Positions 1 through 64,000 of a stretch of DNA of 64,000 bases are shown here, one piece after another. Position 1 is the stretch's first letter. Each line of letters starts with the position of its first letter. The notes beneath the pieces were generated by a model, which was not told where the DNA came from, searched no databases, and was given only the letters and a program-made list of their open reading frames with translations. Source of the stretch: Haloferax sp. Q22. GTDB lineage: Archaea; Halobacteriota; Halobacteria; Halobacteriales; Haloferacaceae. The DNA is taken from contig NZ_LOEP01000005.1 of assembly GCF_001482285.1 (NCBI RefSeq), forward strand, positions 186,001 to 250,000, written 5' to 3'. The position numbers and the translations under genes are program-made.

Positions 1-728
1 TCGAAGTCCTCGCCGAAGAACGCCGCGAGGTCGCGTCTGTCGTCGGAATCGGTCGCCACCTCGGCGACGCCGTCGTGGACCGGGAGCGCGTCGAAGTCGA
101 GTTCGAAACCGCAGTCGCTGGCCTCCGCGAGCTGGTGGACCGAGCGGGCGAGGCCGTCGCTCGAATCCATCATCGCCGTCGCCGACCCGCGGAGGGCGAC
201 GCCGGCGGCGACGCGGGGCGTGAACCGGAAGAGGTCGTTCGCGCGGACGGTCTCGCCCGCCTCGAACAGGCGGACGGCGGCGGCGGAGCGGCCGAGTTCG
301 CCGGTGACGCAGAGCAGGTCGCCCGGCTCCGCGCCCGAGCGCCGAACCGGGTCGTCGGTGCGGCCGATGGCCGTCGTCGCCGTCGTGAACTCCTGGTGGG
401 TGTCGAGGTCGCCGCCGACGTACGCCGCGTCGACCGCCTCGCACACGTCCCGCGCGCCCCGGACGAAGTCGCCGAGTTCGGTCTCGTCGAGTTCGACGGC
501 GGCGTAGGCGGCGACGGCGCAGGTGGCGCTCGCGCCCATCGCGGCCACGTCCGAGAGGGACGCGCCGACGGCCCGCCAACCGGCGGTGTAGCGGGTCGTC
601 CCCGCGGGGAAGTCCGTCGTCTCGTGGAGCATGTCGGTCGTGACGACGAGGTCGTCCACGACGGCGGCGTCGTCGCCGGCACCGGGGAGGTCCGCGGCGA
701 GCAGTCTGAGGGCGGCGCGCTCGTCCAT
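1..728 (-). CDS. thiL: Thiamine-monophosphate kinase (3' end cut by window edge)
   Basis: ThiL phosphorylates thiamine monophosphate to thiamine diphosphate with ATP, the last step of cofactor synthesis, in the cytosol. Reading from the ATG at 726-728, the N-terminus carries the family's GDDAAVV metal/ATP motif near residues 18-24, followed by a TTDMLHE segment. Further on come GELGRSAAA and MMDSSDGLA, the family's D-x-SDGL element. The frame runs off the left edge with no stop, so about the last fifth of a usual ~290-residue ThiL is missing. The gene points away from the flippase-like gene at 879, sharing a ~150-bp divergent spacer. The family call is secure from the motifs; the length cannot be judged. 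Confidence 0.88.
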   Translation of the reverse strand, partial: MDERAALRLLAADLPGAGDDAAVVDDLVVTTDMLHETTDFPAGTTRYTAGWRAVGASLSDVAAMGASATCAVAAYAAVELDETELGDFVRGARDVCEAVDAAYVGGDLDTHQEFTTATTAIGRTDDPVRRSGAEPGDLLCVTGELGRSAAAVRLFEAGETVRANDLFRFTPRVAAGVALRGSATAMMDSSDGLARSVHQLAEASDCGFELDFDALPVHDGVAEVATDSDDRRDLAAFFGEDF

Positions 729-878
729 ATGCGGACGTGTCGGGCGGAGCGGAAATGTCCACCTATCCGACAACGGGCGGCGGTGCGGACCGCGAGCCCA
801 CGACTGCGTCGGTCCGGACCTGTTTCTTGGCCGTCGAATCCGGTGACTTAATGCCCGTCGTAGACGCATCCCCAGCAA

Positions 879-1907
879 ATGGCCCGCGAGAACCTCCGCG
901 CGACGGTGCTCGGTTTCGCAGCGGCGGTCGTCGTCTTTGCCGTCCTGTTCTACTTCGCGGGCGTGGACGAACTCATCGACCGGGTGACGATGGCCGAGCC
1001 GACCTACCTGGTCGCCATCTTCGCCATCACGCTCGTCTGGCTCGTCTCGTGGGGCGCGTCGCTGAAGACCGTCCTCGGCGTACTCGGCGTGGATGTCTCG
1101 ACCGTCCGCTCGTTTCTCATCTTCACGGGCGCGACGTTCTCGAACAACATCACCCCGTTCGGACAGGCGGGCGGCGAGCCCGTGACCGCGCTTCTCATCT
1201 CCCGGAGCGCCGACACCGAGTACGAGACCGGACTGGCGGCCATCGCCAGCGTCGACACCATCAACTTCGTCCCCTCCATCACCATCGCGCTCATCGGCGC
1301 GGGCTACTACGCCACGGAGGTGACGCTCGGCCGCAACCTCGAAATCGCGCTCGTCGCCGTGGTCGGCCTCGCCGTCGGCGTGCCAGCGGCCGTCTACACC
1401 GCGTGGAAACGCCGTTACGACCTCGAACGACGGATTATCGGCGTTCTGACGCCGTTCATCCGAACCGTTTCGCGGTACGTTCCGCGGGTGTCGGTACCCA
1501 CGAACGACGGCATCGAGCGCCGCATCAACGGCTTCTTCCGCTCTATCGAGCGCGTCGGCCGGAACCCGCGGGGGCTGGCGGTCGCGCTCGGCCTGTCGGG
1601 GTTCGGCTGGTTCTGCCAGATGGTCGCGCTCTGGGTGGCGTTTCACGCCATCGGCGCGCCAATCGCGTTCTCCATCGCGCTGTTCGTCGTCCCCATCGGG
1701 GCGATAGCCGGCGTGACGCCGCTTCCCGGCGGCGCCGGCGGCATCGAGTGGACGCTTGCCATCCTCGTCGCCGCCGCGAGCTCCGCCGTCTCGTTTGACG
1801 TGGCGACCGCAGGCGTCGTCGTCTTCCGGGGGTTCGTCTACTGGGTGCCCGTCGTCCTCGGCGGCCTCGTGATGAGCACGGAGAGCGCGCGCGGGTGGCG
1901 GTCCTGA
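879..1907 (+). CDS. UPF0104 / LPG-synthase transmembrane-domain protein
   Basis: A 342-residue polytopic membrane protein of the flippase-like family that includes the membrane half of lysylphosphatidylglycerol synthase. Hydrophobic segments are visible at about residues 8-29, 43-63, 120-145, 155-175, 232-260, 262-280, 288-308 and 312-331. The diagnostic TPLPGGAGGIE motif lies at 280-290 and an NNITPFGQAGGEP loop at 89-101. The cytosolic aminoacyl-transferase half of bacterial MprF is absent. In archaea such stand-alone proteins are thought to move or bind lipids, but the substrate is unknown. The ATG at 879 begins directly with a short basic N-terminus before the first membrane span. Confidence 0.8.
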   Translation: MARENLRATVLGFAAAVVVFAVLFYFAGVDELIDRVTMAEPTYLVAIFAITLVWLVSWGASLKTVLGVLGVDVSTVRSFLIFTGATFSNNITPFGQAGGEPVTALLISRSADTEYETGLAAIASVDTINFVPSITIALIGAGYYATEVTLGRNLEIALVAVVGLAVGVPAAVYTAWKRRYDLERRIIGVLTPFIRTVSRYVPRVSVPTNDGIERRINGFFRSIERVGRNPRGLAVALGLSGFGWFCQMVALWVAFHAIGAPIAFSIALFVVPIGAIAGVTPLPGGAGGIEWTLAILVAAASSAVSFDVATAGVVVFRGFVYWVPVVLGGLVMSTESARGWRS

Positions 1908-1992
1908 CGCCGCGGACGCGGGCTGTCGGCCCGGCAGACGCCGGTCGGGGCGCAGGAGCCTCCAACCGCCCGTATCGGGCGAATACGATGCC

Positions 1993-1998
1993 TTTAAA
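1993..1998 (+). promoter_or_regulatory. TATA box of rps19e
   Basis: TTTAAA sits 25-30 nt upstream of the S19e ATG at 2023, the distance expected when transcription starts at or one base before the start codon. No Shine-Dalgarno-like sequence precedes the ATG. This fits the leaderless transcripts typical of haloarchaea. Confidence 0.6.
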
Positions 1999-2022
1999 CG
2001 CCGCGATTATGAACCAATAGCC

Positions 2023-2478
2023 ATGGTAACCATCTATGACGTCCCGGCGGACGCCCTCATCGAAGAGGTCGCCGGACGACTCGAGGACCGTATCGAGCAA
2101 CCCGACTGGATGGCCTTCGCGAAGAGCGGCCAGACCCGCGAACTCCCGCCCCAGCAGGACGACTTCTGGTACGTCCGTGGCGCGAGCCTGCTCCGCAAGG
2201 TCGCCATGAACGGCCCCGTCGGTGTCGACCGCCTCTCCACCGAATACGGCGGCCTCAAGCGCGGCTCCAACCGCTACAGCGTCTCCGGTGCGCACAGCGA
2301 CGCCGGCAGTAAGAACATCATCCGCACGCTCCTCCAGCAGCTCGAAGAGGAAGGCCTCGTCGAGACCGCAAAGGGCGAGGGCCGCCGCATCACCGCCGAG
2401 GGGACGAGCTTCCTCGACAACGCCGCGTCCGACGTGCTCTCCGACCTCGACCGTCCGGAACTCGAACGCTACGCGTAG
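2023..2478 (+). CDS. rps19e: 30S ribosomal protein S19e
   Basis: A 151-residue archaeal/eukaryotic-type small-subunit protein without a bacterial counterpart; in eukaryotes S19 is needed for 18S rRNA maturation and 40S assembly. The sequence has the family's opening (MVTIYDVPADALIEEVA), the aromatic KSGQTRELPPQ and DDFWYVRGASLLRKV blocks near residues 36-68, and the winged-helix part (GSKNIIRTLLQQLEEEGLVE) near residues 93-113. Length is normal for the family. It is followed 105 nt later by the PDCD5 gene. This S19e-PDCD5 order is, to my knowledge, conserved in archaea. Confidence 0.95.
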   Translation: MVTIYDVPADALIEEVAGRLEDRIEQPDWMAFAKSGQTRELPPQQDDFWYVRGASLLRKVAMNGPVGVDRLSTEYGGLKRGSNRYSVSGAHSDAGSKNIIRTLLQQLEEEGLVETAKGEGRRITAEGTSFLDNAASDVLSDLDRPELERYA

Positions 2479-2583
2479 AGCCGCCGACACACACCGAGAG
2501 TTCTTCTTCGACGGCGGATTCCCCGAGAGCCGTCTGTATGCGGGTCCGTAATGGTTTTCAGACATCGGACCGTGCGCTAGGGT

Positions 2584-2949
2584 ATGAGTGGCAGTCCCGA
2601 CGATGAGCGACTGGAGGAGCTTCGAAAGAAGAAGATGCAGGAACTCCAAGAACAGCGGGGCGGCGGCGGTCAGGGCTCCGCCGAGCAACAGCAGGCCGAG
2701 GAAGCCGCCCAACAGCGCGCCGAACAGCAGAAACAGGCGCTTCTCAAACAGCACCTGACCGACGAGGCCCGCCAGCGCCTCAACGCGGTGCAGATGTCCA
2801 AGCCGGACTTCGCAGAGCAGGTCGAGCGCCAAATCGTCGCCCTCGCCCAGAGCGGGCGCATCCAGGGCCGCATCGACGACGACAAGATGAAGGCGCTCCT
2901 GAAAGAGCTGCAGCCCGAGTCGAAGAGCTTCAACATCCGCCGTCGGTAA
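2584..2949 (+). CDS. PDCD5-family DNA-binding protein
   Basis: A 121-residue archaeal homologue of programmed cell death protein 5 (TFAR19), a small helical protein that binds double-stranded DNA in archaea. The N-terminus is a charged helix ([17 protein letters not shown]) followed by a Gln/Ala-rich low-complexity stretch to about residue 60. The conserved core then follows ([24 protein letters not shown]), with the typical GRI(Q/D)[12 protein letters not shown] near the end. It lies between rps19e and the PP-loop gene, whose GTG begins 3 nt after this stop, so these two are probably translated from one mRNA. Its cellular role is not established. Confidence 0.9.
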
Positions 2950-2952
2950 CAC

Positions 2953-3543
2953 GTGGAACTCGCGCTCCTCTACAGCGGCGGCAAGGACTCCTCGCTCGCT
3001 GCGCTGCTTCTCGATACCTTCTACGACGTGACGCTCGTGACCGCCCACTTCGGGGTCACGGAAGACTGGACACACGCCCGCGACGCGGCGGCCGAACTCG
3101 GCTACGCCTTCGAGACGCTGGAACTCGACCGCGAGGTCGCAGCGCAGGCCACGGCCCGCATGGTCGAAGACGGCTACCCCCGCGGCGGCATCCAACGCGT
3201 CCACGAACACGCTCTCGAAGCGGTCTGCGGCCTCGATTTCGACGCCGTCGCCGACGGCACCCGCCGCGACGACCGCGTCCCGTCCATCTCCCGGGCGCAG
3301 GCCCAGAGCCTCGAAGACCGCCACGGCGTCGACTACCTCTCGCCGCTTTCCGGGTTCGGCCGCGGCGCGGTCGACCGCCTCGTGGAGTCGCATCTCGACG
3401 TGGAGACCGGTCCGTCCGAGGAGATTCCGAAGGCCGACTACGAGGGCGAACTCCGCCAACTCATCGCCGCCGAACACGGGCAGGCGGTGGTCGACGAGGT
3501 GTTCCCGGACCACATCCAGAGCTACGTCCACGGCCGACGCTGA
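2953..3543 (+). CDS. PP-loop ATP-pyrophosphatase family protein
   Basis: A 196-residue N-type ATP pyrophosphatase. The PP-loop SGGKDSS is at residues 8-14 right after the first beta strand, the position seen in adenylating enzymes that activate a carbonyl or RNA uridine. The remainder (histidine and arginine rich, RGAVDRLVESHLD, GELRQLI) has no partner catalytic domain that I recognise. I recall haloarchaeal relatives being filed under DUF7411. Start is the GTG 3 nt after the PDCD5 stop; no in-frame ATG occurs before the PP-loop. The reaction and substrate are unknown; tRNA modification or an amidation step are possibilities. Confidence 0.72.
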   Translation: MELALLYSGGKDSSLAALLLDTFYDVTLVTAHFGVTEDWTHARDAAAELGYAFETLELDREVAAQATARMVEDGYPRGGIQRVHEHALEAVCGLDFDAVADGTRRDDRVPSISRAQAQSLEDRHGVDYLSPLSGFGRGAVDRLVESHLDVETGPSEEIPKADYEGELRQLIAAEHGQAVVDEVFPDHIQSYVHGRR

Positions 3544-3618
3544 GGACGCCGCTGTCCGGTAACCGCCGGCTCGGTCCGTACCGCGTCGTTTTTCACCCCG
3601 CCGCGCGCCGGATGAATC

Positions 3619-4524
3619 ATGGACCCCGGCATCGCCTACTCCGTTCTCGCCGCGTTCGTCTGGGGCGTCTACATCTTCGCCCTGAAGCGGTACTTCCCGG
3701 GGTACTCCGGCGCGGTCATCACGGTCGTCGTCAACGCCTTCGCCGTCCTCCTGTACCTCCCGGTCACGGTGGTGACGTACGACCCCACGGCCGTCCCCTC
3801 GCTGGCCGAACTCGGCGCGATGGGAGTCCTCATCGTCGCCGGCACGGCGGTGCTCGTCGGCGTCGCGTTCATCCTGTTCGTCGACGCGCTCGCCGCCGGC
3901 GACGTGTCCTACGTCGCGCCCATCAACAAGCTCGTCCCGGTGTTCGTCCTTCCCATCGAAATCCTGTTTCTGAACCAGTTTCTGACCGGGTTACAAGTCC
4001 TCGGCGTCGCGGTTGCCACCGTCGCCGTCTACGTCGCGAACTACGAGGGCGGGGCGTTCCTCGACCCGCTGCGGCGCGCGGTCCGCTCGCGGCCCGCCCA
4101 ACTCGCGCTGGCGAGCGCGGCCTGTTACGCCGCCAGCGACGTGGGAAAGCGCGTCGCCCTGCAGGAACTCGGCATCCCGACGAGCGTGTTCGTCCCGGTG
4201 CTGTTCACCGGCGCGGCGCTCGCGGTCCTGCCCGTCGCGGCCCGCAACTGGACGAGCGTTCGCGGCGACGTTCCGAAGTTCGTCGCGGCCGGCGCGCTCG
4301 TCGCCGTCGGCGAGCACGTCACCTCGACCGCCTTCGGGATGGTACCGGCGAGCATCGCCTCGCCCATCGTCAACACGCAGGCCATCGTCGCCGTCGTCCT
4401 CGGCGGGGTCGTCCTCAAGGAGTCACAGTTCGGGCTCCGCCTCGCCGCGGCCGTCCTCGCCGTCGCGGGCGTCTCGCTCATCGCCCTCGGCGACCTCTCG
4501 GCACTCGCGGCGCTGGTCGGCTAA
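3619..4524 (+). CDS. EamA/DMT-family transporter
   Basis: A 301-residue membrane protein with about ten hydrophobic helices arranged as two EamA repeats (roughly residues 1-135 and 150-300), the drug/metabolite transporter fold. The N-terminus (GIAYSVLAAFVWGVYIFALK) and the PINKLVPVFVLPIEI and SPIVNTQAIVAVVLGGVVLKE segments match the helix 3-4 and 8-9 regions of the repeats. Members export or import amino acids, metabolites or sugars; the cargo cannot be read from sequence. The ATG at 3619 is chosen because the first membrane helix follows at once. Confidence 0.8.
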   Translation: MDPGIAYSVLAAFVWGVYIFALKRYFPGYSGAVITVVVNAFAVLLYLPVTVVTYDPTAVPSLAELGAMGVLIVAGTAVLVGVAFILFVDALAAGDVSYVAPINKLVPVFVLPIEILFLNQFLTGLQVLGVAVATVAVYVANYEGGAFLDPLRRAVRSRPAQLALASAACYAASDVGKRVALQELGIPTSVFVPVLFTGAALAVLPVAARNWTSVRGDVPKFVAAGALVAVGEHVTSTAFGMVPASIASPIVNTQAIVAVVLGGVVLKESQFGLRLAAAVLAVAGVSLIALGDLSALAALVG

Positions 4525-4657
4525 CCGTCCGCGACCCCGACGAACCGCGCCGCACCGGCGACTCGACGACGAACTGAGGGTGAACCGACAGCAAACCGAC
4601 GAGCGCCCGTCGACCCGAACAACAGGTTTCAAGCGCGACCTTCGCCAACCAACGCGC

Positions 4658-5953
4658 ATGTACGACCGACTCAAGGGATTTCGTGACTTCTATCCCGGCG
4701 AGATGTCGGCCCGGCGCGAGGTCGTCGACACCGTCGAGACCGCCGCCGCCCGCTACGGCTTCCGCGAAATCGGGACGCCCCACCTCGAACGGACCCAGAT
4801 GTACGTCGACAAGTCCGGCGAGGAAATCGTCGAGGAGCTGTACGCCTTCGAGGACAAGGGCGGCCGCGAGGTCACCCTCACGCCCGAACTGACGCCGACG
4901 GTCGCCCGGATGGTCGTCGCCAAGCAACAGGCGCTGTCGAAGCCCATCAAGTGGGTCTCGACCCGGCCCTTCTGGCGCTATGAGCAGGTCCAGCAGGGTC
5001 GCTTCCGCGAGTTCTACCAGACCAACGCCGACATCTTCGGCTCCTCGGAACCGGAGGCCGACGCCGAGATTCTGGCCTTCTGCGCCGACGCGCTGACCGA
5101 CCTCGGCCTCACGTCCGACGACTTCGAGTTCCGCGTCTCCCACCGCGACATCCTCGGCGGCCTGCTCCGGTCGTTCGACGCCGACGTGGACGTGGCCGAC
5201 GCGGTCCGCGCGGTCGACAAGTCCGAGAAGGTCGAACGCGAGGAGTACCTCGGCCTGCTCTCGGACGCCGGCCTCTCGTACGACCAAGCCGGCGAGTTCG
5301 CCGACCTCATCGAGCGCGGCGACCTCGACGAAATCGCCGAGTTCGGCGGCGACAACGTCGAGGCCGCGGTCGAGAACCTCCGGAACGTCCTCGCCGCCGC
5401 CGACGACTTCGGCGCGGGCGAGTTCTGCGAGGTGTCGCTGACGACCGCCCGCGGACTGGACTACTACACCGGCGTCGTCTTCGAGTGCTTCGACTCCACG
5501 GGCGACGTGTCGCGGGCGACGTTCGGCGGCGGCCGCTACGACGACCTCATCGAGTCGTTCGGCGGCCAGCCCACCCCCGCCGTCGGCGTCGGTATCGGCG
5601 GCGCGACGCTCCAACTGCTCTGCCAGCGCGCCGGCGTCTGGCCCGAGGAGGAACTGGCGACCGACTACTACCTCCTCACCGTCGGCGACACCCGGGCCGT
5701 CGCCTCCGACATCGCCCGCGACCTCCGCGAGGCGGGCAACGTCGTCGAAGTAGACGTGTCCGGTCGGAGCTTCGGCGCGCAGATGTCCTACGCTGACTCC
5801 GTCAACGCCGACACCGTCGTCATCGTCGGCGAGCGCGACCTCGAAAACGGTGAAGTGACGGTCAAGGACATGGCGAGCGGCGACCAGACCACCGTCCCCG
5901 TCGACGACTTCCCCGGCGACCGCGACGCGCCGACCTACGAGGACTACGAGTAG
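4658..5953 (+). CDS. hisS: Histidyl-tRNA synthetase
   Basis: A class II aminoacyl-tRNA synthetase that charges tRNA-His. The 431 residues include the N-terminal YDRLKGFRDFYPGEM, motif 1, motif 2 (RPFWRYEQVQQGRFREFYQ around residue 105), the HisS-specific histidine-binding RGLDYYTG at 265-272 and motif 3 (FGGGRYDDLIESFGG) near 290, followed by the C-terminal anticodon-binding domain. The ATG at 4658 starts exactly at the family's conserved N-terminus. A TTTCAA element lies about 30 nt upstream, consistent with a leaderless message. All expected catalytic blocks are intact. Confidence 0.95.
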   Translation: MYDRLKGFRDFYPGEMSARREVVDTVETAAARYGFREIGTPHLERTQMYVDKSGEEIVEELYAFEDKGGREVTLTPELTPTVARMVVAKQQALSKPIKWVSTRPFWRYEQVQQGRFREFYQTNADIFGSSEPEADAEILAFCADALTDLGLTSDDFEFRVSHRDILGGLLRSFDADVDVADAVRAVDKSEKVEREEYLGLLSDAGLSYDQAGEFADLIERGDLDEIAEFGGDNVEAAVENLRNVLAAADDFGAGEFCEVSLTTARGLDYYTGVVFECFDSTGDVSRATFGGGRYDDLIESFGGQPTPAVGVGIGGATLQLLCQRAGVWPEEELATDYYLLTVGDTRAVASDIARDLREAGNVVEVDVSGRSFGAQMSYADSVNADTVVIVGERDLENGEVTVKDMASGDQTTVPVDDFPGDRDAPTYEDYE

Positions 5954-6049
5954 ACAGTCCATCTGAGCGCCGCCAGTCGCCCCCGCGATTCCCGCGCCCC
6001 GATACCGGCGCGCGCCCTTTTGTTCCCGCCCGTCGTACAGACGAGTGAC

Positions 6050-6517
6050 ATGTACGACAGGATTCTCGTCCCGCTCGACGGCAGCGCCCCCGCCGACGAG
6101 GCGCTCGACCGCGCCATCGACCTCGCCGCGACGACGGACGCGACGCTCTATGCCCTCTACGTCGTCGACGAACGCGTCCTCCACGCGACCCAACTCGACG
6201 CCGGTGGCCTCGTCCGTGCCTACGAGGAGGAAGGCGAGCGGATCGTCTCCGAGGCCGTCGAGGCGGCCGAGGCGGACGGCCTCGAAGTCGTCACGGCCGT
6301 CGAACACGGCTCGCCGCACCGGGCAATTCTCCGGTACGCCGAGGAGGTCGACGCGGACCTCATCGTGATGGGCACCCACGGCCGCCGGGGCATCGAGCGC
6401 TACCTACTCGGGAGCGTCACCGAACGCGTGCTCCGGATGGCCGACGTGCCGGTGCTCACCATCCGAAGCGAGGACTCCCCGGTCGAAGACGAACAGTCAC
6501 TGGACGCGGACGTGTAG
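6050..6517 (+). CDS. Universal stress protein (UspA family)
   Basis: A 155-residue single-domain Usp with the ATP-binding type signature G-2x-G-9x-G(S) at G108, G111, G121 and S122 (MGTHGRRGIERYLLGS). The N-terminus (MYDRILVPLDGS) is canonical; the ATG at 6050 matches it. Such proteins are cytosolic nucleotide-binding dimers linked to stress survival; specific targets are unknown in haloarchaea. It stands alone between hisS and truA and is one of five Usp genes in this window. Confidence 0.9.
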   Translation: MYDRILVPLDGSAPADEALDRAIDLAATTDATLYALYVVDERVLHATQLDAGGLVRAYEEEGERIVSEAVEAAEADGLEVVTAVEHGSPHRAILRYAEEVDADLIVMGTHGRRGIERYLLGSVTERVLRMADVPVLTIRSEDSPVEDEQSLDADV

Positions 6518-6605
6518 TCACGGCGACGGTGTGGAGACGACAGGTCAATCGGGGTCGTCGAACCGGGTGGAGTCGATTAAGTAGTCCGCCGGAAAATCAC
6601 CCGAC

Positions 6606-7457
6606 ATGCGCGCCTTCCGCGTCGCCTACGACGGACGCCCGTACAACGGGTTCCAGCGACAGCCGGACGTGCCGACCGTCGAGGACGCCCTCTTCGACGC
6701 CTGCCGCGCGCTCGGCGTCTGCGACGACGACGAGGAACCGACCGACTACGCCGCCGCCGGGCGGACCGACGCGGGCGTCTCCGCGCTCGCACAGACCGTC
6801 GCCTTCGACTGTCCCGACTGGTGTACGCCGCGGGCGCTGAACTCGGAGTTACCGGGCACGGTCCGGGCGTGGGCCGCCGCCGACGCCCCGGGCGACTTCC
6901 ACGCCCGGCACCGGCCGACCCGCCGCGAGTACGTCTACGACCTCCACGCCCCGAGCGACGGATTCGACGACGGCTGGGCGCGAGACGCCTTCGACGCCTG
7001 CCGCGGCGAACACGACTTCCACAACCTCACGCCCGACGACCACGGAACGGTCCGGGCCATCGACGGCGACCTGACCCGCGACGGCGACTTCCTCCTCGTG
7101 CGCGTCGAGGCCGGCGGCTTCGCCCGCGAACTCGTCCGCCGACTCGTCTCGCTCGTCCGCGCCGTCGGGTCGGGCGCGGCCCCGCCGTCGAAGGTGGACG
7201 ACGTGCTCGGTCCCGACCACCTCGACGGTCCCGAGGGCGTCCCGCCCGCACCGCCGACGCCCCTGCTTCTCACGGCGGTCGACTACCCGAACGTCGAGTT
7301 CGACGTGGACTCGATGGCCGCCGAGAGTACTGCCGCGGCTTTCGGCGAACGGGCCCTCGCAGACCGCATCGGCTGGCGCGTCGGCTCGCGCATCCGCGAC
7401 GGGGTCGAGCGGGCGGACGACGCCAGAAGCAGCGGCGTCGGCGAGGACAGCAGTTGA
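6606..7457 (+). CDS. truA: tRNA pseudouridine synthase A
   Basis: TruA isomerises uridines 38-40 in the tRNA anticodon stem. The 283-residue protein has the typical opening MRAFRVAYDGRPYNGFQRQP and the catalytic aspartate in AGRTDAGVSA (D55). The downstream AWAAADAPGDFHARHRPTRREYVY and FVREL(V)RRLVSLVRAVGSG blocks are also present. A TTAA-containing AT element about 28 nt before the ATG fits a leaderless start. Length and motifs are those of the archaeal family. Confidence 0.93.
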   Translation: MRAFRVAYDGRPYNGFQRQPDVPTVEDALFDACRALGVCDDDEEPTDYAAAGRTDAGVSALAQTVAFDCPDWCTPRALNSELPGTVRAWAAADAPGDFHARHRPTRREYVYDLHAPSDGFDDGWARDAFDACRGEHDFHNLTPDDHGTVRAIDGDLTRDGDFLLVRVEAGGFARELVRRLVSLVRAVGSGAAPPSKVDDVLGPDHLDGPEGVPPAPPTPLLLTAVDYPNVEFDVDSMAAESTAAAFGERALADRIGWRVGSRIRDGVERADDARSSGVGEDSS

Positions 7458-7543
7458 CGGACGCGGGAGGAGTCAATAGCCCTCCGGAGCGGTTGGGGTC
7501 GCACATAGCAACGTTATCCTGGTTCGGGTGCGAATCGCCGACC

Positions 7544-8191
7544 ATGTGCTACGACGCTGTCATCTTCGACAACGACGGCGTGCTGACGAAGCCGACGCTG
7601 CTCGAAGTCCAGCGGGAGGCGGTCAGACGAGCGTTCGCCGAGTTCGACGTCGAACCGACGACCGAGACGGTCGACGGCGTCATCAACGGCGGCCTCACGC
7701 GCCTGCGCCGCATCTGCGCGGTCCACGACGTACCGGTCGACGACTTCTGGTCGCACCACGAGAGTCACGCCGCGGCGACCCAGCGGGCGTGTCTGGAAAA
7801 CGGGACGAAACCGCTGTACGACGACGTAACCGCCCTCGAAGATATCGACCACCCGCTGGCGGTCGTGAGCAACAACCAGCACGCGACCATCGAACACATC
7901 CTCGACGTGTTCGACATCGACGACCGCTTCGAGGTGGCCTACGGCCGCGACCCGACGGTCGAAGGCGCGCGGGTGAAGAAGCCGGACCCGCACTACATCG
8001 AGCGCGCGATGGGCGAACTCGGCGTCGACTCGGCGCTCTACGTCGGCGACAGCAACGTCGACGTGGTCGCGGCCGACCGCGCTGGCATCGACTCGGCGTT
8101 CATCCGCCGACCCCACCGCGACGGCTACCAGCTGGCCGCCGAGCCGACCTACGAACTCGACTCGCTTGACGAGCTGCTCGCGGTGTGCTGA
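7544..8191 (+). CDS. HAD-superfamily hydrolase (phosphoglycolate phosphatase-like)
   Basis: A 215-residue phosphatase of the haloacid dehalogenase superfamily, subfamily I with an alpha-helical cap. Motif I is FDNDGVLTKP with nucleophile D9 and acid/base D11. Motif II is the serine in AVVSNNQ, motif III the lysine in VKKPDPHYIE, and motif IV is YVGDSNVDVVAA. The substrate is not predictable; phosphoglycolate or another small phosphate ester is likely. The ATG at 7544 puts motif I at the usual distance from the N-terminus. It lies 86 nt after truA. Confidence 0.85.
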   Translation: MCYDAVIFDNDGVLTKPTLLEVQREAVRRAFAEFDVEPTTETVDGVINGGLTRLRRICAVHDVPVDDFWSHHESHAAATQRACLENGTKPLYDDVTALEDIDHPLAVVSNNQHATIEHILDVFDIDDRFEVAYGRDPTVEGARVKKPDPHYIERAMGELGVDSALYVGDSNVDVVAADRAGIDSAFIRRPHRDGYQLAAEPTYELDSLDELLAVC

Positions 8192-8295
8192 CGCGCGGGA
8201 GAACGACCACGCAAACCTCACCGCGGGCCCGTGCCGCACCCCCGCGCCGCGTATCGACCAGTAGACACATCACGCGGCTCGCCGTCGGCTCACGC

Positions 8296-8616
8296 ATGGA
8301 CCGGTCCGCCGCGTGGGATGCCACCCTCCGCATCGTCTTCGGCCTGTTTATCATCGGCGTCGGCAACGCCGTCGGCGGCTTCCTCGCCAGCATGACTGGC
8401 ATCGCCGGCCTCGCACTCTACCTCCTCGTCGCCGTCCCGACGTTCGTCTACGGGATGTACTACGTCGTCATCGGGGCCGGAATGGTCGTCGAGGCCGCGA
8501 CTGAAAGCGCGCTGTCGCAAGCTGACCTGACGGTCGAAGTCACCGACAGCGAGGAGAACCGCGACGACTCAGATGACAACCGCGGCGACGGTTCCGACCC
8601 CTCCGCGCGCGACTGA
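8296..8616 (+). CDS. Small two-helix membrane protein, unknown function
   Basis: A 106-residue protein with two strongly hydrophobic segments at about residues 9-32 (TLRIVFGLFIIGVGNAV) and 36-62 (IAGLALYLLVAVPTFVYGMYY) and a highly acidic, Asp/Ser/Arg-rich tail from about residue 75. I do not recognise a family with a known role. The ATG at 8296 is preferred over an in-frame upstream one at 8185 because residues before it are basic and proline-rich and unlike haloarchaeal coding sequence. It ends 9 nt before the convergent M28 peptidase gene. Confidence 0.6.
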   Translation: MDRSAAWDATLRIVFGLFIIGVGNAVGGFLASMTGIAGLALYLLVAVPTFVYGMYYVVIGAGMVVEAATESALSQADLTVEVTDSEENRDDSDDNRGDGSDPSARD

Positions 8617-8625
8617 CCGCCGAAC

Positions 8626-9963
8626 TCACTCCCAGCCGTCGGGCCAGATACCCGCCGCCTTCATCCCCGTCTCGAAGTCGGCGTCGCGGAACGCCGCGGC
8701 GAGGTCGTCGTCGTCGAGCCGCGGCACCTCCCCGTCGGCGGCGGCCGCGGCGAGGTCGCGGACGATAAGTGCAGTGAGCATCCCGTGTTCGCGGACGTTT
8801 CTGTCGTCGACCTTGTCGCGGGTGTCGGCGTGGGTGTGACCCCAGCCGCGGCCGCGCTCGCCGCTTTCGCTCCTGAGCTGAAGCGCCGGGACGCCGGCGC
8901 GGACGAACGGCCATTGATCGCTGAACGGGTGCGGTTCCGGTTCGATTTCGACCGGGTGGCGCGTCTCGTTGCCGACACGGGTCGCCACCTCGGCGGTCGC
9001 CTCCGAGGTGTGGCTGTGGGCGACGAGGTCGCGGAACCGCCCCGCGCCGTCGACGTTGACGACGGCGGCGACGCGGTCGAGGTCGAGGCGGTCGGCGAGA
9101 TGTTCGGAGCCGGTCAGCCCGAGTTCCTCCGCACCGACGCCGACGACGCGGACCCCGAGGTCGAGGTCCATCTCGGCGAGGAGTCGCGCCGCGGTGACGA
9201 CAACCGCGATGCCGCAGCCGTTGTCGAGCGCGCCCTCGGCGATGTCGTGGGCGTCGAAGTGGGCGCACAGGACGAGTTCGCGGTCGCTGTCGGGGCCGAC
9301 GCGACCCTCGACGTTCCGGCTCTCGCCGGGCGTCGTCTCGGCGTCGACCGCGAGGGTCGCCTCGCCGCCGCGGGCCGCGTAGTCGGTCAGCCACGACCCG
9401 GTTTCGGCGCTCACGCCGACCGCGGGGGCAGCGGCCTCCTCGTCGTAGCGGAGCGCCCCGGTCGGCGGGAGTTGCCCGGGGAGGTGGTTGACGAAGACGA
9501 AACCGACCGCGCCGGAGTCGACGGCGTAGTTGAACTTCTCCATTCGGTGGACGAACCGACCGCCGGCGGGGGTCGTCGTGCTGGCGACGGCGAGCGCGCC
9601 GTCCACGTCGGCGGCGTCGATTTCGCTCGGCGTGCCGTAGCCGACATCGACGAGCGGGCCGGAGACCGTCGCCCGCGGAGCGTACGGGAGCGCGACGGCC
9701 TCGAAGCGCCGCTCGTCGGGTGCGGTGAGGTCGAGCGTCGTGTCGCCGCGGGTCCAGCGCGCCATCTCGAAGGGGTCGAACTCGACGCGCCCGACACCTG
9801 CGTCGGCGAGGGCGTCGGCGACGAGCGTGCTCGCGCGGCGGTCGCCCGGCCCGCCGGCCATCCGGTCGCCGATGGCGGTCAGGTCGGTGAGGAACGCCCA
9901 CGGGTGGTCGTCGACCCACGTCCGGGCGAACGCCTCGCGGACTGCGGGAGAGAGGTCGTCCAT
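8626..9963 (-). CDS. M28-family zinc aminopeptidase
   Basis: A 445-residue metallopeptidase of the M28 (aminopeptidase Y/S type) family with an inserted PA-like domain around residues 90-200. Zinc ligands are visible as H235-x-D237 (CAHFDAHD), D247 (GALDNGCG), E279/E280 (VGAEELGLTG), D305 and a C-terminal histidine in GWGHTHADTRD. No signal peptide is evident, so it probably acts on peptides in the cytosol. It converges with the small membrane protein gene at 8296. Confidence 0.87.
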   Translation of the reverse strand: MDDLSPAVREAFARTWVDDHPWAFLTDLTAIGDRMAGGPGDRRASTLVADALADAGVGRVEFDPFEMARWTRGDTTLDLTAPDERRFEAVALPYAPRATVSGPLVDVGYGTPSEIDAADVDGALAVASTTTPAGGRFVHRMEKFNYAVDSGAVGFVFVNHLPGQLPPTGALRYDEEAAAPAVGVSAETGSWLTDYAARGGEATLAVDAETTPGESRNVEGRVGPDSDRELVLCAHFDAHDIAEGALDNGCGIAVVVTAARLLAEMDLDLGVRVVGVGAEELGLTGSEHLADRLDLDRVAAVVNVDGAGRFRDLVAHSHTSEATAEVATRVGNETRHPVEIEPEPHPFSDQWPFVRAGVPALQLRSESGERGRGWGHTHADTRDKVDDRNVREHGMLTALIVRDLAAAAADGEVPRLDDDDLAAAFRDADFETGMKAAGIWPDGWE

Positions 9964-10110
9964 AGGGCATCCACACGCTCACCCGTCAAAGGGGTTTGCG
10001 CCGCCGGACCCCGCCGATCGAACCCCCCTGCGGTCGGGGCCGGAGTCGGTGTCGGCTGCCGAAAATCGCCCATAACATCTAACTCAGTTGACGTGGTACG
10101 CACGACCGCC

Positions 10111-10266
10111 ATGCCTACATGTCAGAACTGCAATTCTTTCGTCACGGAAGGCTACGTCAGGGTGTTCGCCCCCGAGGGCATGGACGCCCCCCGCGTCTGT
10201 CCGCACTGTGAGGACTTAGTCCGGGACGGATCGCAGGTCCGAGAAGCGAGAGCGACCCGACACTAA
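10111..10266 (+). CDS. Small zinc-finger protein (51 aa)
   Basis: A 51-residue protein with two CxxC knuckles: CQNC at residues 4-7 and CPHC about 25 residues later (RVCPHCEDL). It is a single zinc ribbon flanked by short basic and acidic tails. I recall haloarchaeal relatives as DUF7563. The spacing suggests a structural zinc site used in binding nucleic acid or protein. It is transcribed divergently from the M28 peptidase gene. The ATG at 10111 lies about 25-40 nt after an AT-rich element. Confidence 0.75.
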   Translation: MPTCQNCNSFVTEGYVRVFAPEGMDAPRVCPHCEDLVRDGSQVREARATRH

Positions 10267-10350
10267 CCGCGGCCCGGCCGCCCTCCTCGACCCCGCTTCG
10301 CCCGTCGATTGATAAGGCTTACCACCCGCGCGTGCGTCGAATCACCCGAC

Positions 10351-12150
10351 ATGAGTTCGGTTCCCGAGCGGAGCGACATCGACGAGGAGTACAAGTGGGA
10401 CCTCGACAGCATCTACGCCTCCGACGAGGAGTGGGAGGCGGCGTACGAGGACGTCGCAGAGCGCGTCCCCGAACTGGCGAGCTACGAGGGCCGCGCCACC
10501 GAGGACCCCGAGACGCTCCTCGAACTCCTCGAGACGATGGAGTCGGTGCTCCGCGAGGTGTCGATGGTCGTCTCCTACGCGAACCTCCGCAGCAGCCAGG
10601 ACACCCGGAACCAGGAGTACCAAGCGCAGGCCGGTCGCGCCGAGGCGCTGGCGTCGAAGGCCCGGAGCGCGGTCAGCTATCTGGACCCCGAGCTACAGGA
10701 ACTCGGCCGCGACGGCGTCGACGAGTTCGTCGAAGAAGAACCCGAACTCGAAGCCTACGAACACCACTTCGACGACGTGCTCCGGACGAAAGAGCACACC
10801 CGCTCCGCGGAGGTCGAAGAAGTCCTCGCCGACCTCTCGGACGTGACCGGCGCGTCGAGCGACATCTACTCCATGCTCGCCAACGCCGACCTCGAGTTCC
10901 CGACCGTCGAAAAGCCCGACGGCACGTCGGTCGAAATCACGCAGGGTAACTTCACGAAGCTCCAGAAACACCCCGACCGCGAGTTCCGCCGGACCGTCCA
11001 CGAGGAGTTCTACGACCGCTGGGCCGACGTGCGCAACGCCGTCGGCACCTCGCTGAAAAACAGCGTCAAGAAGGACGTGAAGACCGCGCGTATCCGCGAC
11101 TACGAGACCGCCCGCGAGGCCGCTCTCGACGGCCCCAACGTCCCGGTCGAGGTGTACGACAACCTGCTCGACACCGTCCGCGACAACCTCGGCCACCTCC
11201 ACCGCCACGCCGAGTTGAAGCGCGAGGCCATCGACGCGGACGAACTCCAGATGTGGGACCTGTACGTGTCGCTCACCGGCGACCACGGCCCCGAGATTCC
11301 GTACGAACAGGCGAAAGAGTACATCGTCGAGGCCGTCGAACCGCTCGGCGAGGCGTACCAAGCGCGGATGGCCGAGGGCCTCGAAGACCGCTGGGTTGAC
11401 GTGTACGAGAACCGCGGCAAGCGCTCCGGGGCGTACTCCGCGGGCACCTACGACACCCAGCCGTTCATCATGATGAACTACCAGGACGACGCGGCGTCGA
11501 TGTTCACCCTCGCCCACGAACTGGGCCACTCGATGCACTCCGAACTCGCCAACGACGCCCAGCCGTGGCACGACGCGAGCTACGAGATTTTCACCGCCGA
11601 GGTCGCCTCCACGGTCAACGAGACGCTCCTGACCGAATACCTCCTGGAGAACGTCGACGACGACGAACTCCGGATGCACGTCCTCGACGAGTACCTCGAA
11701 CGCTTCCGCTCGACGCTGTTCCGCCAGACGATGTTCGCCGACTTCGAACTCCAGATTCACGAAATCGTCGAGGACGACGGCGCGCTCACGCCCGACCGCT
11801 TCGACGAGCTGTACGGCGACCTGAAAGCGGCGTACTACGAGCCCGCGGCAACCGACGACCGCATCGCCCGAGAGTGGATGCGCATTCCGCACTTCTACTA
11901 CAACTACTACGTCTACCAGTACGCGACGGGCATCTCCGCGGCGGCGGCCATCGTCGAGCGCATCCGCGAGGAGGGCGAGTCGGCCGCGGCGGACTACCGC
12001 GAGGCGCTCGCGCTCGGCGGCAGCGAGTACCCCCTCGACGTGCTCCGAACCGCCGGCGTCGACATGACCGAGCCCGAACCCATCGAGGACGCGATGTCGG
12101 TCTACGCCGAGTTCCTCGACGAGGCCGCGACGCTCCTCGACCTCGAATAA
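10351..12150 (+). CDS. pepF: Oligoendopeptidase F (M3B metallopeptidase)
   Basis: A 599-residue cytosolic oligopeptidase of the M3B family that cleaves short peptides. The zinc site HELGHSMH starts at residue 389, with the third ligand expected in the downstream EIFTAEVASTVNE helix, which is present. Other conserved blocks are ERSDIDEEYKWDLDSIY at the N-terminus and HFYYNYYVYQYATG near the C-terminus. The ATG at 10351 aligns with the family's PER..I..KWDL start; an earlier in-frame ATG at 10309 would add unrelated residues and precede the GATAAGGCTTA promoter-like element. Confidence 0.92.
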   Translation: MSSVPERSDIDEEYKWDLDSIYASDEEWEAAYEDVAERVPELASYEGRATEDPETLLELLETMESVLREVSMVVSYANLRSSQDTRNQEYQAQAGRAEALASKARSAVSYLDPELQELGRDGVDEFVEEEPELEAYEHHFDDVLRTKEHTRSAEVEEVLADLSDVTGASSDIYSMLANADLEFPTVEKPDGTSVEITQGNFTKLQKHPDREFRRTVHEEFYDRWADVRNAVGTSLKNSVKKDVKTARIRDYETAREAALDGPNVPVEVYDNLLDTVRDNLGHLHRHAELKREAIDADELQMWDLYVSLTGDHGPEIPYEQAKEYIVEAVEPLGEAYQARMAEGLEDRWVDVYENRGKRSGAYSAGTYDTQPFIMMNYQDDAASMFTLAHELGHSMHSELANDAQPWHDASYEIFTAEVASTVNETLLTEYLLENVDDDELRMHVLDEYLERFRSTLFRQTMFADFELQIHEIVEDDGALTPDRFDELYGDLKAAYYEPAATDDRIAREWMRIPHFYYNYYVYQYATGISAAAAIVERIREEGESAAADYREALALGGSEYPLDVLRTAGVDMTEPEPIEDAMSVYAEFLDEAATLLDLE

Positions 12151-12171
12151 CCGAAAAATCGCAGGGCGGGC

Positions 12172-12789
12172 TCAGCCGACCTGAACGAGTTTGACCTGCC
12201 CGGACGCGCTGTCGATGTGGACGTTGTACTCCCCGCGGTCGTCGGCGGCGCGGACGACCCACGCGGACCGCTGTCGAGACGGCGATTCGATGACGGCGTC
12301 GTCGTGGCCGGTGTGAGCGAGCTTTTCGCGCGCGATGCGCTGTGCCTCGAGCGCCGAGCGGACCGACTGCTCGCCGTCGCGGAGCCGAATCGTCGTCACC
12401 GGGACGCTGGCGAGTCGGCCGACGCGCTCGGCGACGCTGCCGTTCACCAGTCGGTCGACACCCTCGCGGCCGTGGGTGCCCATCACGATGAGGTCGGCGC
12501 GACACGTGTTGGCGAAGTCGGCGATGGACTCCGCGGGCTCTCCGACGACGATTGTCGTCTCGACGTCGACGCCGCGTTCTTCGGCGCGTTCGACCACGTC
12601 CGCGAAGGCGCGTTCGCTCCGCGACTGCGAGCGTTCGCCGTCGCCGTCGCCGTCGGTGTCCACGGGCGGTCGGGTGACGTACAGCGCGTGAACCGACGCG
12701 CCGACCGCGTCCGCGAGGCGAATCGCGTGACTCGCCGCGTTCATTGACTCCGGACTGGTATCGACGGGAACGAGGATGTGAGTGTACAT
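12172..12789 (-). CDS. Universal stress protein with C-terminal extension
   Basis: A 205-residue protein. Residues 1-137 form a Usp domain (MYTHILVPVDTSPES; ATP motif G104-TH-G107 to G117-S118), with an Asp/Gly-rich loop at 44-56. Residues 140-205 are extra for the family. They comprise a predicted helix (EAQRIAREKLAHTG) and beta strands ending in EYNVHIDSASGQVKLVQVG, which resemble a small PepSY-like fold. The extension may sense or bind a ligand; that is inference. It converges with pepF (21 nt between stops) and is divergent from the fixABCX operon. Confidence 0.85.
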   Translation of the reverse strand: MYTHILVPVDTSPESMNAASHAIRLADAVGASVHALYVTRPPVDTDGDGDGERSQSRSERAFADVVERAEERGVDVETTIVVGEPAESIADFANTCRADLIVMGTHGREGVDRLVNGSVAERVGRLASVPVTTIRLRDGEQSVRSALEAQRIAREKLAHTGHDDAVIESPSRQRSAWVVRAADDRGEYNVHIDSASGQVKLVQVG

Positions 12790-12933
12790 TTGTTGGCCCT
12801 CCTGAGCCAGGATACGTCGGGAGCGGGGTAATATCGGGTATTTGGTTCCTATATTTCGAGAATGAGCGGGGCGGTATGTAGCCCGGTGCGTGCTATGTTC
12901 GGTAAGCGCCGCACACGACGGCGTCGTCAAATT

Positions 12934-13713
12934 ATGAATGACGGATGGAACATCGTCGTCTGCGTCAAGCAGGTACCCGATGCGGACGACGTTACGATAG
13001 ACCCCGATACGGGGACGTTGAACCGCTCCGATGCGCCGGCGGTGCTGAACAAGCCCGACCACAACGCCGTCGAGTCCGCGCTCGCGCTCCGCGACGCCGT
13101 CGGCGGGACCGTGACCGCGATCACGATGGGACCGCCGCCGGCCAGCGCCGTCCTGCAGGCGGCCGTCGCCGCGGGCGCAGACGGCGGCGTCCTGCTCACA
13201 GACCGGGCGTTCGGCGGCAGCGACACGTGGCCCACGAGCCTCGCACTCGCGCGGGCGGCCGAAGAACTCGACGCCGACGTGGTCATCTGCGGCGAGGAGA
13301 GCACCGACTCCTCGACCGGACAGGTACCGCCGGGCATCGCCGCCCACAACGGGTGGGCCCAACTCACCTACACCGAGTCGCTCGACCCCCGACCCGACGA
13401 GGGCGTCCTCGTCGGCACGCGGGACGTCGAGGGCGGCTACGAGCGCGTCGCCGCCGCGCTCCCCGTCGTCGTCGCCATGGTGTTCGGCGCGAACGACCCG
13501 CGACCCGCCGGGTTGCACCGGAAGATATTCGCCGAGACCGAGTTCGAACCCGTCCAGTGGACCGCCGCCGACCTCGACATCGAAGACCGGGTCGGCCTCG
13601 CCAACTCGCCGACGAAGGTCGGCGGGATGGACACCGCCTCGCCGGTCGAACGGGAGCGGACGCGCGTCGACAGCGTCGAAGCCCTCTACGACCACCTCGC
13701 GGAGGTGCTCTAG
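12934..13713 (+). CDS. fixA: Electron transfer flavoprotein beta subunit (FixA)
   Basis: A 259-residue EtfB/FixA subunit, half of a flavoprotein that takes two electrons from a donor. The opening NIVVCVKQVPDADDVTIDPDTGTLNR and the DVVICGEESTDSSTGQVPPGIA block (AMP/FAD contact region) are characteristic. It heads a four-gene fixABCX cluster; its stop TAG is immediately followed by the fixB ATG. In bacteria with FixABCX the complex bifurcates electrons from NADH to ferredoxin and quinone. The ATG at 12934 is used; an in-frame upstream ATG would prepend an arginine-rich stretch. Confidence 0.9.
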   Translation: MNDGWNIVVCVKQVPDADDVTIDPDTGTLNRSDAPAVLNKPDHNAVESALALRDAVGGTVTAITMGPPPASAVLQAAVAAGADGGVLLTDRAFGGSDTWPTSLALARAAEELDADVVICGEESTDSSTGQVPPGIAAHNGWAQLTYTESLDPRPDEGVLVGTRDVEGGYERVAAALPVVVAMVFGANDPRPAGLHRKIFAETEFEPVQWTAADLDIEDRVGLANSPTKVGGMDTASPVERERTRVDSVEALYDHLAEVL

Positions 13714-14745
13714 ATGAGCGCCGCGAGCGGGCCGGAAATCGACGTGGCCGACTACCGGGACGTCTGGGTGTTCGTCGAACAGCACGAGGGTGAGGCCGCG
13801 CCGGTGTCGTGGGAACTCCTCGCGAAGGGCCGCGAACTCGCCGACGAGACGGGCGAAGCGCTCGTCGCGCTCGTCGTGGGCGACGGCGTCGCCCACCTCG
13901 CCGAGGAGGCGGTGGCCCGTGGGGCCGACCGCGCGCTCCTCGCCGACGACCCGGTGTTCGAACCGTACCGCGCCGACCCCTACGGCGAGCAGTTCCGCGC
14001 GCTCGTCGAGGCGCGCAAACCGAGCATCGTCCTCATCGGCGGGACCCACACCGGCCGCGACTTCGCTGGTCGGGTGGCCGTGCCCGCCCACGCCGGCCTC
14101 ACGGCGGATTGCACCGAACTCGCCGTCGACGAGGAGGGCCTCCTCCTCGCGAGCCGGCCGACGTTCGGCGGGAGTGCCATGGCGACCATCAAATGTCCCG
14201 CCCACCGCCCGCAGATGGCGACGGTCCGCGCCGGGGTGTTCGACGCCGGCGAACCCGCAGAAGCGACCGAGAACGCGGCGGACGCCGTCGAATCGGTCGA
14301 CGTCGTCGTCGCCGAGGAAGACACGCTTTCGACCGTCCTCGAACGGGTCGTCGGCGGCGTCGTGGACATCACCGACGCGGACGTCATCGTCGCCGGCGGG
14401 GCCGGTTGCGAGGGCGACGTGACGCCGCTCGTCGAACTCGCGGAGGCGCTCGGCGGCGAAGTCGCCGCCACCCGCGCCGCCGTCGAGGAGGGCTGGGTCG
14501 AACCCGCGCGACAGGTCGGCCAGACGGGCAAGACTGTCCGGCCGCACCTCTACATCGCCGCGGGCATCTCGGGCGCCGTCCAGCACCTCGAAGGGATGAA
14601 CGGAAGCGACATGGTCGTCGCCGTCAACACCGACCCCAACGCGCCCATCTTCGAGCACGCCGACTACGGCATCGTCGGCGACCTCCACGAGGTGCTTCCC
14701 GCGCTGACTGCGATGGTTCGCGAGAAACAGGAGGTGGCGGCATGA
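13714..14745 (+). CDS. fixB: Electron transfer flavoprotein alpha subunit (FixB)
   Basis: A 343-residue EtfA/FixB subunit. The C-terminal FAD-binding domain is clear: VIVAGGAGCEGDVTPLVELAEALGGEVAATRAAVEEGW, RQVGQTGKTVRPHLYIAAGISGAVQHLEGM and VAVNTDPNAPIFEHADYGIVGDL. The N-terminal Rossmann-like half carries the FTGRDFAGRVA-type element (GTHTGRDFAGRVAVPAHAGLTADC). It starts directly on the fixA stop and overlaps the fixC start by ATGA, so the three are surely co-transcribed and translationally coupled. Confidence 0.92.
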   Translation: MSAASGPEIDVADYRDVWVFVEQHEGEAAPVSWELLAKGRELADETGEALVALVVGDGVAHLAEEAVARGADRALLADDPVFEPYRADPYGEQFRALVEARKPSIVLIGGTHTGRDFAGRVAVPAHAGLTADCTELAVDEEGLLLASRPTFGGSAMATIKCPAHRPQMATVRAGVFDAGEPAEATENAADAVESVDVVVAEEDTLSTVLERVVGGVVDITDADVIVAGGAGCEGDVTPLVELAEALGGEVAATRAAVEEGWVEPARQVGQTGKTVRPHLYIAAGISGAVQHLEGMNGSDMVVAVNTDPNAPIFEHADYGIVGDLHEVLPALTAMVREKQEVAA

Positions 14746-16115
14746 GCCACGAGGCGACCACGGCCGGCGGCCTACAACGCCCGGACCTCCAGACCGAGAC
14801 GCCGAACTACGACGACGCGTTCGACGCCGTCGTCGTCGGTGCCGGTCTCGCTGGCACCGCCGCGGCGCTGACGATGGCCCGCGACGGCCTCGACGTGCTG
14901 ATGCTCGAACGCGGCCCCGCACCGGGGACGAAGAACGTCTTCGGCGGGGTGCTCTACACGCCGACGATTCGGGAGTTAGTCGACATCGACGACGCGCCGC
15001 TCGAACGCTACATCGCCGAGAAGCGCTTCTCGATACTCTCGTCGGACGGCGACGAAACCGCGATTTCGATGCGGCCCGGCGCGTGGCGCGACGACCCCCA
15101 CAACGACTCGTACACCGTCCTCAGGCGGCGGTTCGACGAGTGGTTCGCGAAGCAGGCGGTCGACGCCGGCGTGACGCTCGTCACCGAGACGACGGTCACG
15201 GGACTGCTCCGCGACGGCGGCGCTGTCGTCGGCGTGACGACGGACCGCCCGGACGGGGAGATTCACGCGCCGGTCGTCGTCCTCGCCGAGGGCGCGAACT
15301 CGCTCGTGAGCGAGGGCGCGGACCTCAAGGAACGCCCCGAGCGCGATGCGGTCGCGGTGTCGGTCAAAGAGGTGTTCAAACTCGACCGCGACACCATCGA
15401 CGACCGCTTCCGTCTCGACGGCGACGCCGGCGCGGCCTACCAGTACTTCGGCGAGGGGGCCGTCGGCGAGGCCGTCGGCGGCGGCTTCGTCTACACGAAC
15501 AAGCGCTCCGTGAGCGTTGGGGTCGTCTACCGCGTCGAAGACGCCGCGGCCGGCCAGACGCCCGAGGCGACGCTCGATGCCTTCGAGTCGCACCCGGCGG
15601 TCGCCCCGCTCATCCGCGGCGGCCGCCGCATCGAGTACAGCGCGCACGTCGTCCCCGAGGGCGGCGCTCGCGCGATGCCCGACCTCGTCCACGACGGGGC
15701 GGTCGTCGTCGGCGACGCCGCCGGCCTCGTGCTGAACAGCGGCGTCCACCTCGAAGGGACGAACATGGCCGTCGAGAGCGGCTACCACGCCGGCAAGGCC
15801 ATCGCGGCCGCGCTGGCGGACGACCGAAGCGACGCCGAGGCGCTCGCCGCCTACACGCGCGACCTCGACCAGTCGTTCGTAGTCGAGAACCTCCGCCACT
15901 ACGACTGGTTCCAGCGGACTATCGCGGCGGACCGACAGTTCCTCTTCGAGGACCTGCCGCGCGCGCTGGCCAGCGCCGAGACGGAGTACTTCAAGATGGA
16001 CCGAACGTCGAAAGACGAACACACGGGCGCGGCCCGCGACCACCTCGTCGCCGCCGCCGGCGGGTGGTTCGGCGCGGCGAAACGCGCCTGGCGCTTCCGG
16101 AGGATGTTATCATGA
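14742..16115 (+). CDS. fixC: FixC, electron-transfer flavoprotein:quinone oxidoreductase-type flavoprotein
   Basis: A 457-residue FAD protein of the FixC/ETF-QO family that passes electrons from EtfAB to the quinone pool at the membrane surface. The dinucleotide-binding GAGLAG lies at residues 33-38 with the acidic end of the second strand at LERGPAPGTKN. GDAAGLVLNSGVHLEGTNMAVESG is the family's FAD-contact/quinone-side block. The iron-sulfur domain of mitochondrial ETF-QO is not fused; it is supplied by the next gene. Both ends overlap neighbours by ATGA. Confidence 0.92.
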   Translation: MSHEATTAGGLQRPDLQTETPNYDDAFDAVVVGAGLAGTAAALTMARDGLDVLMLERGPAPGTKNVFGGVLYTPTIRELVDIDDAPLERYIAEKRFSILSSDGDETAISMRPGAWRDDPHNDSYTVLRRRFDEWFAKQAVDAGVTLVTETTVTGLLRDGGAVVGVTTDRPDGEIHAPVVVLAEGANSLVSEGADLKERPERDAVAVSVKEVFKLDRDTIDDRFRLDGDAGAAYQYFGEGAVGEAVGGGFVYTNKRSVSVGVVYRVEDAAAGQTPEATLDAFESHPAVAPLIRGGRRIEYSAHVVPEGGARAMPDLVHDGAVVVGDAAGLVLNSGVHLEGTNMAVESGYHAGKAIAAALADDRSDAEALAAYTRDLDQSFVVENLRHYDWFQRTIAADRQFLFEDLPRALASAETEYFKMDRTSKDEHTGAARDHLVAAAGGWFGAAKRAWRFRRMLS

Positions 16116-16423
16116 GCACCGCACAACCCCACGTCCCCGACGTGAGCATCGAAGACCGTCTATACACGGTCAAGTACCGCGACGCCGGCGAGTCACACCT
16201 CGGCGTCGAGAACCCGGACGTCTGCGCCGACTGCACCACGAACGAGTGCACGTCGGTCTGTCCGGCTGCGGTCTGGACAGTCGACCCGGACGGCGACGGC
16301 GTGCCGTCTATCGCCTACGAGAACTGTCTGGAGTGCGGGACCTGCCGCTACGGCTGTCCGTACGACAACGTCGAATGGACCTATCCGAAGACCGGCGGCG
16401 GCGTCGTGTTCAAACAGGGCTGA
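16112..16423 (+). CDS. fixX: FixX ferredoxin-like protein
   Basis: A 103-residue iron-sulfur protein that docks with FixC. Eight cysteines are arranged as C38-x2-C41-x4-C46-x3-C50-P and C72-x2-C75-x2-C78-x3-C82-P; the second group is a canonical 4Fe-4S motif. The closing WTYPKTGGGVVFKQG is typical of FixX. Its start overlaps the fixC stop (ATGA). It is the last gene of the operon; composition shifts to AT-richer sequence about 40 nt after the stop. Confidence 0.92.
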   Translation: MSTAQPHVPDVSIEDRLYTVKYRDAGESHLGVENPDVCADCTTNECTSVCPAAVWTVDPDGDGVPSIAYENCLECGTCRYGCPYDNVEWTYPKTGGGVVFKQG

Positions 16424-16516
16424 GGGGCCGCGACCCTCTGTTTCGGGGGGTTCGCCGCCAGAACCTGCCCAAACCAAGATATAGTTGAATCAATAACATT
16501 TGTGCAGGGACTATCG

Positions 16517-16657
16517 ATGTCAGACGAGTATTTTCGTTTAACTCTGGGGGAACAGACAGACGTTGACGAGGTGGTGCTCGGGTTTCGAAAGGGAGGTGAG
16601 TACTACGAGCTTGCGGTGTTAGAACCGCCGCTACAAGCAGAGATACGAAAGGAGTGA
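16517..16657 (+). CDS. Small ORF (46 aa), unknown, in AT-rich island
   Basis: An open frame starting MSDEYFRLTLGEQTDVDEV and ending EPPLQAEIRKE, with codon choices (tta, ata, cga, aga-like context) less GC-rich than the neighbours. An ATATAG element at 16479-16484 sits about 33 nt upstream, close enough for a short-leader transcript. I know no family for it. The two-beta-strand-like pattern (VVLGFRKGGEYYELAVLE) is compatible with a small folded protein. It converges with the endonuclease-like gene (6 nt between the two stops). That tight packing supports a real gene, but proof is lacking. Confidence 0.45.
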   Translation: MSDEYFRLTLGEQTDVDEVVLGFRKGGEYYELAVLEPPLQAEIRKE

Positions 16658-16663
16658 CACAGC

Positions 16664-17098
16664 CTACGCCCGGACGCTGTTAACCCAGCTGTCGAGTTCG
16701 AACTCATCAGCCCAATTGACGTTTGGAGACTTCTTGCGTGCTTGTTCAACACGGAGACCCATGGATGTTTTCGGCGCTTCGTTAATTGGTACGATATACG
16801 ATTCCTCAAGCTCAGGAGCGTAAACCGCGAAGATGTCTATCTGCCCGTCATATCCCTCTTTTTTGACTCGTCGAGTTAGGGTACCTGAGCTACGAGTTTC
16901 AAACTGAACTCGCCCATTCGTCAACCGGCCAGTCTTCACTTGAACACGATAGAATGTACCAGCGATTTCGACGACGTAATCGTACCGTTCGTTGTCACCA
17001 AATGGCTCTAATACGGTGACTCCACGGCGAGTGAATTCGAAGAGAATCGCTGCCTCACTACACTGTCCCCGTTGCTTTGGGTGACTAATCTCGTCCAT
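16664..17098 (-). CDS. PD-(D/E)XK endonuclease-like protein
   Basis: A 144-residue protein resembling the PD-(D/E)XK family that includes group I intron-encoded endonucleases (Pfam PDDEXK_5). After MDEISHPKQRGQCSEAAILF come PFGDNERYDYVVE (acidic D40) and FYRVQVKTGR. There the Q-x-K variant (Q53, K55) replaces the usual D/E-x-K, as is common in this group. Residues 90-120 (GQIDIFAVYAPELEESYIVPINEA) match the family's C-terminal strands. The ATG at 17098 gives the normal length; an earlier frame would run into the tRNA. It lies 148 nt beyond the 3' end of tRNA-Lys on the same strand. Its GC content is visibly lower than the flanks, suggesting acquisition by transfer. Actual cleavage activity is unproven. 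Confidence 0.72.
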   Translation of the reverse strand: MDEISHPKQRGQCSEAAILFEFTRRGVTVLEPFGDNERYDYVVEIAGTFYRVQVKTGRLTNGRVQFETRSSGTLTRRVKKEGYDGQIDIFAVYAPELEESYIVPINEAPKTSMGLRVEQARKKSPNVNWADEFELDSWVNSVRA

Positions 17099-17246
17099 AG
17101 CTCCACAAGGGTTCTGTTTGGAAAGAACGGCAGGTACAGAGTGAAAGTAGTCAACGCGATTCGAAAGACAGCCCGGTGATGCTGTCGCTCGCTGACGTAG
17201 AAGTTGGAAGAGCAGCGTCACTCCGCACGAAGTTCGTCGCAGAAAC

Positions 17247-17353
17247 GGGCTGGGAGGGACTTGAACCCCCGACCGTCTGGTGTCTTCCGAAACCACGCGA
17301 CTCGCGTAGTCCCGCTAAAAGCCAGACGCTCTGCCTAACTGAGCTACCAGCCC
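17247..17353 (-). tRNA. tRNA-Lys (UUU) with an intron
   Basis: On the minus strand the exons form a complete 73-nt cloverleaf: 7-bp acceptor (GGGCTGG with CCAGCCC), D arm GCTC/GAGC, anticodon stem TCTGG/CCAGA with loop CTTTTAA (anticodon TTT), and T arm with TTCAAGT loop. CCA is not encoded. The anticodon loop is interrupted between positions 37 and 38 by a 34-nt intron at 17282-17315. The junctions form an ideal bulge-helix-bulge. Central helix CTTT/GAAG is flanked by 3-nt bulges TA|G and AC|A (bar marks cleavage). The intron itself closes as CGGGAC/GTTTCG and ACGCG/CGCGT helices. Archaeal splicing endonuclease should therefore remove it. Confidence 0.93.
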
Positions 17354-17377
17354 TCATCGGTTTCTTAAGTGGGGATA

Positions 17378-17385
17378 CTGATAAG
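17378..17385 (-). promoter_or_regulatory. TATA box of tRNA-Lys
   Basis: Read on the minus strand, CTTATCAG lies 25-32 nt before the first base of the tRNA, the proper distance for an archaeal TATA box. A second AT element (TTTATT side) follows farther upstream and may serve the divergent M20 peptidase gene. Confidence 0.5.
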
Positions 17386-17439
17386 CGTTTATTTTCGCCG
17401 CCCCCTCCTGCTTTGTACCCCGTTCCCGTCCCCCACAAT

Positions 17440-18684
17440 ATGGACCTTCGCGACTTCGTGGACGCGCTGCTCCGGTTCGAGAGCGTCGCCCGCGCCGAGG
17501 CCCCGGCCCAGCAGTGGGTCAAAAACCGACTGCACGACTTCGGCTTCGACACCTACGAGTGGACCGCCGACCCGGCGCGTCTGGCCGAACACCCGTCGTT
17601 CCCCGACGACCCCGACGACATCGACGCGGCGAACCGACCGAGCGTCGCCGGCGCGTTCGAGTTCGGCGACCCCGACGCCGGCCGGACGCTCGTCCTCGAC
17701 GGCCACGTGGACGTGGTGCCCGCCGACAGAGAGCTGTGGTCCCACGACCCGTTTTTACCCGACTGGGACGACGAGGCCGGCACCGTCAGCGCCCGCGGCG
17801 CGGCCGACATGAAAGCGGGGCTCGCGGCGTGCGTGTTCGCCGCGCTCGACCTTCGGGATGCCGTCGAAGCGAGTGGCCTCGACCTCGACGGGCGGGTCGT
17901 CGTGGAGAGCGTCGTCGGCGAGGAGGAAGGCGGCATCGGGGCCGCGGCGGCCGCGCTCGACAACCCCTACCCGTTCGAGCGAGACGCCGCGCTCGTCGCC
18001 GAACCGACGCGGCTCAAGCCGGTCGTCGCCACCGAGGGGTCGGTCATGAAGCGTCTCCGACTGACCGGGCGCACGGCGCACGCGGCCTCGCGGTGGCGCG
18101 GCGTGGACGTCATCGAGAAGTTCGAGGCGATTCGGGCGGCGTTCTTCGACCTCGAAGCGGAGCGGACCGACGCGGTCGCCCATCCGCTTTTCGACTACCC
18201 GATACCGTGGCCCGTCTGCGTCGGCCGCGTCGAGGCGGGGACGTGGGCGTCGAGCGTCGCGGGGACGCTCACCGCGGAGTGGAGACTCGGCGTCGCGCCG
18301 GGCGAGACCGTCGCCGAGGTCGAAGCCGCGTTCGAGGAACGGCTGGCGCGCGTCGTCGCCGACGACGAGTGGCTCTCGGCGCACCCGCCGACGTTCGAGC
18401 GCTTTTCGGTGCAGTTCGAGCCGGCCGAAATCGACGCCGACGAACCGGTCGTGGAGTCGCTGCGCGCGGCGCTCCGAGCCGACGGCCGCGACGAGGACCC
18501 CGTCGGTGCGACCTACGGAGCGGACTCGCGGCACTACGTCGAGGCAGGTATCCCGACGGTGCTGTTCGGGCCGGGCGACATCGACCAAGCGCACTTTCCG
18601 GACGAGACAGTCGAGTGGGGAGAAGTCGAGGTGGCGCGCGACGTGATTCGGGAGACGGCGACGCGCTTTCTTCAGTCGAGGTAG
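17440..18684 (+). CDS. M20-family peptidase/deacylase (ArgE/DapE-like)
   Basis: A 414-residue di-zinc amidohydrolase of the M20 family. Metal ligands are H89-x-D91 (LDGHVDVVP), D123 (GAADMKAG, bridging), E161/E162 (GEEEGG, catalytic base and ligand), and a C-terminal histidine in IDQAHFPDE. A dimerisation lid lies near residues 200-320. Substrates in the family include acetylornithine, succinyl-diaminopimelate and dipeptides; which applies cannot be decided. The ATG at 17440 starts at the family's first helix. Its last 13 nt overlap the 3' end of the convergent gene at 18672. Confidence 0.87.
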   Translation: MDLRDFVDALLRFESVARAEAPAQQWVKNRLHDFGFDTYEWTADPARLAEHPSFPDDPDDIDAANRPSVAGAFEFGDPDAGRTLVLDGHVDVVPADRELWSHDPFLPDWDDEAGTVSARGAADMKAGLAACVFAALDLRDAVEASGLDLDGRVVVESVVGEEEGGIGAAAAALDNPYPFERDAALVAEPTRLKPVVATEGSVMKRLRLTGRTAHAASRWRGVDVIEKFEAIRAAFFDLEAERTDAVAHPLFDYPIPWPVCVGRVEAGTWASSVAGTLTAEWRLGVAPGETVAEVEAAFEERLARVVADDEWLSAHPPTFERFSVQFEPAEIDADEPVVESLRAALRADGRDEDPVGATYGADSRHYVEAGIPTVLFGPGDIDQAHFPDETVEWGEVEVARDVIRETATRFLQSR

Positions 18685-19343
18685 TCGTCGAGGGCGTCCG
18701 CGACCACGTCGCCGGGGGCGGCGTCTTCGAGCGAGGCGCGGCGGCGGAGTTCGAGGTAGACGTCGGCCGGGAGCGTCACGTCGAGCGTGCCGATATCGAC
18801 GCCGTGGGCCGACAGGGCGTCCACGACGGGGGTGCCGTCGTTGACCTCGCTGGCGAGGCGGCGGACCTCGCGGACGGTCAGTCCGGCGTCGAGCGTCGCC
18901 CACGCGAGGTGAAGCCTGGCGTCGCCGGAGACGCGGGCGATGTGCTTGGCGGCCGTGGGGGCGATGCGCCCGCGGGCGACGTGTCGGCGGACCGATTGCG
19001 GGAGGTCGTGCACGCGGGCCCACTTGCGGATGAAAGAGACGGACACGTCGCCGCCGGCGCGTTCGGCGGCGCGCTTGTAGGAGCCGACGCCCCGGACGAG
19101 GGCGGCGCAGGCGGCCGCGCCGCGAAGCATGAACACGTGGTCGTCGTCGCCGGCGGTGGACTCGGAGAACGAGCGGACCGTTCTGGCGGCCTCGGCAAGG
19201 CTGTCGGGGTCGGTGGGGTCGAACCCGACGGCCTCGCGGGCGCGATCGCCCGTGACGGCGGGGTCGCCGCGGACGACCGGTTCACCGACCGGTTCTCGTC
19301 GGTCGGCCGGAACCTCGGTCGTTCGGCGTTCGTCGTTCGTCAT
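18672..19343 (-). CDS. Haloarchaeal helix-turn-helix-like protein (DUF7119-type)
   Basis: A 223-residue protein I recall as the DUF7119 family of haloarchaea; function unknown. A charged, probably disordered N-terminus (to about residue 45) precedes a helical core. SYKRAAERAGGDVSVSFIRKWARVHDLP and RIAPTAAKHIARVSGDARLHLAWATLDAGLTVREVRRLASEV resemble the ParB/KorB-type HTH with its PTAAKHIARV helix, so DNA binding is plausible. The C-terminal VTLPADVYLELRRRASLED looks like a ribbon-helix-helix segment. It overlaps the convergent M20 gene by 13 nt. Confidence 0.7.
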   Translation of the reverse strand: MTNDERRTTEVPADRREPVGEPVVRGDPAVTGDRAREAVGFDPTDPDSLAEAARTVRSFSESTAGDDDHVFMLRGAAACAALVRGVGSYKRAAERAGGDVSVSFIRKWARVHDLPQSVRRHVARGRIAPTAAKHIARVSGDARLHLAWATLDAGLTVREVRRLASEVNDGTPVVDALSAHGVDIGTLDVTLPADVYLELRRRASLEDAAPGDVVADALDDYLD

Positions 19344-19513
19344 CTACGAGACGGTAACGCGTTCGGACTTAAAAACGTCCCCCCGAGAGGCGAGATTCGC
19401 GCGCGAGCGGTCGGCGGGCGGAATACGAGCAAGTAGCTAGAGGCCCGCAAACGAGGGACGGCAGAGGGCGGGGATTCGCTGACGGCGACCGATTCCGGGT
19501 GGGCGGCGGGCGG

Positions 19514-19684
19514 TTACTCCTCGCGAGACTCCGAGAGGTGCGACCAGATTTCGGTACAGCCCGCACCGTCTTCGAGGTCTTTGAGGTGAGCCGTGGGGTC
19601 TTCTTCCTCCGCCTCAGTCGACGACTCGACCTCGGCGTCAGCCTCGCGGTCGCGTTCGGGTTCGAGTTCTGCCTCGCCGGTCAT
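19514..19684 (-). CDS. Small acidic protein (56 aa), second gene of an overlapping pair
   Basis: An ORF with a Glu/Asp-rich first half (residues 1-30) and a conserved-looking end, DPTAHLKDLEDGAGCTEIWSHLSE, with one cysteine. I recall similar short haloarchaeal proteins ending in GAGC-x-EIW-x-HLSE, without known function. Its ATG overlaps the stop of the 29-codon ORF upstream by ATGA, which supports translation of both. Confidence 0.6.
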   Translation of the reverse strand: MTGEAELEPERDREADAEVESSTEAEEEDPTAHLKDLEDGAGCTEIWSHLSESREE

Positions 19685-19770
19685 GCGTCACCCTCCTGCG
19701 ACTGTTCGAACAGCTCTGGGGCGACGTCGGCGGAGGCGTGTTGTCGGACGGCGGTGCGGTGGTCACTCAT
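19681..19770 (-). CDS. Very small ORF (29 aa) upstream of the acidic protein
   Basis: MSDHRTAVRQHASADVAPELF leads a 29-residue reading frame whose TGA overlaps the next ATG. It faces away from the zinc-motif gene at 19989 across a ~220-bp spacer that contains no other frame. It could be a leader peptide or a microprotein; only the ATGA coupling and haloarchaeal codon use support it. Confidence 0.4.
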   Translation of the reverse strand: MSDHRTAVRQHASADVAPELFEQSQEGDA

Positions 19771-19988
19771 CACCACCACGTACCGGCCGGACCCGCATAA
19801 GGGAATCCGCACCTGTAATGTGTACCCCCACTCCCGGCTACCGGAACGGGTTGCCCCTACCTCTGACGGCCGGTTTCGGGCACAATCGCACGACTACGCC
19901 GGAACGACCGCCAAAACGCGCGTCGCGCTCCCCCGCGGGGATTGCGGGCGCCGCCCCGCATAGGTAGCCGGAGCGCGGAAGGTGAGGT

Positions 19989-20312
19989 ATGAGCGTCTCC
20001 CTGCGCGTCCTCGACGACGGGGCGTGGGTCTCCGTGAACGACGCCAGAGAAGTGAGCGTGAGCGAACTCTGGCGGCTCGACGACCCGTCATTCTGTGGGT
20101 GCGAGCTTCCCGACTTCGTCGTCGAGAACATCCTCGACGTCGGCGCGGACGGTAGAACCATCTCCGCGAGGGTGTACGGCCAGTGCATCGCCTGCGGCCA
20201 GACGGGCGTGCCCGGCTGGGTTCCGGTCGGCAGGCTCCGCGAGGGCGAATTCGTCGATATCGACCGCGAGCGGGTCGTCCTCCCGGTTCGACGCGGCGAC
20301 GACGACGAATAG
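19989..20312 (+). CDS. Four-cysteine haloarchaeal protein, unknown function
   Basis: A 107-residue protein with C36-x-C38 (SFCGCELP) and C66-x2-C69 (QCIACGQTG), a spacing suited to one zinc or iron-sulfur site between two beta-rich halves. No signal peptide or membrane segment is present and the tail is acidic (RRGDDDE). It lies 88 nt before the sirohaem reductase on the same strand, so it may be expressed with it, but a role in that pathway is only inferred from position. Confidence 0.65.
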   Translation: MSVSLRVLDDGAWVSVNDAREVSVSELWRLDDPSFCGCELPDFVVENILDVGADGRTISARVYGQCIACGQTGVPGWVPVGRLREGEFVDIDRERVVLPVRRGDDDE

Positions 20313-20400
20313 GCAACATTCTCCGCTTTTGGGCAGCACCGGGAAGGGTTGACGGTACGCTCGGGGCCTTACGTGGGCACGTATATGGACATTCATACGA

Positions 20401-22179
20401 ATGCCCACGGACGTCGAACGCTGGAAGTCGGAGGTCTACGGTAACGAGATACGAGAGCACCTGCTCGAATTCGCCGAGCAGGGCTGGGACACCATCCCGG
20501 AAGACGAGCGAGACGCCTGGTTCGAGCGCTTCAAATGGTGGGGACTGTACCACCAGCGCAACGGTCAGGAGTCGTACTTCATGATGCGCATCGGGACGCC
20601 GAACGGCGTGCTGACGCCCGGCCAGACCGAAGTCGTCGCGGAGGTCGCCGACGAGTACGCCCGCGGCCCCGCCGAGAACCCCATCTTCGGCAACGGCTAC
20701 GTCGACTGGACGACCCGCCAGTCGATTCAGCTCCACTGGATCAAACTGGAGGACATCCCGGAAATCTTCGAGAAGCTCGAATCGGTCGGTCTCTCGACGC
20801 AACAGGCCTGCGGTGACTCGTGGCGCAACATCGTCGGCTGTCCCGTCGCCGGCAAGGACAAACACGAGCACGTCGACGCGCTCCCCGTCGCGATGGAGCT
20901 CAACGAGACGTTCAAGGGCAACGACGACCACTCGAACCTCCCGCGGAAGTGGAAGGTCTCTGTCACCGGCTGCCGCGAGGGCTGCGGACAGGGCGACATC
21001 AACGACCTCGCGCTCGAGCCCGCGACCAAGGAGATAGACGGCGAGGAGACGAAGGGGTTCAACATCCGCATCGGCGGCGGCCTCTCGCGTAACGAGCCGC
21101 GACTCGCCCGCGACATCGACGTGTTCGTGACGCCCGAGCAGGCGGCCGAGGTCTCGGGAGCCATCTCCGCGCTGTTCCGCGAGAACGGCGACCGCGACAA
21201 CCGCTACAACGCCCGCATCAAGTTCCTGATGGACGAGTGGGGCGCGGAGAAGTTCCGCAACGTCCTCCAGGAGGAGTTCGTCGACTTCGAACTGGAGACC
21301 GCCGGCGACGACCTGCGCTCGGAGTACTCCTACAACTCCGGCTACGCCGACGGCGGCCATTCCGACCACGTCGGCATCCACGAGCAGGCTGACGGCAACT
21401 ACTACGTCGGACTCGACGTCCTCGTCGGTCGCATGGGCGTCGACGACACGAAGGAGCTCGCCCGCGTCGCCGACGAGTACGGCTCCGGTGAGATTCGCAT
21501 CACCCAGCGCCAGAACGTCATCATCACCGACGTGCCCGAGGAGAAGCTCGACGCGCTGCAGGACGAGGACCTCCTCGACCACTACTCGCCCGACCCGCAC
21601 CCGTTCATGCGCGGCTCTATCGCCTGTACGGGCACCGAGTTCTGTTCGCTCTCCATCGTGGAGACGAAGAACCGGCAGGTCCGCTACGCCCGCTGGCTCA
21701 AGGAGAACGTCGAACTCCCCGCGGGCGTCGAGGACTTCCACATCCACCTCTCGGGCTGTACGGCCTCCTGCGCCCAGCCGCAGATTGCAGACATCAGCCT
21801 CCGCGGCATGAAGACCCGCAAGGACGGCGAGCCGGTCGAGGCGCTCGACATCGGCCTCGGTGGCGGTCTCGGCGAGAACCCGAACTTCGCCGAGTGGGTC
21901 ACCCAGCGCGTCCCCGTCGACGAGGTGCCGGGCGCAATCAAGAACCTGCTTGCGAACTTCGAGGAGCGCCGCGAGGGCGACGAGACGTTCCGCGAGTTCG
22001 TCGCCCGGACGGACGAAGAGGACCTCGCCGAACTGGTCGAACCCGAAGAGACCAGCTACGAGGACCCGATGATGCACAACACGAAGCGCACGTGGTACCC
22101 CTACGCGGAAGACGACTCGATGGACGCGAGTCCCGCGCCGACCCACGGCGACGGCACGCCCATCACGAGCGACGACTGA
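20401..22179 (+). CDS. Ferredoxin-dependent nitrite/sulfite (sirohaem) reductase
   Basis: A 592-residue sirohaem/4Fe-4S reductase made of two ferredoxin-like and sirohaem-binding repeats. It catalyses six-electron reduction of nitrite to ammonia or sulfite to sulfide in assimilation, using ferredoxin. Repeat one has QSIQLHWIKLEDIPEI and GDSWRNIVGCPVAG; repeat two has RITQRQNVIITDVPEEK. The cluster ligands are C409 and C415 (CTGTEFC) and C453 and C457 (CTASC). The choice between nitrite and sulfite cannot be made from these motifs. The ATG at 20401 directly starts the conserved N-terminal helix. FixABCX encoded 4 kb upstream could help supply reduced ferredoxin. Confidence 0.9.
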   Translation: MPTDVERWKSEVYGNEIREHLLEFAEQGWDTIPEDERDAWFERFKWWGLYHQRNGQESYFMMRIGTPNGVLTPGQTEVVAEVADEYARGPAENPIFGNGYVDWTTRQSIQLHWIKLEDIPEIFEKLESVGLSTQQACGDSWRNIVGCPVAGKDKHEHVDALPVAMELNETFKGNDDHSNLPRKWKVSVTGCREGCGQGDINDLALEPATKEIDGEETKGFNIRIGGGLSRNEPRLARDIDVFVTPEQAAEVSGAISALFRENGDRDNRYNARIKFLMDEWGAEKFRNVLQEEFVDFELETAGDDLRSEYSYNSGYADGGHSDHVGIHEQADGNYYVGLDVLVGRMGVDDTKELARVADEYGSGEIRITQRQNVIITDVPEEKLDALQDEDLLDHYSPDPHPFMRGSIACTGTEFCSLSIVETKNRQVRYARWLKENVELPAGVEDFHIHLSGCTASCAQPQIADISLRGMKTRKDGEPVEALDIGLGGGLGENPNFAEWVTQRVPVDEVPGAIKNLLANFEERREGDETFREFVARTDEEDLAELVEPEETSYEDPMMHNTKRTWYPYAEDDSMDASPAPTHGDGTPITSDD

Positions 22180-22279
22180 GCGCGCAGACTGCGCTCGTCG
22201 CCGGTTCCCGGCACCGGCTCGCGTCGGTGACGACTCCGCCGCGCTACCTATTTACGACGACACCATACACTACTCACAG

Positions 22280-22564
22280 ATGCCAGACCGAATCCTGAAG
22301 GTCAACGCCTACACGACGCTGGACCTCGTCGACGCGTCGGCGACGGGTCACGACTTCGAGGAGTCGGCGTTCGCGGTGTGCAACGTCACCTCGCCGCGGA
22401 AACACCCCGACGAGATTACCCTCGAACTCGAACTCGACTGGACGCAACTCGACGCGCTCGCGCCGCACGCGGACAAGCTGACGCTGTCGCCCGACGAGGC
22501 CCGGAAGCTCGCGGCCGACCTCGAAAAACACGCAGATCGGGTCGAAGCCGAACAGCGCGACTGA
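22280..22564 (+). CDS. DUF6360-type haloarchaeal protein
   Basis: A 94-residue acidic protein (MPDRILKVNAYTTLDLVDAS) whose order of beta strands followed by a terminal helix (SPDEARKLAADLEKHADRVE) matches the family I recall as DUF6360. No metal or catalytic motif is visible. It follows the sirohaem reductase by 100 nt and has its own AT-rich upstream stretch (ctatttacgacgacacc), so it may be independently transcribed. Confidence 0.65.
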   Translation: MPDRILKVNAYTTLDLVDASATGHDFEESAFAVCNVTSPRKHPDEITLELELDWTQLDALAPHADKLTLSPDEARKLAADLEKHADRVEAEQRD

Positions 22565-22883
22565 CCGCAGTCCCCCGATTTTCGACGCCGGTTCGACGGC
22601 CCGGAGCGGCGGGACCGTCCGCGCGAACTCGACGGTTCGTGACAACACAACCCATGAGAATTTCTATCCCTGTTTAGTCAACGAATCGTGTGAAACCGTG
22701 TCTCGAATGTTCGATTCTTACTGCAACGAGACCAATCGTTAGACATATGCCTTCGGAAGCCGCAGGATGTGTTGTGATACAGACGACGCCCTTACGCCGT
22801 CCACGCACCGAGCGTCGACCGCACTCCACCTCCCGCGCTCACCCGGCGAATCGAACGCCGGCCACAGCGCGGGGGGTGGTGGC
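22565..22883. other. Intergenic region before the EamA gene
   Basis: About 320 bp without a convincing gene. The middle third (22630-22760) is clearly AT-richer than the flanks and holds a short palindrome, TCGAA-TG-TTCGA, at 22703-22714, which could be an operator or promoter part. An in-frame run upstream of the EamA start begins at 22767 but encodes a histidine/serine-rich sequence unlike coding DNA here. No RNA gene was recognised. Confidence 0.4.
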
Positions 22884-23804
22884 GTGAGCCGTCACCGGAC
22901 CCTCGTCCTCTTCGTCGCGGCCGCGGTGCTGTTCGGCACCTCCTTCGTCGGCATCAAGGCCGCCATCGGCTCGGTCCCACCAGTGCTCTTTGCGGCCTTC
23001 CGCGTCGACGTCGCCGCCGTCGTCCTCCTGACGCTCGTCGCCGTCCGCGGCGGCTACTGGCTCCCGCGGACCCGCGCCGACGCGCTCGGCATCCTCGCCA
23101 GCGCCGCGTTCGTCCTCGGGGCGAACAACGTGTTCCTCTTCCTCGGCCAGCAGCACGCGACGACCGGCGCGGCGGCCGTCATGTACAGCATCATGCCCGT
23201 GGCCTCCCCGGTGTTCGCCGTCTTGCTCCTCGATGACGCGCGCATCTCCGCGGTCGACGCTGCCGGCATCCTGCTCGGACTCGTCGGCGTCGTCGTCATC
23301 GTCGGCCCCGAGAGCGTCCTCGGCGGCGGGAGCGTCGGACAGGCGCTCATCGTCTGTTCGGCGCTGTCGGTCGCCTTCGGGACCGTCCTGCTCAAGCGCG
23401 TCGGCCCCTCTATCGGGACGCTCCCGCAGACCGCGTGGGCGATGGCGGCCGCCGCCGTCGGCATCCACGCCGCCAGCCTCGGTCTCGGCGAGTCGGTCGC
23501 GCAGGTCGCGTGGTCGCCGGAGCTCGTCGCCGCGATTCTCTACGTCGGCATGCCCGCGACCGCCGCGGCCTACCCGGTCTACTTCGCGCTCCTCGCCGAG
23601 GCCGGCCCCGTCCGCGGCAACCTCGTCGCCTACGCGATGCCGGTCGTCGCCACCGTCACCGGCTGGGCGTTCCTCGGCGAGTCCGTCTCGCCGGCGACCG
23701 TCCTCGGCTTCGGGGTCATCCTCTCCGGATTCCTCCTCGTGCAGCGCGAAAGCGTGGCTCGGGTGGTCGGACTCCGGGGAAGCGTCCCCGCGGAAGCGGA
23801 GTGA
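22884..23804 (+). CDS. EamA/DMT-family transporter
   Basis: A 306-residue inner-membrane protein with ten hydrophobic helices in two EamA repeats. The opening SRHRTLVLFVAAAVLFGTSFVGIKAAIGSVPP is the first helix with its conserved G-T/S-S-F-V-x-I-K element. AAVMYSIMPVASPVFAVLLLDD and AYAMPVVATVTGWAFLGE are the signature helices 4 and 9. GTG at 22884 is chosen because it immediately precedes helix 1. The cargo is unknown; relatives export amino acids or purines. It resembles the minus-strand paralogue at 24609. Confidence 0.8.
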   Translation: MSRHRTLVLFVAAAVLFGTSFVGIKAAIGSVPPVLFAAFRVDVAAVVLLTLVAVRGGYWLPRTRADALGILASAAFVLGANNVFLFLGQQHATTGAAAVMYSIMPVASPVFAVLLLDDARISAVDAAGILLGLVGVVVIVGPESVLGGGSVGQALIVCSALSVAFGTVLLKRVGPSIGTLPQTAWAMAAAAVGIHAASLGLGESVAQVAWSPELVAAILYVGMPATAAAYPVYFALLAEAGPVRGNLVAYAMPVVATVTGWAFLGESVSPATVLGFGVILSGFLLVQRESVARVVGLRGSVPAEAE

Positions 23805-23929
23805 AAGTGAGAACACGGGCTTTTTGAGACGCGTACTCGCTGCCAGTTCGTTGAGAGCGTGCTGAGTACGGCGCACGCCGAGTACGCAGGTATCCCGGGA
23901 ATTATGTCGAACACCGACGACGTTCGCCC

Positions 23930-24553
23930 ATGCAACGCGCCGCGTCTTCGCACCTAACCACACTCGAACGGTGGAGTCCGGCACTCTTTCTCGTCGGCGG
24001 GGTAGTGTTGGTCGCTCATGCTGCGAGCCTCGCTGTTACGTGGCTCGTAGACCTACCCGTTCCGCGGAACGTTTTTGCTGGCGTCGGTCACGCGGTGGCG
24101 TTCTTGGGATTAGGAGGGCTGTGCTATGGACTCACGGACCGGGGTCCCCAGTTGGCGCGCGCCGGCGGCATCCTTGCAGTACTCGGCGTGGTCGGATTCA
24201 CGCTGACGTTCCTCGTGGGGAGCGCCGAGTTCGTGGCGATGACTCCGCCAACCTGGGTTGAAGCCGCTCAGCTATCGAATATCGTCCCAATGGTTCTCGG
24301 ATTCCTTCTCGTCGGCATCGCGAGTCTGCGGACTGGCTCACACCCACAGTTCCTCGGTGTTCTCTTGTTCGTGCCGGCTGTCGCCTTCGCTGTGAACGTC
24401 GCCCGCGTCGCGGTCCTGGGTCCGTGGACTCCCCCGTGGGCACCGTTCCTCTTCGGGAGTTTGCAGGCTCTCGCCATGCTAGCCATCGGTTACTCCCTCC
24501 GTGACGAGTCCATACGAACAACGCGTGCGAATCGACCGCCTGACGCCGTCTGA
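23930..24553 (+). CDS. Integral membrane protein, six-helix, unknown
   Basis: A 207-residue hydrophobic protein with about six predicted spans: roughly 15-40, 48-68, 75-97, 112-130, 138-160 and 168-188. Short loops and charged ends (MQRAASSHLTTLERWSP; RDESIRTTRANRPPDAV) bound them. There is no recognisable transporter motif. Codon use is slightly less GC-biased than the neighbouring EamA genes (for example tta, gtt and ctt codons), hinting at a different history. Confidence 0.6.
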   Translation: MQRAASSHLTTLERWSPALFLVGGVVLVAHAASLAVTWLVDLPVPRNVFAGVGHAVAFLGLGGLCYGLTDRGPQLARAGGILAVLGVVGFTLTFLVGSAEFVAMTPPTWVEAAQLSNIVPMVLGFLLVGIASLRTGSHPQFLGVLLFVPAVAFAVNVARVAVLGPWTPPWAPFLFGSLQALAMLAIGYSLRDESIRTTRANRPPDAV

Positions 24554-24608
24554 AAGCGCATCGCACTCACCGAGAAGGCAAACACAGAGACAGAGAACGA
24601 AACCGAAC

Positions 24609-25556
24609 CTACGCGGCAACCCGTCGCCGGACCGCGACGGCGACCGACACCAGCATTTCCTTTTTCATCGCCGCGAAGCCGAAGAAGATGGCTCCGAAGC
24701 CGACGAGCGCCGTCGTGTCGATGACGTGACCGAGGAGCGCCCAGCTCATGAGCGCCGCGACCACGGGTTCGACGTAGCCGATGAGGTTGAGTTCGGTCGG
24801 TCCGAGGCGGTCCAGAAGCTCGAAGTAGAGGAGGAACGCCACCGCGCCGGAGACGAGCGTCAGGTAGAGGAACGACGCGATACCGGCGGGGGCGAACTCG
24901 ATAGTGGAAAGCGACTCGCCGCGGACGAGTGCCCAGCCGTGAAGCAGGACACCGCCACCGAGCATCGACCACGCCTGCATCGACTGGACCGGGAGGTCAC
25001 TCCGGAGCGGGCGGGTGAGGACCGCACCGAGGGCGAACGACACCGCCGCGAGGAAGATGAGGACGATGCCGAGTCCCTGCGCCGACCCGGACGATCCCGA
25101 GAACGCCGAGACTGGGTCGGCGACGAGCACGGCACCGGCGAAACCGGCGAGCAGCCCGAGCGTCCCGGTCTTCCCCAGCGACCCCTCGGTGAGGATGACC
25201 GAGGCGAAGACCGCAGTCAGGATGGGCGAGAGGCTGATGATGATAGAGGCCACCGCGCCGGGGACGTGTTCCTGTCCGAGGTAGAGCAGGCCGTGGTAGG
25301 CGGCGATGATGAACACCGCGCCGATGGTCGTCGCGAGCAGTTCGTCTCTGGTCTCGGGTCGCCAGCGGTCGGTGGAGTAGCAGGCGTACGCCAGCATCAC
25401 GAGCCCCGCGAGTTCGTAGCGGAGCGCCGCGAAAGAGAGCGTCGGGAAGAACTCCAAGCCGACCTCGATGGCGACGAACGAAGTGCCCCACATCGCCGCG
25501 AGCGCGACGAAAAGCAGGGGCGTGGTCGGAATGTTTCTCCAAGTGGTTCGCGTCAT
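24609..25556 (-). CDS. EamA/DMT-family transporter
   Basis: A 315-residue ten-helix membrane protein with two EamA repeats. WGTSFVAIEVGLEFFPTLSFAALRYELAGLVML is helix 1-2 with the family's T-S-F-V and R-Y elements. SIIISLSPILTAVFASVILTE and NLIGYVEPVVAALMSWALLGH are the paired signature helices. It is divergent from the Lrp/AsnC-type regulator at 25759 across an AT-rich 200-bp promoter region. That arrangement is common for amino-acid exporters and their regulator, so an amino-acid cargo is a reasonable inference. Confidence 0.82.
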   Translation of the reverse strand: MTRTTWRNIPTTPLLFVALAAMWGTSFVAIEVGLEFFPTLSFAALRYELAGLVMLAYACYSTDRWRPETRDELLATTIGAVFIIAAYHGLLYLGQEHVPGAVASIIISLSPILTAVFASVILTEGSLGKTGTLGLLAGFAGAVLVADPVSAFSGSSGSAQGLGIVLIFLAAVSFALGAVLTRPLRSDLPVQSMQAWSMLGGGVLLHGWALVRGESLSTIEFAPAGIASFLYLTLVSGAVAFLLYFELLDRLGPTELNLIGYVEPVVAALMSWALLGHVIDTTALVGFGAIFFGFAAMKKEMLVSVAVAVRRRVAA

Positions 25557-25758
25557 GGTCGAATCTGTTTCAGTTCTCAGAGACGCGTGTTGTTAAATCC
25601 TTCTACAAGTGATTCGATTTGAGTTGGATTTTAAACTGAATATAGTCGTATTTGCTGTAGTAAATTCTCTATAATTCGTGATAGTCCGAGAGCGTGAGAG
25701 AGGTGGCGAAAACGGCGGACAGAACAAGGACTTACGTCACCGACCGCAACGAGAGGGT

Positions 25759-26247
25759 ATGGACGAACGCGACGTGCGCCTGTTGAAGGCCATCGCGGAC
25801 CTCGGGACGGGCAGTCCCGAGAAGCTACACGAAGAGACAGACATCCCGGTCTCGACCATCCACTACCGCCTGAACAACCTGAAGGACGACGGCGTCATCG
25901 AGAACGACCTCTACGACATCGACTTAGAGGCGTTCGGACTCGGCGTCACCGTGGTCGTGGAGGTGCTGGCGGACTACAGCGGGTCGTACGAGGAAGTCGG
26001 GAACAAACTGCTGGAGATAGAGGGCGTCACCCAACTCTACTTCACGATGGGCGAGACAGACTTCATCGTCGTCGCCCATCTCGCGGACTCCGACCGCGTG
26101 GAGCGCCTCATCAGCGACTTCGAGGCAACGCCGGAGGTCGAGCGGACCAACTCGACGTTCGTCATCTCCGCGATGCGCGACAGCCACCGGGCGCTCCAGA
26201 GCTACACGCTGGAGACGCTCCTCGACGAGTTGGGTATCGAGGACTGA
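25759..26247 (+). CDS. Lrp/AsnC-family transcriptional regulator
   Basis: A 162-residue regulator with an N-terminal winged HTH (MDERDVRLLKAIADLGTGSPEKLHEETDIPVSTIHYRLNNLKDDGVI, residues 1-47). A C-terminal RAM/effector domain follows (GVTVVVEVLADYSGSYEEVGNKLLEIEGVTQLYFTMGETDFIVVAHLADSD split over several strands). Such proteins bind DNA as dimers or octamers and respond to amino acids. The ATG at 25759 matches the domain start. It is divergent from the EamA exporter gene and probably controls it. Confidence 0.88.
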   Translation: MDERDVRLLKAIADLGTGSPEKLHEETDIPVSTIHYRLNNLKDDGVIENDLYDIDLEAFGLGVTVVVEVLADYSGSYEEVGNKLLEIEGVTQLYFTMGETDFIVVAHLADSDRVERLISDFEATPEVERTNSTFVISAMRDSHRALQSYTLETLLDELGIED

Positions 26248-26291
26248 GAATCGACCGGGGACGTATCACGGTTCCGCTCGTACGCTTGACC

Positions 26292-26567
26292 ATGGCGAAC
26301 GAGGTGCGGACGTGGTTGGTCGAACGGACCTACTCGGACGACGAACAGAACATCATCATCCTCGTGTACGCGACCACCGACGGGAGGCGCTACCACCGCA
26401 AAGAGCGCTCGCTGACGAGTTTCGAGTCCGACGTACGCGACACCTACGCCGCCATCGACGTACCCGAGGACGAACTGGGCCGCGTCTCCGACGAGGAGAC
26501 AAAGGCGGCGTACGCGGCCGCCGCGACCGAGATGGCCGAGTCGCACGAGCCGACCGACACGGTCTGA
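26292..26567 (+). CDS. Small acidic hypothetical protein (91 aa)
   Basis: MANEVRTWLVERTYSDDEQN starts an alpha/beta protein with a central strand pattern (IIILVYATTDGRRYHRKERSLTSF) and an alanine/glutamate-rich C-terminal helix. No known domain was recognised. The ATG at 26292 is preferred to a TTG two codons earlier. It lies 44 nt after the regulator gene on the same strand and ends 16 nt before the convergent histidine kinase. Confidence 0.6.
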   Translation: MANEVRTWLVERTYSDDEQNIIILVYATTDGRRYHRKERSLTSFESDVRDTYAAIDVPEDELGRVSDEETKAAYAAAATEMAESHEPTDTV

Positions 26568-26583
26568 GCGCGTTGCGCTCGGC

Positions 26584-28692
26584 TCAGTCCGCCGACGCGA
26601 GCGGGAGCGAGACGACGACGACCGTGCCCGTGGGTTCGTTGTCCTCGAAGTGGACCTCGCCGCCGAACGAGTCGACCAGCTGGTGGACGAGGTAGAGCCC
26701 GAGGCCGGTGCCGGTGCTTTCGAGCCCCTTTTCGCCCTTCCCGAAGACGACCGGCTTCCGCGCGTCGGGGATGCCCGAACCGTCGTCGGCGATACGGATG
26801 ACCGCCATGTCGGCATCGTCGTCCACGGTCGCCGAGACGGTGACGACGGTGCTGCCGTCGTTGTGCTGGACGGCGTTGTTGAAGAGGTTGCCGAGCACTG
26901 ACGCGATGAGCGGGTTCGCACGCACCGCCACGTCGGGTATCTCGCCGTCGACCTCGAACGTCGCGTGCGGGAACGCCTCGCGGCGGACCGCGAGTTCGCG
27001 CTCGACGGCGTTCACGAGCGACATCGGGCGCGTCTCGACGCCACCGCCGCTCATCGTCTCCATCAGGTCGCGGGCGACCTCGGTTATCTCGATGGTGTGG
27101 CGACCCGTCGAGAGGATGCGCGAGAGGATGTCCGCGCCCTCCCCGTCGACGTGTTCTCGGAGTAGCTCCGCCCAGCCGACGATGACAGCCATGTCGTTGC
27201 GGATGTCGTGGCGGACGATTCGGTTGAGTGCCTCCAGTTCGGCGTTCGTCCGTTCGAGTTCGCGCTCGCGGGTGCGGCGGGCGGTCACGTCCTGAATCGT
27301 CCCTCTGAGCGCCGCCACGCGCCCGTCGCGGATGACGGGCTCGCCGCGGGCGCGGACCCACAGCTCCGATCCCTCTGCGGTCACCAGTCGGAACTCGTCT
27401 TCCCACGGGATGCCCTCGGACCGACAGCGGTTCAACAGCTTGCGGACCCGGTCTCGCTCCTCGGCGGCGTAGAACTCGATGGCGTCGTCGACGTTCGGCT
27501 CGTAGTCGAGCGGCACCTCGTGGATGCGCTTCGTCTGGTCGGTCCACGCCAGTGTGTCGGTCACGAGGTCGAGTTCCCAGCCGCCGACCTTCGAGATGCG
27601 CTGGGTGCGTTCCAAAAAGTCGCGGCTCCGTTCGAGTTCGTCCTCGCGCGCCTTCTGCTCGGAGAGGTTCTGGAAGACGATGACGTTGCGGTCGCCGTCG
27701 AGGGACGTGATGGAGAACCGAACCGGGACGAGCTCGTCGTCGGGCCGGCGAATCGCCACCTCACCTTGCCACTTGCCGTCGGCTTCGAGCGCGGGCGGAA
27801 TGGTCTCTCTGAGCCGTTCGAGCTCCGACTCGTCGTGGAGGTGGCCCCAACCCGTCCCGAGCATCGACTCGGGGTCCGAGTAGCCGCAGATGTCGGCCGC
27901 GGCCTCGTTGACGTACACGTGTCGGTCGTTCTCGGTGATGGTGACGCCGGCGTCGACGGAGTCGACCGCGCCCTTGAACGCCTCGAGGTCGCGTTCGCGC
28001 CGGCGCTCTTCGGTCACGTCCTCGACCGTCGAGATGAGTCGGTCCCGTCCCGATATCTCGGCGACCGTGAGGCTGACGCGAATCCAAACGGTGTCGCCCG
28101 ACGCGTTCTCGATGGGCCACGTGAAGACGTGCTCGCCCTCCTCGCGAGCGGTCTCGACCGCGTCGAGGGCGCGTTCGGCGTCGTAGCCGTCGAGGGCTGC
28201 GGTGACGTGAGCGGGGGTCGTGTCGATGACCGACGCGCGGTCGATGCCGAGGATGTCCAGATAGTGTTGGTTGATGTCGACGAGTTCGAGCGTTTCGAGG
28301 TTGCGAACCGCGAGCCCGACGTTGACGGCCTCGAAGAGCGCGCGGTGGTCGAGCGACCCGACGGTGTTGCGGGCGGCATCGTAGACGACGTGCCCGAGGT
28401 TGTCGAGATCGTGTTCGTCGGGGGGCGACCGCTCGAACGAGACGAGCGGCACGCCGTCGTCGCGGAGCTTCGAGACGAGCGGTCGGCCCTCCGAGTCGGT
28501 GACCTCGGTCGAGACGACGAGACAGTCGATGCGACTTCGTTCGAGCACCGCGTGAACCGCATCGAGGCTGTCAGCAGTCGAGACGCGGACGTCGGTCGTG
28601 GCGTCGCCGACCGAATCGGGAAGTTCGGTCGCGAGACGCTCGCGAACGGCGGCGTCCCCGCTGACGACGAGGACGTTCAGCCGACCAAGCAT
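26584..28692 (-). CDS. PAS-domain sensor histidine kinase
   Basis: A 702-residue soluble two-component kinase. Residues 1-~100 form a receiver-like domain (NVLVVSGDAAVRERLATEL). Its phospho-acceptor position carries Ser (DCLVVSTEVTD), so it is probably not phosphorylated. Three PAS domains follow, at about 105-225, 235-350 and 365-490, the last two with PAC-type ends (FQNLSEQKAREDELE, GTIQDVTARRTRERELE). The H-box is RIVRHDIRNDMAVI, followed by an HATPase domain with N box (LGNLFNNAVQHND), G1 (ADDGSGIPD) and G2 (STGTGLGLYLV). No membrane segment is present, so it senses a cytosolic signal. No cognate regulator is adjacent. Confidence 0.9.
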   Translation of the reverse strand: MLGRLNVLVVSGDAAVRERLATELPDSVGDATTDVRVSTADSLDAVHAVLERSRIDCLVVSTEVTDSEGRPLVSKLRDDGVPLVSFERSPPDEHDLDNLGHVVYDAARNTVGSLDHRALFEAVNVGLAVRNLETLELVDINQHYLDILGIDRASVIDTTPAHVTAALDGYDAERALDAVETAREEGEHVFTWPIENASGDTVWIRVSLTVAEISGRDRLISTVEDVTEERRRERDLEAFKGAVDSVDAGVTITENDRHVYVNEAAADICGYSDPESMLGTGWGHLHDESELERLRETIPPALEADGKWQGEVAIRRPDDELVPVRFSITSLDGDRNVIVFQNLSEQKAREDELERSRDFLERTQRISKVGGWELDLVTDTLAWTDQTKRIHEVPLDYEPNVDDAIEFYAAEERDRVRKLLNRCRSEGIPWEDEFRLVTAEGSELWVRARGEPVIRDGRVAALRGTIQDVTARRTRERELERTNAELEALNRIVRHDIRNDMAVIVGWAELLREHVDGEGADILSRILSTGRHTIEITEVARDLMETMSGGGVETRPMSLVNAVERELAVRREAFPHATFEVDGEIPDVAVRANPLIASVLGNLFNNAVQHNDGSTVVTVSATVDDDADMAVIRIADDGSGIPDARKPVVFGKGEKGLESTGTGLGLYLVHQLVDSFGGEVHFEDNEPTGTVVVVSLPLASAD

Positions 28693-28911
28693 ACCGGCGA
28701 GAGGACAGCGAGGTTCAAGTATGAACCGACAGTTGTCGACGAAAAACCACGACTGACGGAGGAGTGAACGGATTCCAAAGTCAGGGCGACGCAAATCGGC
28801 GGAATGGAAGCTTTGCCGACGGCGGAGCCGAAGGCTCGAAGCAACAATCGACGTAAACGTGGGGCGCGTACTGTCACCTGTGGAGCGGACACCACCGCTC
28901 CGGTGAACACC

Positions 28912-29295
28912 ATGACGACGACAAACGACTCGACGCGACTCGCGGGCATCGTCCTGCTCGCGCTGGCCGCGCTGTTCGCGCTTCCCGTCCTCTTCGGGAT
29001 GGCCGGCTTCGGCGGCGGCATGCCGATGGGGTGGGGCGGCGGCTGGATGCACGATACGTGGATGCACGGCGGGACCGGCGGGACCGTCCCGTGGTGGATG
29101 TGGGGGATGGGACTGCTCGGTCAACTGCTCGTCCTCGCGGTCGTCGTCGGCGGCGGCGTCCTCCTGTTCCGTGCCCTGCGCGACGGGGGCGACGGAGGCG
29201 ACGACGCGCTCGACGAACTCCGCCGGGCCTACGCCCGCGGCGACATCGACGACGAGGAGTTCGACCGTCGCCGCGAGCGACTCGACCGCGACTGA
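28912..29295 (+). CDS. SHOCT-domain membrane protein
   Basis: A 127-residue protein with membrane spans at about residues 10-30 and 65-86. They are separated by a striking Met/Gly/Trp/His-rich loop (GGGMPMGWGGGWMHDTWMHGG). The C-terminus is the SHOCT short helical domain (ALDELRRAYARGDIDDEEFDRRRERL). Methionine/histidine loops of this kind can bind copper, but that is inference. The ATG at 28912 is chosen over an in-frame ATG at 28804 that would add a basic, non-membrane prefix. Confidence 0.8.
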   Translation: MTTTNDSTRLAGIVLLALAALFALPVLFGMAGFGGGMPMGWGGGWMHDTWMHGGTGGTVPWWMWGMGLLGQLLVLAVVVGGGVLLFRALRDGGDGGDDALDELRRAYARGDIDDEEFDRRRERLDRD

Positions 29296-29448
29296 CGCGT
29301 CGGAACTCGAGACAGTCGCCTCGTTGCAGGCGAAATGAAGGGGTTTCGGTCGAATGAAGGAGTTACGGTCGGGTAGCGGTCGCGGGGAGTCGGCCGCTCG
29401 CCGACCCCGTCGGAGAGTGTGCGCGCGCTGACCGCAACGACTATCATT
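29296..29448. other. Spacer between SHOCT gene and iron-box
   Basis: This is the first part of a ~350-bp stretch (29296-29648) lacking a long gene. It shows a short duplicated phrase (ggtttcggtcgaatgaag / gaatgaaggagttacggtcg) but no RNA gene or promoter that I can defend. The second part holds the palindrome and small ORF listed separately. Confidence 0.35.
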
Positions 29449-29449
29449 G

Positions 29450-29465
29450 TTTAGGCCAACCTAAA
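29450..29465. promoter_or_regulatory. Iron-box-like palindrome (DtxR/IdeR type)
   Basis: TTTAGGCCAACCTAAA is an inverted repeat with 6-bp perfect arms (TTTAGG/CCTAAA). It resembles the TTAGG...CCTAA core of DtxR/IdeR-family metal-dependent repressors, which haloarchaea have in several copies. It ends 3 nt before the ATG of the 46-residue ORF at 29469. A repressor bound here would cover the transcription start of a leaderless message. Confidence 0.55.
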
Positions 29466-29468
29466 ACC

Positions 29469-29609
29469 ATGAGTTCGGATTCATTCGATGGGGCGCTCGG
29501 CTCGTTCCTCGGTCGCTTTCGGTCGCGGCGAACGCGACTTCGCGTGTCCGCGTGCGTCGCCGCGAGCCGATCGATAGAAGTCCCGGAGACGGACGACGAA
29601 CGCCCCTGA
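29469..29609 (+). CDS. Orphan ORF (46 aa) behind an iron-box-like site, possibly a gene remnant
   Basis: MSSDSFDGALGSFLGRF starts a 46-residue frame that turns Arg/Ser-rich (RSRRTRLRVSACVAASR) before stopping. The good start context and upstream palindrome argue that a gene once began here. The composition of the second half argues that the frame is no longer under selection, as after a deletion. It converges with the aCPSF2-like gene (39 nt apart). No homologue is recognised. Confidence 0.35.
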   Translation: MSSDSFDGALGSFLGRFRSRRTRLRVSACVAASRSIEVPETDDERP

Positions 29610-29648
29610 GTTCGGTGACTCGTGGGCCGACGTCGGCCGCCGCGCGCC

Positions 29649-30881
29649 TCAGACCTCAACCGTCGTTCCGATTTCTGGAGCCGCGGCCTCGTAGCCGTCG
29701 GCGCGGAGTTCCTCGGCGAACGCCGCACAGCGGTCGCCGTGGTTGACGAACACCGGGGCGTCGCGGTAGTCGTCGAGGAACGAGAGGAGCCCGTGTCGGT
29801 CGGCGTGGGCGGAGAAGTCGTACATCTCGGTGCGGGCGGCCACGGGGACGACCCCGCCGTTGAGTTCACACCGGCCGCGTTCGACCAGTTCCCTTCCCGG
29901 CGTTCCCTCGACCTGATAGCCGGTGAGACAGATTTTGTTCGTCGGGTCTCCCCGAATCTCGGGGATGTACGTCATCGCCGGCCCGCCCGAGAGCATCCCG
30001 CTCGTCGTCACGATGACCGAGTTCTGCCGGGCGATGCGCTTTCGCTGGCCGTCCCGGCCCGAGACGATGCGTGCGTTCGATTTCGCCCGCTTGAGCGCCG
30101 CCGCGTCGCGGACGTAGTTGGGGTGGTTCCGGAGCATCCGCAGCACGCGCGTCCCCATGCCGTCGACGTAGCAGTCGATGTCGTGGGCGTCGAGCACCAT
30201 GAGAAGCTCCTGCGTCCGGCCGATGGCGAACGCGGGGACGACGACGGTGCCACCCTCCCAGACGGTCGTCCGCACCGACTCCACGAAGCGCTCTTCGACG
30301 GTCGCGCGGTCGTCGTGTTCCACGTCGGAGTAGGTGGATTCGCAGATGACCACGTCGGCGTCCGGACGGTCGGTCGTGCCCGGGACCAACCGCTGGTCGT
30401 CGGTGTGGAAGTCGGCGGTGTAGAGCAGGCGGGTCTCCCCGTCGTCGACGAGGACGTGGGCGCTCCCGGGGATGTGGCCCGCGTTGTAGAACGTGACCTC
30501 ATGGCCGGCGGCCTCGAACGCCTCCCCGTAGTCGTGGTGTTCCGACTGCTGGGTCATCCGCCTGACGTGCGTCTCGGTGAACGGGCAGTTGTAGCTCCCG
30601 CCGTGGAGTTTGAGCGTGTCGCGCGCGAGCGTCCGAGCGAGTTCGTCGGTCGGCGGCGTCCAATGGACCGCCGGCCAGTCGTCGCCCGAGAGGAGCGAGG
30701 GGACCGTCCCGACGTGGTCGAGGTGGCCGTGCGAGACGACGACGGCGTCGGGGTCTACGGAGCCGACGGGGAACTGCGGGGGGTTCCCGGTCAGCATCCC
30801 GTAGTCGAGCAACAGCGAGTCGTTGACGAGAATCGCGCTGCGCCCGACTTCCTCGGCCCCGCCGAGGAACTGGAGTTTCAT
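29649..30881 (-). CDS. Archaeal beta-CASP nuclease (aCPSF2-like)
   Basis: A 410-residue metallo-beta-lactamase/beta-CASP ribonuclease related to the eukaryotic mRNA 3'-end endonuclease CPSF73. Zinc ligands: HGHLDH at 51-56, the histidine pair in GHIPGSAH at 135-142 and D157 (YTADFH). The beta-CASP motifs follow (AFAIGRTQELL, TTSGMLSGGPA, SAHADRHGL). The N-terminal KH domains of aCPSF1 are missing, which points to the aCPSF2 subgroup rather than the essential transcription terminator; its length is also shorter than RNase J. It probably trims or cuts RNA in the cytosol. Confidence 0.87.
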   Translation of the reverse strand: MKLQFLGGAEEVGRSAILVNDSLLLDYGMLTGNPPQFPVGSVDPDAVVVSHGHLDHVGTVPSLLSGDDWPAVHWTPPTDELARTLARDTLKLHGGSYNCPFTETHVRRMTQQSEHHDYGEAFEAAGHEVTFYNAGHIPGSAHVLVDDGETRLLYTADFHTDDQRLVPGTTDRPDADVVICESTYSDVEHDDRATVEERFVESVRTTVWEGGTVVVPAFAIGRTQELLMVLDAHDIDCYVDGMGTRVLRMLRNHPNYVRDAAALKRAKSNARIVSGRDGQRKRIARQNSVIVTTSGMLSGGPAMTYIPEIRGDPTNKICLTGYQVEGTPGRELVERGRCELNGGVVPVAARTEMYDFSAHADRHGLLSFLDDYRDAPVFVNHGDRCAAFAEELRADGYEAAAPEIGTTVEV

Positions 30882-30973
30882 TGCCGGCAGTACCGACCGG
30901 AGGGGCTTTTGCTCGTCGGTCCCGCCGGAGTCCGCACTCGACGCTTTTCACGCCGGCCGCCGTCTCCCGAGGT

Positions 30974-31384
30974 GTGACCGGCTCCGAACCCGAATCCGAC
31001 GCCGAGGGCGACACGGAACCCGAGGCCGAAACCGACCGCGACTCCCTCGAACGGCTGGTGACGGCGCTCCACGACCGACTCGCCGCGACGGCGACCCGGC
31101 CCGTCCGCGAGGACGCGAGCCGGTGGCTCGGCGAGGCGGAGGCCGTCGCGGGCGACCTCGCAGTCGGCCCGCTCCCGGACGACGAGGTGGTCCGGACGCG
31201 ACTCGGCCACGTCGAACACCTGCTGTCGAACGTCGGCGAGACCGAAGACGAGGCGGCGGACGAACACGTCGCGTCGGCGCGGACCGCACTGGCCGACGCG
31301 CTGGCGACGCTCGGTGACGGCGGCGACGAGCGCGACGAGCGCGACGAGCGCGACGAGCGCGACGAGCGCGACGAAAGCGAGTGA
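30974..31384 (+). CDS. Acidic haloarchaeal protein with C-terminal Asp-Glu-Arg repeats
   Basis: A 136-residue protein starting with GTG at 30974 (TGSEPESDAEGDTEPEAETD). An Asp/Glu-rich head precedes a helical core (DSLERLVTALHDRLAATATRPV, RTRLGHVEHLLSNVGETEDEAADEHV) and a tail of DER repeated five times. The core spacing suggests a coiled or helical bundle. I do not know its function. The next stretch downstream contains the convergent reductase gene. The start is uncertain because no ATG lies near the acidic head. Confidence 0.6.
   Translation: MTGSEPESDAEGDTEPEAETDRDSLERLVTALHDRLAATATRPVREDASRWLGEAEAVAGDLAVGPLPDDEVVRTRLGHVEHLLSNVGETEDEAADEHVASARTALADALATLGDGGDERDERDERDERDERDESE
31324..31371 (+). 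repeat. 9-bp tandem repeat GACGAGCGC
   Basis: Five to six consecutive copies of a GACGAGCGC unit encode the DER repeats at the end of the upstream protein, then degenerate to gacgaaagc before the stop. The unit length is a multiple of three, so copy-number changes would keep the frame. The run is almost perfect at the DNA level, which suggests recent slippage expansion. Confidence 0.8.
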
Positions 31385-31465
31385 GCGGCGGAGAGAAGAG
31401 AGACTGAATCGAGACGAGAGACGAGAGTCGCGGGGACCGGGAGAGATGCCCGTTCCGTCCGGTGG

Positions 31466-32698
31466 TTAGTTCGAGAACCAGTCTCGCGCGGTGGACGCGA
31501 GGATAGAGAGGTCTTCGAACTTGAGCATGCGGAACATGGCGAGGGGACTGCCGCCGTTCGCGGCGTCCAACTGCTCGTTGGGGAGGCGATGGAGGTCTTC
31601 GAGCAGTTTGTCGTAGCGCTCGTTGGAGGCGCGGTAGAGCATCTCCGTCATGAACAGGCGGTTTTTGACCTTCGGCGCGACGCGCTCGTGCCACAGTTGG
31701 TCGTAGACGGCGAGTTCGGACGCCGAGGTGTCGCGCTCGGAGTTCGTGAGCGCGCGGTCGGCGGTCGCGGCCGCGGCCCGGCCCGAGCGCATGCACTTGT
31801 CGATGCCCTCGCCCCACAGCGGGTCGACGGTCGGGACCGTGTCGCCGATGGCCATGAAGTTGTCCGTGCTCATGCGACCCGGAAGTTGGATGTGCGCGGA
31901 ACCGCGGTGCTGTTTGCCCTCGATGCGCTCCGCGTTCGCGAAGCGCGGGTCGGTGTCGAGCCAGTACTGGAGGTAGTCGTCGATGGTGTACCCCGACTTG
32001 GCGTTGTGGCGGTGTCCCTCGTTTTGGATGTAGCAGACGCCGACTTTCGCGGTGTCGCCGCCGGTGTGGAATATCCACGAGTAGCCGCCGGGCGCGATGT
32101 CGTGGTCGAGTCGGAGCATCATCGCGTCGGTGAGGTCGCCGTAGCCCTCGGGCGCGAGGTCCATGCCCTCGAACTCGAACTCGATACCGATAGCCTGCTT
32201 TTGTCGGTCGAGGTCGCACACGTCGAGCGCCTTGGCGAGCGGTGCGCTCGGACCGGTCGCGTCGATGACGATGTCGGCGTACACCTCTTTGTCGCCGTTG
32301 TACCGGACGCCGACGATTTCGCCGCCCTCCATGATTGGCTTGGAGACGCGCGCGTCGAATAGATACTCCGCGCCGTCGGCTTCCGCCTCGTCGACGAGCC
32401 AGTTCTTGAAGTCCGCGAACTCGAGGACCGCACCGGGTTGGTGCCGGTGGTAGTGGTCGTTCGGGGACTCCAGAACGACGTCGTCGGTGAAGTTCATCAC
32501 GACCTCGTCGGGGATATTGAACGAGGCCATCGTCGACGGGAACGTCCCGGCGGTCGATTTGTTACTCCTGGAGGGGAACTCGTCTTCGGACTCGGTTTCG
32601 AGGACGCACACGTCGTAGCCTCGGGCGGCGAGGTCTCGTGCCGCCTGTCCACCTGCAGGACCCGCGCCTGCGATAATCACGTCGTAGTTGTCTGTCAT
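31466..32698 (-). CDS. Geranylgeranyl reductase-family flavoprotein
   Basis: A 410-residue FAD protein that saturates isoprenoid double bonds. The N-terminal dinucleotide motif GAGPAG lies at residues 11-16, the second strand ends in LETESEDEFPSRSNK, and the family's DPLWGEGIDKCMRSGR block forms part of the active site. Archaeal members reduce membrane lipid geranylgeranyl chains. I recall that H. volcanii HVO_1799 is reported to saturate the omega isoprene of dolichol phosphate. The Hvo_1808-type genes 5 kb downstream make this gene a possible orthologue by position. The ATG at 32698 starts the FAD motif. Confidence 0.87.
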   Translation of the reverse strand: MTDNYDVIIAGAGPAGGQAARDLAARGYDVCVLETESEDEFPSRSNKSTAGTFPSTMASFNIPDEVVMNFTDDVVLESPNDHYHRHQPGAVLEFADFKNWLVDEAEADGAEYLFDARVSKPIMEGGEIVGVRYNGDKEVYADIVIDATGPSAPLAKALDVCDLDRQKQAIGIEFEFEGMDLAPEGYGDLTDAMMLRLDHDIAPGGYSWIFHTGGDTAKVGVCYIQNEGHRHNAKSGYTIDDYLQYWLDTDPRFANAERIEGKQHRGSAHIQLPGRMSTDNFMAIGDTVPTVDPLWGEGIDKCMRSGRAAAATADRALTNSERDTSASELAVYDQLWHERVAPKVKNRLFMTEMLYRASNERYDKLLEDLHRLPNEQLDAANGGSPLAMFRMLKFEDLSILASTARDWFSN

Positions 32699-32932
32699 TG
32701 TAGAGTAGGCATCACCGGTAGGTTGTTCGTACGCGTTACACACCCTTTCTGTAACAAGCGTGTAATCTGCTTTGGTTTTGAACGGTCGGAGCGGCGGGGA
32801 CGTTCGGCAGATTCCGACCACACTGAGGCGACAAATATACCCGAAAGACGACGGGCGAGGGAGAGTGCGACGCATCACTCGACGGAGAGAGACGGCGGCC
32901 ACGTAGCCACAGAACGTCGCGCGGGGCGGGGG

Positions 32933-33325
32933 TCAGGCTTTCGGGATGCGGCGGACTTGGAACTCGCGGTAGCCGCCGTGGGCGGCTTCGAGCGCCCCGA
33001 GCCACCAGTTCCAGCGCGTCGCGGGGCCGCCCTCGGGCGCGTCGCGCATGTTGCGGACGATTTCGTCACCCGTGAGCGCCGCGCCGCGGTCGGCTTCGGC
33101 CTGCCCCGAGTCGGCGAGGTCGCGGGCCTGCCGCGCGACGACCCGGCGCTCCGCGTCCGTGCCCCCGAACTCGGCGAGCGCGTCGCGGAACGACTCCTCG
33201 TCGAAGGCGGGGTGGGCGTCACCGTGCCTGTCGGTGGGAATCACGACCGTGTCTACGGGGGCCGTACCAAAGAAGGACTCGGCCGATTCGAACGGACGAG
33301 CACAGCCGTTTTCGGCGCGAAACAC
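32933..33325 (-). CDS. Hypothetical protein (130 aa), GTG start
   Basis: Reading from GTG at 33325, FRAENGCARPFESAESFFGTAPVDTVVIPTD starts an alpha/beta protein. It ends in a conserved-looking WNWWLGALEAAHGGYREFQVRRIPKA (given here in part) rich in aromatic residues. An in-frame TAG lies 10 codons upstream, so this is the only possible start. It follows the matrixin-like gene by 27 nt in a different frame and is probably co-transcribed. Function unknown. Confidence 0.55.
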   Translation of the reverse strand: MFRAENGCARPFESAESFFGTAPVDTVVIPTDRHGDAHPAFDEESFRDALAEFGGTDAERRVVARQARDLADSGQAEADRGAALTGDEIVRNMRDAPEGGPATRWNWWLGALEAAHGGYREFQVRRIPKA

Positions 33326-33352
33326 GCCGGAGCGGCCGACGTGGCGACCGCG

Positions 33353-34459
33353 CTACGTCCACCACTCGCTCCGACGCTCGTTGTACGTCGCGTTCCGGAA
33401 CGGCTCTGGCTTTTCGTCGTCGGCCTCCGCGCCGAGGTAGTGTGCGGTCCAGTAGCCGACGTGCCAGCCGACAGCCTCGGTGTCGAGGTCGACGAGGATG
33501 ACCCGATAGCTCCCATACGTCTCTAACGCGCCGTCCCCGTCCGGGTCGTAGCCGCTGGCGGCGGCACAGGAGACCGCGCCCGGGGCGCACGGCGAGGAGT
33601 CCGCAAAGGAGATACGAACCTCGGCGTCCGCCGGGTCGTCCACGTAGGTGTAGGTGAGGTTGTCGGGCATCCCCGGTGCGCCGTCGGCGAAGTAATCGAG
33701 GGCGTGACGGATCTGCTCGCGGGCCGCGTCGGGGTCCGAGGCGTTCGCGTCGTCGACGTAGACCGTGAAGTTCGGGTCGTCCCACGGGAACGCCTTCTCG
33801 GTCGCGTTCGTCCGCGGGAGCGTGTAGAGGATGCCCGTGGCGTTCATCAGGGCTGCGGGCTCGTCGCCGTGGGCGAGACCGAGCGTGTGGCCCAGTTCGT
33901 GTTCGATGATTTCGACCGTCGAGTCGTCGCTGAACCCGGTTCGGATGTAGACGGTCTCGGGGCGGTCAATCTGGCCGGCGCGGGTGATGTACGGCGCGCA
34001 GCCGACCGCGTCGGCCTGTCCGCTACACTCGGGGATGGTGTCGGAAAAGCGGACCACCATGTCCGGGTTGCGGGCGTCGGCGTCGACCTCGTAGTCGACC
34101 TCATAGCCGAGGTAGCGCGCGTCGTTCGCCTCCCAGAACGTCGTCGCCTCGGTCACGAGCGCGGCGTAGTCGCGGTCGTCGTTGGCTGCCTCGACGGCGA
34201 CGACGACCGGGTCGGAGCCCCACGGACCGTAGCCAGATGCTGGCGTGAACGTCTCTGTCGGCTCGGGCGTCGGCGACGCGGTAGGCGTTGCAGTCGCGGT
34301 CGCTGGCGGCGCCGTAGTCGAGACTGCGGTCGGCGGCGTTTCGGTAGTCGTGGCGGACGGAGCGGTCGTCGAAGTCGTCGCGTCGTCTCCCGGCGACACC
34401 GGCGCGGCACAGCCGGCGAGGACGACGAGCGCCGCGACGAGGAGGGTCGAACCGCGCAT
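33353..34459 (-). CDS. Matrixin-like zinc metallopeptidase lipoprotein
   Basis: A 368-residue secreted, lipid-anchored protein. The signal peptide ends in the lipobox LAGC (C17), followed by a Thr/Pro-rich, probably glycosylated linker (residues 25-75). The metzincin zinc site HELGHTLGLAH is at 187-197, with GDEPAALMNATG following as the Met-turn region. The C-terminal 120 residues repeat elements of the first half (FTVYVDDANASDPDAAREQIRHALDYFADG; YRVILVDLDTEAVGWHVGYWTAHYLG). The second lacks a zinc motif. Start at the ATG next to the basic n-region. It probably cleaves proteins outside the cell. Confidence 0.8.
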   Translation of the reverse strand: MRGSTLLVAALVVLAGCAAPVSPGDDATTSTTAPSATTTETPPTAVSTTAPPATATATPTASPTPEPTETFTPASGYGPWGSDPVVVAVEAANDDRDYAALVTEATTFWEANDARYLGYEVDYEVDADARNPDMVVRFSDTIPECSGQADAVGCAPYITRAGQIDRPETVYIRTGFSDDSTVEIIEHELGHTLGLAHGDEPAALMNATGILYTLPRTNATEKAFPWDDPNFTVYVDDANASDPDAAREQIRHALDYFADGAPGMPDNLTYTYVDDPADAEVRISFADSSPCAPGAVSCAAASGYDPDGDGALETYGSYRVILVDLDTEAVGWHVGYWTAHYLGAEADDEKPEPFRNATYNERRSEWWT

Positions 34460-34539
34460 ACCGAGACTGCGGTGGCGAACGGTCAAGAGCGTTTCCCGAC
34501 GGCGCGACCCGACCGACAGCGCGGCCGCTCGGGTGTTCG

Positions 34540-34978
34540 AAAGCGGCTGAGAGGAGTAAGCCCCCTTCTGTTCGTCCCAGCATTCGGCTCAGCGTCCGCG
34601 TCCTTCTCGGGGCGAGCCCCGAGGGCGCGACGGGCGAACCCGACGCGCCGTCCGAACTACCTTCGCGGCGCGGACTTGCACCGGTGAGGATTCGCCGTTC
34701 CATCCGTTCTCGACCGTCAGAGATGGCGACGCCATCTCGCTTCCCTCTGCGGGTTAACTCCCTTCCCTTACGGGTCGGTTCGCACGCGGCCATGATGGCC
34801 GCGCCGGCGCCGGCGGGGCCGTCGCGCGCGCATCATCGGTCAAGTCGAGCGGTCTCGTTTCTGTTCCAGCGCCAGCCGTCTCCGACTCCGGGCTTGCGCC
34901 CGGTCACCCGTTCGGACGGTGGGGGGACTTTCCTCATGCCCATCTCGGGCACGGGAACTGGGCTCTCTCTGCCGACCT
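34540..34978 (-). ncRNA. rnpB: RNase P RNA
   Basis: The catalytic RNA that trims tRNA 5' leaders. On the minus strand the universally conserved GAGGAAAGTCC (34925-34935) and ACAGAAGGGGGCTTAC (34556-34571) are present and would form helix P4. The outer ends pair as P1: CGGCAGAGAG (34965-34974) with CTCTCAGCCG (34544-34553), one A-A mismatch. The distance gives about 435 nt, which I recall as the H. volcanii length. Internal hairpins such as GGCGCAAGCCC-type stems and the AAGGGAAGGGAGTTAACC block are also visible. The ends are approximate. It lies between the matrixin-like gene and the AMMECR1 gene. Confidence 0.93.
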
Positions 34979-35123
34979 ACCCTAGTCCGGTCGGTCGGAT
35001 AAGCGGTTCGATTAACGGGGTCATACGCGGGTTTAGTCGCCCGTTATGTGGCACCGATTCTACATAACAACCCGATAACATTCGAGGGAAGCGTTGAAGT
35101 CACCACAGGACTTGGATGATAAT

Positions 35124-35726
35124 ATGTCCGAGGCGCAGACCGTACACCTCACCTACGAGGATGGGGCGCGGGCGGTCGAACTAGCGCGGGAATCGGTCGA
35201 ATCGTACGTTCTTCACGGGCAGAGAGAGCAACCGGGCAGCATGCGCGACGCATTTTACGCCCGAACTGGGGCGTTCGTCCGCATCAAGTCGACACGTGGG
35301 CGCGGTCGACTGCGGGGCTGTGCGGGCGCATATCGGGGGAAAGACCAACTCGGTCACGCCATCGTCGACGCGGCCATCAAGGCCGCGTCGGGCGACTCGT
35401 GTCAAACCGAAATCGAAGCACCCGAACTCCCGAATCTGAACATCTCTGTTTGTATCGTCAACAATTACACGCTGACTAACGACCCAGTCGCCGACATCGA
35501 ACTCGGCACCCACGGGGTCGCCATCGACGCCGGCGGCACTCACGGCTGGATGTATCCGACGCTCCCGATCGAACTCGGCTGGTCGAAAGAGGAGTTCCTC
35601 ACGAACGCCTGCCGTAAGGCCGGCCTGTCGCCGCTGGCGTGGCAGGACGACGACACCATGATCACCCTGTTCGAAGGGCAGGTCTTCCGCGAGCGCGACG
35701 ACGGCGGGAGCGTCGAAGCGCTGTAA
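35124..35726 (+). CDS. AMMECR1-family protein
   Basis: A 200-residue cytosolic protein of a family conserved from archaea to humans. The signature LRGCAG is at residues 63-68 (canonical LRGCIG), and GVAIDAGGTHGWMYPTLPIELGWSKEEFL matches the second conserved block. In archaea it is often linked to the MEMO/radical SAM group, but none of those genes is adjacent here. The biochemical role is unknown. The ATG at 35124 is chosen over one ten codons earlier because the family begins with a helix (GARAVELARESVESYV). Confidence 0.88.
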   Translation: MSEAQTVHLTYEDGARAVELARESVESYVLHGQREQPGSMRDAFYARTGAFVRIKSTRGRGRLRGCAGAYRGKDQLGHAIVDAAIKAASGDSCQTEIEAPELPNLNISVCIVNNYTLTNDPVADIELGTHGVAIDAGGTHGWMYPTLPIELGWSKEEFLTNACRKAGLSPLAWQDDDTMITLFEGQVFRERDDGGSVEAL

Positions 35727-35814
35727 GTCGTCGCGGCGACGACGCGACTCCTTGGGGGGAGAACCTAACTGGCGAGCGACGGCCCCGAGCGTCGCCGCAA
35801 AACGAGACCGCGTC

Positions 35815-36972
35815 TTACTCGTCGCCGAAGCCGACTAACTCGGCGTCCTCTCTGGCCCGCGTCGCGGCCGCGTCGATGTCGAAGTCGAACTCCGAGACGA
35901 CCTCGCCGTCGCGGATGAGCGGTTCGAGGAGCGCCTCGCCGTCGGTCGGGCCGGGTCGCCCGCGGAGACCGACGTGGTGGCCGCCGTCGGCCGTGCGGTA
36001 GACCTCCTTTACGCCCGAGAGCTTGCCCCGCTTGGCCGCGGGTTCGCCGTTTACCTCGACGATGTCGAGCGCGAAGTCTACCGGATTAGCGTTGGAGATG
36101 TGGCCGCCGACGCCGAAGCCCTCCACCACGTCGCGGAGGTGCCGGAGTTCGGCCGGACCGAGGCCACCGCTCACGAAGATGCCCACGTCCTCGTGGCCGC
36201 GGGCGTCGAGTTCCCAGCGGACCTCGCGGACGATGTGGCGGAAGTCGCCGCGGCGCGAGGACGTGGTGTCGAGGCGGACACTGTCGAGGTCGTCGCCGAG
36301 CGTCTCGACCGCCTGCAGGACCTCCTCAGTCTCGTCGCCGTAGGTGTCACAGAGGGCGACCCGCGGCACGTCCTCGTCGACGGCCTCGTCGAAGGCGCGA
36401 AACGCCTCGGCCTGATTGCCGCGCCCGAAGGCGATGAGGAGCGCGTGGGGCATCGTCCCCGACGCCTCCTTCCCGAGAATCTCGCCGGCGGCGACGTGCG
36501 AGAAGCCGTCGAGACCGGCGACGAGGGCGCTCCGCTCGACCATCGCGGCGATGGAGGGATGAACGTGGCGCGCGCCGAACGAGAGGACGGTTGAGTCGGG
36601 AGCCGCCGCGCGGGCTTCGAGGGCGGCCGTCGCACAGCCCGAGGCGTGCGAGAGAAAGCCGAGCAGCGAGGTTTCGAGCCGAGCGAATTCGAGGTAGTCG
36701 CCCTCGATTCGCATCACGGGGCCGCCGTCGAACAGCAGGCCCTCGGGCATGGCGTCGACGTCGATATCGTGGCCGGAGAGCAGTTCCGCGGCGTCTTTCA
36801 CGCCGGCGAGCAGCTCGAAATCACCGTCGGGGAACTGGTCGGCCGTCACCTCGGCGACGACGCGGGGGTTCTTGCCCGCGTGTCGGAGGGTCGCCTCGGT
36901 CCGCTCGAAGTAGGCGTCGGTCGCGACGCCGTCGCGGATGGCCTCGGGACCGACGATATCGAAGTCACTCAT
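35815..36972 (-). CDS. pncB: Nicotinate phosphoribosyltransferase
   Basis: A 385-residue type II phosphoribosyltransferase that condenses nicotinate with PRPP to nicotinate mononucleotide in NAD salvage. Key blocks are DAYFERTEATLRHAG at the N-terminus, FARLETSLLGFLSHASGCAT, SFGARHVHPSIAAMVERSALVAG (catalytic-histidine region), VALCDTYGDETEEVL, RLDTTSSRRGDFRHIV and ISNANPVDFALDIVE near the C-terminus. It has the archaeal length. A nicotinamidase-like gene 3.4 kb away (40407) would supply nicotinate. The ATG at 36972 is used; another five codons upstream is possible. Confidence 0.9.
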   Translation of the reverse strand: MSDFDIVGPEAIRDGVATDAYFERTEATLRHAGKNPRVVAEVTADQFPDGDFELLAGVKDAAELLSGHDIDVDAMPEGLLFDGGPVMRIEGDYLEFARLETSLLGFLSHASGCATAALEARAAAPDSTVLSFGARHVHPSIAAMVERSALVAGLDGFSHVAAGEILGKEASGTMPHALLIAFGRGNQAEAFRAFDEAVDEDVPRVALCDTYGDETEEVLQAVETLGDDLDSVRLDTTSSRRGDFRHIVREVRWELDARGHEDVGIFVSGGLGPAELRHLRDVVEGFGVGGHISNANPVDFALDIVEVNGEPAAKRGKLSGVKEVYRTADGGHHVGLRGRPGPTDGEALLEPLIRDGEVVSEFDFDIDAAATRAREDAELVGFGDE

Positions 36973-37049
36973 TGGCGCGGATTCCACCCGGCCGATGAAA
37001 AAGGTGTATAATCGGTCACGTGCGTCGAAGACGAATTCTCTTCAACGGG

Positions 37050-37370
37050 TCAGCAGACGGCAACGGCCGCGAAGTAGAGCGTCCCGTTCTTCCGGACGTA
37101 ACTGGTGCTCGGCGACCACGGCCGGTCTTCGAGCGAAATCATCGAATCCGAGGCCAGCGCGTCGTCGAAGGCGGCCCGTTCGGCGGGGGTCAGCGACTCG
37201 TAGGCGACTATCTCCGCGTCGGCGGGAACGTCGTCGGCCGGGTCCACGTCGAGGTGCGGCGGACAACTGTTCGACCACGGAACGAGCGTCCCGGTGATGA
37301 AGAGGAAGGCCGCGACAAACAGGACGAGCAAGGAGGCGGCGAGCGCGAACTGGCCGAGCCGGCGGGACAT
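37050..37370 (-). CDS. Small membrane-anchored protein (106 aa)
   Basis: An N-terminal membrane helix at about residues 8-28 (FALAASLLVLFVAAFLFITG) is followed by an extracellular acidic domain. The domain holds DADEIVAYESLTPAERAAFDDAL-like elements and ends in YFAAVAVC, with cysteines at residue 36 and at the very end that could pair. The SLTPAERAAFDDAL segment recurs in haloarchaeal membrane proteins of unknown role. It lies 77 nt from pncB on the same strand. Confidence 0.65.
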   Translation of the reverse strand: MSRRLGQFALAASLLVLFVAAFLFITGTLVPWSNSCPPHLDVDPADDVPADAEIVAYESLTPAERAAFDDALASDSMISLEDRPWSPSTSYVRKNGTLYFAAVAVC

Positions 37371-37406
37371 ACAGTCTGATGTCAGCTATAGCACAAGTGC
37401 TTTCTC

Positions 37407-38816
37407 CTACCTTCGCTCGTGAATCTCGTCCAACTGTTCCACCGTCGGCGCGTTGACGATGGTGACGGTGTCGCCGTCTCTCGTCACCCGATAGGCGTCT
37501 GCGAAGGGACCATCGTCGACGAGATAGGTGTTCTCACCCGCGTACGACCCGCCGAGGCGGAGCCTCAGTGTGTAGGTCACGTAGGCCCGCTCGAACTGCT
37601 CGGCGTCAGCCTCGGTGTCCCAGACCGTCCGCCAGACGTAGCCGCGCTCGTGGGGGTTCGCCTCGTAGGTCTCGTCCGACGCCGGGCGGTAGGGTATCAC
37701 CGCGTCGCCGGCCCAGCCCTCAGAGGGACCGGCCGTGTAGTTGTACGGCGAGTACGCCCCGGTGTTCCGCTGGAGGTCGGTCCGGTCGATGGCGCGGTGC
37801 TTCCAGAACGTCGCGAAAATGGACGCCTCGCCGACCGTGTCGGCGACGGGGTCGGTGTCGTAGCGCGTCCACGCGGCCGACGACCGGTCTTCGACCGTCA
37901 CCTCGACGGGCCGCTCGTCGGGGTACCGCTTCGGGTGGAGCACCTGCTCGGTCGAGGTCGGGCGGTCGGCGTAGGCGTCGTCGACGGCCGCCCAGCCGCC
38001 GCGCTCGCGCAGGTCCGAGACGAACGTCGGACCCTCGCTGTAGGGCGCGTAGATGGTGAGGAACACCGGATAGTCGAACGAACCGCTACCCGACCCGTTT
38101 CCGGAGGGCCGGGGGACGCAGTTCCACTCGGTCTCACAGCGCTCTTCGTACAGCCGGTCGACGTAGCGGGCGTCGCCTTCGACCAGTCCGTTCTCGGCGA
38201 GTTGGGCGTCCTGCGTCGGCGGCGAGCCGTCCAGTCCGAAGTGCTGGTCCTGCAGGGCGTGGACCAGTTCGTGGGCGAGCGTCCGCCGGTCGATGGTCGG
38301 CTGGTCGTCGTCGCTCACGATGACGATACGGTCCTCGGAGGGCGAGTAGTAGCCGAGCACCGCACCGCCGTACAGTTCGTCGAACACCTCGTCGATGGCC
38401 CGGTCCTCGCCGACCAGCAACAGCGCCTCCCACACCTGGTCGTTCCAGTCGCTGTGGACCGGGTCGGGCGACTCGTCGGACTGGTTTCGGTACTCGGCGC
38501 GCGAGACGACCTCGACCGGAACGGACTCCTCGAACTCCAGTTCGCGGACGACCTCGACGCGGGCCATCGTCCGGGCGACGAACGCCTCGCGCTCGGTCGC
38601 GTTCAGGCCGTCGGACTGGTTGACCGCGATGGACTCGTTGTACCAGTAGCCGCCCTCCCAGCCCAGCCGGTCGGTCGGCGGGTCGGCGGGCCACGACCAG
38701 TCATCGGTTGGAGGCGCAGACCCACCCGCCGCGTCCGGGTCGGCGACGGGGGCGGCACAGCCCGCGACGACGAGGAGAAGAGCGGAGAGAACGGTGGCGA
38801 GGCGGCGGCGATTCAT
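37407..38816 (-). CDS. Hvo_1808-family surface lipoprotein, metalloprotease-like
   Basis: A 469-residue exported protein. The signal peptide ends in a lipobox at C20 (VVAGC). HELVH lies at residues 182-186 in LAHELVHALQDQHFG, a gluzincin-type zinc motif whose third ligand is expected in the following ENGLVEGDARYVDRLYEE helix. The C-terminus repeats TYTLRLRLGG and a final ASN-type VTIVNAPTVEQLDEI. The family was named from H. volcanii Hvo_1808; its protease activity is predicted, not shown, as far as I know. It is about half identical by eye to the next gene, a clear tandem duplication. Confidence 0.87.
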   Translation of the reverse strand: MNRRRLATVLSALLLVVAGCAAPVADPDAAGGSAPPTDDWSWPADPPTDRLGWEGGYWYNESIAVNQSDGLNATEREAFVARTMARVEVVRELEFEESVPVEVVSRAEYRNQSDESPDPVHSDWNDQVWEALLLVGEDRAIDEVFDELYGGAVLGYYSPSEDRIVIVSDDDQPTIDRRTLAHELVHALQDQHFGLDGSPPTQDAQLAENGLVEGDARYVDRLYEERCETEWNCVPRPSGNGSGSGSFDYPVFLTIYAPYSEGPTFVSDLRERGGWAAVDDAYADRPTSTEQVLHPKRYPDERPVEVTVEDRSSAAWTRYDTDPVADTVGEASIFATFWKHRAIDRTDLQRNTGAYSPYNYTAGPSEGWAGDAVIPYRPASDETYEANPHERGYVWRTVWDTEADAEQFERAYVTYTLRLRLGGSYAGENTYLVDDGPFADAYRVTRDGDTVTIVNAPTVEQLDEIHERR

Positions 38817-38861
38817 AGCGGGTGCAGGGGAGGGAGAGGAAAAAGCGTCTCGGCGCGGAGG

Positions 38862-40307
38862 TTACGACGCGAGTCCCGGCCGGATCTCGTCCACATCAGC
38901 GGGTGCCGGCCCGTTGACGATGACAACGCGGTCGCCGGTGCGGACGACCCGGAAGGCGTCGTTGAACGAGCCGTCCTCGATGACGTAGATGCCGTCGTCA
39001 CGCTGGGTGGCGTCGTGGGCGCTGAGGATGTTCAGGTAGGCGTCGTGGAACTCCTGTGCGTCGCCGTCGGTGTCCCACTCGGTCACCCAGACGTAGCCGT
39101 ACTCGGTCTCCGCGCCGGCCTCGTTACGGTAGGGGAACAGGCGGTCGTTCGCCCAGCCGTTCGACGGCGCGGCGTCGTAGTTGTACGTGTCGTACTCCGA
39201 GGTCGTGTCGAGGATGGACTGGACGCGGACGGTCTCCGCGCCGGACGTGCGGGCCTGATACCAGAACATCGAGAACATCGACGCCTCGCCGACCGTGTCG
39301 GAGCCCTCGACGCCCTGTCCGGGGAAGGTGGTCCAGCCGTTCGTCCCCTCGTCGGCGAAGGAGATGGGACGCGGCGACTCGTCGGTCACGTGGATGGTCT
39401 GTTCGGAGGACACCGGCGGGTTGCGCAGGGCGTCGTTGACGGCCTCCCAGCCGCCCTGTTCGTACAGGTCGTGGACGTAGACCGGGCCGTCGGAGTACGG
39501 CTGGTAGATAGTGAGCAGGATGCCGAGGTTTGGGCCGCCACCGCCCGACCCGCCGCCGGAGCCACCCGCGGCGGGCGTGACGACGCAGTCCCACGTGCCG
39601 GCCGCGCACTGGTCGACGTACCGCTGTTCGACGTATCTGGCGTCGCCCTCGACGATGCCGTCGATAGCGAGGTCGCTGTCCTGCGTCTCGCCGCGGAAGC
39701 GGGCGTCGGTCAGGTCGAAGTGCTGGTCCTGCAGAGCGTGGACCAGTTCGTGGATGAGCGTGGTGTTGTCGATGGTCGGCTCGCCGGTCGAGTCGGTGAC
39801 GATTTTGATTTCGTCGTCGGACGGCGAGTAGAAGCCGAGGACCGAACTGCCGGTCGTCTCGGAGATGGCGCTCGCGCTTCCGGTTGATTCACCGGTGATG
39901 AACAGCGCCTCCCACACCTGGTCGTTCCAGCGGTTGAACTCGGAGTCGGCCGACCCGGATCTGTTGGCGCTGTCGCTCCGGTAGTCGTCGCGGGAGATGA
40001 CGTTCACGGGGACGCGCTCGTCGAACTCCAACTGCCGGAGGTGTTCGACGCGGGCCATTCCGCGGGCGACGTACGCATCCATCTCGGAGTCGTTGAGGCC
40101 GTCGGACTGGTCGACGGCGATGGGCTCGTCGTACCAGTAGCCGTCCTCCCAGCCGAGCACGTCCCGGTCGGGGTCGGCGAATCCTTCTCTGTCCGGGTCG
40201 GGCGTCGCGGGCGGTGCGTCGCCGCCGGGCGCGGCCGTGGGAGCGGCACAGCCGGCGAGAACCAAGAGTAGGGCGGCGAAAACGGCGCGGAGACCGGGCG
40301 TTCGCAT
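38862..40307 (-). CDS. Hvo_1808-family surface lipoprotein, second copy
   Basis: A 481-residue paralogue of the preceding gene in the same orientation. Lipobox cysteine C20 is preceded by LLLVLAGC. The core LGWEDGYWYDEPIAVDQSDGLN and TLIHELVHALQDQHFDLT (HELVH 186-190) match the first copy block for block. This copy carries a Gly/Ser-rich insertion (AAGGSGGGSGGGGPN) near the middle. The tail VVIVNGPAPADVDEIRPGL aligns with that of the first. The start ATG is at 40307, next to a basic n-region; an in-frame upstream ATG would add non-signal sequence. Tandem spacing is 45 nt. Confidence 0.87.
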   Translation of the reverse strand: MRTPGLRAVFAALLLVLAGCAAPTAAPGGDAPPATPDPDREGFADPDRDVLGWEDGYWYDEPIAVDQSDGLNDSEMDAYVARGMARVEHLRQLEFDERVPVNVISRDDYRSDSANRSGSADSEFNRWNDQVWEALFITGESTGSASAISETTGSSVLGFYSPSDDEIKIVTDSTGEPTIDNTTLIHELVHALQDQHFDLTDARFRGETQDSDLAIDGIVEGDARYVEQRYVDQCAAGTWDCVVTPAAGGSGGGSGGGGPNLGILLTIYQPYSDGPVYVHDLYEQGGWEAVNDALRNPPVSSEQTIHVTDESPRPISFADEGTNGWTTFPGQGVEGSDTVGEASMFSMFWYQARTSGAETVRVQSILDTTSEYDTYNYDAAPSNGWANDRLFPYRNEAGAETEYGYVWVTEWDTDGDAQEFHDAYLNILSAHDATQRDDGIYVIEDGSFNDAFRVVRTGDRVVIVNGPAPADVDEIRPGLAS

Positions 40308-40406
40308 ATCGTATCCTTGGACTCCGGAGTGAAGTACCTTGTCGGGTTCAGGCGTCGAATCGGGGCGGCGCGTACTGTTTTGGTCGTCCCGGGGCAACCG
40401 ACGCGT

Positions 40407-40979
40407 ATGGCACTCGATCCGAACCGAACCGCGGTGGTCGTCGTCGACATGCAGAACGGCTTTTGTCACCCCGACGGGAGCCTGTTCGCGCCGGGGAGCG
40501 AATCAGCAATCGAGCCCGTCACGGACCTCGTCGACGCCGCCCGCGACGCCGGCGCGCGCGTCGTCTACACCCGCGACGTGCACCCGCCGGAGCAGTTCGA
40601 CGGCAACCACTACTACGACGAGTTCGAGCGCTGGGGCGAACACGTCGTCGAGGGGACGTGGGACGCCGACCTCCACGGCGACCTCGACGTCCGCGACGAG
40701 GACCTCGTCGTCGAGAAGCACACCTACGACGCGTTCCACCAGACGCAACTAGAGGGATGGCTCGACAGCCACGGCGTGGACGACCTGCTCATCTGCGGGA
40801 CGCTGGCGAACGTCTGCGTCCTGCACACCGCTGGGAGCGCCGGGCTACGCGACTACCGACCGATTCTCGTCACCGACGCGCTCGGCTACATCGAAGCGGA
40901 ACACAAGGAGTACGCGGTCGACCACGCCGACTGGCTGTTCGGCGAGACGACGACGCTCGCGGACGTGGCGTTCGAGTAG
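40407..40979 (+). CDS. Isochorismatase-fold cysteine hydrolase, probable nicotinamidase
   Basis: A 190-residue hydrolase with the catalytic triad D14 (VVVDMQNGF), K104 (VVEKHTYDAF) and C137 (LANVCVLHTA). The metal-site residues that single out nicotinamidases within the fold also appear: D57-x-H59 (RDVHPPEQ) and W-x-x-H79 (RWGEHVVEGT). It would convert nicotinamide to nicotinate, feeding the phosphoribosyltransferase encoded at 35815. Other isochorismatase-like substrates cannot be excluded. Divergent from the Hvo_1808 genes; the ATG at 40407 starts the first strand. Confidence 0.82.
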   Translation: MALDPNRTAVVVVDMQNGFCHPDGSLFAPGSESAIEPVTDLVDAARDAGARVVYTRDVHPPEQFDGNHYYDEFERWGEHVVEGTWDADLHGDLDVRDEDLVVEKHTYDAFHQTQLEGWLDSHGVDDLLICGTLANVCVLHTAGSAGLRDYRPILVTDALGYIEAEHKEYAVDHADWLFGETTTLADVAFE

Positions 40980-41051
40980 GCCGACGGTCCCGCCGGGTGC
41001 GGGCGGTGCCCTGACTCCGACCCCGACGCTGACCGCGTTTTCGGCCGCGTC

Positions 41052-41564
41052 TCACTCCCGGAAGAGCCGGTACGCGCCCTGTCCGGTGGCGACGGCGTCG
41101 TTCCAGTCGCTCGACGGCGACTGCCGGGCGGCCACGTCCGAGTCCTCTTCCGGGTCGGTGCTGACAACGGTGATGGTGCTCACGCCGACCGAGCCACCCG
41201 CACGGACGACCTCGGCGACCGCGGTCAGGTCGCCCGACGCCCGCCGCAGGTAGTTCACGTTGAGGTTGATAGTGGCGACGCCGCCGGCGAGCGGGTCGTC
41301 GAGCATCGTCCGGAGGGCGATGCCGCCCGCGGTGTCGATGAGCGTCGCCGCGATGCCGCCGTGGATGGTCGGCGGCGACACGGTGTTGGTGAGCTTTTCG
41401 TCGTACGGGATGGTCATCACGATACGGCCGCGCTCGATGGCGTCGACGCGGGTGTTGAGCCACGACAGGTAGCCGTGTTCGTCCTCGATGTGCCGCTGGA
41501 CGATTGCCGCGGCCTCGGCGGGAAAGTCGTCGGACATGTCACGAACGAGTGTGTCAAATGGCAT
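41052..41564 (-). CDS. PaaI-type hotdog-fold thioesterase
   Basis: A 170-residue acyl-CoA thioesterase-like protein. The PaaI signature HGGIAATLIDTAGGIAL lies in the middle (the HGG loop and following catalytic acid). Strands such as GRIVMTIPYDEKLTN before it and ATINLNVNYLRRASGDLTAVAEV after it complete the hotdog fold. It likely hydrolyses short or aryl acyl-CoA. Start is ATG 41564; an in-frame ATG at 41537 (MSDDFPAE) is equally plausible and would give 161 residues. It is divergent from the kinase gene at 41653. Confidence 0.85.
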   Translation of the reverse strand: MPFDTLVRDMSDDFPAEAAAIVQRHIEDEHGYLSWLNTRVDAIERGRIVMTIPYDEKLTNTVSPPTIHGGIAATLIDTAGGIALRTMLDDPLAGGVATINLNVNYLRRASGDLTAVAEVVRAGGSVGVSTITVVSTDPEEDSDVAARQSPSSDWNDAVATGQGAYRLFRE

Positions 41565-41652
41565 GTAACCGACGGTCGGTGTCGGGGCGCGTCAGACACT
41601 CGTCAGTCCGGTATCACGTGAGATATATACAGGTTCCCGAACTGATACTGGT

Positions 41653-44238
41653 ATGAGCGATTCCCGCGTCGTCCTCGTCGACGAGTGCCCGGACGGCCTC
41701 GTCGAGGCTGTCGAGCGACGCGGCTTCACGACCGAGATGTGTGCGGAAGACGCGGTGTTCGACGCCCTCGACGACGGGGTCGCCGGCGTCGTCCGCTGCG
41801 GCGACGTCGACACTGGGTTCGTCTCCCGCGTCCGCGACCGCGTCGGCGTGGTTCCGGTCTTTTTTCTCGTCACCCGCGGGGCCGCGACCGCCGGCGGGTC
41901 GGCCCACGGGAGCGGGGCCATCGTCGTCGACTTCCCGAGGACGCAGAAGGCGGCCGCCGCGGTCGCCGCGCGAATCGAGCGCACCATCGAGTTCTCTCGG
42001 TGGGCGTCGAGCGGGCGGGACTCGAACTCGTTGTATCGGACCGTCGTCGAGCAGAGCCACGACGCCATCTTCATCGCGCAGGACGGCGACTTCCGCTTTT
42101 GGAACCGCCGGCTGACCGAACTCACCGGCCGAAGCGACGACGAACTCGCCGAGACCGCGCTCCTCGACGTCATCCATACCGACGACCGGGAGAAGGTCAG
42201 CCGTATCTCCGAGACGCGGCGGCGGGGCGGCGACGCGCCCGTGAGCTACGAGGTCCGCCTCGTCGACGCCGACGGCGGCGTCCACGAGTGTGCGGCGAAC
42301 GTCAAGGACATCGAGTATCACGGTTCGTACGGCGTCCTCGTCTCAATGCGCGACGTGACCGAACAGCGCGCGACGGAGGCGCAGTTCCGCGGTCTCGTGG
42401 AGCTGGCGCGGGATCTCGTGACTCTCGTCGGGACCGACGGGCGAATCAGGTACCAGAGCCCCTCCGTCACCGACGTCCTCGGGTTCAACCCCGGCAAGCT
42501 GGTCGGAAAGCCCGTCTCCGACCTGATTCACCCCGACGACTGGGAGCACGTGAAGGACGTCTTCGAACACGCGCTCCGGACGGGGGCCGACGGGACCGAG
42601 GCCGTCCGGTACCGCCACCGGAACGCCGAGGGGTCGTGGACGTGGCTCGAATCCGTGGGGAGCAACCAGGCGGACACCTCGGTCGGCGGGTTCGTCGTCA
42701 CCTCGCGGAACGTGACCGAACAGCGGAGCTACGAACAGCGGCTCAAGCGGTACGAGACCATCGTCGAGAGCATCGGACAGGGTGCGTACGTGGTCGACGA
42801 GGCGGGCGTGATCCAGTTCATCAACGAGACCGCGCTGTCGCGGACGACCATCCCCATGTCGGCGTTCGTCGGCCGACACATCTCCGCGCTCCGCGACGCC
42901 GGCTATCTCGCCGCCGAACACTACGAGTGCGCCGAGGCCGCCCTCGACGCCGTTCTCGACGGCGAGAGCACCCGCGAGCGGTTCGAAATCGAACTGTCGC
43001 TTCCCGAGAAGAACTACGTGGTCGAGTTCACCGTCTCGCCCATCGTCGGCGACGACGAGGTCGAGGGTGCGGTGGGCATCTCGACGGACGTCACGGCGCG
43101 AACGCGGTACGAACAGCGACTCAACGCACTCCACGCCTCGACCCGGCGGCTGACCGGGGCGACGAGTCGCGAGGAGGTCGCCGAAATCGTCCGCGAGGCC
43201 GCCACGGAGGTCCTCGACTACGCAATTAGCGGTGTCCTCCTGTACGACGAGTCGCTAGACGCGCTCGTCCCGACGGCGTTCACGGACGAGGCGTGGGCGG
43301 TGTTCGGCGACGTGCCGCCGATTCCGCGGGGGGCCGGTCTGACGTGGGAGGTGTTCGAGCGCGGCGAACACAACCTCTACCGGGACGTGGGCTCGAACCC
43401 GCGGCGGTTCGTCCTCGACGCCGGGGTCAAAGAGGAACTTATCGTCCCGATTCCCGACCACGGCGTGTTCTTCGTCGCCTCTCTCGGCGATGACTCGCTG
43501 GCCGACCAGCGAATCGCGCTGGCGAAGGTGCTGGCCGCCAACACCCGCGCGGTCTTGGACCGGGTCGAGCGCGAACAGCAGCTACGTCGGCGCGAGCGCG
43601 AACTCGCCAGCCAGAACGAGCAGCTCGAATCGTTCGCGTCGGTCGTCTCCCACGACCTCAAGAACCCGCTGAACGCGGCGATGGGCTATCTCGAACTCGC
43701 CCGCGAGCGGTACGACGGCGACGAGTTGGACCGGGTCGCGACCGCCCACGAGCGGATGGCCGGTATCGTCGAGGACGTGTTGGCGCTCGCGCGCAACGGC
43801 CAGACGGTCGAGGAGGCGGAGCGACTATCGCTCGGGTCCGTCGCCGAGGCGGCGTGGACGACCGCCGCGAGCAACGCGCCGGAAGCGACGCTCGTCGTCG
43901 ACGGCGACATCGCGGTCGACGCCCACCGTGGACGGCTTAGACAGCTCCTCGAGAATCTCTTTTCGAACGCCATCCGCCACGGCGGCGACGACGTGACCGT
44001 CAGTGTCGGCCCCCTCGCCGACCGCGACGGGTTCTACGTCGAAGACGACGGCCCGGGAATTCCACCGGACGAGCGTCCCCGCATCTTCGAGGCGGGCTAC
44101 ACCACGAGTTCCGAGGGGACCGGCTTCGGACTTAGCGTCGTCATGAGCGTCGTGAACGCCCACGGCTGGAGCGTCTGGTTCGTCGAGAGCGACGAGGGCG
44201 GCGCGCGGTTCGAAATCACGACCGAAAGCAACCGCTGA
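41653..44238 (+). CDS. PAS/GAF sensor histidine kinase
   Basis: An 861-residue soluble kinase. Residues 1-~115 look like a receiver domain without phospho-acceptor (VVLVDECPDG at the acidic-pocket strand, but VVRCGDVD where the aspartate should follow). PAS domains lie at about 120-235, 240-355 (RYQSPSVTDVLGFNPGKLVGK) and 365-480. A GAF-like domain follows at 490-640 (ATEVLDYAISGVLLYDESLDAL). The H-box is VVSHDLKNPLNAAMG and the HATPase domain has the N box (NLFSNAIRHGGDD), G1 (DDGPGIPP) and G2 (STGFGLSVV-like). No regulator is adjacent; the signal is cytosolic and unknown. Confidence 0.9.
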   Translation: MSDSRVVLVDECPDGLVEAVERRGFTTEMCAEDAVFDALDDGVAGVVRCGDVDTGFVSRVRDRVGVVPVFFLVTRGAATAGGSAHGSGAIVVDFPRTQKAAAAVAARIERTIEFSRWASSGRDSNSLYRTVVEQSHDAIFIAQDGDFRFWNRRLTELTGRSDDELAETALLDVIHTDDREKVSRISETRRRGGDAPVSYEVRLVDADGGVHECAANVKDIEYHGSYGVLVSMRDVTEQRATEAQFRGLVELARDLVTLVGTDGRIRYQSPSVTDVLGFNPGKLVGKPVSDLIHPDDWEHVKDVFEHALRTGADGTEAVRYRHRNAEGSWTWLESVGSNQADTSVGGFVVTSRNVTEQRSYEQRLKRYETIVESIGQGAYVVDEAGVIQFINETALSRTTIPMSAFVGRHISALRDAGYLAAEHYECAEAALDAVLDGESTRERFEIELSLPEKNYVVEFTVSPIVGDDEVEGAVGISTDVTARTRYEQRLNALHASTRRLTGATSREEVAEIVREAATEVLDYAISGVLLYDESLDALVPTAFTDEAWAVFGDVPPIPRGAGLTWEVFERGEHNLYRDVGSNPRRFVLDAGVKEELIVPIPDHGVFFVASLGDDSLADQRIALAKVLAANTRAVLDRVEREQQLRRRERELASQNEQLESFASVVSHDLKNPLNAAMGYLELARERYDGDELDRVATAHERMAGIVEDVLALARNGQTVEEAERLSLGSVAEAAWTTAASNAPEATLVVDGDIAVDAHRGRLRQLLENLFSNAIRHGGDDVTVSVGPLADRDGFYVEDDGPGIPPDERPRIFEAGYTTSSEGTGFGLSVVMSVVNAHGWSVWFVESDEGGARFEITTESNR

Positions 44239-44320
44239 CGGCCCCGAAAACAACCGCTGACGGCGCGGGAGTGTCGCCGCCGACGGCAATACTAATTGGC
44301 GGTCGTCCGAACGGAGCGCC

Positions 44321-45448
44321 ATGGAAACCCCAGACGAGACGACGGTCCGTGCGGTAGAGTCGTGTCGGGACACGCTCCCGGAGACCGTCGACGGCGGGCG
44401 GGTGCTGTTCGGGTTCGACGGCTACATCGACCGCGTTCGGGAGTTCGTCTCCGAGCGGCAGTCGGCCGACGCCTACGAGCGGGTGCCGACGCTCGAAGCG
44501 TTCGCCGACCGCGTGAACGACTCGGTCGAAGCCGAGAGCTCCCTCTCTTTCGAGTGGCTTCAGGCGAACGTCCGAACCGGCGGACACGTGAGTCACCTCG
44601 CCCGCGCGTTCGACCGAATCGGGTTCGAGCCCGGGGTCGTCGGCTGTCTCGGCGACCCGGTCGAAGAGCCGTTCGTCGAGGAGTTCGGCCACCTCCCGCT
44701 GGAGACGCTCGGGTCGCCCGGCTACACCGATGCCGTCGAGTTCGACGACGGGAAGCTGATGCTCACCGAAATCGGCGCGCTGATGACGCTCGACTGGGCC
44801 GGAATCGAGTCGCGGGTCGGCCTCGACCGACTGGCCGAACTGGTCGACGGGACCGAACTCGTCGGGATGGGCTACTGGTCGGAGATGCCCGAGCTACCGG
44901 ACGTGGCTCGCGGCCTCCGCGAAGAGCTGTGGCCGACACTGTCGGACCCGCCGGAGACGCTGCTGTTGGACCCCGGCGACCTCAGAAAACGGGAGCCGGA
45001 GGTGGTCGCCGCGGGCGTCGAACAGGTGTCCGCGCTGGACGACGCGGTTCGCGTCGTCGCGTCGGCGAACCGCTACGAGACGCGCTATCTCGCGCGGTTG
45101 GCGGGCGTCGAGAGCGACGACTTCGGCCGCGAGTCGCAGGCGGCGTTCGACCACCTCGGCGTCAGCCGCTTCGCGGGCCACGGCATCGAGGAGGCGCATC
45201 TCATCGATGACGAGGGGGCCGCGACCGTCGGCGTCCCCCGGACGGACGACCCGGTGTTGACGACGAGTTCCGGCGACCACTTCAACGCCGGCCTCGCGCT
45301 CGCGCACGTCCTCGACCTCGGCCGCGCGGAGTCTCTCGTCGTCGGCAACGCCGTCGCGGGCCACTTCGTCCGAAACGGGTCGCCGCCGACGTACGACGAG
45401 GTCCGGACGTTCGCCTCGGAGTACCTCGATTACTTCGACGCCACTTAA
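44321..45448 (+). CDS. PfkB-family carbohydrate kinase
   Basis: A 375-residue ribokinase-fold kinase. The catalytic base lies in TTSSGDHFNAGLAL (D319), a variant of the usual G-x-G-D loop. The opening RVLFGFDGYIDRV and the TGGHVSHLARAFDRIGFEPGVVG segment give the substrate-binding N-terminal half. Sugar or nucleoside substrates are typical; the unusual N-terminus (FDGYIDR) separates it from ribokinase and fructokinase proper. It sits 82 nt after the histidine kinase and ends before a hairpin at 45585. Confidence 0.8.
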   Translation: METPDETTVRAVESCRDTLPETVDGGRVLFGFDGYIDRVREFVSERQSADAYERVPTLEAFADRVNDSVEAESSLSFEWLQANVRTGGHVSHLARAFDRIGFEPGVVGCLGDPVEEPFVEEFGHLPLETLGSPGYTDAVEFDDGKLMLTEIGALMTLDWAGIESRVGLDRLAELVDGTELVGMGYWSEMPELPDVARGLREELWPTLSDPPETLLLDPGDLRKREPEVVAAGVEQVSALDDAVRVVASANRYETRYLARLAGVESDDFGRESQAAFDHLGVSRFAGHGIEEAHLIDDEGAATVGVPRTDDPVLTTSSGDHFNAGLALAHVLDLGRAESLVVGNAVAGHFVRNGSPPTYDEVRTFASEYLDYFDAT

Positions 45449-45584
45449 ATACCGATTGTCCACACAAGGGTCAGATATATTACTAGAATCGACGTACCGA
45501 TATGCGTCGGTGGCACCCCCCACACGGGCGCACCGCCGGAGAGACCGCAGGTCGCCTCCATCGCGGTTCACTATCGACACCACC

Positions 45585-45609
45585 GTGGCAATCCGCGCCC
45601 GATTGCCAC
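45585..45609. terminator. Hairpin between convergent genes
   Basis: GTGGCAATC and GATTGCCAC form a perfect 9-bp stem with a 7-nt loop (cgcgccc) between the PfkB kinase and the convergent HTH regulator. A run of T is missing on either side, so archaeal U-tract termination is not supported. An RNA hairpin stabilising 3' ends, or a protein site, is equally possible. Confidence 0.4.
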
Positions 45610-45648
45610 ATCCCCACCACGGTCCCGTTCTGACGCGTCGTCGGCTCT

Positions 45649-46341
45649 TCACTCGGACCGCGAGTCGCGGTCGATGTCGTCGATATCGTCTATCGCCGAA
45701 CCCACGAGGTGCCGGAGCGCTCGCCGAAGTCGTTGCGAGAGCGCCTGTTCGGTGATGCCCAACCGGCTCGCGATGTCGTCGAGGCCGGTCTCTTTCGGCG
45801 TCTCGAAGTAGCCCCGTTCGAAAGCGAGCCGAAGCGCCGCGAGTTGCTTTTCCGAGAGGTCGCTGTCAGGAGGGTGGCGCTCGTCGAGGCGAGCCGGTTC
45901 CACCCGGCGCACGTCGATGTCGATGTCGCGGGAGAGACACGCGTCGTGGAACCGGGTCGTCAGCTCGTTCGACGCGAAGTACACCGACAGCGACCAGCCG
46001 TACCTCGTGCCGACCATCCGCCGGACGATGCCGTCGCACTCGCGAATCGCCGAGATGATATCGCCCTCGTGAGTCGACCACTTACAGCGGTAAAGTCGTC
46101 CCTCGGGGCCGTCGGAGACCGACTCGAAACACTCGATGTTCACGTGGTCGTCGAGGAACTCGTCGAGCGCCTCGCGGTCTCTTCCGCGGGCCACGAAGTA
46201 GGGAACCGGTTCGCCCGACACCGGGATACCACCGACAAACGTGAGTTCGAATTCCGGGTCTTCGAGCGTCGCATCGGGGGACGCGCCGACCAGTGGGTGG
46301 CCGAGTTCGACCTCGTACCCGGTGTCGCGGTCGTCGGTCAT
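45649..46341 (-). CDS. Bacterio-opsin-activator-type HTH regulator (HTH-10)
   Basis: A 230-residue transcriptional regulator. The C-terminal HTH-10 domain (LSEKQLAALRLAFERGYFETPKE, then GITEQALSQRLRRALRHLV; residues ~160-215) is the DNA-binding module of the Bat/bacterio-opsin activator family. The N-terminal 150 residues resemble the bacterio-opsin-activator-type sensor half (ECFESVSDGPEGRLYRCKWST). The ATG at 46341 is used; an earlier in-frame ATG at 46464 would add a basic, cysteine-containing extension. Its promoter region (46342-46560) is clearly AT-rich (ggaaaaatacgg, ggatttaag), typical for a regulated gene. Confidence 0.87.
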   Translation of the reverse strand: MTDDRDTGYEVELGHPLVGASPDATLEDPEFELTFVGGIPVSGEPVPYFVARGRDREALDEFLDDHVNIECFESVSDGPEGRLYRCKWSTHEGDIISAIRECDGIVRRMVGTRYGWSLSVYFASNELTTRFHDACLSRDIDIDVRRVEPARLDERHPPDSDLSEKQLAALRLAFERGYFETPKETGLDDIASRLGITEQALSQRLRRALRHLVGSAIDDIDDIDRDSRSE

Positions 46342-46560
46342 CGCGGCGCGGAGACGGCGGCGTCGAAGACCGAAACGACGGTGCACGTTCGTATATCGAG
46401 TCTCACAAACAAGGAAAAATACGGACGAGCGAAGGATATTTTTTGCGGAGACTCGTCCTTTCATAGTAAAGGGATTTAAGAACTGGCCCCAAAATAGAGG
46501 GGGTCGGTCGGTCGCCTCCGGGCGGCGCGCTCGTGTTAGTAGTAAATCATTTCTGTCGAA

Positions 46561-47472
46561 TCAGTCGAGGCGCAGCGGGTCGTCGCTGGGCCGAATCGCG
46601 ACCGACACCTCGTCGCCGACGGCGAAGTCGTGGCCGGGGCAGACGATTTTGGTTCCGAAATCGACGCGGGACGCGAATAGTGACAGCCCGTTGACTTTCT
46701 CGCCGTCCGCGAGCACGTCGAAACCGGCCCACGGAACGTCCCGACCGGCGGTCCGACCGACCGGCTCGCCGAAGAGCGACAACGACTGTTCGTCTCCGAC
46801 GGGCGAGAGCGTGCCCCCGAACCCGTAGTGGGCGAGACCGCCGTCGAGGACGACGCCCTCGTCGCTGGCGAGGCCGACGAACTCGTCGGGACCGACCCCC
46901 GCGTCGGCGCGGTCCGGGGCATCGAGAACGACGAACGTCTCGGCCGTCTCGACGACGGTTCCCGTCCCGTCCCAATCGAGCGGCGAGACGGTCACGTCGG
47001 GCGAAACCGGGAGCGACCCTTGGGCGCGGTGGTGGTTCGCGTCCGCCGGGCGGAAGCCGAGATGGACGTGGTTTGCGACCCACGGAGCGAAAAAGCCGGA
47101 GCGGACCAGTCGCCCGAGCGAGTCGCCGACGGCGACCTCGTCGCCCGCGTGGACGCCGGGGTCGACGTGGAGGATGCGCGCGACCAGCCCCTCGCGCGGG
47201 TCGTCGGCGGCGTCGCCGAGCCAGTCCAGTCCGGTTGCGTCGGCATCGACATCGACGAGAGTGAGGTACTCGTCGTCGTGAGCGTAGGGTTTGTCGGGCG
47301 CGCGGACGGTCCGCGTCTCGCGGACGACGCCTGCGACGGGTGAGCGGGCCACCGGGTCGTCGTCGGCGACGTAGAGGTCGATTGCACAGCCGCTGTCGTG
47401 GGCGGGATACGGCGAGTTGTAGAGCGAGAAGCGCTCGAAGCGCGAGAGCATCGACCGCGGCAGTCGCAGCAT
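46561..47472 (-). CDS. Lysostaphin/M23-like protein, haloarchaeal
   Basis: A 303-residue cytosolic-looking protein; there is no signal peptide (MLRLPRSMLSRFERFSLYNSPYPAHDSGCAIDLY split by the second ATG at codon 8). The GCAIDLY and later NHVHLGFRPAD elements, with histidines and aspartates around VGDSLGRLV, resemble the M23/lipoyl-like beta fold in which zinc ligands are H-x-H and D. Haloarchaea lack peptidoglycan, so another peptide or glycan target, or a non-enzymatic role, is likely. It is divergent from the lipoate ligase gene. Confidence 0.6.
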   Translation of the reverse strand: MLRLPRSMLSRFERFSLYNSPYPAHDSGCAIDLYVADDDPVARSPVAGVVRETRTVRAPDKPYAHDDEYLTLVDVDADATGLDWLGDAADDPREGLVARILHVDPGVHAGDEVAVGDSLGRLVRSGFFAPWVANHVHLGFRPADANHHRAQGSLPVSPDVTVSPLDWDGTGTVVETAETFVVLDAPDRADAGVGPDEFVGLASDEGVVLDGGLAHYGFGGTLSPVGDEQSLSLFGEPVGRTAGRDVPWAGFDVLADGEKVNGLSLFASRVDFGTKIVCPGHDFAVGDEVSVAIRPSDDPLRLD

Positions 47473-47526
47473 GGTCGTCGGGACGGGACGGGTGCGCTTA
47501 GGTACGTCGGGGTGGTTCTCTCGGAC

Positions 47527-48213
47527 ATGCGCGTCATCCGCGGCCGCGGGCCCGACCGAGACGCAGACCGGGCGGTCACCGCGGCCATGCTCCGCGAGGC
47601 GGGCGAAACGGGCGAACCGGCCTTCCGAGCGTGGACACCGCACCGTCAGCTCGCGTTCGGCAGGCGCGACACCCGGGCTCCGCGGTACGACGAGGCCGTC
47701 GCCGCCGCCGAGGAACGCGGCTTCCCGGCCATCGAGCGCTCCGTCGGCGGCCGCGCGGTGGCCTACACGGGAACCACCGTCGCGTTCGCCCACGCGCTCC
47801 CGCTCGACGACGCCCGGACCGGACTCGACGCGCGGTACGAGGCCGGAACGACCGCCGTCGTCCGCGCCCTGCGAACTCTCGGTGTCCCCGCGCGGCGGGG
47901 CGAACCTCCGAAGTCGTACTGTCCCGGCGACCACTCGGTCCAAGCGGGCGGAAAGCTCTGCGGCATCGCCCAGCGGGTCCGCAAGGAGAGCGCGCTCGTC
48001 TCCGGCGTGGTCGTCGTCTCCGACCGCGACGAGATAGCCGACGTGCTCGCGCCCGTCTACGAGGCCATCGAGATCCCTTTCGACCCGGATTCGGTGGGCA
48101 GCGTCGCCGACGCCGGAGGGCCGGGAAGTCCGGATGCGGTCTGCGACGCCCTCGAAGCCGTCTTCGTCGGCGACGCGGACATTCGAGTCGAAGACGCGGC
48201 GGCCCTCGCGTGA
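47527..48213 (+). CDS. Lipoate-protein ligase A-family protein
   Basis: A 228-residue member of the biotin/lipoate transferase fold. The family's lysine contact K143 is present in QAGGKLCGIAQR, and the GGRAVAYTGTTVAFAHALPL segment matches the lipoate-adenylate binding region. Archaeal LplA activity often needs a second small subunit, not seen next to it. Lipoylation would serve 2-oxoacid dehydrogenase complexes. The ATG at 47527 follows the start of a typical first strand. Confidence 0.83.
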   Translation: MRVIRGRGPDRDADRAVTAAMLREAGETGEPAFRAWTPHRQLAFGRRDTRAPRYDEAVAAAEERGFPAIERSVGGRAVAYTGTTVAFAHALPLDDARTGLDARYEAGTTAVVRALRTLGVPARRGEPPKSYCPGDHSVQAGGKLCGIAQRVRKESALVSGVVVVSDRDEIADVLAPVYEAIEIPFDPDSVGSVADAGGPGSPDAVCDALEAVFVGDADIRVEDAAALA

Positions 48214-48345
48214 GCGACTCCTGGCGGTAGCGACGACGGCCCGACGCAGCCCGACGCAGTCATTCCCCGAACCGCCGCCGCTCCCCCAATCGCCACCACT
48301 ACCCGAACCGCCGGACTTAGCACCCGGCGCGTCGCACCCCCTCGT

Positions 48346-49635
48346 ATGCGAATCGAGAACGCGACGCTGGCCGACGGCCGCGTGGTCGATGTCCGCGTCG
48401 AGGACGGGACCGTCGAGGCGGTCGGCGACCTCGACCCCGTCGCCGACGAGGAGACCGTCGACGCCGAGGAGAACCTGCTTCTACCGGGCGCTATCGACGT
48501 GCACGTCCACTTCCGCGAACCGGGCTTCGAGCACAAAGAGACGTGGGAGACGGGCGCGCGGAGCGCCGCCGCGGGGGGCGTGACGACCGTCGCCGACCAG
48601 CCGAACACCGACCCGACGACGACCGACGGCGCGGGCTTCGACGCGAAGGCCGAGCGCGCCGCGACGTCCTGTATCGACTACGGCATCAACGGCGGCGTCA
48701 CCGCCGACTGGGACCCAGACAGCCTCCTCGACCGCCCGCTTTTCGCCCTCGGTGAGGTGTTCCTCGCCGACTCGACCGGCGACATGGGCATCGAGGCCGA
48801 CCTGTTTTCCGAGGCCGCGGAGCGCGCCGGCGAGGCGGGCGCCCCCGTCACGGTCCACGCCGAGGACGCCGACCTGTTCGACGAGTCCGCCATCGAGGGC
48901 GACCTCGGTGGGGTCGGCCACGACGCCGACGCCGACGCGTGGAGCGCCTACCGAACCGCTGAGGCCGAGGCGGCCGCCGTCGAGCGCGCTGTCCGCGTCG
49001 GCGGCGAGACCGGCGCGCAGATTCACATCGCCCACACGAGCACGCCCGAGGGCGTCGACGCCGCCCGCGACGGCGGTGCGACCTGCGAGGCGACGCCGCA
49101 CCACCTGTTTCTGTCCCGCGACGACCTCGCCGAGTTGGGCACCTACGGCCGGATGAACCCGCCGCTCCGGTCCGAGGCGCGCCGCGAGGCCATGTTCGAG
49201 CGCCTCGCCGACGGCCGCATCGACATGGTCGCCACGGACCACGCGCCGCACACGCGCGAGGAGAAAGAACAGTCGCTCCTCGACGCCCCGAGCGGCGTCC
49301 CCGGCGTCGAGACGATGGTACCGCTGCTTCTGGGCGCGGTCGTCGAGGGCGACCTCACCACCGAACGCGTCCGCGACGTGGTCGCAGCGAACCCCGCCGA
49401 GGTGTTCGACCTGCCGCGCAAGGGCCGCATCGAGGCGGGCACTGACGCCGACCTCGCGCTGTACGACCTCGACGCCGCCCGCGAGATTCGCGGCGCGGAC
49501 CTCCACTCGAAGTGCGACTGGACCCCGTTCGAGGGCCACACGGGCGTCTTCCCCGAGTGGACGATGCTCCGCGGCGAGTTCGTCTGGGATGGCGACGGCT
49601 TCGGCGAAGTCGCCGGCGAGAACGTCCGCGACTAA
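48346..49635 (+). CDS. pyrC: Dihydroorotase
   Basis: Dihydroorotase cyclises carbamoyl-aspartate in pyrimidine synthesis. The 429 residues carry the metal motif H53-x-H55 (DVHVHFREPG), AEDADLFDES-type midpart, the DHAPHTREEK active-site block and the GGRIEAGTDADLALYDL-like terminal strand. It is of the class I (long, ~430 aa) type seen in archaea and Bacillus. The start ATG at 48346 begins directly with the first strand. Confidence 0.92.
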   Translation: MRIENATLADGRVVDVRVEDGTVEAVGDLDPVADEETVDAEENLLLPGAIDVHVHFREPGFEHKETWETGARSAAAGGVTTVADQPNTDPTTTDGAGFDAKAERAATSCIDYGINGGVTADWDPDSLLDRPLFALGEVFLADSTGDMGIEADLFSEAAERAGEAGAPVTVHAEDADLFDESAIEGDLGGVGHDADADAWSAYRTAEAEAAAVERAVRVGGETGAQIHIAHTSTPEGVDAARDGGATCEATPHHLFLSRDDLAELGTYGRMNPPLRSEARREAMFERLADGRIDMVATDHAPHTREEKEQSLLDAPSGVPGVETMVPLLLGAVVEGDLTTERVRDVVAANPAEVFDLPRKGRIEAGTDADLALYDLDAAREIRGADLHSKCDWTPFEGHTGVFPEWTMLRGEFVWDGDGFGEVAGENVRD

Positions 49636-49668
49636 CCGGAGGCGGGAACCGACCGAGGGCCGGCCCGC

Positions 49669-50121
49669 TCAGAACCGCGCGGCCGCGAGCTGCGCGCCCT
49701 TCCAGCCGACGCCGACGAGCACCGCGAGCGGCGCCGTCAGGACGACGAGCGAGACGGCCGACCCGGCGAGGCCGCCGAGTCCGCCGAGTGCGGACGATGC
49801 GACGACGGTTGCGAGGAACCCGCCCACGGCGAGGGCCGGCGAAACCAGCGCGTAGGCGAACAGCCAGCGCTGGTTGCGAGTGAACTCGACGCCGTAGCCC
49901 GGCCCGGGAGGGATGAGCAAGCCGCCAGCGAGGAGGACGAAGCCGGCGACCCCGAACACGAGGAGGAAAAAGCCCGCGAGCCCGTGGGCGAAGCCGTCGC
50001 TACCGGGCGGCGGCGGGGGCATCGTGACGGCGGTCCGCCAGACGAACGCGAGGAGCGCGACCCCGGCACCGGCGACGGGGAGTTGGAGCGACCCGAGGAC
50101 CGCACGGAGTGACCAGCGCAT
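49669..50121 (-). CDS. Integral membrane protein (150 aa), unknown
   Basis: Four hydrophobic segments are visible at about residues 10-33, 45-70, 88-112 and 115-140, with Gly/Ala-rich helices (ALGGLGGLAGSAVSLVVLTAP) and a proline cluster MPPPPPGSD in the first loop. There is no signature of a known transporter. The ATG at 50121 is followed at once by a basic N-terminus (MRWSLR). It ends 33 nt from the convergent pyrC. Confidence 0.6.
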   Translation of the reverse strand: MRWSLRAVLGSLQLPVAGAGVALLAFVWRTAVTMPPPPPGSDGFAHGLAGFFLLVFGVAGFVLLAGGLLIPPGPGYGVEFTRNQRWLFAYALVSPALAVGGFLATVVASSALGGLGGLAGSAVSLVVLTAPLAVLVGVGWKGAQLAAARF

Positions 50122-50252
50122 CGGGCCGACTGTCGGCGGGGAGACAGATAGCAGTTCCGTCGTCACCGGGTGTCGGGGCCCCGGTCGGGGACCGGACGAA
50201 CCCGATGCAAGCGAATCCTTTTCCCGTCCGACACCCCGAGGGAGTGACACGC

Positions 50253-50774
50253 ATGACCGACGAGCAGACGCCGCCCCGAGGTCGCGGCCCGAACGCGGAC
50301 GAAACACACGCACTCACGGGACTGCTGTCGTTCTGGGAGACGGTCGTGGAGGACGCCGAGGCGACCGCGGCCGAGTACGAAGACGAGGGCTGGGAGACGC
50401 TCGTGCTCCACCCCGGCGACGTGACGGTGTTACCGCCGGCGAACCTGCCCGAAGCGACGGAGCGCGTCGGGTTCGACGTGCTCGTCCCCGGAAGCGAGTT
50501 CGAGTCGCTGTCGTCGTGGGTCGAGTCGGCCGAATTCGACCGCTACGACGTGTACCGCGCCCGCGAGGACGACACCGTGTTCGCCGTCTCTGTCGTGCAA
50601 GACGCCGCGGCGTCGAAGGCCGTCGTCGTCCCGCTGTACTACGGGCTGGACACGGTGGACGCGATGGTGACGCGAGCGCGAGAACAGGGCGAACTCCGCC
50701 TCTACGTCCGGCCGGTCGAGGCGGACCGACGCGTCGAGTTAGTTCAGTCGGACCCAGAGCCGATTTTCCCCTGA
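50253..50774 (+). CDS. Haloarchaeal protein of unknown function (DUF7529-like)
   Basis: A 173-residue cytosolic protein. LTGLLSFWETVVEDAEATAAEYEDEGWETLVLHPGDVT is followed by strands with FDVLVPGSEFESLSSWV and VVVPLYYGLDTVDAMVTRAREQG and a C-terminal YVRPVEADRRVELVQ. I recall similar sequences only in haloarchaea, filed as a DUF. The ATG at 50253 is used; the in-frame start at 50205 adds a histidine-rich prefix. It is divergent from the membrane protein and convergent with the next gene. Confidence 0.65.
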   Translation: MTDEQTPPRGRGPNADETHALTGLLSFWETVVEDAEATAAEYEDEGWETLVLHPGDVTVLPPANLPEATERVGFDVLVPGSEFESLSSWVESAEFDRYDVYRAREDDTVFAVSVVQDAAASKAVVVPLYYGLDTVDAMVTRAREQGELRLYVRPVEADRRVELVQSDPEPIFP

Positions 50775-50838
50775 CTTCGAGTCGACGGGGAGTCGGTTCG
50801 GGGCCAGTTCGAGGCCGGTGCGAACCGGCCGCGGGACC

Positions 50839-51657
50839 TCACTCCTCGTCCGACAGCTCTTCTTGTCGCAGTTCCGTGCTCGCCTCGCGGACCTCGCGCA
50901 TGACGCTCGAAATGCGCTCTTCGGCTTCCAGTTCCTCTTCGACCGAGAGGTCCACGCCCTCGACTTCGAGCAGGAACTTGGCGATTTCCGTCACCTCGTA
51001 CATCATCTCGTCGAGTTCCTCGGCGGTGAAAAAGCCGGACATCGCGCCGTAGAGGAACGTCGCGCCCGACTTCCGGACCTTGTCGCGGAACGCGGAACGT
51101 GCCTGATTGACCGCCTGCGGGGTGTAGGTGTCGGTCATGAAGGGGACGAGTTCGGGGAGGTTGTTCCCGATTTTCGTCATCTCGACGCCGGTCTCGGTCC
51201 GGAAGTCGGCGCAGAGTCGCGCGATGGCCCACTCGCGGGCCGTCACGTAGGTCCGCTGGCGGAGGAAGTCGTTGACGCGGTCGTACTGCGCGCCGTCAAC
51301 CTTCTTGAACCGGGCGTACTTCTGTACGTCCTCGGGAACGGCGCCTTCGGCGGTTTCAGAACCTTCAGCGTCCGAATCTGCTCCGGCGGTGGCGGCCCCG
51401 GAATCGACTGAGTCGGTCTCTGAGTCGGTCGCGTCCTCGTCGACCGTATCGCGTTCGGCCGCGTCGGCGGTCGCCGCGTCAGTCGGGTCCTCGTCCATCG
51501 GTTCCGCGCCTGCCGTCTCCGCAGTTTCGGCCGACGCGTCTGCCATCTCCACGTCTGCCTCCGCTTCGTCCGCCTCCGCTCGCGCGTCCGCGCCGGGGCG
51601 AGCCGTCTCCTCGGCGTCGCTCGCGCCCGTCTCGAACTCGTCGGACTCGTCTGTCAT
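50839..51657 (-). CDS. DUF5806-type haloarchaeal protein with acidic N-terminal tail
   Basis: A 272-residue protein. Residues 1-~105 are a low-complexity Glu/Asp/Ala/Ser tail (SDEFETGASDAEETARPG, DADAEADEAEADVEM-like). The globular half, KYARFKKVDGAQYDRVNDFLRQRTYVTAREWAIARLCADFRTETGVEM, is helical and matches the family I recall as DUF5806. The C-terminus (VEEELEAEERISSVMREVREAST) is a charged helix. Function unknown. The long disordered head is longer than a salt-adaptive tail needs to be. Confidence 0.7.
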   Translation of the reverse strand: MTDESDEFETGASDAEETARPGADARAEADEAEADVEMADASAETAETAGAEPMDEDPTDAATADAAERDTVDEDATDSETDSVDSGAATAGADSDAEGSETAEGAVPEDVQKYARFKKVDGAQYDRVNDFLRQRTYVTAREWAIARLCADFRTETGVEMTKIGNNLPELVPFMTDTYTPQAVNQARSAFRDKVRKSGATFLYGAMSGFFTAEELDEMMYEVTEIAKFLLEVEGVDLSVEEELEAEERISSVMREVREASTELRQEELSDEE

Positions 51658-51777
51658 ACCGCGGGCTACCGCGGCACGGCCGAAAAGGGTTCCGCGACGT
51701 GCGGTCCCCTGCCGGCGGGGGTGTCGCCCCCCGATTCCGGGCAAGGGTTTTCTATCACGACCGCGAGATTGGGAATC

Positions 51778-52146
51778 ATGAAGGTACTGCTCGGAATCGG
51801 TGGCAGCGACGATTCCATCCGAGCGCTCGAAAAGACGGTCGAACGGACGGCCAACGTGGGCGACGACCTCACGGTCGCCATCGTCGACAACCCGGCCGGC
51901 GAGCGCTCGCGCGAGGACATCGAAACGCGGGTGACGGAACTACTCGACGAGCGCGGCGTTGACGCGCCCGTCCGCCTGCTCGATGGCGACCCGGGGAGCG
52001 CCCTCGTGGACCTCGCCGAGAACGAGGGGTTCGACCAACTGGTGCTCGGCGGCGGGGAGACGAGCCCGATGGGGAAGATACAGATCGGTAGCATCGCGGA
52101 GTTCGTCCTCTTGAACTCCCACGTGACCGTCACTCTAGTACGATGA
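51778..52146 (+). CDS. Short universal stress protein
   Basis: A 122-residue Usp with the N-terminal strand MKVLLGIGGSDDS and the nucleotide motif G-G-G-E-T-SPMGKIQ-IGS at its C-terminus. It is about 25 residues shorter than usual, missing part of the loop before the nucleotide motif. Its stop overlaps the ATG of the GNAT acetyltransferase, so the two are translationally coupled. The pair may act together on the same stress or target. Confidence 0.85.
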   Translation: MKVLLGIGGSDDSIRALEKTVERTANVGDDLTVAIVDNPAGERSREDIETRVTELLDERGVDAPVRLLDGDPGSALVDLAENEGFDQLVLGGGETSPMGKIQIGSIAEFVLLNSHVTVTLVR

Positions 52147-52697
52147 GCGACCGAACGTTCTCCGACGCCGTCGCCGACCCCTACGACGCGCCGCCGCTGT
52201 CGTTCACCGACAGGGAAGACCGCACCATCGAGGTGCGCGCGTACGACGGCTCCGACGAGGAGATGGAGGCGCTCGTCGAGATGTACGACGCGTTCGACCC
52301 CTCGGACCGCGCGCAGGGAATCCCGCCGGGGCGTGAGGACCGCATCCGCGACTGGCTGGAGAACATCCTCGACGAGGACTGCCTGAACGTCATCGCGTGG
52401 GACGGCGACGAGGTGGCCGGTCACGCGACGCTCGTCCCCGACGGCGACGCCTACGAACTCGCCATCTTCGTCCACCAGACCTACCAGCGCGCCGGTATCG
52501 GCACGCGGCTCATCAAGGCGCTGCTCGGCTACGGCCGGGTGTCCGGCGTCGAGAAGGTGTGGCTCACGGTCGAGCGCTGGAACCGCGCGGCGGTCGGCCT
52601 CTACCAGACCGTCGGCTTCGAGACGAGCGACGCCGAGAGCTTCGAGCTGGAGATGACCATCCGGCTCGCCGAACCTCCGGACGAAGAGGGCGGTTGA
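52143..52697 (+). CDS. GNAT-family N-acetyltransferase
   Basis: A 184-residue acetyltransferase. The acetyl-CoA pyrophosphate loop is YQRAGIGTRLIKALLGYGR (motif A, RxxGIG), preceded by the strand YELAIFVHQT and followed by VWLTVERWNRAAVGLYQTVGF (motif B). The acceptor may be a protein or small amine. It overlaps the upstream Usp stop by ATGA. This coupling suggests a common function, for instance acetylation under stress, but there is no direct evidence. Confidence 0.87.
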   Translation: MSDRTFSDAVADPYDAPPLSFTDREDRTIEVRAYDGSDEEMEALVEMYDAFDPSDRAQGIPPGREDRIRDWLENILDEDCLNVIAWDGDEVAGHATLVPDGDAYELAIFVHQTYQRAGIGTRLIKALLGYGRVSGVEKVWLTVERWNRAAVGLYQTVGFETSDAESFELEMTIRLAEPPDEEGG

Positions 52698-52733
52698 AAG
52701 CGACGGCGAGTCACGGCGACAACGACCTGCGGT

Positions 52734-53189
52734 TCAGACCGAGAGAACAGGCTGGCTGGCGTACAGAAGGACGTACTCGGCGGCCTTGGCGAGCACTTCG
52801 CCGGGGTCGCCCGAGACAGGTTCTCGGGGCACGACGATGAAGTCTGCGTTCAGCTCTTCTGCGGTGTCGAGGACGACGCTTCCGGGGTGGCGGAGTTTGC
52901 TCGTCCGCGAGAAGCCGTAGGCCACCGAGGTGGTGACGGGAACGTCGGCGTTTTCGGCGAGGGTCGAGACCGTGTCGGTGACGGCCTTGCTGTCCTCGGC
53001 GACGGCGTCCTCGTCGACGACGCCCTGCTCTATGGCACGGACGACGTCCTCGCCGAGGACGTGGACGGCGTGGACCGCGGCGTCGTACTCGGCCGCGACG
53101 GCGGCGGCGTACTCCGCCGCGCGCGTCGCCTCCTCGCTTTGGTCGACCGGCACGAGGACGAGGTCGATAGAGAGCGGGCGCGATGACAT
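52734..53189 (-). CDS. Universal stress protein, degenerate nucleotide site
   Basis: A 151-residue Usp with the domain's N-terminus (DLVLVPVDQSEEATRAAEYAAAVAAEYDAAVHAVHVLGED). The second half ends in VVPREPVSGDPGEVLAKAAEYVLLYASQPVLSV, where the family's G-2x-G-9x-G(S) is no longer recognisable. It may therefore not bind ATP, like some members of the UspFG or UspA class. ATG at 53189 starts the first strand. It is divergent from the next Usp gene and convergent with the GNAT gene. Confidence 0.83.
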   Translation of the reverse strand: MSSRPLSIDLVLVPVDQSEEATRAAEYAAAVAAEYDAAVHAVHVLGEDVVRAIEQGVVDEDAVAEDSKAVTDTVSTLAENADVPVTTSVAYGFSRTSKLRHPGSVVLDTAEELNADFIVVPREPVSGDPGEVLAKAAEYVLLYASQPVLSV

Positions 53190-53290
53190 GCTTCCACCTG
53201 CGTCGGGCGACGACAAAAAACTCACCCCACGGTCCCGACGGTCGGCCGCCCCAGACTGGTTTTATGCCGCCCCACTGTGAACCCGTAGGC

Positions 53291-53752
53291 ATGTTCGACA
53301 CCATCGTCATCGCCACCGACGGTTCGGCGAGCGTCCGCCGGGCGGTCCGCGTCGCCGTCGACCTCGCAGAGCGGTTCGACGCGTCGGTCCACGCGCTGTA
53401 CGTCATCGACGCCGGCGACGTGGAGACCGCGCCGGAGCGACTCCGCGACGAGATGCGCGACGCGCTCACCGAGCGCGGCGAGGAGGCACTCGCCGAGGTC
53501 GAAGCCGCGACCGACCGCGAGGTGACCGTTGCGGTGCGAGAGGGCCGCCCCGCCGCCGAGATTTCGAACTACGCCCGCGAGGTGGACGCCGACGCCGTCG
53601 CCATGGGCACTCGCGGCCGCCACGGCGAGAACCGCTTTCTCATCGGGAGCGTCGCCGAGCGCGTCGTCCGGACCTGCCCGGTGCCGGTGTTGACGGTCCG
53701 CCAGTTGGAAGACGGGACGACGGACTCCCTGCTGAGCGACGAGGCCGCCTGA
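53291..53752 (+). CDS. Universal stress protein
   Basis: A 153-residue canonical Usp. MFDTIVIATDGSASVRRAV is the N-terminal strand and ATP-contacting aspartate region, and GTRGRHGENRFLIGSVAERV carries the complete G-2x-G-9x-G(S) motif. The C-terminus PVLTVRQLEDGTTDSL is standard. It is divergent from the degenerate copy at 52734; a shared promoter region of ~100 bp separates them. Confidence 0.9.
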   Translation: MFDTIVIATDGSASVRRAVRVAVDLAERFDASVHALYVIDAGDVETAPERLRDEMRDALTERGEEALAEVEAATDREVTVAVREGRPAAEISNYAREVDADAVAMGTRGRHGENRFLIGSVAERVVRTCPVPVLTVRQLEDGTTDSLLSDEAA

Positions 53753-53843
53753 GCGGTCGGCCGGCAGGGAGCGGCGACCGGTCGATAGCTGGCGAGCCGA
53801 CCGAATCGGGAGGAGTTTTCCCCGTCGCGCCCGAGTTCGGCGT

Positions 53844-55100
53844 ATGGAAGACGAGCTCATCGACAGTTCTCAGCTCTCGCTCCCCCGCAAGTCCGTGCTC
53901 CCCGGCGCCGGATTCTTCTACCCCGACTCGTTCGACGAGGAACGCGCCGAAGAGCGCGCCAAGGAGAAACTCGAAGACGCGTCGGTGGCGGTCGTCACCG
54001 ACACCGACGCCGACGGCCTCGGCTGCGTCGCCCTCCTCCGGGAGGCGTACGACGCCGCTCTCGACGTGGCCGACTTCGAAGCACGCATCGAGGAGAAACT
54101 CAGCGACGACGAGGACAACGAGGAGGAAGACGAACCCGACCTCGCCGAGGAAGACGAGGAAGAGCGCCCGAAGTCGCCGGTCGCGCTGATGGGGTCGAGT
54201 CCGTACTCGCTCGAAGACGATCTCCAGCGCGTGGCCGACTACGCCCCCGAGGGCGTCGAGGTGTACGTCTGCGACCTCTGTCCGGACAAGTTCGAGTACG
54301 TCGAAGAGGAACTCGCCGCGCTCGTCGAGACGGCAGGCGAGATTCACTGGTACGACCACCACCAGTGGAAGCCGGAAGTCGCCGAGGCGGTCCGCGAGGC
54401 CGGCGTCGACCTCGTCGTCGGCGAGTCCGACGAGGAGTGTTCGACCGACGTGACGCTCCGCGAACTCGACTACGAGTTCGACGAGCGGTTTTCGGAACTC
54501 GCGGCCGTCACCCGCGACCACGACCTCTGGCTGAACGAAGACGAGCGGAGTCAGGACCTCGCGGACTACGCCTACTGGACCTCGAAAGAGGAGTACGTCG
54601 CCGTCGTCGGCGCGTACGGCGCGGACCTCCCGCCGGTCGTCGAGGAGTACATCGCCCACCGCCGCGTCGAAAAGGAGAACCTCATCCAGGCCGCCGTCGA
54701 CCGCGCCGACCTGAAGACCGTCGGCGACTGGACGGTCGGCGTCACCTACGGCCGATGTTCGCAAAACGAGGTCGCCGACGCCCTCCGCGAGTCGGGGGCG
54801 GACGCGGCGGTCGTCGTCAAGCCCGCCGGGAGCGCCAGCATCCGCGGCTCCGACGACTTCGAGCGCTGTCACGAGGTCGCCGACCTCGTCAACGGCGGCG
54901 GCCACCCGAAGGCCGCCGGCTGTAAGCCCGACATCTACGACGACATGCTCGACTACGCCCACCACTGGACGACGCAGGGCGCGACGACGAAGCGCGTCAT
55001 CCTCCGCGCGTTCGAGCAGGTCGCCGACGCGGTCGCGGAAGCGGAAGCAGAAACCGACGACGAGGCGGACGACGACGAAGGCGTCGAGACCGAACGCTAA
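53844..55100 (+). CDS. DHH-family phosphoesterase (archaeal RecJ-like)
   Basis: A 418-residue DHH/DHHA1 protein. Motif I is VTDTDADGLG (D53, D55, D57), the DHH motif is in EIHWYDHHQWKPE, and the DHHA1 domain ends with GGGHPKAAGCK. An acidic linker interrupts the domain at about residues 90-115 (DDEDNEEEDEPDLAEEDEEE) and the tail is again strongly acidic. Archaeal RecJ/GAN homologues are single-strand nucleases associated with the replisome, while other DHH proteins cleave nanoRNA or cyclic dinucleotides; which applies is not decided. It lies 92 nt after the Usp gene. Confidence 0.87.
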   Translation: MEDELIDSSQLSLPRKSVLPGAGFFYPDSFDEERAEERAKEKLEDASVAVVTDTDADGLGCVALLREAYDAALDVADFEARIEEKLSDDEDNEEEDEPDLAEEDEEERPKSPVALMGSSPYSLEDDLQRVADYAPEGVEVYVCDLCPDKFEYVEEELAALVETAGEIHWYDHHQWKPEVAEAVREAGVDLVVGESDEECSTDVTLRELDYEFDERFSELAAVTRDHDLWLNEDERSQDLADYAYWTSKEEYVAVVGAYGADLPPVVEEYIAHRRVEKENLIQAAVDRADLKTVGDWTVGVTYGRCSQNEVADALRESGADAAVVVKPAGSASIRGSDDFERCHEVADLVNGGGHPKAAGCKPDIYDDMLDYAHHWTTQGATTKRVILRAFEQVADAVAEAEAETDDEADDDEGVETER

Positions 55101-55163
55101 CGGCGAACGCGACTCCGAAACCGACTCCGAAGCGGAAAACTAGCGTCGAAAAACTGGGGCCGA

Positions 55164-55592
55164 TTACGCGTCGTCGACGACCCAGCGGTCGGAGTACGTC
55201 GTGCCGCAGGTACACTTAGCGTAGGCGTGGACCACGTCGCCCACCTCGTAGATGCCGCCGACCTCCTCGTTTTGCGCCTCGGCGAACGAGAAGATGAACT
55301 TCACCTCGTGGTTCTCGTCTTCGGCCGCGTCGGGGCAGGTGCCGCCGCTCAGGTCGTCGTCGATGTCGCCGTCGTTGCCCATGGCGGTCTGGGCGAACTC
55401 CATGGCGTCCATGCCCGTGCCGGCCGCAAAGGCGCGGCGGCCGTCGTCGCCGGGGACGACGAGCACGTAGCCGTTTTCGACTTCGACGCCCATGTTCGGG
55501 AGTTTGCCCTGGCTGTCGAGGTACTCGTGGGTGAGATAGAGCGCCACGTCGTCGAGGCGCTCGCCTGCGAGGTACTCCGTTACCTTGCTCAT
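55164..55592 (-). CDS. DUF5807-type haloarchaeal protein
   Basis: A 142-residue protein with a central CPDAAEDENHEVKFIFSFAEAQNEE block and a C-terminal YAKCTCGTTYSDRW. The CTCGT could be part of a zinc site with an earlier cysteine in GTCPDA. I recall the family as DUF5807, haloarchaeal only. Function unknown. It is the third gene of an apparent S6e-headed cluster (spacers 24 and 54 nt). Confidence 0.72.
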   Translation of the reverse strand: MSKVTEYLAGERLDDVALYLTHEYLDSQGKLPNMGVEVENGYVLVVPGDDGRRAFAAGTGMDAMEFAQTAMGNDGDIDDDLSGGTCPDAAEDENHEVKFIFSFAEAQNEEVGGIYEVGDVVHAYAKCTCGTTYSDRWVVDDA

Positions 55593-55646
55593 ACCCCGCC
55601 TAGAGCGGTCGGTGCGTAAAAGCGGCGTGTCTCGGAGTGCGACCGG

Positions 55647-56084
55647 TCACTCGTCGGACAGGCCGAACTTCTCGGCGATGCTCGAAAGCGAGTCGTTCGG
55701 GCGCTCGGTGACGCGGTACACCTGTCGGACCCCGGGTACCCGGAGGCCGTACTGGTAGCCGTCGTCCAGTTCGTCGAGTTCGACGGCATCGCCGTCAGCC
55801 CGGTCGTGTTCTCGGCACCACTCGACGAGCCGATTCTCGCCGTTGTTCGGGGTGCGTGCGAGACGCTTGTTGTCGTACGCGCCGCGAATCACGAGCCCCG
55901 AGGCGTCGGCCGAGAGGCGGGCGTGATAGGCGGTGCCGCCGAGGTGGAGCCGAACGAAATCGCCGTCTTCGGCGGTCACGCCGTCGGGGACGCGCAAACA
56001 GGGGCGACGGGTCCCGCCGCTCCGGGCGATGTTCGCGCGGAACGTCTGGACCGACGGATGGTCGGAGGGCAGTTGCTCTGGCAC
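55647..56084 (-). CDS. DUF7112-type haloarchaeal protein
   Basis: A 145-residue protein rich in beta strands: VRLHLGGTAYHARLSADASGLVIRGAYDNKRLA, followed by VELDELDDGYQYGLRVPGVRQVYRVTE. The KRLARTPN-like loop and closing SLSSIAEKFGLSDE helix are conserved in haloarchaeal relatives I recall as DUF7112. Its start lies 24 nt from the S6e stop, so it is likely co-transcribed with ribosomal protein S6e and may have a translation-related role; that is inference. Confidence 0.7.
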   Translation of the reverse strand: MPEQLPSDHPSVQTFRANIARSGGTRRPCLRVPDGVTAEDGDFVRLHLGGTAYHARLSADASGLVIRGAYDNKRLARTPNNGENRLVEWCREHDRADGDAVELDELDDGYQYGLRVPGVRQVYRVTERPNDSLSSIAEKFGLSDE

Positions 56085-56108
56085 GGGAAAGAGAGGAGTG
56101 AGACGGCG

Positions 56109-56510
56109 TTATTCGTCCGCTTCTTCGTCGTCGCCCTCGCCGAAGGCGGCGGCGACGTCGCCCTCACCGGAGACGACCTTCGCGTTGATTTGGACGGTCT
56201 CGCCGGAGACCTCGCGGCCGCGGACGGTGACGCGCTTGCGCTCGCCGTCGCGGGACGGCTTGTAGCCGATGCCGTCTTCGGCGAGGATTTCCTTGAGCGC
56301 GCCGCCGGGCACGTCGGGGTGCATCGGTCGGCCGGCCTTGTCCGAACCGCCCGTCAGTTCGAGCGTGAAGCCGTCGAGACCGACGGCCGCGCCGTCGACC
56401 TCGTCACCGAGGTCGCGGCCGAGGAATCGGTTTGCGTCCTGTCCTTCGACGTCGACTTGGTAGGTCGCACCGGTGTCGGGGTCGGCGACGACGACCATGA
56501 ATTCTGCCAT
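56109..56510 (-). CDS. rps6e: 30S ribosomal protein S6e
   Basis: A 133-residue archaeal/eukaryotic-type small-subunit protein. [42 protein letters not shown] and [20 protein letters not shown] (the GG-DK-GFPM-like block) are the family signature, followed by [21 protein letters not shown]. The phosphorylated C-terminal tail of eukaryotic S6 is replaced by an acidic end ([10 protein letters not shown]). Downstream genes on this strand are two DUF proteins. Confidence 0.95.
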
Positions 56511-56533
56511 GCGCGGATGAAAACGGTCGCGGA

Positions 56534-56540
56534 TAAAAAG
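56534..56540 (-). promoter_or_regulatory. TATA box of rps6e
   Basis: Read on the minus strand, TTTTTAT lies 24-30 nt before the S6e ATG (56510). With no leader sequence visible, the message should start at or near the ATG. The element probably drives S6e and the two DUF genes behind it. Confidence 0.55.
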
Positions 56541-56664
56541 TACGTCGAAAGCGCGTCTCGGGACCGTACCCGGCGAATCGGGGCGAAACGGCCGAATTCG
56601 GCGGCGTCAGGGGGAACGACATGTACTGGTAAGAGTTAACACCTGACACAACATATATCGCCTC

Positions 56665-56967
56665 ATGAGCAACGATATCACCACTCGTGAGCCTGCAGAC
56701 CTCGTCAAAGCCAAATCCAGAGCGCTGGTCGGTCCCGAGCCGACAGACCTCGTCGAACGGTGCCCGTCGGAGTTGGTCGAGCGCCGGACCGACGCGCTCG
56801 TCGAACGCCGGACGGAGACGTTAGTCGAGGCGGAGCCGACGACGCTCGTCGAGCGCTCGTGGTACGAGTGTACCGCGTGCGGTCACCGGTCGGGACACGG
56901 CGTCTACGAGCGGGTCTGCCCGCGGTGCGGCGGGTCGCTGAAGAACATCGGCGTGGCCCAAGAGTGA
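56665..56967 (+). CDS. Octapeptide-repeat zinc-ribbon protein
   Basis: A 100-residue protein. Residues 10-65 consist of seven repeats of exactly eight residues, each with Leu-Val at the same place (LV at 13, 21, 29, 37, 45, 53, 61); well-preserved units read PTDLVERC, PSELVERR and TDALVERR. A zinc ribbon with C69-x2-C72 (CTACGHRSG) and C85-x2-C88 (CPRCGG) closes the chain, similar to rubredoxin-like domains. The ribbon type occurs widely in haloarchaeal proteins labelled rubrerythrin-like. The repeat block would expose a regular charged face and could bind a partner or oligomerise. AT-rich DNA immediately before the ATG (aacatatatcgcc) suits a promoter. Confidence 0.8.
   Translation: MSNDITTREPADLVKAKSRALVGPEPTDLVERCPSELVERRTDALVERRTETLVEAEPTTLVERSWYECTACGHRSGHGVYERVCPRCGGSLKNIGVAQE
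56692..56859 (+). repeat. Seven 24-bp tandem repeats encoding LV-octads
   Basis: The octad block of the zinc-ribbon protein is a 24-nt periodic array, most obvious around gag-cgc-cgg-acc and gtc-gag/gaa words at the same phase (for example ctcgtcgaa, ttggtcgag, ctcgtcgaac, ttagtcgag, ctcgtcgag). The DNA copies have drifted while the protein phase is strictly kept, so this is an old array under protein-level selection. Confidence 0.75.
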
Positions 56968-56970
56968 GCC

Positions 56971-57486
56971 TCAGACGGCGTACGCAGTCTCATCTCCGTC
57001 TCCGCCCCCTTCTTCTGCTTCTGCTTCCTCGATAGACTCCCAGAGCGAACACCAGTCTTCGGGGTCGACGTAACCCTCGACCTTTGCACAGGCTCCGAAG
57101 CCGTCGCCGTTCTTGTCGGGGATGTACTCGGCGCAGTTGCCGCAGTCTCGTCCGGCCTCGGTGAGGCCCGCCTCGACGGCGTCGTCCGCCTCCTGGAACT
57201 TGACCGCCTCCTTCGTGAACAGGTCGTCGGGGTCCCGCCGCTCGTTCGCCTGCGAGAGGGCGGTCCGGTACGCCTCCGGAACCGGGCCGTGTTCGAACTC
57301 CTCCTCGGAGACGCCTTCAGGACGCTCCTCGCCGTGGTCGTCGTCCATCGCTTCGGTCGTCGTTGTCGGCTCCGTCTCGGTCTCCTGTTGGCCGCCACCG
57401 CCGCCGAGACAGCCAGCGATTCCCACAACTGCACCACTCCCCGCCAGTTCGAGGAACCGCCGCCTCGTTCGGACGAATCGTACCAT
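56971..57486 (-). CDS. Tat-exported HiPIP-like lipoprotein
   Basis: A 171-residue exported protein. The twin-arginine motif RRRFLEL starts at residue 8 and the lipobox IAGC gives C26 after processing. Residues 115-146 hold C115-x2-C118, C133 and C146 (CGNCAEYIPD, GACAKVEG, DWCSLWE), the ligand pattern of high-potential iron-sulfur proteins. These are small electron carriers outside or at the membrane. A Thr/Glu-rich linker follows the lipobox. Folding of a 4Fe-4S centre before export explains Tat use. It converges with the zinc-ribbon gene (3 nt between stops). Confidence 0.82.
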   Translation of the reverse strand: MVRFVRTRRRFLELAGSGAVVGIAGCLGGGGGQQETETEPTTTTEAMDDDHGEERPEGVSEEEFEHGPVPEAYRTALSQANERRDPDDLFTKEAVKFQEADDAVEAGLTEAGRDCGNCAEYIPDKNGDGFGACAKVEGYVDPEDWCSLWESIEEAEAEEGGGDGDETAYAV

Positions 57487-57601
57487 AGCCGAAGACTACG
57501 TCCTCAGGCGGTTTCAGTAGGCGCAGCGTTATCACGAGCCATGGTATCTTAACCGTCACAACCCAGCAGACGGTGAGTTCAGAAAACGGCCCTGAGACGG
57601 C

Positions 57602-58696
57602 TTAGAACCCGTCTTCCCACCGGAACGTTCCGTTCCGCTGGACGACTTCCCCGTCGACTTCGATGCGCGAATCCTCGCTCATGTCGGTTATCATGTCTAC
57701 GTGGACCGCGGACTGGTTGCCGTCTTCGCCCTCGGGGAGGCACGCGCCGTACGCCCGCCCGACCGCGAGGTGGATGGTGTCGCCCATCTTCTCGTCGAAG
57801 AGGATGCTGTCGGTAAAGCGGTCGATGCCGCGGTTCATGCCGATGCCGAGTTCGCCGAGGCGGCGCGCGCCCTCGTCGGTGTCGAGGATGCCGGCGAGCG
57901 CGTCCTCGCCCGTGCCCGCGGAGAAGTCGACCACTTCGCCGTCCTCGAACGTCAAGTGGACGTTCTCGACGCGTTGGCCCTCCAGCGTCATCGGCACGTC
58001 GAAGAACACCTCGCCCTCGACGGCGTCCTCGACGGGCGCGGTGAACACCTCGCCCGACGGGAGGTTGTGGGAGTCGTAGGCGACGGAGGCCGCGGAGTTG
58101 ACCGCGGTTCGGCCCTCGATGGACATCGTGAGGTCGGTGTCCGCCTTGACGATGCGGACCTCCGACCCCGCGTCGAGCACGTCTTTCATGTTCGCCATCT
58201 CCTCGGCGAGTTCCGACCAGTCGCGGAGAATCGCGTCGTAGACGAAGTCCGCGTACTCCTCGAAGGACATGCCCGCCTGTTGGGCCGACGCGCGGGTGGG
58301 GTGGACCGTCGAGACCCAGTCGGTGTCCATGCGCGCCTCTTTGACCTCGCTCGTGGCGCGGCCGTAGGCCTGTCGCGTCTCGGTCGGCACGTCGGCGGTC
58401 GCCGCCGTGTTTCGGGTGCCGCCGAGGAAGAGCACCGAGTCGGCGGCCTCGTAGAGGGCGAGTTCGTGTTCGGGAAGCTCGAAGTCGCCGTCGTGCGCGC
58501 GGAGGTACGCCCGCTGGACCTCCTCGGAGGCGTACGTCGTGACGACGTTCGCGCCGCGCTCGCCGAGGGCGTCGGCGACGGCGACCGCGAGGTCGTGAGC
58601 CCCCTCGCCGACGGAGACAACCACGTCGTCGCCGGCCTCGATTCGCGCGCTCCAGTCGACGAGCACCGCGGCGTGCTCGTGGATGCGTTCGTCCAT
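57602..58696 (-). CDS. M29-type aminopeptidase
   Basis: A 364-residue metallo-aminopeptidase of the M29 (thermophilic aminopeptidase T/AmpS) family. MDERIHEHAAVLVDWSARIEAGDDVVVSVGEGAHDLAVAVADAL is the N-terminal domain. The C-terminal catalytic half contains NLPSGEVFTAPVEDAVEGEVFFD (metal ligand E), GELGIGMNRGIDRFTDSILFDEKMGDTIHLAVGRAYG and SAVHVDMITDMSEDSRIEVDG, the blocks carrying the His/Asp ligands. It hydrolyses N-terminal residues from peptides in the cytosol. The ATG at 58696 gives the usual length. Confidence 0.88.
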   Translation of the reverse strand: MDERIHEHAAVLVDWSARIEAGDDVVVSVGEGAHDLAVAVADALGERGANVVTTYASEEVQRAYLRAHDGDFELPEHELALYEAADSVLFLGGTRNTAATADVPTETRQAYGRATSEVKEARMDTDWVSTVHPTRASAQQAGMSFEEYADFVYDAILRDWSELAEEMANMKDVLDAGSEVRIVKADTDLTMSIEGRTAVNSAASVAYDSHNLPSGEVFTAPVEDAVEGEVFFDVPMTLEGQRVENVHLTFEDGEVVDFSAGTGEDALAGILDTDEGARRLGELGIGMNRGIDRFTDSILFDEKMGDTIHLAVGRAYGACLPEGEDGNQSAVHVDMITDMSEDSRIEVDGEVVQRNGTFRWEDGF

Positions 58697-58837
58697 ACGC
58701 GACCCTCGCGCGGGGCGGTAAAAACGTCGGCGTCTGCGGGCGTGAGGCCATCCACCGCGACCCCGACGCAAGCGATTTTCGGCGGACGGGCCGAGCGTTA
58801 CAGAACGCTTATCGCCCGATATCTGCCATCCACCGCC

Positions 58838-59710
58838 GTGACTTCCATCGCACTCGCCACCTCCGAGGACCTCCCGGGGCTCGTCGACGACGACGCCTCG
58901 TTTCTCGCTGCGCTCCGGGAGCGTGACGTGGCGGCGGAGCCGGTCGTCTGGTCGGATGAGTCGGTCGACTGGGGCGAGTTCGACGCCGTGGTCGTCCGGT
59001 CGATTTGGGACTACTACCGGCATCCGAAGGCCTACGCCGCGTGGGTCGACCGCCTCTCCGACGCCGACTGCGCGGTGTGGAACCCGCCGGCGACGCTCGA
59101 CTGGAACAGCCACAAGTTCTACCTGCGGGGCCTCGCCGACGTCGGCGTCTCGACGCTGCCGACCGAGTACGTCGAACGCGGCGGCGACGTGTCCCTCGAA
59201 GCCGTCTTTGAGACGCGGGGCTGGGACGAGCTCGTCGTCAAACCCGCCGTGAGCGCGGGCGCGTTCGAGACGAGACAGCTGAGTCGCGCGGAGGCCGTCG
59301 ACGCCCAGTCGTGGGTGGACGACCTCGTGGCGGAGAAAGACGTGCTGGTTCAGGAGTTCGCGCCGGACATCGAAGACGGCGAGTGGTCGCTCGTCTTCTT
59401 CGGCGACGAGTTCAGCCACGCGGTGGTCAAGCTCCCCGAACCCGGCGACTACCGCGTCCAAGAGAAACACGGCGGGAGCGTCCACGTCGAGGAGCCGAGC
59501 GAGACGCTGCTCGACAACGCCCGGCGCGTCGTCGACGCCGTCTCGGCCCACCTCAGCGGCGACCCGCCGCTGTACGCCCGCGTCGACGGTGTGGAGCGCG
59601 GCGACGACTTCCTCCTCCTCGAAGTCGAGCTTATCGAGCCCGAACTGTTCTTCCGGACCGACGCCGCCGCCGGCGACCGATTGGCCGAGGCGCTGTTGGC
59701 GCGGCTCTGA
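58838..59710 (+). CDS. ATP-grasp-fold ligase-like protein
   Basis: A 290-residue ATP-grasp protein. The N-terminal part (VTSIALATSEDLPGLVDDDASFLAALRERDVAAEPVVWSD) is a Rossmann-like precursor domain. ELVVKPAVSAGAFETRQLS is the ATP-binding lysine loop and DVLVQEFAPDIEDGEWSLVFFGDEFSHAVVKLP holds the next segment. DDFLLLEVELIEPELFFRTD carries the metal-binding acidic residues. It resembles glutathione-synthetase-type or RimK-like ligases, but the substrate is unknown. Start is GTG at 58838 because no ATG precedes the first strand. Confidence 0.8.
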   Translation: MTSIALATSEDLPGLVDDDASFLAALRERDVAAEPVVWSDESVDWGEFDAVVVRSIWDYYRHPKAYAAWVDRLSDADCAVWNPPATLDWNSHKFYLRGLADVGVSTLPTEYVERGGDVSLEAVFETRGWDELVVKPAVSAGAFETRQLSRAEAVDAQSWVDDLVAEKDVLVQEFAPDIEDGEWSLVFFGDEFSHAVVKLPEPGDYRVQEKHGGSVHVEEPSETLLDNARRVVDAVSAHLSGDPPLYARVDGVERGDDFLLLEVELIEPELFFRTDAAAGDRLAEALLARL

Positions 59711-59805
59711 GCGGTCGGTACCGACGGCGGAACGGTCAGTCTCGACGGCGACCGCGCACGCGCCAAACCACAACCACTACCACCCCCCGCGGACGATGCC
59801 GACGC

Positions 59806-60705
59806 ATGCAATTAGGCGTCATCGGCCTCGGCCGGATGGGACGCATCGTAGTCGACCGAGTGCTCGATGCCGGGCACGAGGTCGTGGCCTTCGACCTCTC
59901 GGCGGAAGCCGTCGCGGCGGCCGCCGACGCGGGTGCCGAACCCGCGGACAGCGTCGCCGACCTCGTCGACCGACTCGGCGACGACAAGCGAATATGGCTC
60001 ATGGTCCCCGCGGGCGACGCGGTGGACGCGACCCTCGACGACCTCGACCCGCACCTTGACGGGGACGACGTGGTCGTCGACGGCGGCAACTCCCACTTCG
60101 AGGAGTCCGTGCGGCGCGCCGAGGCGTGCTCGGCGGCCTACCTCGACTGCGGCACCTCCGGCGGCCCCGCTGGTGCCGAACTCGGCTTCTCGCTCATGGT
60201 CGGCGGCCCGCAGTGGGCCTACGACGAGCTGTCCCCCGTCTTCGACGCCGTGGCGACCGGCCCCGCCGGCCACGGCCACATGGGCGAGTCCGGCTCCGGC
60301 CACTACGTGAAGATGGTCCACAACGGCGTCGAGTACGCGCTGATGCAGGCGTACGGCGAGGGCTTCGAACTGCTCGCCGAGGGCCGCTACGACCTCGACC
60401 TCGAATCGGTGGCTCAGACGTGGAACAACGGCGCGGTCATCCGCTCGTGGCTCCTCGAACTCTGCGAGGAGGCGTTCCGCGAGGAGGGAAGCGACCTCGG
60501 CGACGTGGACGACTACGTTGCGGGCGGCTCGACGGGCACGTGGACGGTCCAGGAGGCGCTCGAACAGGAAGTCCCGGTCCCGCTCATCTACCAGTCGCTC
60601 GCTGAGCGGTTCGGCTCCCGCGCCGACGACCGCTTCTCCCGCCGCCTCGCCAACCGGCTCCGGTACGGCTTCGGCCGTCACGAGGTCGCGCGGAAGGACG
60701 ACTGA
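59806..60705 (+). CDS. gndA: 6-phosphogluconate dehydrogenase, short form
   Basis: A 299-residue dehydrogenase that decarboxylates 6-phosphogluconate to ribulose 5-phosphate, the last step of the oxidative pentose phosphate pathway. The nucleotide site GLGRMG lies at residues 7-12. TSGGPAGAELGFSLMVGG and the catalytic KMVHNGVEYALMQAYGEG lysine/asparagine/glutamate block follow. Its 300-residue length is that of the GndA type, preferring NAD over NADP. H. volcanii HVO_1830 is the characterised enzyme of this pathway, from memory. The TATA-poor spacer suggests a strong or shared promoter upstream. Confidence 0.92.
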   Translation: MQLGVIGLGRMGRIVVDRVLDAGHEVVAFDLSAEAVAAAADAGAEPADSVADLVDRLGDDKRIWLMVPAGDAVDATLDDLDPHLDGDDVVVDGGNSHFEESVRRAEACSAAYLDCGTSGGPAGAELGFSLMVGGPQWAYDELSPVFDAVATGPAGHGHMGESGSGHYVKMVHNGVEYALMQAYGEGFELLAEGRYDLDLESVAQTWNNGAVIRSWLLELCEEAFREEGSDLGDVDDYVAGGSTGTWTVQEALEQEVPVPLIYQSLAERFGSRADDRFSRRLANRLRYGFGRHEVARKDD

Positions 60706-60870
60706 GACGGTCGTCCCCGGCGAACTGCCCCGGCGCGACCGCGACAGGCGCCTCGCGCCCACGATATTGTGGGAACCCGCGTGAGACCCTCATCTCGGCG
60801 GTGAAATCGACCGCCCGCGGGTGCCGCCACAATCACAATTTCCTTAACCCCTCCCTCCATATCCGCCGGT

Positions 60871-61452
60871 ATGGCAGTCATCAGTCTGGTGGGTGTCGGG
60901 GCCGGATTGGTCCTGGTACTCCTCGCCGTCGCCCTGCACTATTCGAAGGGCACCGGCTGGGAGCCGACCGCCGACATCACACAGGAAGTCCTCGAACGCC
61001 GCGCGGCGACCGTCGCAGAGACCGACTTCCCCGAGCCGATGAACCGTTCCATCGGCGGGGGCGGCGGCGTCGCCGCGGTCGCGGGCGGCGAAGAGGGCGC
61101 CGAGCTCGAAGGCGAGGAGGCCGAAGAAGAGCCGAGCCCCGCCGACATGCCCGAAGACGAAGTCGAATACTTCGAAGTCGAGTTCGTCAAGCAGGGCGAG
61201 ACCATCGAACTGGCGAGCAACGAGACCGTGCTCGACCAGGGTGAAGACGCCGGGATGGACCTCCCGTACGCGTGCCGACAGGGTTCCTGTGTCTCCTGTG
61301 CTGCGAAGATTACCAACGGCCCGGCCGAGGAGTACATCACGCACCACACGCAGGAGACCCTCTCCGACGAGGAGATGGACAACGGCTACACGCTGACCTG
61401 CGTCGCCTACCCGAAGGCCGACTTCGCCATCGAGACCGGCGAAGCGCCGTAA
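60871..61452 (+). CDS. Membrane-anchored 2Fe-2S ferredoxin
   Basis: A 193-residue plant-type ferredoxin. Cluster ligands C135, C140, C143 and C177 are in YACRQGSCVSC and YTLTCVAYP. A hydrophobic N-terminal helix (residues 4-22, ISLVGVGAGLVLVLLAVAL) anchors it to the membrane, with the domain inside by the positive-inside rule. Between anchor and domain lies a 60-residue acidic Ala/Glu/Pro-rich spacer, longer than in soluble haloarchaeal ferredoxins. The fixABCX product or a pyruvate:ferredoxin oxidoreductase could reduce it; no reductase is adjacent. It lies 165 nt after gndA. Confidence 0.88.
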   Translation: MAVISLVGVGAGLVLVLLAVALHYSKGTGWEPTADITQEVLERRAATVAETDFPEPMNRSIGGGGGVAAVAGGEEGAELEGEEAEEEPSPADMPEDEVEYFEVEFVKQGETIELASNETVLDQGEDAGMDLPYACRQGSCVSCAAKITNGPAEEYITHHTQETLSDEEMDNGYTLTCVAYPKADFAIETGEAP

Positions 61453-61649
61453 CGCGACGACCGCAACCACCCACCGTTTCTCTCGACGCCATTCGTTCGT
61501 GAGCCGTCGTCGCCGCTTCTGCGAATAGCCTCCGCGTCGTCGGGCGCGGTCGCTTACGCGGGAATCGCTCCCGCCCGCCGCCGACGGTCTCCCCGGGCGA
61601 CGACGCCTATCGACGCTTTCAAACGCTCTCCGCGTGTCTCACCTGTTCA

Positions 61650-63116
61650 GTGTCCCTCCCCGAAGGAGGTTCCCTCACCGAAGGTGACCTCAAACGGCCG
61701 ATGTTCGAACTGGCGTGGCCCATTATCGTCACCGAACTCCTTCAAGTGGCGTACAACCTCGCCGACACCGTCTGGCTCGGTCGGCTCTCGACCGACGCCG
61801 TCGCCGCCATCAGCCTCGCGTTTCCCCTCATCTTCCTGCTCATCTCTGTCGGCGGCGGCTTCACCGTCGCCGGGAGCACGCTCGTCGCCCAGTACACCGG
61901 CGCGAAAAGCGAGGGCTCGGCCGGGACCGTCGCCGGACAGACGCTCACGTTCATCACCGTCATCGCCGTCGTCGTCGGTGTCATCGGCTTTTTCGCCACC
62001 GACGCGATGCTCGGCGTCCTCCCGAGTTCGGAGGCGACCGCCGGGCAGGTCATCCCCCTCGCCGGCGACTACATGCGCGTGTTCTTCCTCGGCCTGCCGT
62101 TCCTGTTCGGCTTTTTCGTCTTCTCCGCGCTCATGCGCGGCTACGGCAACACCCGCGCCCCGATGGTCGTGATGTTCATCAGCGTCGTCATCAACATCGT
62201 CATCGACCCCGTGTTCATCTTCGGCTTCGACGCCAACCCGCTGTTTTCGATGCTCGGATTAGAGGGCCTTCAGGCGAGCCTCTTCACCGCCACGGGCTTC
62301 GATGGCTTCAAAGTCGCCGGCGCGGCGTACGCGACGGTCCTCTCGCGCGCCGTCGCCACCATCATCGGCATCTACGTCATCTTCGGGACGAGCGCCGGCC
62401 CCGACGTACAGCTCGGCGACTTCCGCCCGCAGTTCGAGTACATCAAGAAAATCGTCGATATCGGCGTCCCGAGCGCCATCGAGCAGTCCGCCACCGCCCT
62501 CGGCTTCATCACCCTCACCGCGATGGTCGTCACGTTCAAGCCCGAAGTCGTCGCCGCGTTCGGTCTCGGTAACCGCCTCACGTCGCTGGTGTTCCTCCCG
62601 GCGCTCGGTCTCGGACGGGCGACGAACACTATCGTCGGCCAGAACCTCGGCGCGCAGAAACCCGACCGCGCTGAGAGCGCCGTCTGGCTCGCCGCCAAGG
62701 TCGGCGCGAGCGTCATGCTCGTCACCGGCGTCCTCGCCTACGTCTTCGCCGAACCCATCGTCGCGTTCTTCCTCCAGACCGGGACAGCCTCGGCCGCACA
62801 GACCATCGACCTCGGCGTCGAGTACATCCGCATCCGAGCGTTCGAGTTCGGCTTCATCGGCGTCCTGCAGGTCGTCCTCGGCGCGTACCGCGGCGCAGGG
62901 AACACGAAGACTGCCCTCGGGTTCTCGCTGTTCGCGCTCTGGCTGGGCCGCGTGCCCATCGTCTACCTGCTTTCGTTCCAGTTCGGGTTCGCCGAGACGG
63001 GCATCTGGCTCGGAATGGCCGTCGGGCAGATTCTCGGCGCGATTGCGGCCACGGCGTGGTTCACCCGCGGGACGTGGAAACACAGCGTCGTCGACGCCGA
63101 CGCGACCGGAACATAA
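61650..63116 (+). CDS. MATE-family multidrug/cation antiporter
   Basis: A 488-residue membrane protein with twelve predicted helices in two MatE halves (about 20-235 and 255-465). LKRPMFELAWPIIVTELLQVAYNLADTVWLGRLS is the signature opening helix; PTLRFFLG-type loops and PALGLGRATNTIVGQNLGAQKP are the equivalent in the second half. MATE proteins expel drugs or metabolites with Na+ or H+. Na+ is favoured in such halophiles, by inference. Start GTG at 61650; the next in-frame ATG at codon 20 would remove part of the first helix. Confidence 0.88.
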   Translation: MSLPEGGSLTEGDLKRPMFELAWPIIVTELLQVAYNLADTVWLGRLSTDAVAAISLAFPLIFLLISVGGGFTVAGSTLVAQYTGAKSEGSAGTVAGQTLTFITVIAVVVGVIGFFATDAMLGVLPSSEATAGQVIPLAGDYMRVFFLGLPFLFGFFVFSALMRGYGNTRAPMVVMFISVVINIVIDPVFIFGFDANPLFSMLGLEGLQASLFTATGFDGFKVAGAAYATVLSRAVATIIGIYVIFGTSAGPDVQLGDFRPQFEYIKKIVDIGVPSAIEQSATALGFITLTAMVVTFKPEVVAAFGLGNRLTSLVFLPALGLGRATNTIVGQNLGAQKPDRAESAVWLAAKVGASVMLVTGVLAYVFAEPIVAFFLQTGTASAAQTIDLGVEYIRIRAFEFGFIGVLQVVLGAYRGAGNTKTALGFSLFALWLGRVPIVYLLSFQFGFAETGIWLGMAVGQILGAIAATAWFTRGTWKHSVVDADATGT

Positions 63117-63178
63117 TCGGCCGCCGGCGCGGGTTCCACAACGGTTTTACGTCGGTGCCGTGTAGCTCTGCCCGCTGA

Positions 63179-63251
63179 GGGCCCGTAGCTCAGTGGACAG
63201 AGTGCTTGGTTCCGGACCAAGATGTCGCGGGTTCAAATCCCGTCGGGTCCG
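63179..63251 (+). tRNA. tRNA-Arg (CCG)
   Basis: A complete 73-nt cloverleaf: acceptor GGGCCCG with CGGGTCC (one G-U), D arm GCTC/GAGT, anticodon stem CTTGG/CCAAG with loop TTCCGGA (anticodon CCG, Arg), and T arm GCGGG/CCCGT with TTCAAAT loop. The discriminator base is G and CCA is not encoded. It reads CGG codons. It marks the boundary between GC-rich chromosomal genes and the AT-rich right end. Confidence 0.94.
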
Positions 63252-63553
63252 TTCTACCCTTAGACGCTCCGCATTGACCGTACAGAGGCGTCCTTGGTCC
63301 GAAACCAACCACTCTGTCAACTGAGATTTGAACACTCTGCGTGACGCGCCTTACCGCCGTCGTGGATTCCACTAGATTCGAACACAGTATTCTACAAGTA
63401 GATTTCTCAGTAGAATCAGAACATACGTATCATATACAATTCCCAACCGCCCCAAGCGACGAGACCCAACACACAGAGAGATAGAAGACACTCAGGATTT
63501 GGGGCTATACACGACGAAATGAGCTATCGGAGGGTACTGCAGAGACTACCCGA
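63252..63553. other. Gene-poor AT-rich stretch with inverted repeats
   Basis: About 300 bp without a gene. It holds the inverted tRNA-Arg fragment listed next and a small perfect hairpin, ATTCTAC (63389-63395) with GTAGAAT (63410-63416). Two similar phrases (tagattcgaacac and tagaatcagaac) stand 24-40 nt apart. The composition is far more AT-rich than the chromosome to the left. It looks like an attachment region or decayed mobile DNA. Confidence 0.5.
63293..63325 (-). pseudogene. Inverted tRNA-Arg fragment (D and anticodon arms)
   Basis: Read on the minus strand these 33 nt match the D arm and anticodon arm of tRNA-Arg(CCG) (63189-63221) at 30 of 33 positions. The anticodon would be TCG, still Arg. 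The flanking acceptor and T arm cannot be completed; TTCAAAT occurs upstream on this strand instead of downstream, so no functional tRNA is encoded. It is best explained as a remnant of a tRNA gene from an integrated element or a rearranged integration site. Confidence 0.75.
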
Positions 63554-63850
63554 CTACCGACCACCGTACCCCTTCGAGATCGCCATCGACACGAAGATCA
63601 GGAACAGAGCGAGTACGATGATCGTGTCCATGATGCCCCAGAGACTCGAAGCTCCCGAAGACCAATTGGTGGTACTCACACCCACAACCTCACTAATTGC
63701 GATGGGGAAAAGGAACGATGCGACAAGCGCACCGACGGTGAGACCTACGACTGTCGTGATCACCTTGTTCATCTGAGCTTGTCCGCGATCCTCACCAGAG
63801 ACGTATGCCTCAGCAAGAGACCGGGCGAGCCGAATCTTATCTGGAATCAT
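63554..63850 (-). CDS. Small two-helix membrane protein in AT-rich region
   Basis: A 98-residue protein. An N-terminal charged segment (MIPDKIRLARSLAEAYVSGEDRGQAQ) precedes a hydrophobic helix (MNKVITTVVGLTVGALVASFLFP). A short Ser-rich loop (STTNWSSGASSLW) and a second helix (IMDTIIVLALFLIFVSMAI) follow, ending in KGYGGR. The RGQA stretch before the first helix fits the archaeal prepilin-peptidase consensus, so a pilin-like or viral membrane protein is possible. Codon use is unlike the left part of the window. The ATG at 63850 precedes the charged segment; one 19 codons upstream is also possible. Confidence 0.6.
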   Translation of the reverse strand: MIPDKIRLARSLAEAYVSGEDRGQAQMNKVITTVVGLTVGALVASFLFPIAISEVVGVSTTNWSSGASSLWGIMDTIIVLALFLIFVSMAISKGYGGR

Positions 63851-64000
63851 TACATCTGAACCGCAGATACCAGAGTGTAAAAGACTGTTTAGAGGCCCAT
63901 TACTCACCGATTACGGGACTTTAGGCCTTACTCGGATGAGTATCCATACAGCGGGGAACGTACTGAGATCCACACGCTATACCTGAAACACGGACACTAC

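Follow-up and report, generated by a model that had tools for sequence, protein, structure and literature searches.

A free-standing PDDEXK_5 endonuclease gene beside an intron-bearing tRNA-Lys gene in Haloferax: a candidate for collaborative homing at anticodon DNA

Introduction

The origin and spread of archaeal tRNA introns is an old question, and a review has called for the moment of insertion to be captured in snapshots (PMC4033280). A locus in Haloferax sp. Q22 raises this question in a particular form. An AT-rich patch holding an endonuclease-like gene lies against the 3' end of an intron-containing tRNA-Lys gene, for which the first-pass annotation offered two accounts: an endonuclease that cuts intronless tRNA-Lys genes and so spreads the intron together with itself, or a simple integration scar. 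We asked what the locus and its relatives say about these accounts. Throughout, the window is the whole stretch analysed, 64,000 nucleotides of contig NZ_LOEP01000005.1 (positions 186,001 to 250,000).

Results

The tRNA-Lys gene contains a BHB intron

That the tRNA carries an intron is borne out by ARAGORN in intron mode (-i; L001 c2080-2187, equivalent to window 17246-17353), which places a tRNA-Lys(UUU) gene at 17246..17353 on the minus strand, and by an Rfam tRNA match (RF00005) of 57.4 bits. The 5' exon (17316-17353) and the 3' exon (17246-17281), both on the minus strand, flank a 34-nt intron (17282..17315, minus strand; GCGGGACTACGCGAGTCGCGTGGTTTCGGAAGAC) at the canonical position 37/38. 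The intron is delimited by its fold, by compensatory changes and by comparison with the intronless tRNA-Lys(UUU) genes of nine genomes of the same genus, to which the spliced exons are identical. The precursor folds (-58.6 kcal/mol, z -5.5) into a bulge-helix-bulge (BHB) at the exon–intron junction, as in archaeal tRNA introns, and comparison of 28 distinct tRNA-Lys(UUU) introns revealed compensatory change at 8 predicted pairs. A group I intron was ruled out, the intron being 34 nt long and the Rfam search returning no group I match. The identical intron sequence occurs in four Haloferax species, and a pattern search of genome G000 found no intronless tRNA-Lys(UUU) copy. In intronless tRNA-Lys genes the anticodon arm forms pseudo-palindromic DNA (CGTCTGG-CTTTTAA-CCAGACG), which the intron splits.

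The neighbouring gene encodes a relative of I-Ssp6803I

A 144-residue PDDEXK_5 protein, a putative free-standing homing endonuclease, is encoded at 16664..17098 on the minus strand. Its start lies 147 bp beyond the tRNA-Lys 3' end, the intervening spacer (17099..17245, minus strand) being defined from the sequence and from comparison of related loci. The suggested kinship with intron-encoded PD-(D/E)XK endonucleases is well supported. The protein matches Pfam PF11645 (PDDEXK_5) with an E-value of 3e-36 and 124.8 bits, against a curated cut-off of 26.1, and matches PDB 2ost (I-Ssp6803I) in sequence with an E-value of 7e-9. Foldseek searches with its AF2 model returned the four 2ost chains as best matches (best E-value 9e-10, TM 0.71-0.74), making I-Ssp6803I the sole convincing solved relative in both sequence and fold. 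Among 17 aligned proteins of the Lys and Asn clades, E15, D40 and Q53 are invariant and K55 nearly so; these four are the catalytic residues expected of PD-(D/E)XK enzymes. We regard the 144-residue protein as a probable homing endonuclease of the I-Ssp6803I type (PDDEXK_5) that would recognize tRNA-Lys(UUU) anticodon-arm DNA.

About 820 bp separate the tRNA-Lys 3' end from fixX. The patch there departs in composition from fixABCX and the M20 gene, both as annotated: its GC content is 0.50-0.54 against approximately 0.70 in the surroundings, and GC3 of the endonuclease gene is 0.50 against 0.90 for the M20 gene and 0.85 for fixX. The second open reading frame of the patch proved to be a different matter. 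This 46-residue frame (16517..16657, plus strand), convergent with the endonuclease gene, had been counted as part of the island, but homologues occur in nine Haloferax genomes lacking the endonuclease (G014, G003, G010, G006, G007, G002, G004, G008 and G009). Its presence in relatives that lack the endonuclease, and in ones that lack the intron, marks it as a resident gene, and we rejected it as a member of a mobile unit. A small frame of this kind (46-56 residues, low GC3) is kept beside tRNA-Lys in most Haloferax.

The patch does not resemble an integrase-borne insertion

An AT-rich patch on the 3' side of a tRNA could be the remnant of an integrase-borne element whose att site was the tRNA 3' end. 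A duplicated tRNA 3' end had been proposed as a sign of such an event, but none was found towards fixX or elsewhere in the window when up to three mismatches were allowed; the 3' end is present as a single copy, without the repeat that bounds integrase-type tRNA islands. Nor does the patch contain an integrase-sized open reading frame.

In some sister species the tRNA-Lys 3' end is indeed repeated, over about 19-26 bp, at 80-115 bp downstream (L046 of G014, L045 of G001, L048 of G013, L053 of G008, L056 of G003 and L057 of G009), which speaks for the scar. An insert of approximately 115 bp bounded by this repeat is common to G003, G014 and G001 and absent from G000 and G011. Since it occurs in G003, which has neither endonuclease nor intron, and is missing from G000 and G011, and since the window has the 3' end only once, the insert is an event separate from the arrival of the endonuclease. 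The Haloferax repeat, found with and without intron or endonuclease, resembles an older integration or duplication scar. In other genomes, family members lie ahead of the tRNA or within it, which also sits poorly with integration at the 3' end. An integration scar at the window locus is thus largely refuted, and we give it scarcely any weight.

Three states of one tRNA-Lys locus within Haloferax

The intron is present in six of 15 Haloferax genomes (G000, G001, G005, G011, G013 and G014) and absent from the other nine. Four of the six have the endonuclease at the tRNA-Lys locus (G000; G001, which by matching contigs is Haloferax sulfurifontis; G011, likewise Haloferax marisrubri; and G013), and no endonuclease was found there in an intronless genome. 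The remaining two are intron-bearing G014, where no family member was found anywhere in the assembly, and G005, whose contig ends approximately 120 bp past the tRNA, placing the endonuclease site beyond the readable sequence.

A single genus thereby shows the empty, intron-only and intron-plus-endonuclease states of one gene. In the locus alignment these are represented by G003 (empty), G014 (intron only) and G001, G000 and G011 (intron and endonuclease), with the insertions lying within an otherwise shared locus. Close relatives hence differ in presence or absence at a site that is empty in one of them, as expected of homing endonucleases. When intron presence and absence are mapped onto a tree of the adjacent M20 protein, four changes are required within Haloferax. 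In one genome of the genus, G008 (L254), two tandem tRNA-Asn genes contain different introns.

At tRNA-Lys the endonuclease is found only with the intron

Pattern searches across 391 Halobacteria genomes detected a short intron in tRNA-Lys(UUU) in 35 and an intronless gene in 238, the others falling outside the pattern. An open endonuclease frame lies within approximately 1.5 kb of the tRNA in 11 of the 35 (G000, G001, G011, G013, G197, G249, G289, G295, G361, G385 and G395), G249 being Halorientalis salina by 100% identity. In G289 (L238) the conserved K55 of the protein is replaced by N, possibly a sign of a decaying copy. G163 has a frameshifted copy at its intron-bearing tRNA-Lys, and in G044 the endonuclease gene is located inside a tRNA-Lys intron of 451 nt, the ends of which form the same BHB when folded with the body of the open reading frame left out. 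Besides the 11 loci and that of G044, which together make 12 among the 391 genomes, Halorussus salinisoli has a further endonuclease at an intron-bearing tRNA-Lys.

All 13 endonucleases found at tRNA-Lys, along with the G163 remnant, accompany an intron; the 39 intronless tRNA-Lys loci examined (30 across Halobacteria and the nine Haloferax) yielded no endonuclease. Comparison of 13/36 intron-bearing with 0/39 intronless loci gives a Fisher value of 2e-5, which is indicative because relatives are not independent. The idea that intron and endonuclease are co-mobile is supported in part, in that every endonuclease found at tRNA-Lys comes with the intron; strict two-way co-occurrence fails, because about 23 of 36 intron-bearing genomes have the intron without the endonuclease. 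In most genomes the gene is 3' of the tRNA, as in the window and in other genera where a free-standing endonuclease adjoins an intron-bearing gene, but it is on the 5' side in G197, G295 and G163. On its M20 side the locus keeps its gene order from family to family.

Isotype-specific endonuclease lineages across Halobacteria

PF11645 is present in 192 of the 391 Halobacteria genomes, and a phylum-wide sample gave no match above the cut-off outside Halobacteria. Among 123 distinct loci with the stronger PF11645 matches, 121 have a tRNA within the fetched stretch, and at 115 the tRNA is upstream on the same strand at a median distance of 214 bp; this tRNA is Asp at 90 loci, Pro at 16, Lys at 5 and Asn at 4. 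The remaining loci comprise Lys cases (inside or downstream), Asn, Ser and Gln, and the two without a tRNA. Linkage on this scale is negligible by chance (a rough expectation of 0.6%). Isotype labels change seven times on the protein tree, where the minimum is six and the mean after shuffling 31.9, and the Lys proteins form a single monophyletic group (SH-aLRT 83).

The link to tRNAs is a property of the core family. About five divergent members scoring below approximately 77 bits (the five examined were L291, L292, L293, L295 and L296) lie away from tRNAs, and the notion that all PDDEXK_5 proteins are tied to tRNAs was therefore rejected. Plasmid proteins similar to these five are annotated as group I intron-associated.

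Relatives also occur in viruses. In the haloarchaeal virus HSTV-4 a PDDEXK_5 relative directly follows a viral tRNA-Asn (L275:2393-2929), and in Escherichia phage 241 one lies within a tRNA-Met/Tyr/Ile cluster (L277:1586-3184); that of Haloarcula tailed virus 2 has no tRNA nearby. Viruses are possible carriers of the endonuclease.

Anticodon-stem alleles accompany the endonuclease at tRNA-Asp

In tRNA-Asn(GUU), a short intron is present in 28 of 155 genomes. Of ten Asn-linked endonucleases examined, seven lie by a tRNA with an intron. The other three differ among themselves: in G067 the endonuclease is a pseudogene, in G060 the tRNA has a different anticodon stem, and in G061 the gene is intact and the exception unexplained. 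The association with the intron-bearing allele, seen without exception at tRNA-Lys, is hence not strict in the Asn clade, and a rule requiring an intron in every intron-linked clade was rejected.

In the Asp and Pro clades family members persist beside intronless tRNAs. At tRNA-Asp the endonuclease is accompanied instead by particular anticodon-stem alleles, namely CGACC/GGTCG in 30 of 31 loci of clades A and C, the exception having an in-frame stop, and CAACC/GGTTG in 57 of 59 loci of clade B. That pseudogene aside, the allele switches with endonuclease subtype in all 12 genera holding both (loci among L008-L168), while endonuclease-free genomes have either allele. This coupling in sequence suggests joint movement of tRNA-Asp allele and endonuclease, with the stem change as a possible protection of its carrier.

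Discussion

The homing idea is strengthened by the comparison of relatives, although in a modified form: a free-standing endonuclease from which an intron would shield the tRNA gene describes these sequences better than an intron-encoded system does. Our favoured reading, which we consider probable, is collaborative homing at anticodon DNA by an endonuclease that would target the anticodon arm, with a protective intron as its partner. The endonuclease, acting as a multimer as in other family members, would cut intronless tRNA-Lys alleles. Repair of the break from an intron-bearing copy would then bring in the intron and the neighbouring endonuclease gene together. The split in the pseudo-palindromic arm would render the carrier allele uncuttable, and the host splicing endonuclease would remove the intron from the RNA so that tRNA function is kept. 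After fixation the endonuclease could decay or be lost, leaving the intron behind; genomes with the intron only would be such post-loss states, and the homing cycle allows them to be common. For the relatives at tRNA-Asp, a symmetric anticodon-stem change may act in place of the intron. Weighing against this reading are the genomes with an intron and no endonuclease, the three Asn-clade endonucleases beside intronless tRNA-Asn, the divergent members away from tRNAs and the N at K55 in G289.

The closest rival shares the cutting step and differs solely in denying joint transfer. It holds that the endonuclease homes alone beside tRNA-Lys and that the intron gives the host resistance, having been gained or kept because it blocks cutting, so that selection brings the two together. 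Introns without the endonuclease do outnumber those with it, the family does persist in the Asp and Pro clades where the tRNA has no intron, and protective introns have been proposed against viral integration (PMC4090602). We nevertheless hold it to be appreciably less probable, although close to the best explanation: the endonuclease gene inside the G044 intron ties the two physically, and one and the same intron is found in four Haloferax species. Descent from an ancestor that already had both at this locus, followed by parallel losses and perhaps by inactivation or domestication of the endonuclease, seems improbable. It would accommodate the monophyly of the Lys clade, and the synteny seen between families on the M20 side means that such descent may account for some of the co-occurrence. 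The three different positions of the endonuclease relative to the tRNA (3', 5' and inside the intron) argue against it as the full account; the patchy states with four changes in one genus, the GC3 of 0.50 against 0.90 and the conserved catalytic residues also argue against it. A role in defence or regulation, with the nuclease retained by chance beside tRNA promoters or terminators and not engaged in homing, is very improbable given the isotype-specific clades, the link to introns and anticodon-stem alleles, and the precedent of I-Ssp6803I.

A wider reading is, in our judgement, evenly balanced. In it, anticodon-targeting homing endonucleases in isotype-specific lineages across haloarchaea would be a main force in the gain and spread of archaeal tRNA introns and of anticodon-stem alleles. 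At tRNA-Lys and tRNA-Asn a BHB intron would protect the carrier, at tRNA-Asp a symmetric stem change that preserves function, and allele and endonuclease would be copied together into unprotected genomes and viruses. Such enzymes may help to explain the presence of tRNA introns, and the tRNA-Asp polymorphism linked to the type of neighbouring endonuclease suggests that tRNA sequence evolves under pressure from selfish nucleases. Haloferax is a genetically tractable group.

Comparison with known systems

Searches of the open-licence literature brought up no description of haloarchaeal PDDEXK_5 endonucleases linked to tRNAs. The sequences do not point to a new class, as both the nuclease family and the mode of homing are known; what appears to be new is that they are linked with BHB introns of archaea and with tRNA targets that differ by isotype. 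The nearest precedent is I-Ssp6803I (PDB 2ost), from a group I intron in Synechocystis tRNA-fMet, which shares the Pfam family, the fold and a tRNA gene as host. Its specificity for the anticodon region is given in the title of a paper that PMC1995217 cites, and PD-(D/E)XK homing enzymes multimerize and favour symmetric sites (PMC3943268). The haloarchaeal system differs in that its introns are of the BHB type and not group I, its endonuclease genes are outside the intron (G044 excepted), and its tRNAs are Lys, Asn, Asp, Pro and Ser and not fMet.

Collaborative homing was defined for F-CphI, which is likewise a free-standing endonuclease beside an intron-bearing gene, psbA of cyanophage S-PM2, where the intron is expected to block self-cutting (PMC6083498). 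F-CphI has another nuclease fold, a protein-coding host gene, a group I intron and a phage rather than an archaeal chromosome as its setting, and its cleavage has been shown whereas the haloarchaeal system is known from sequence. SegB of phages T4/T6 (PMC13096335), which homes without introns, resembles the Asp and Pro clades in being free-standing, tRNA-linked and able to cut within tRNA genes, but it is a phage enzyme without an intron partner and belongs to another nuclease family, as judged from the reported active-site mutations Y17A/G19A. LAGLIDADG endonucleases of archaeal rRNA introns are also homing endonucleases tied to archaeal introns, yet differ in their rRNA hosts, their fold and their location inside the intron. 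Finally, the mobile-element model of tRNA-intron gain in Caldiarchaeum (PMC3293823) and the intron-as-protection idea address the same question, the origin or persistence of archaeal tRNA introns; both are built on integrases and lack a homing endonuclease.
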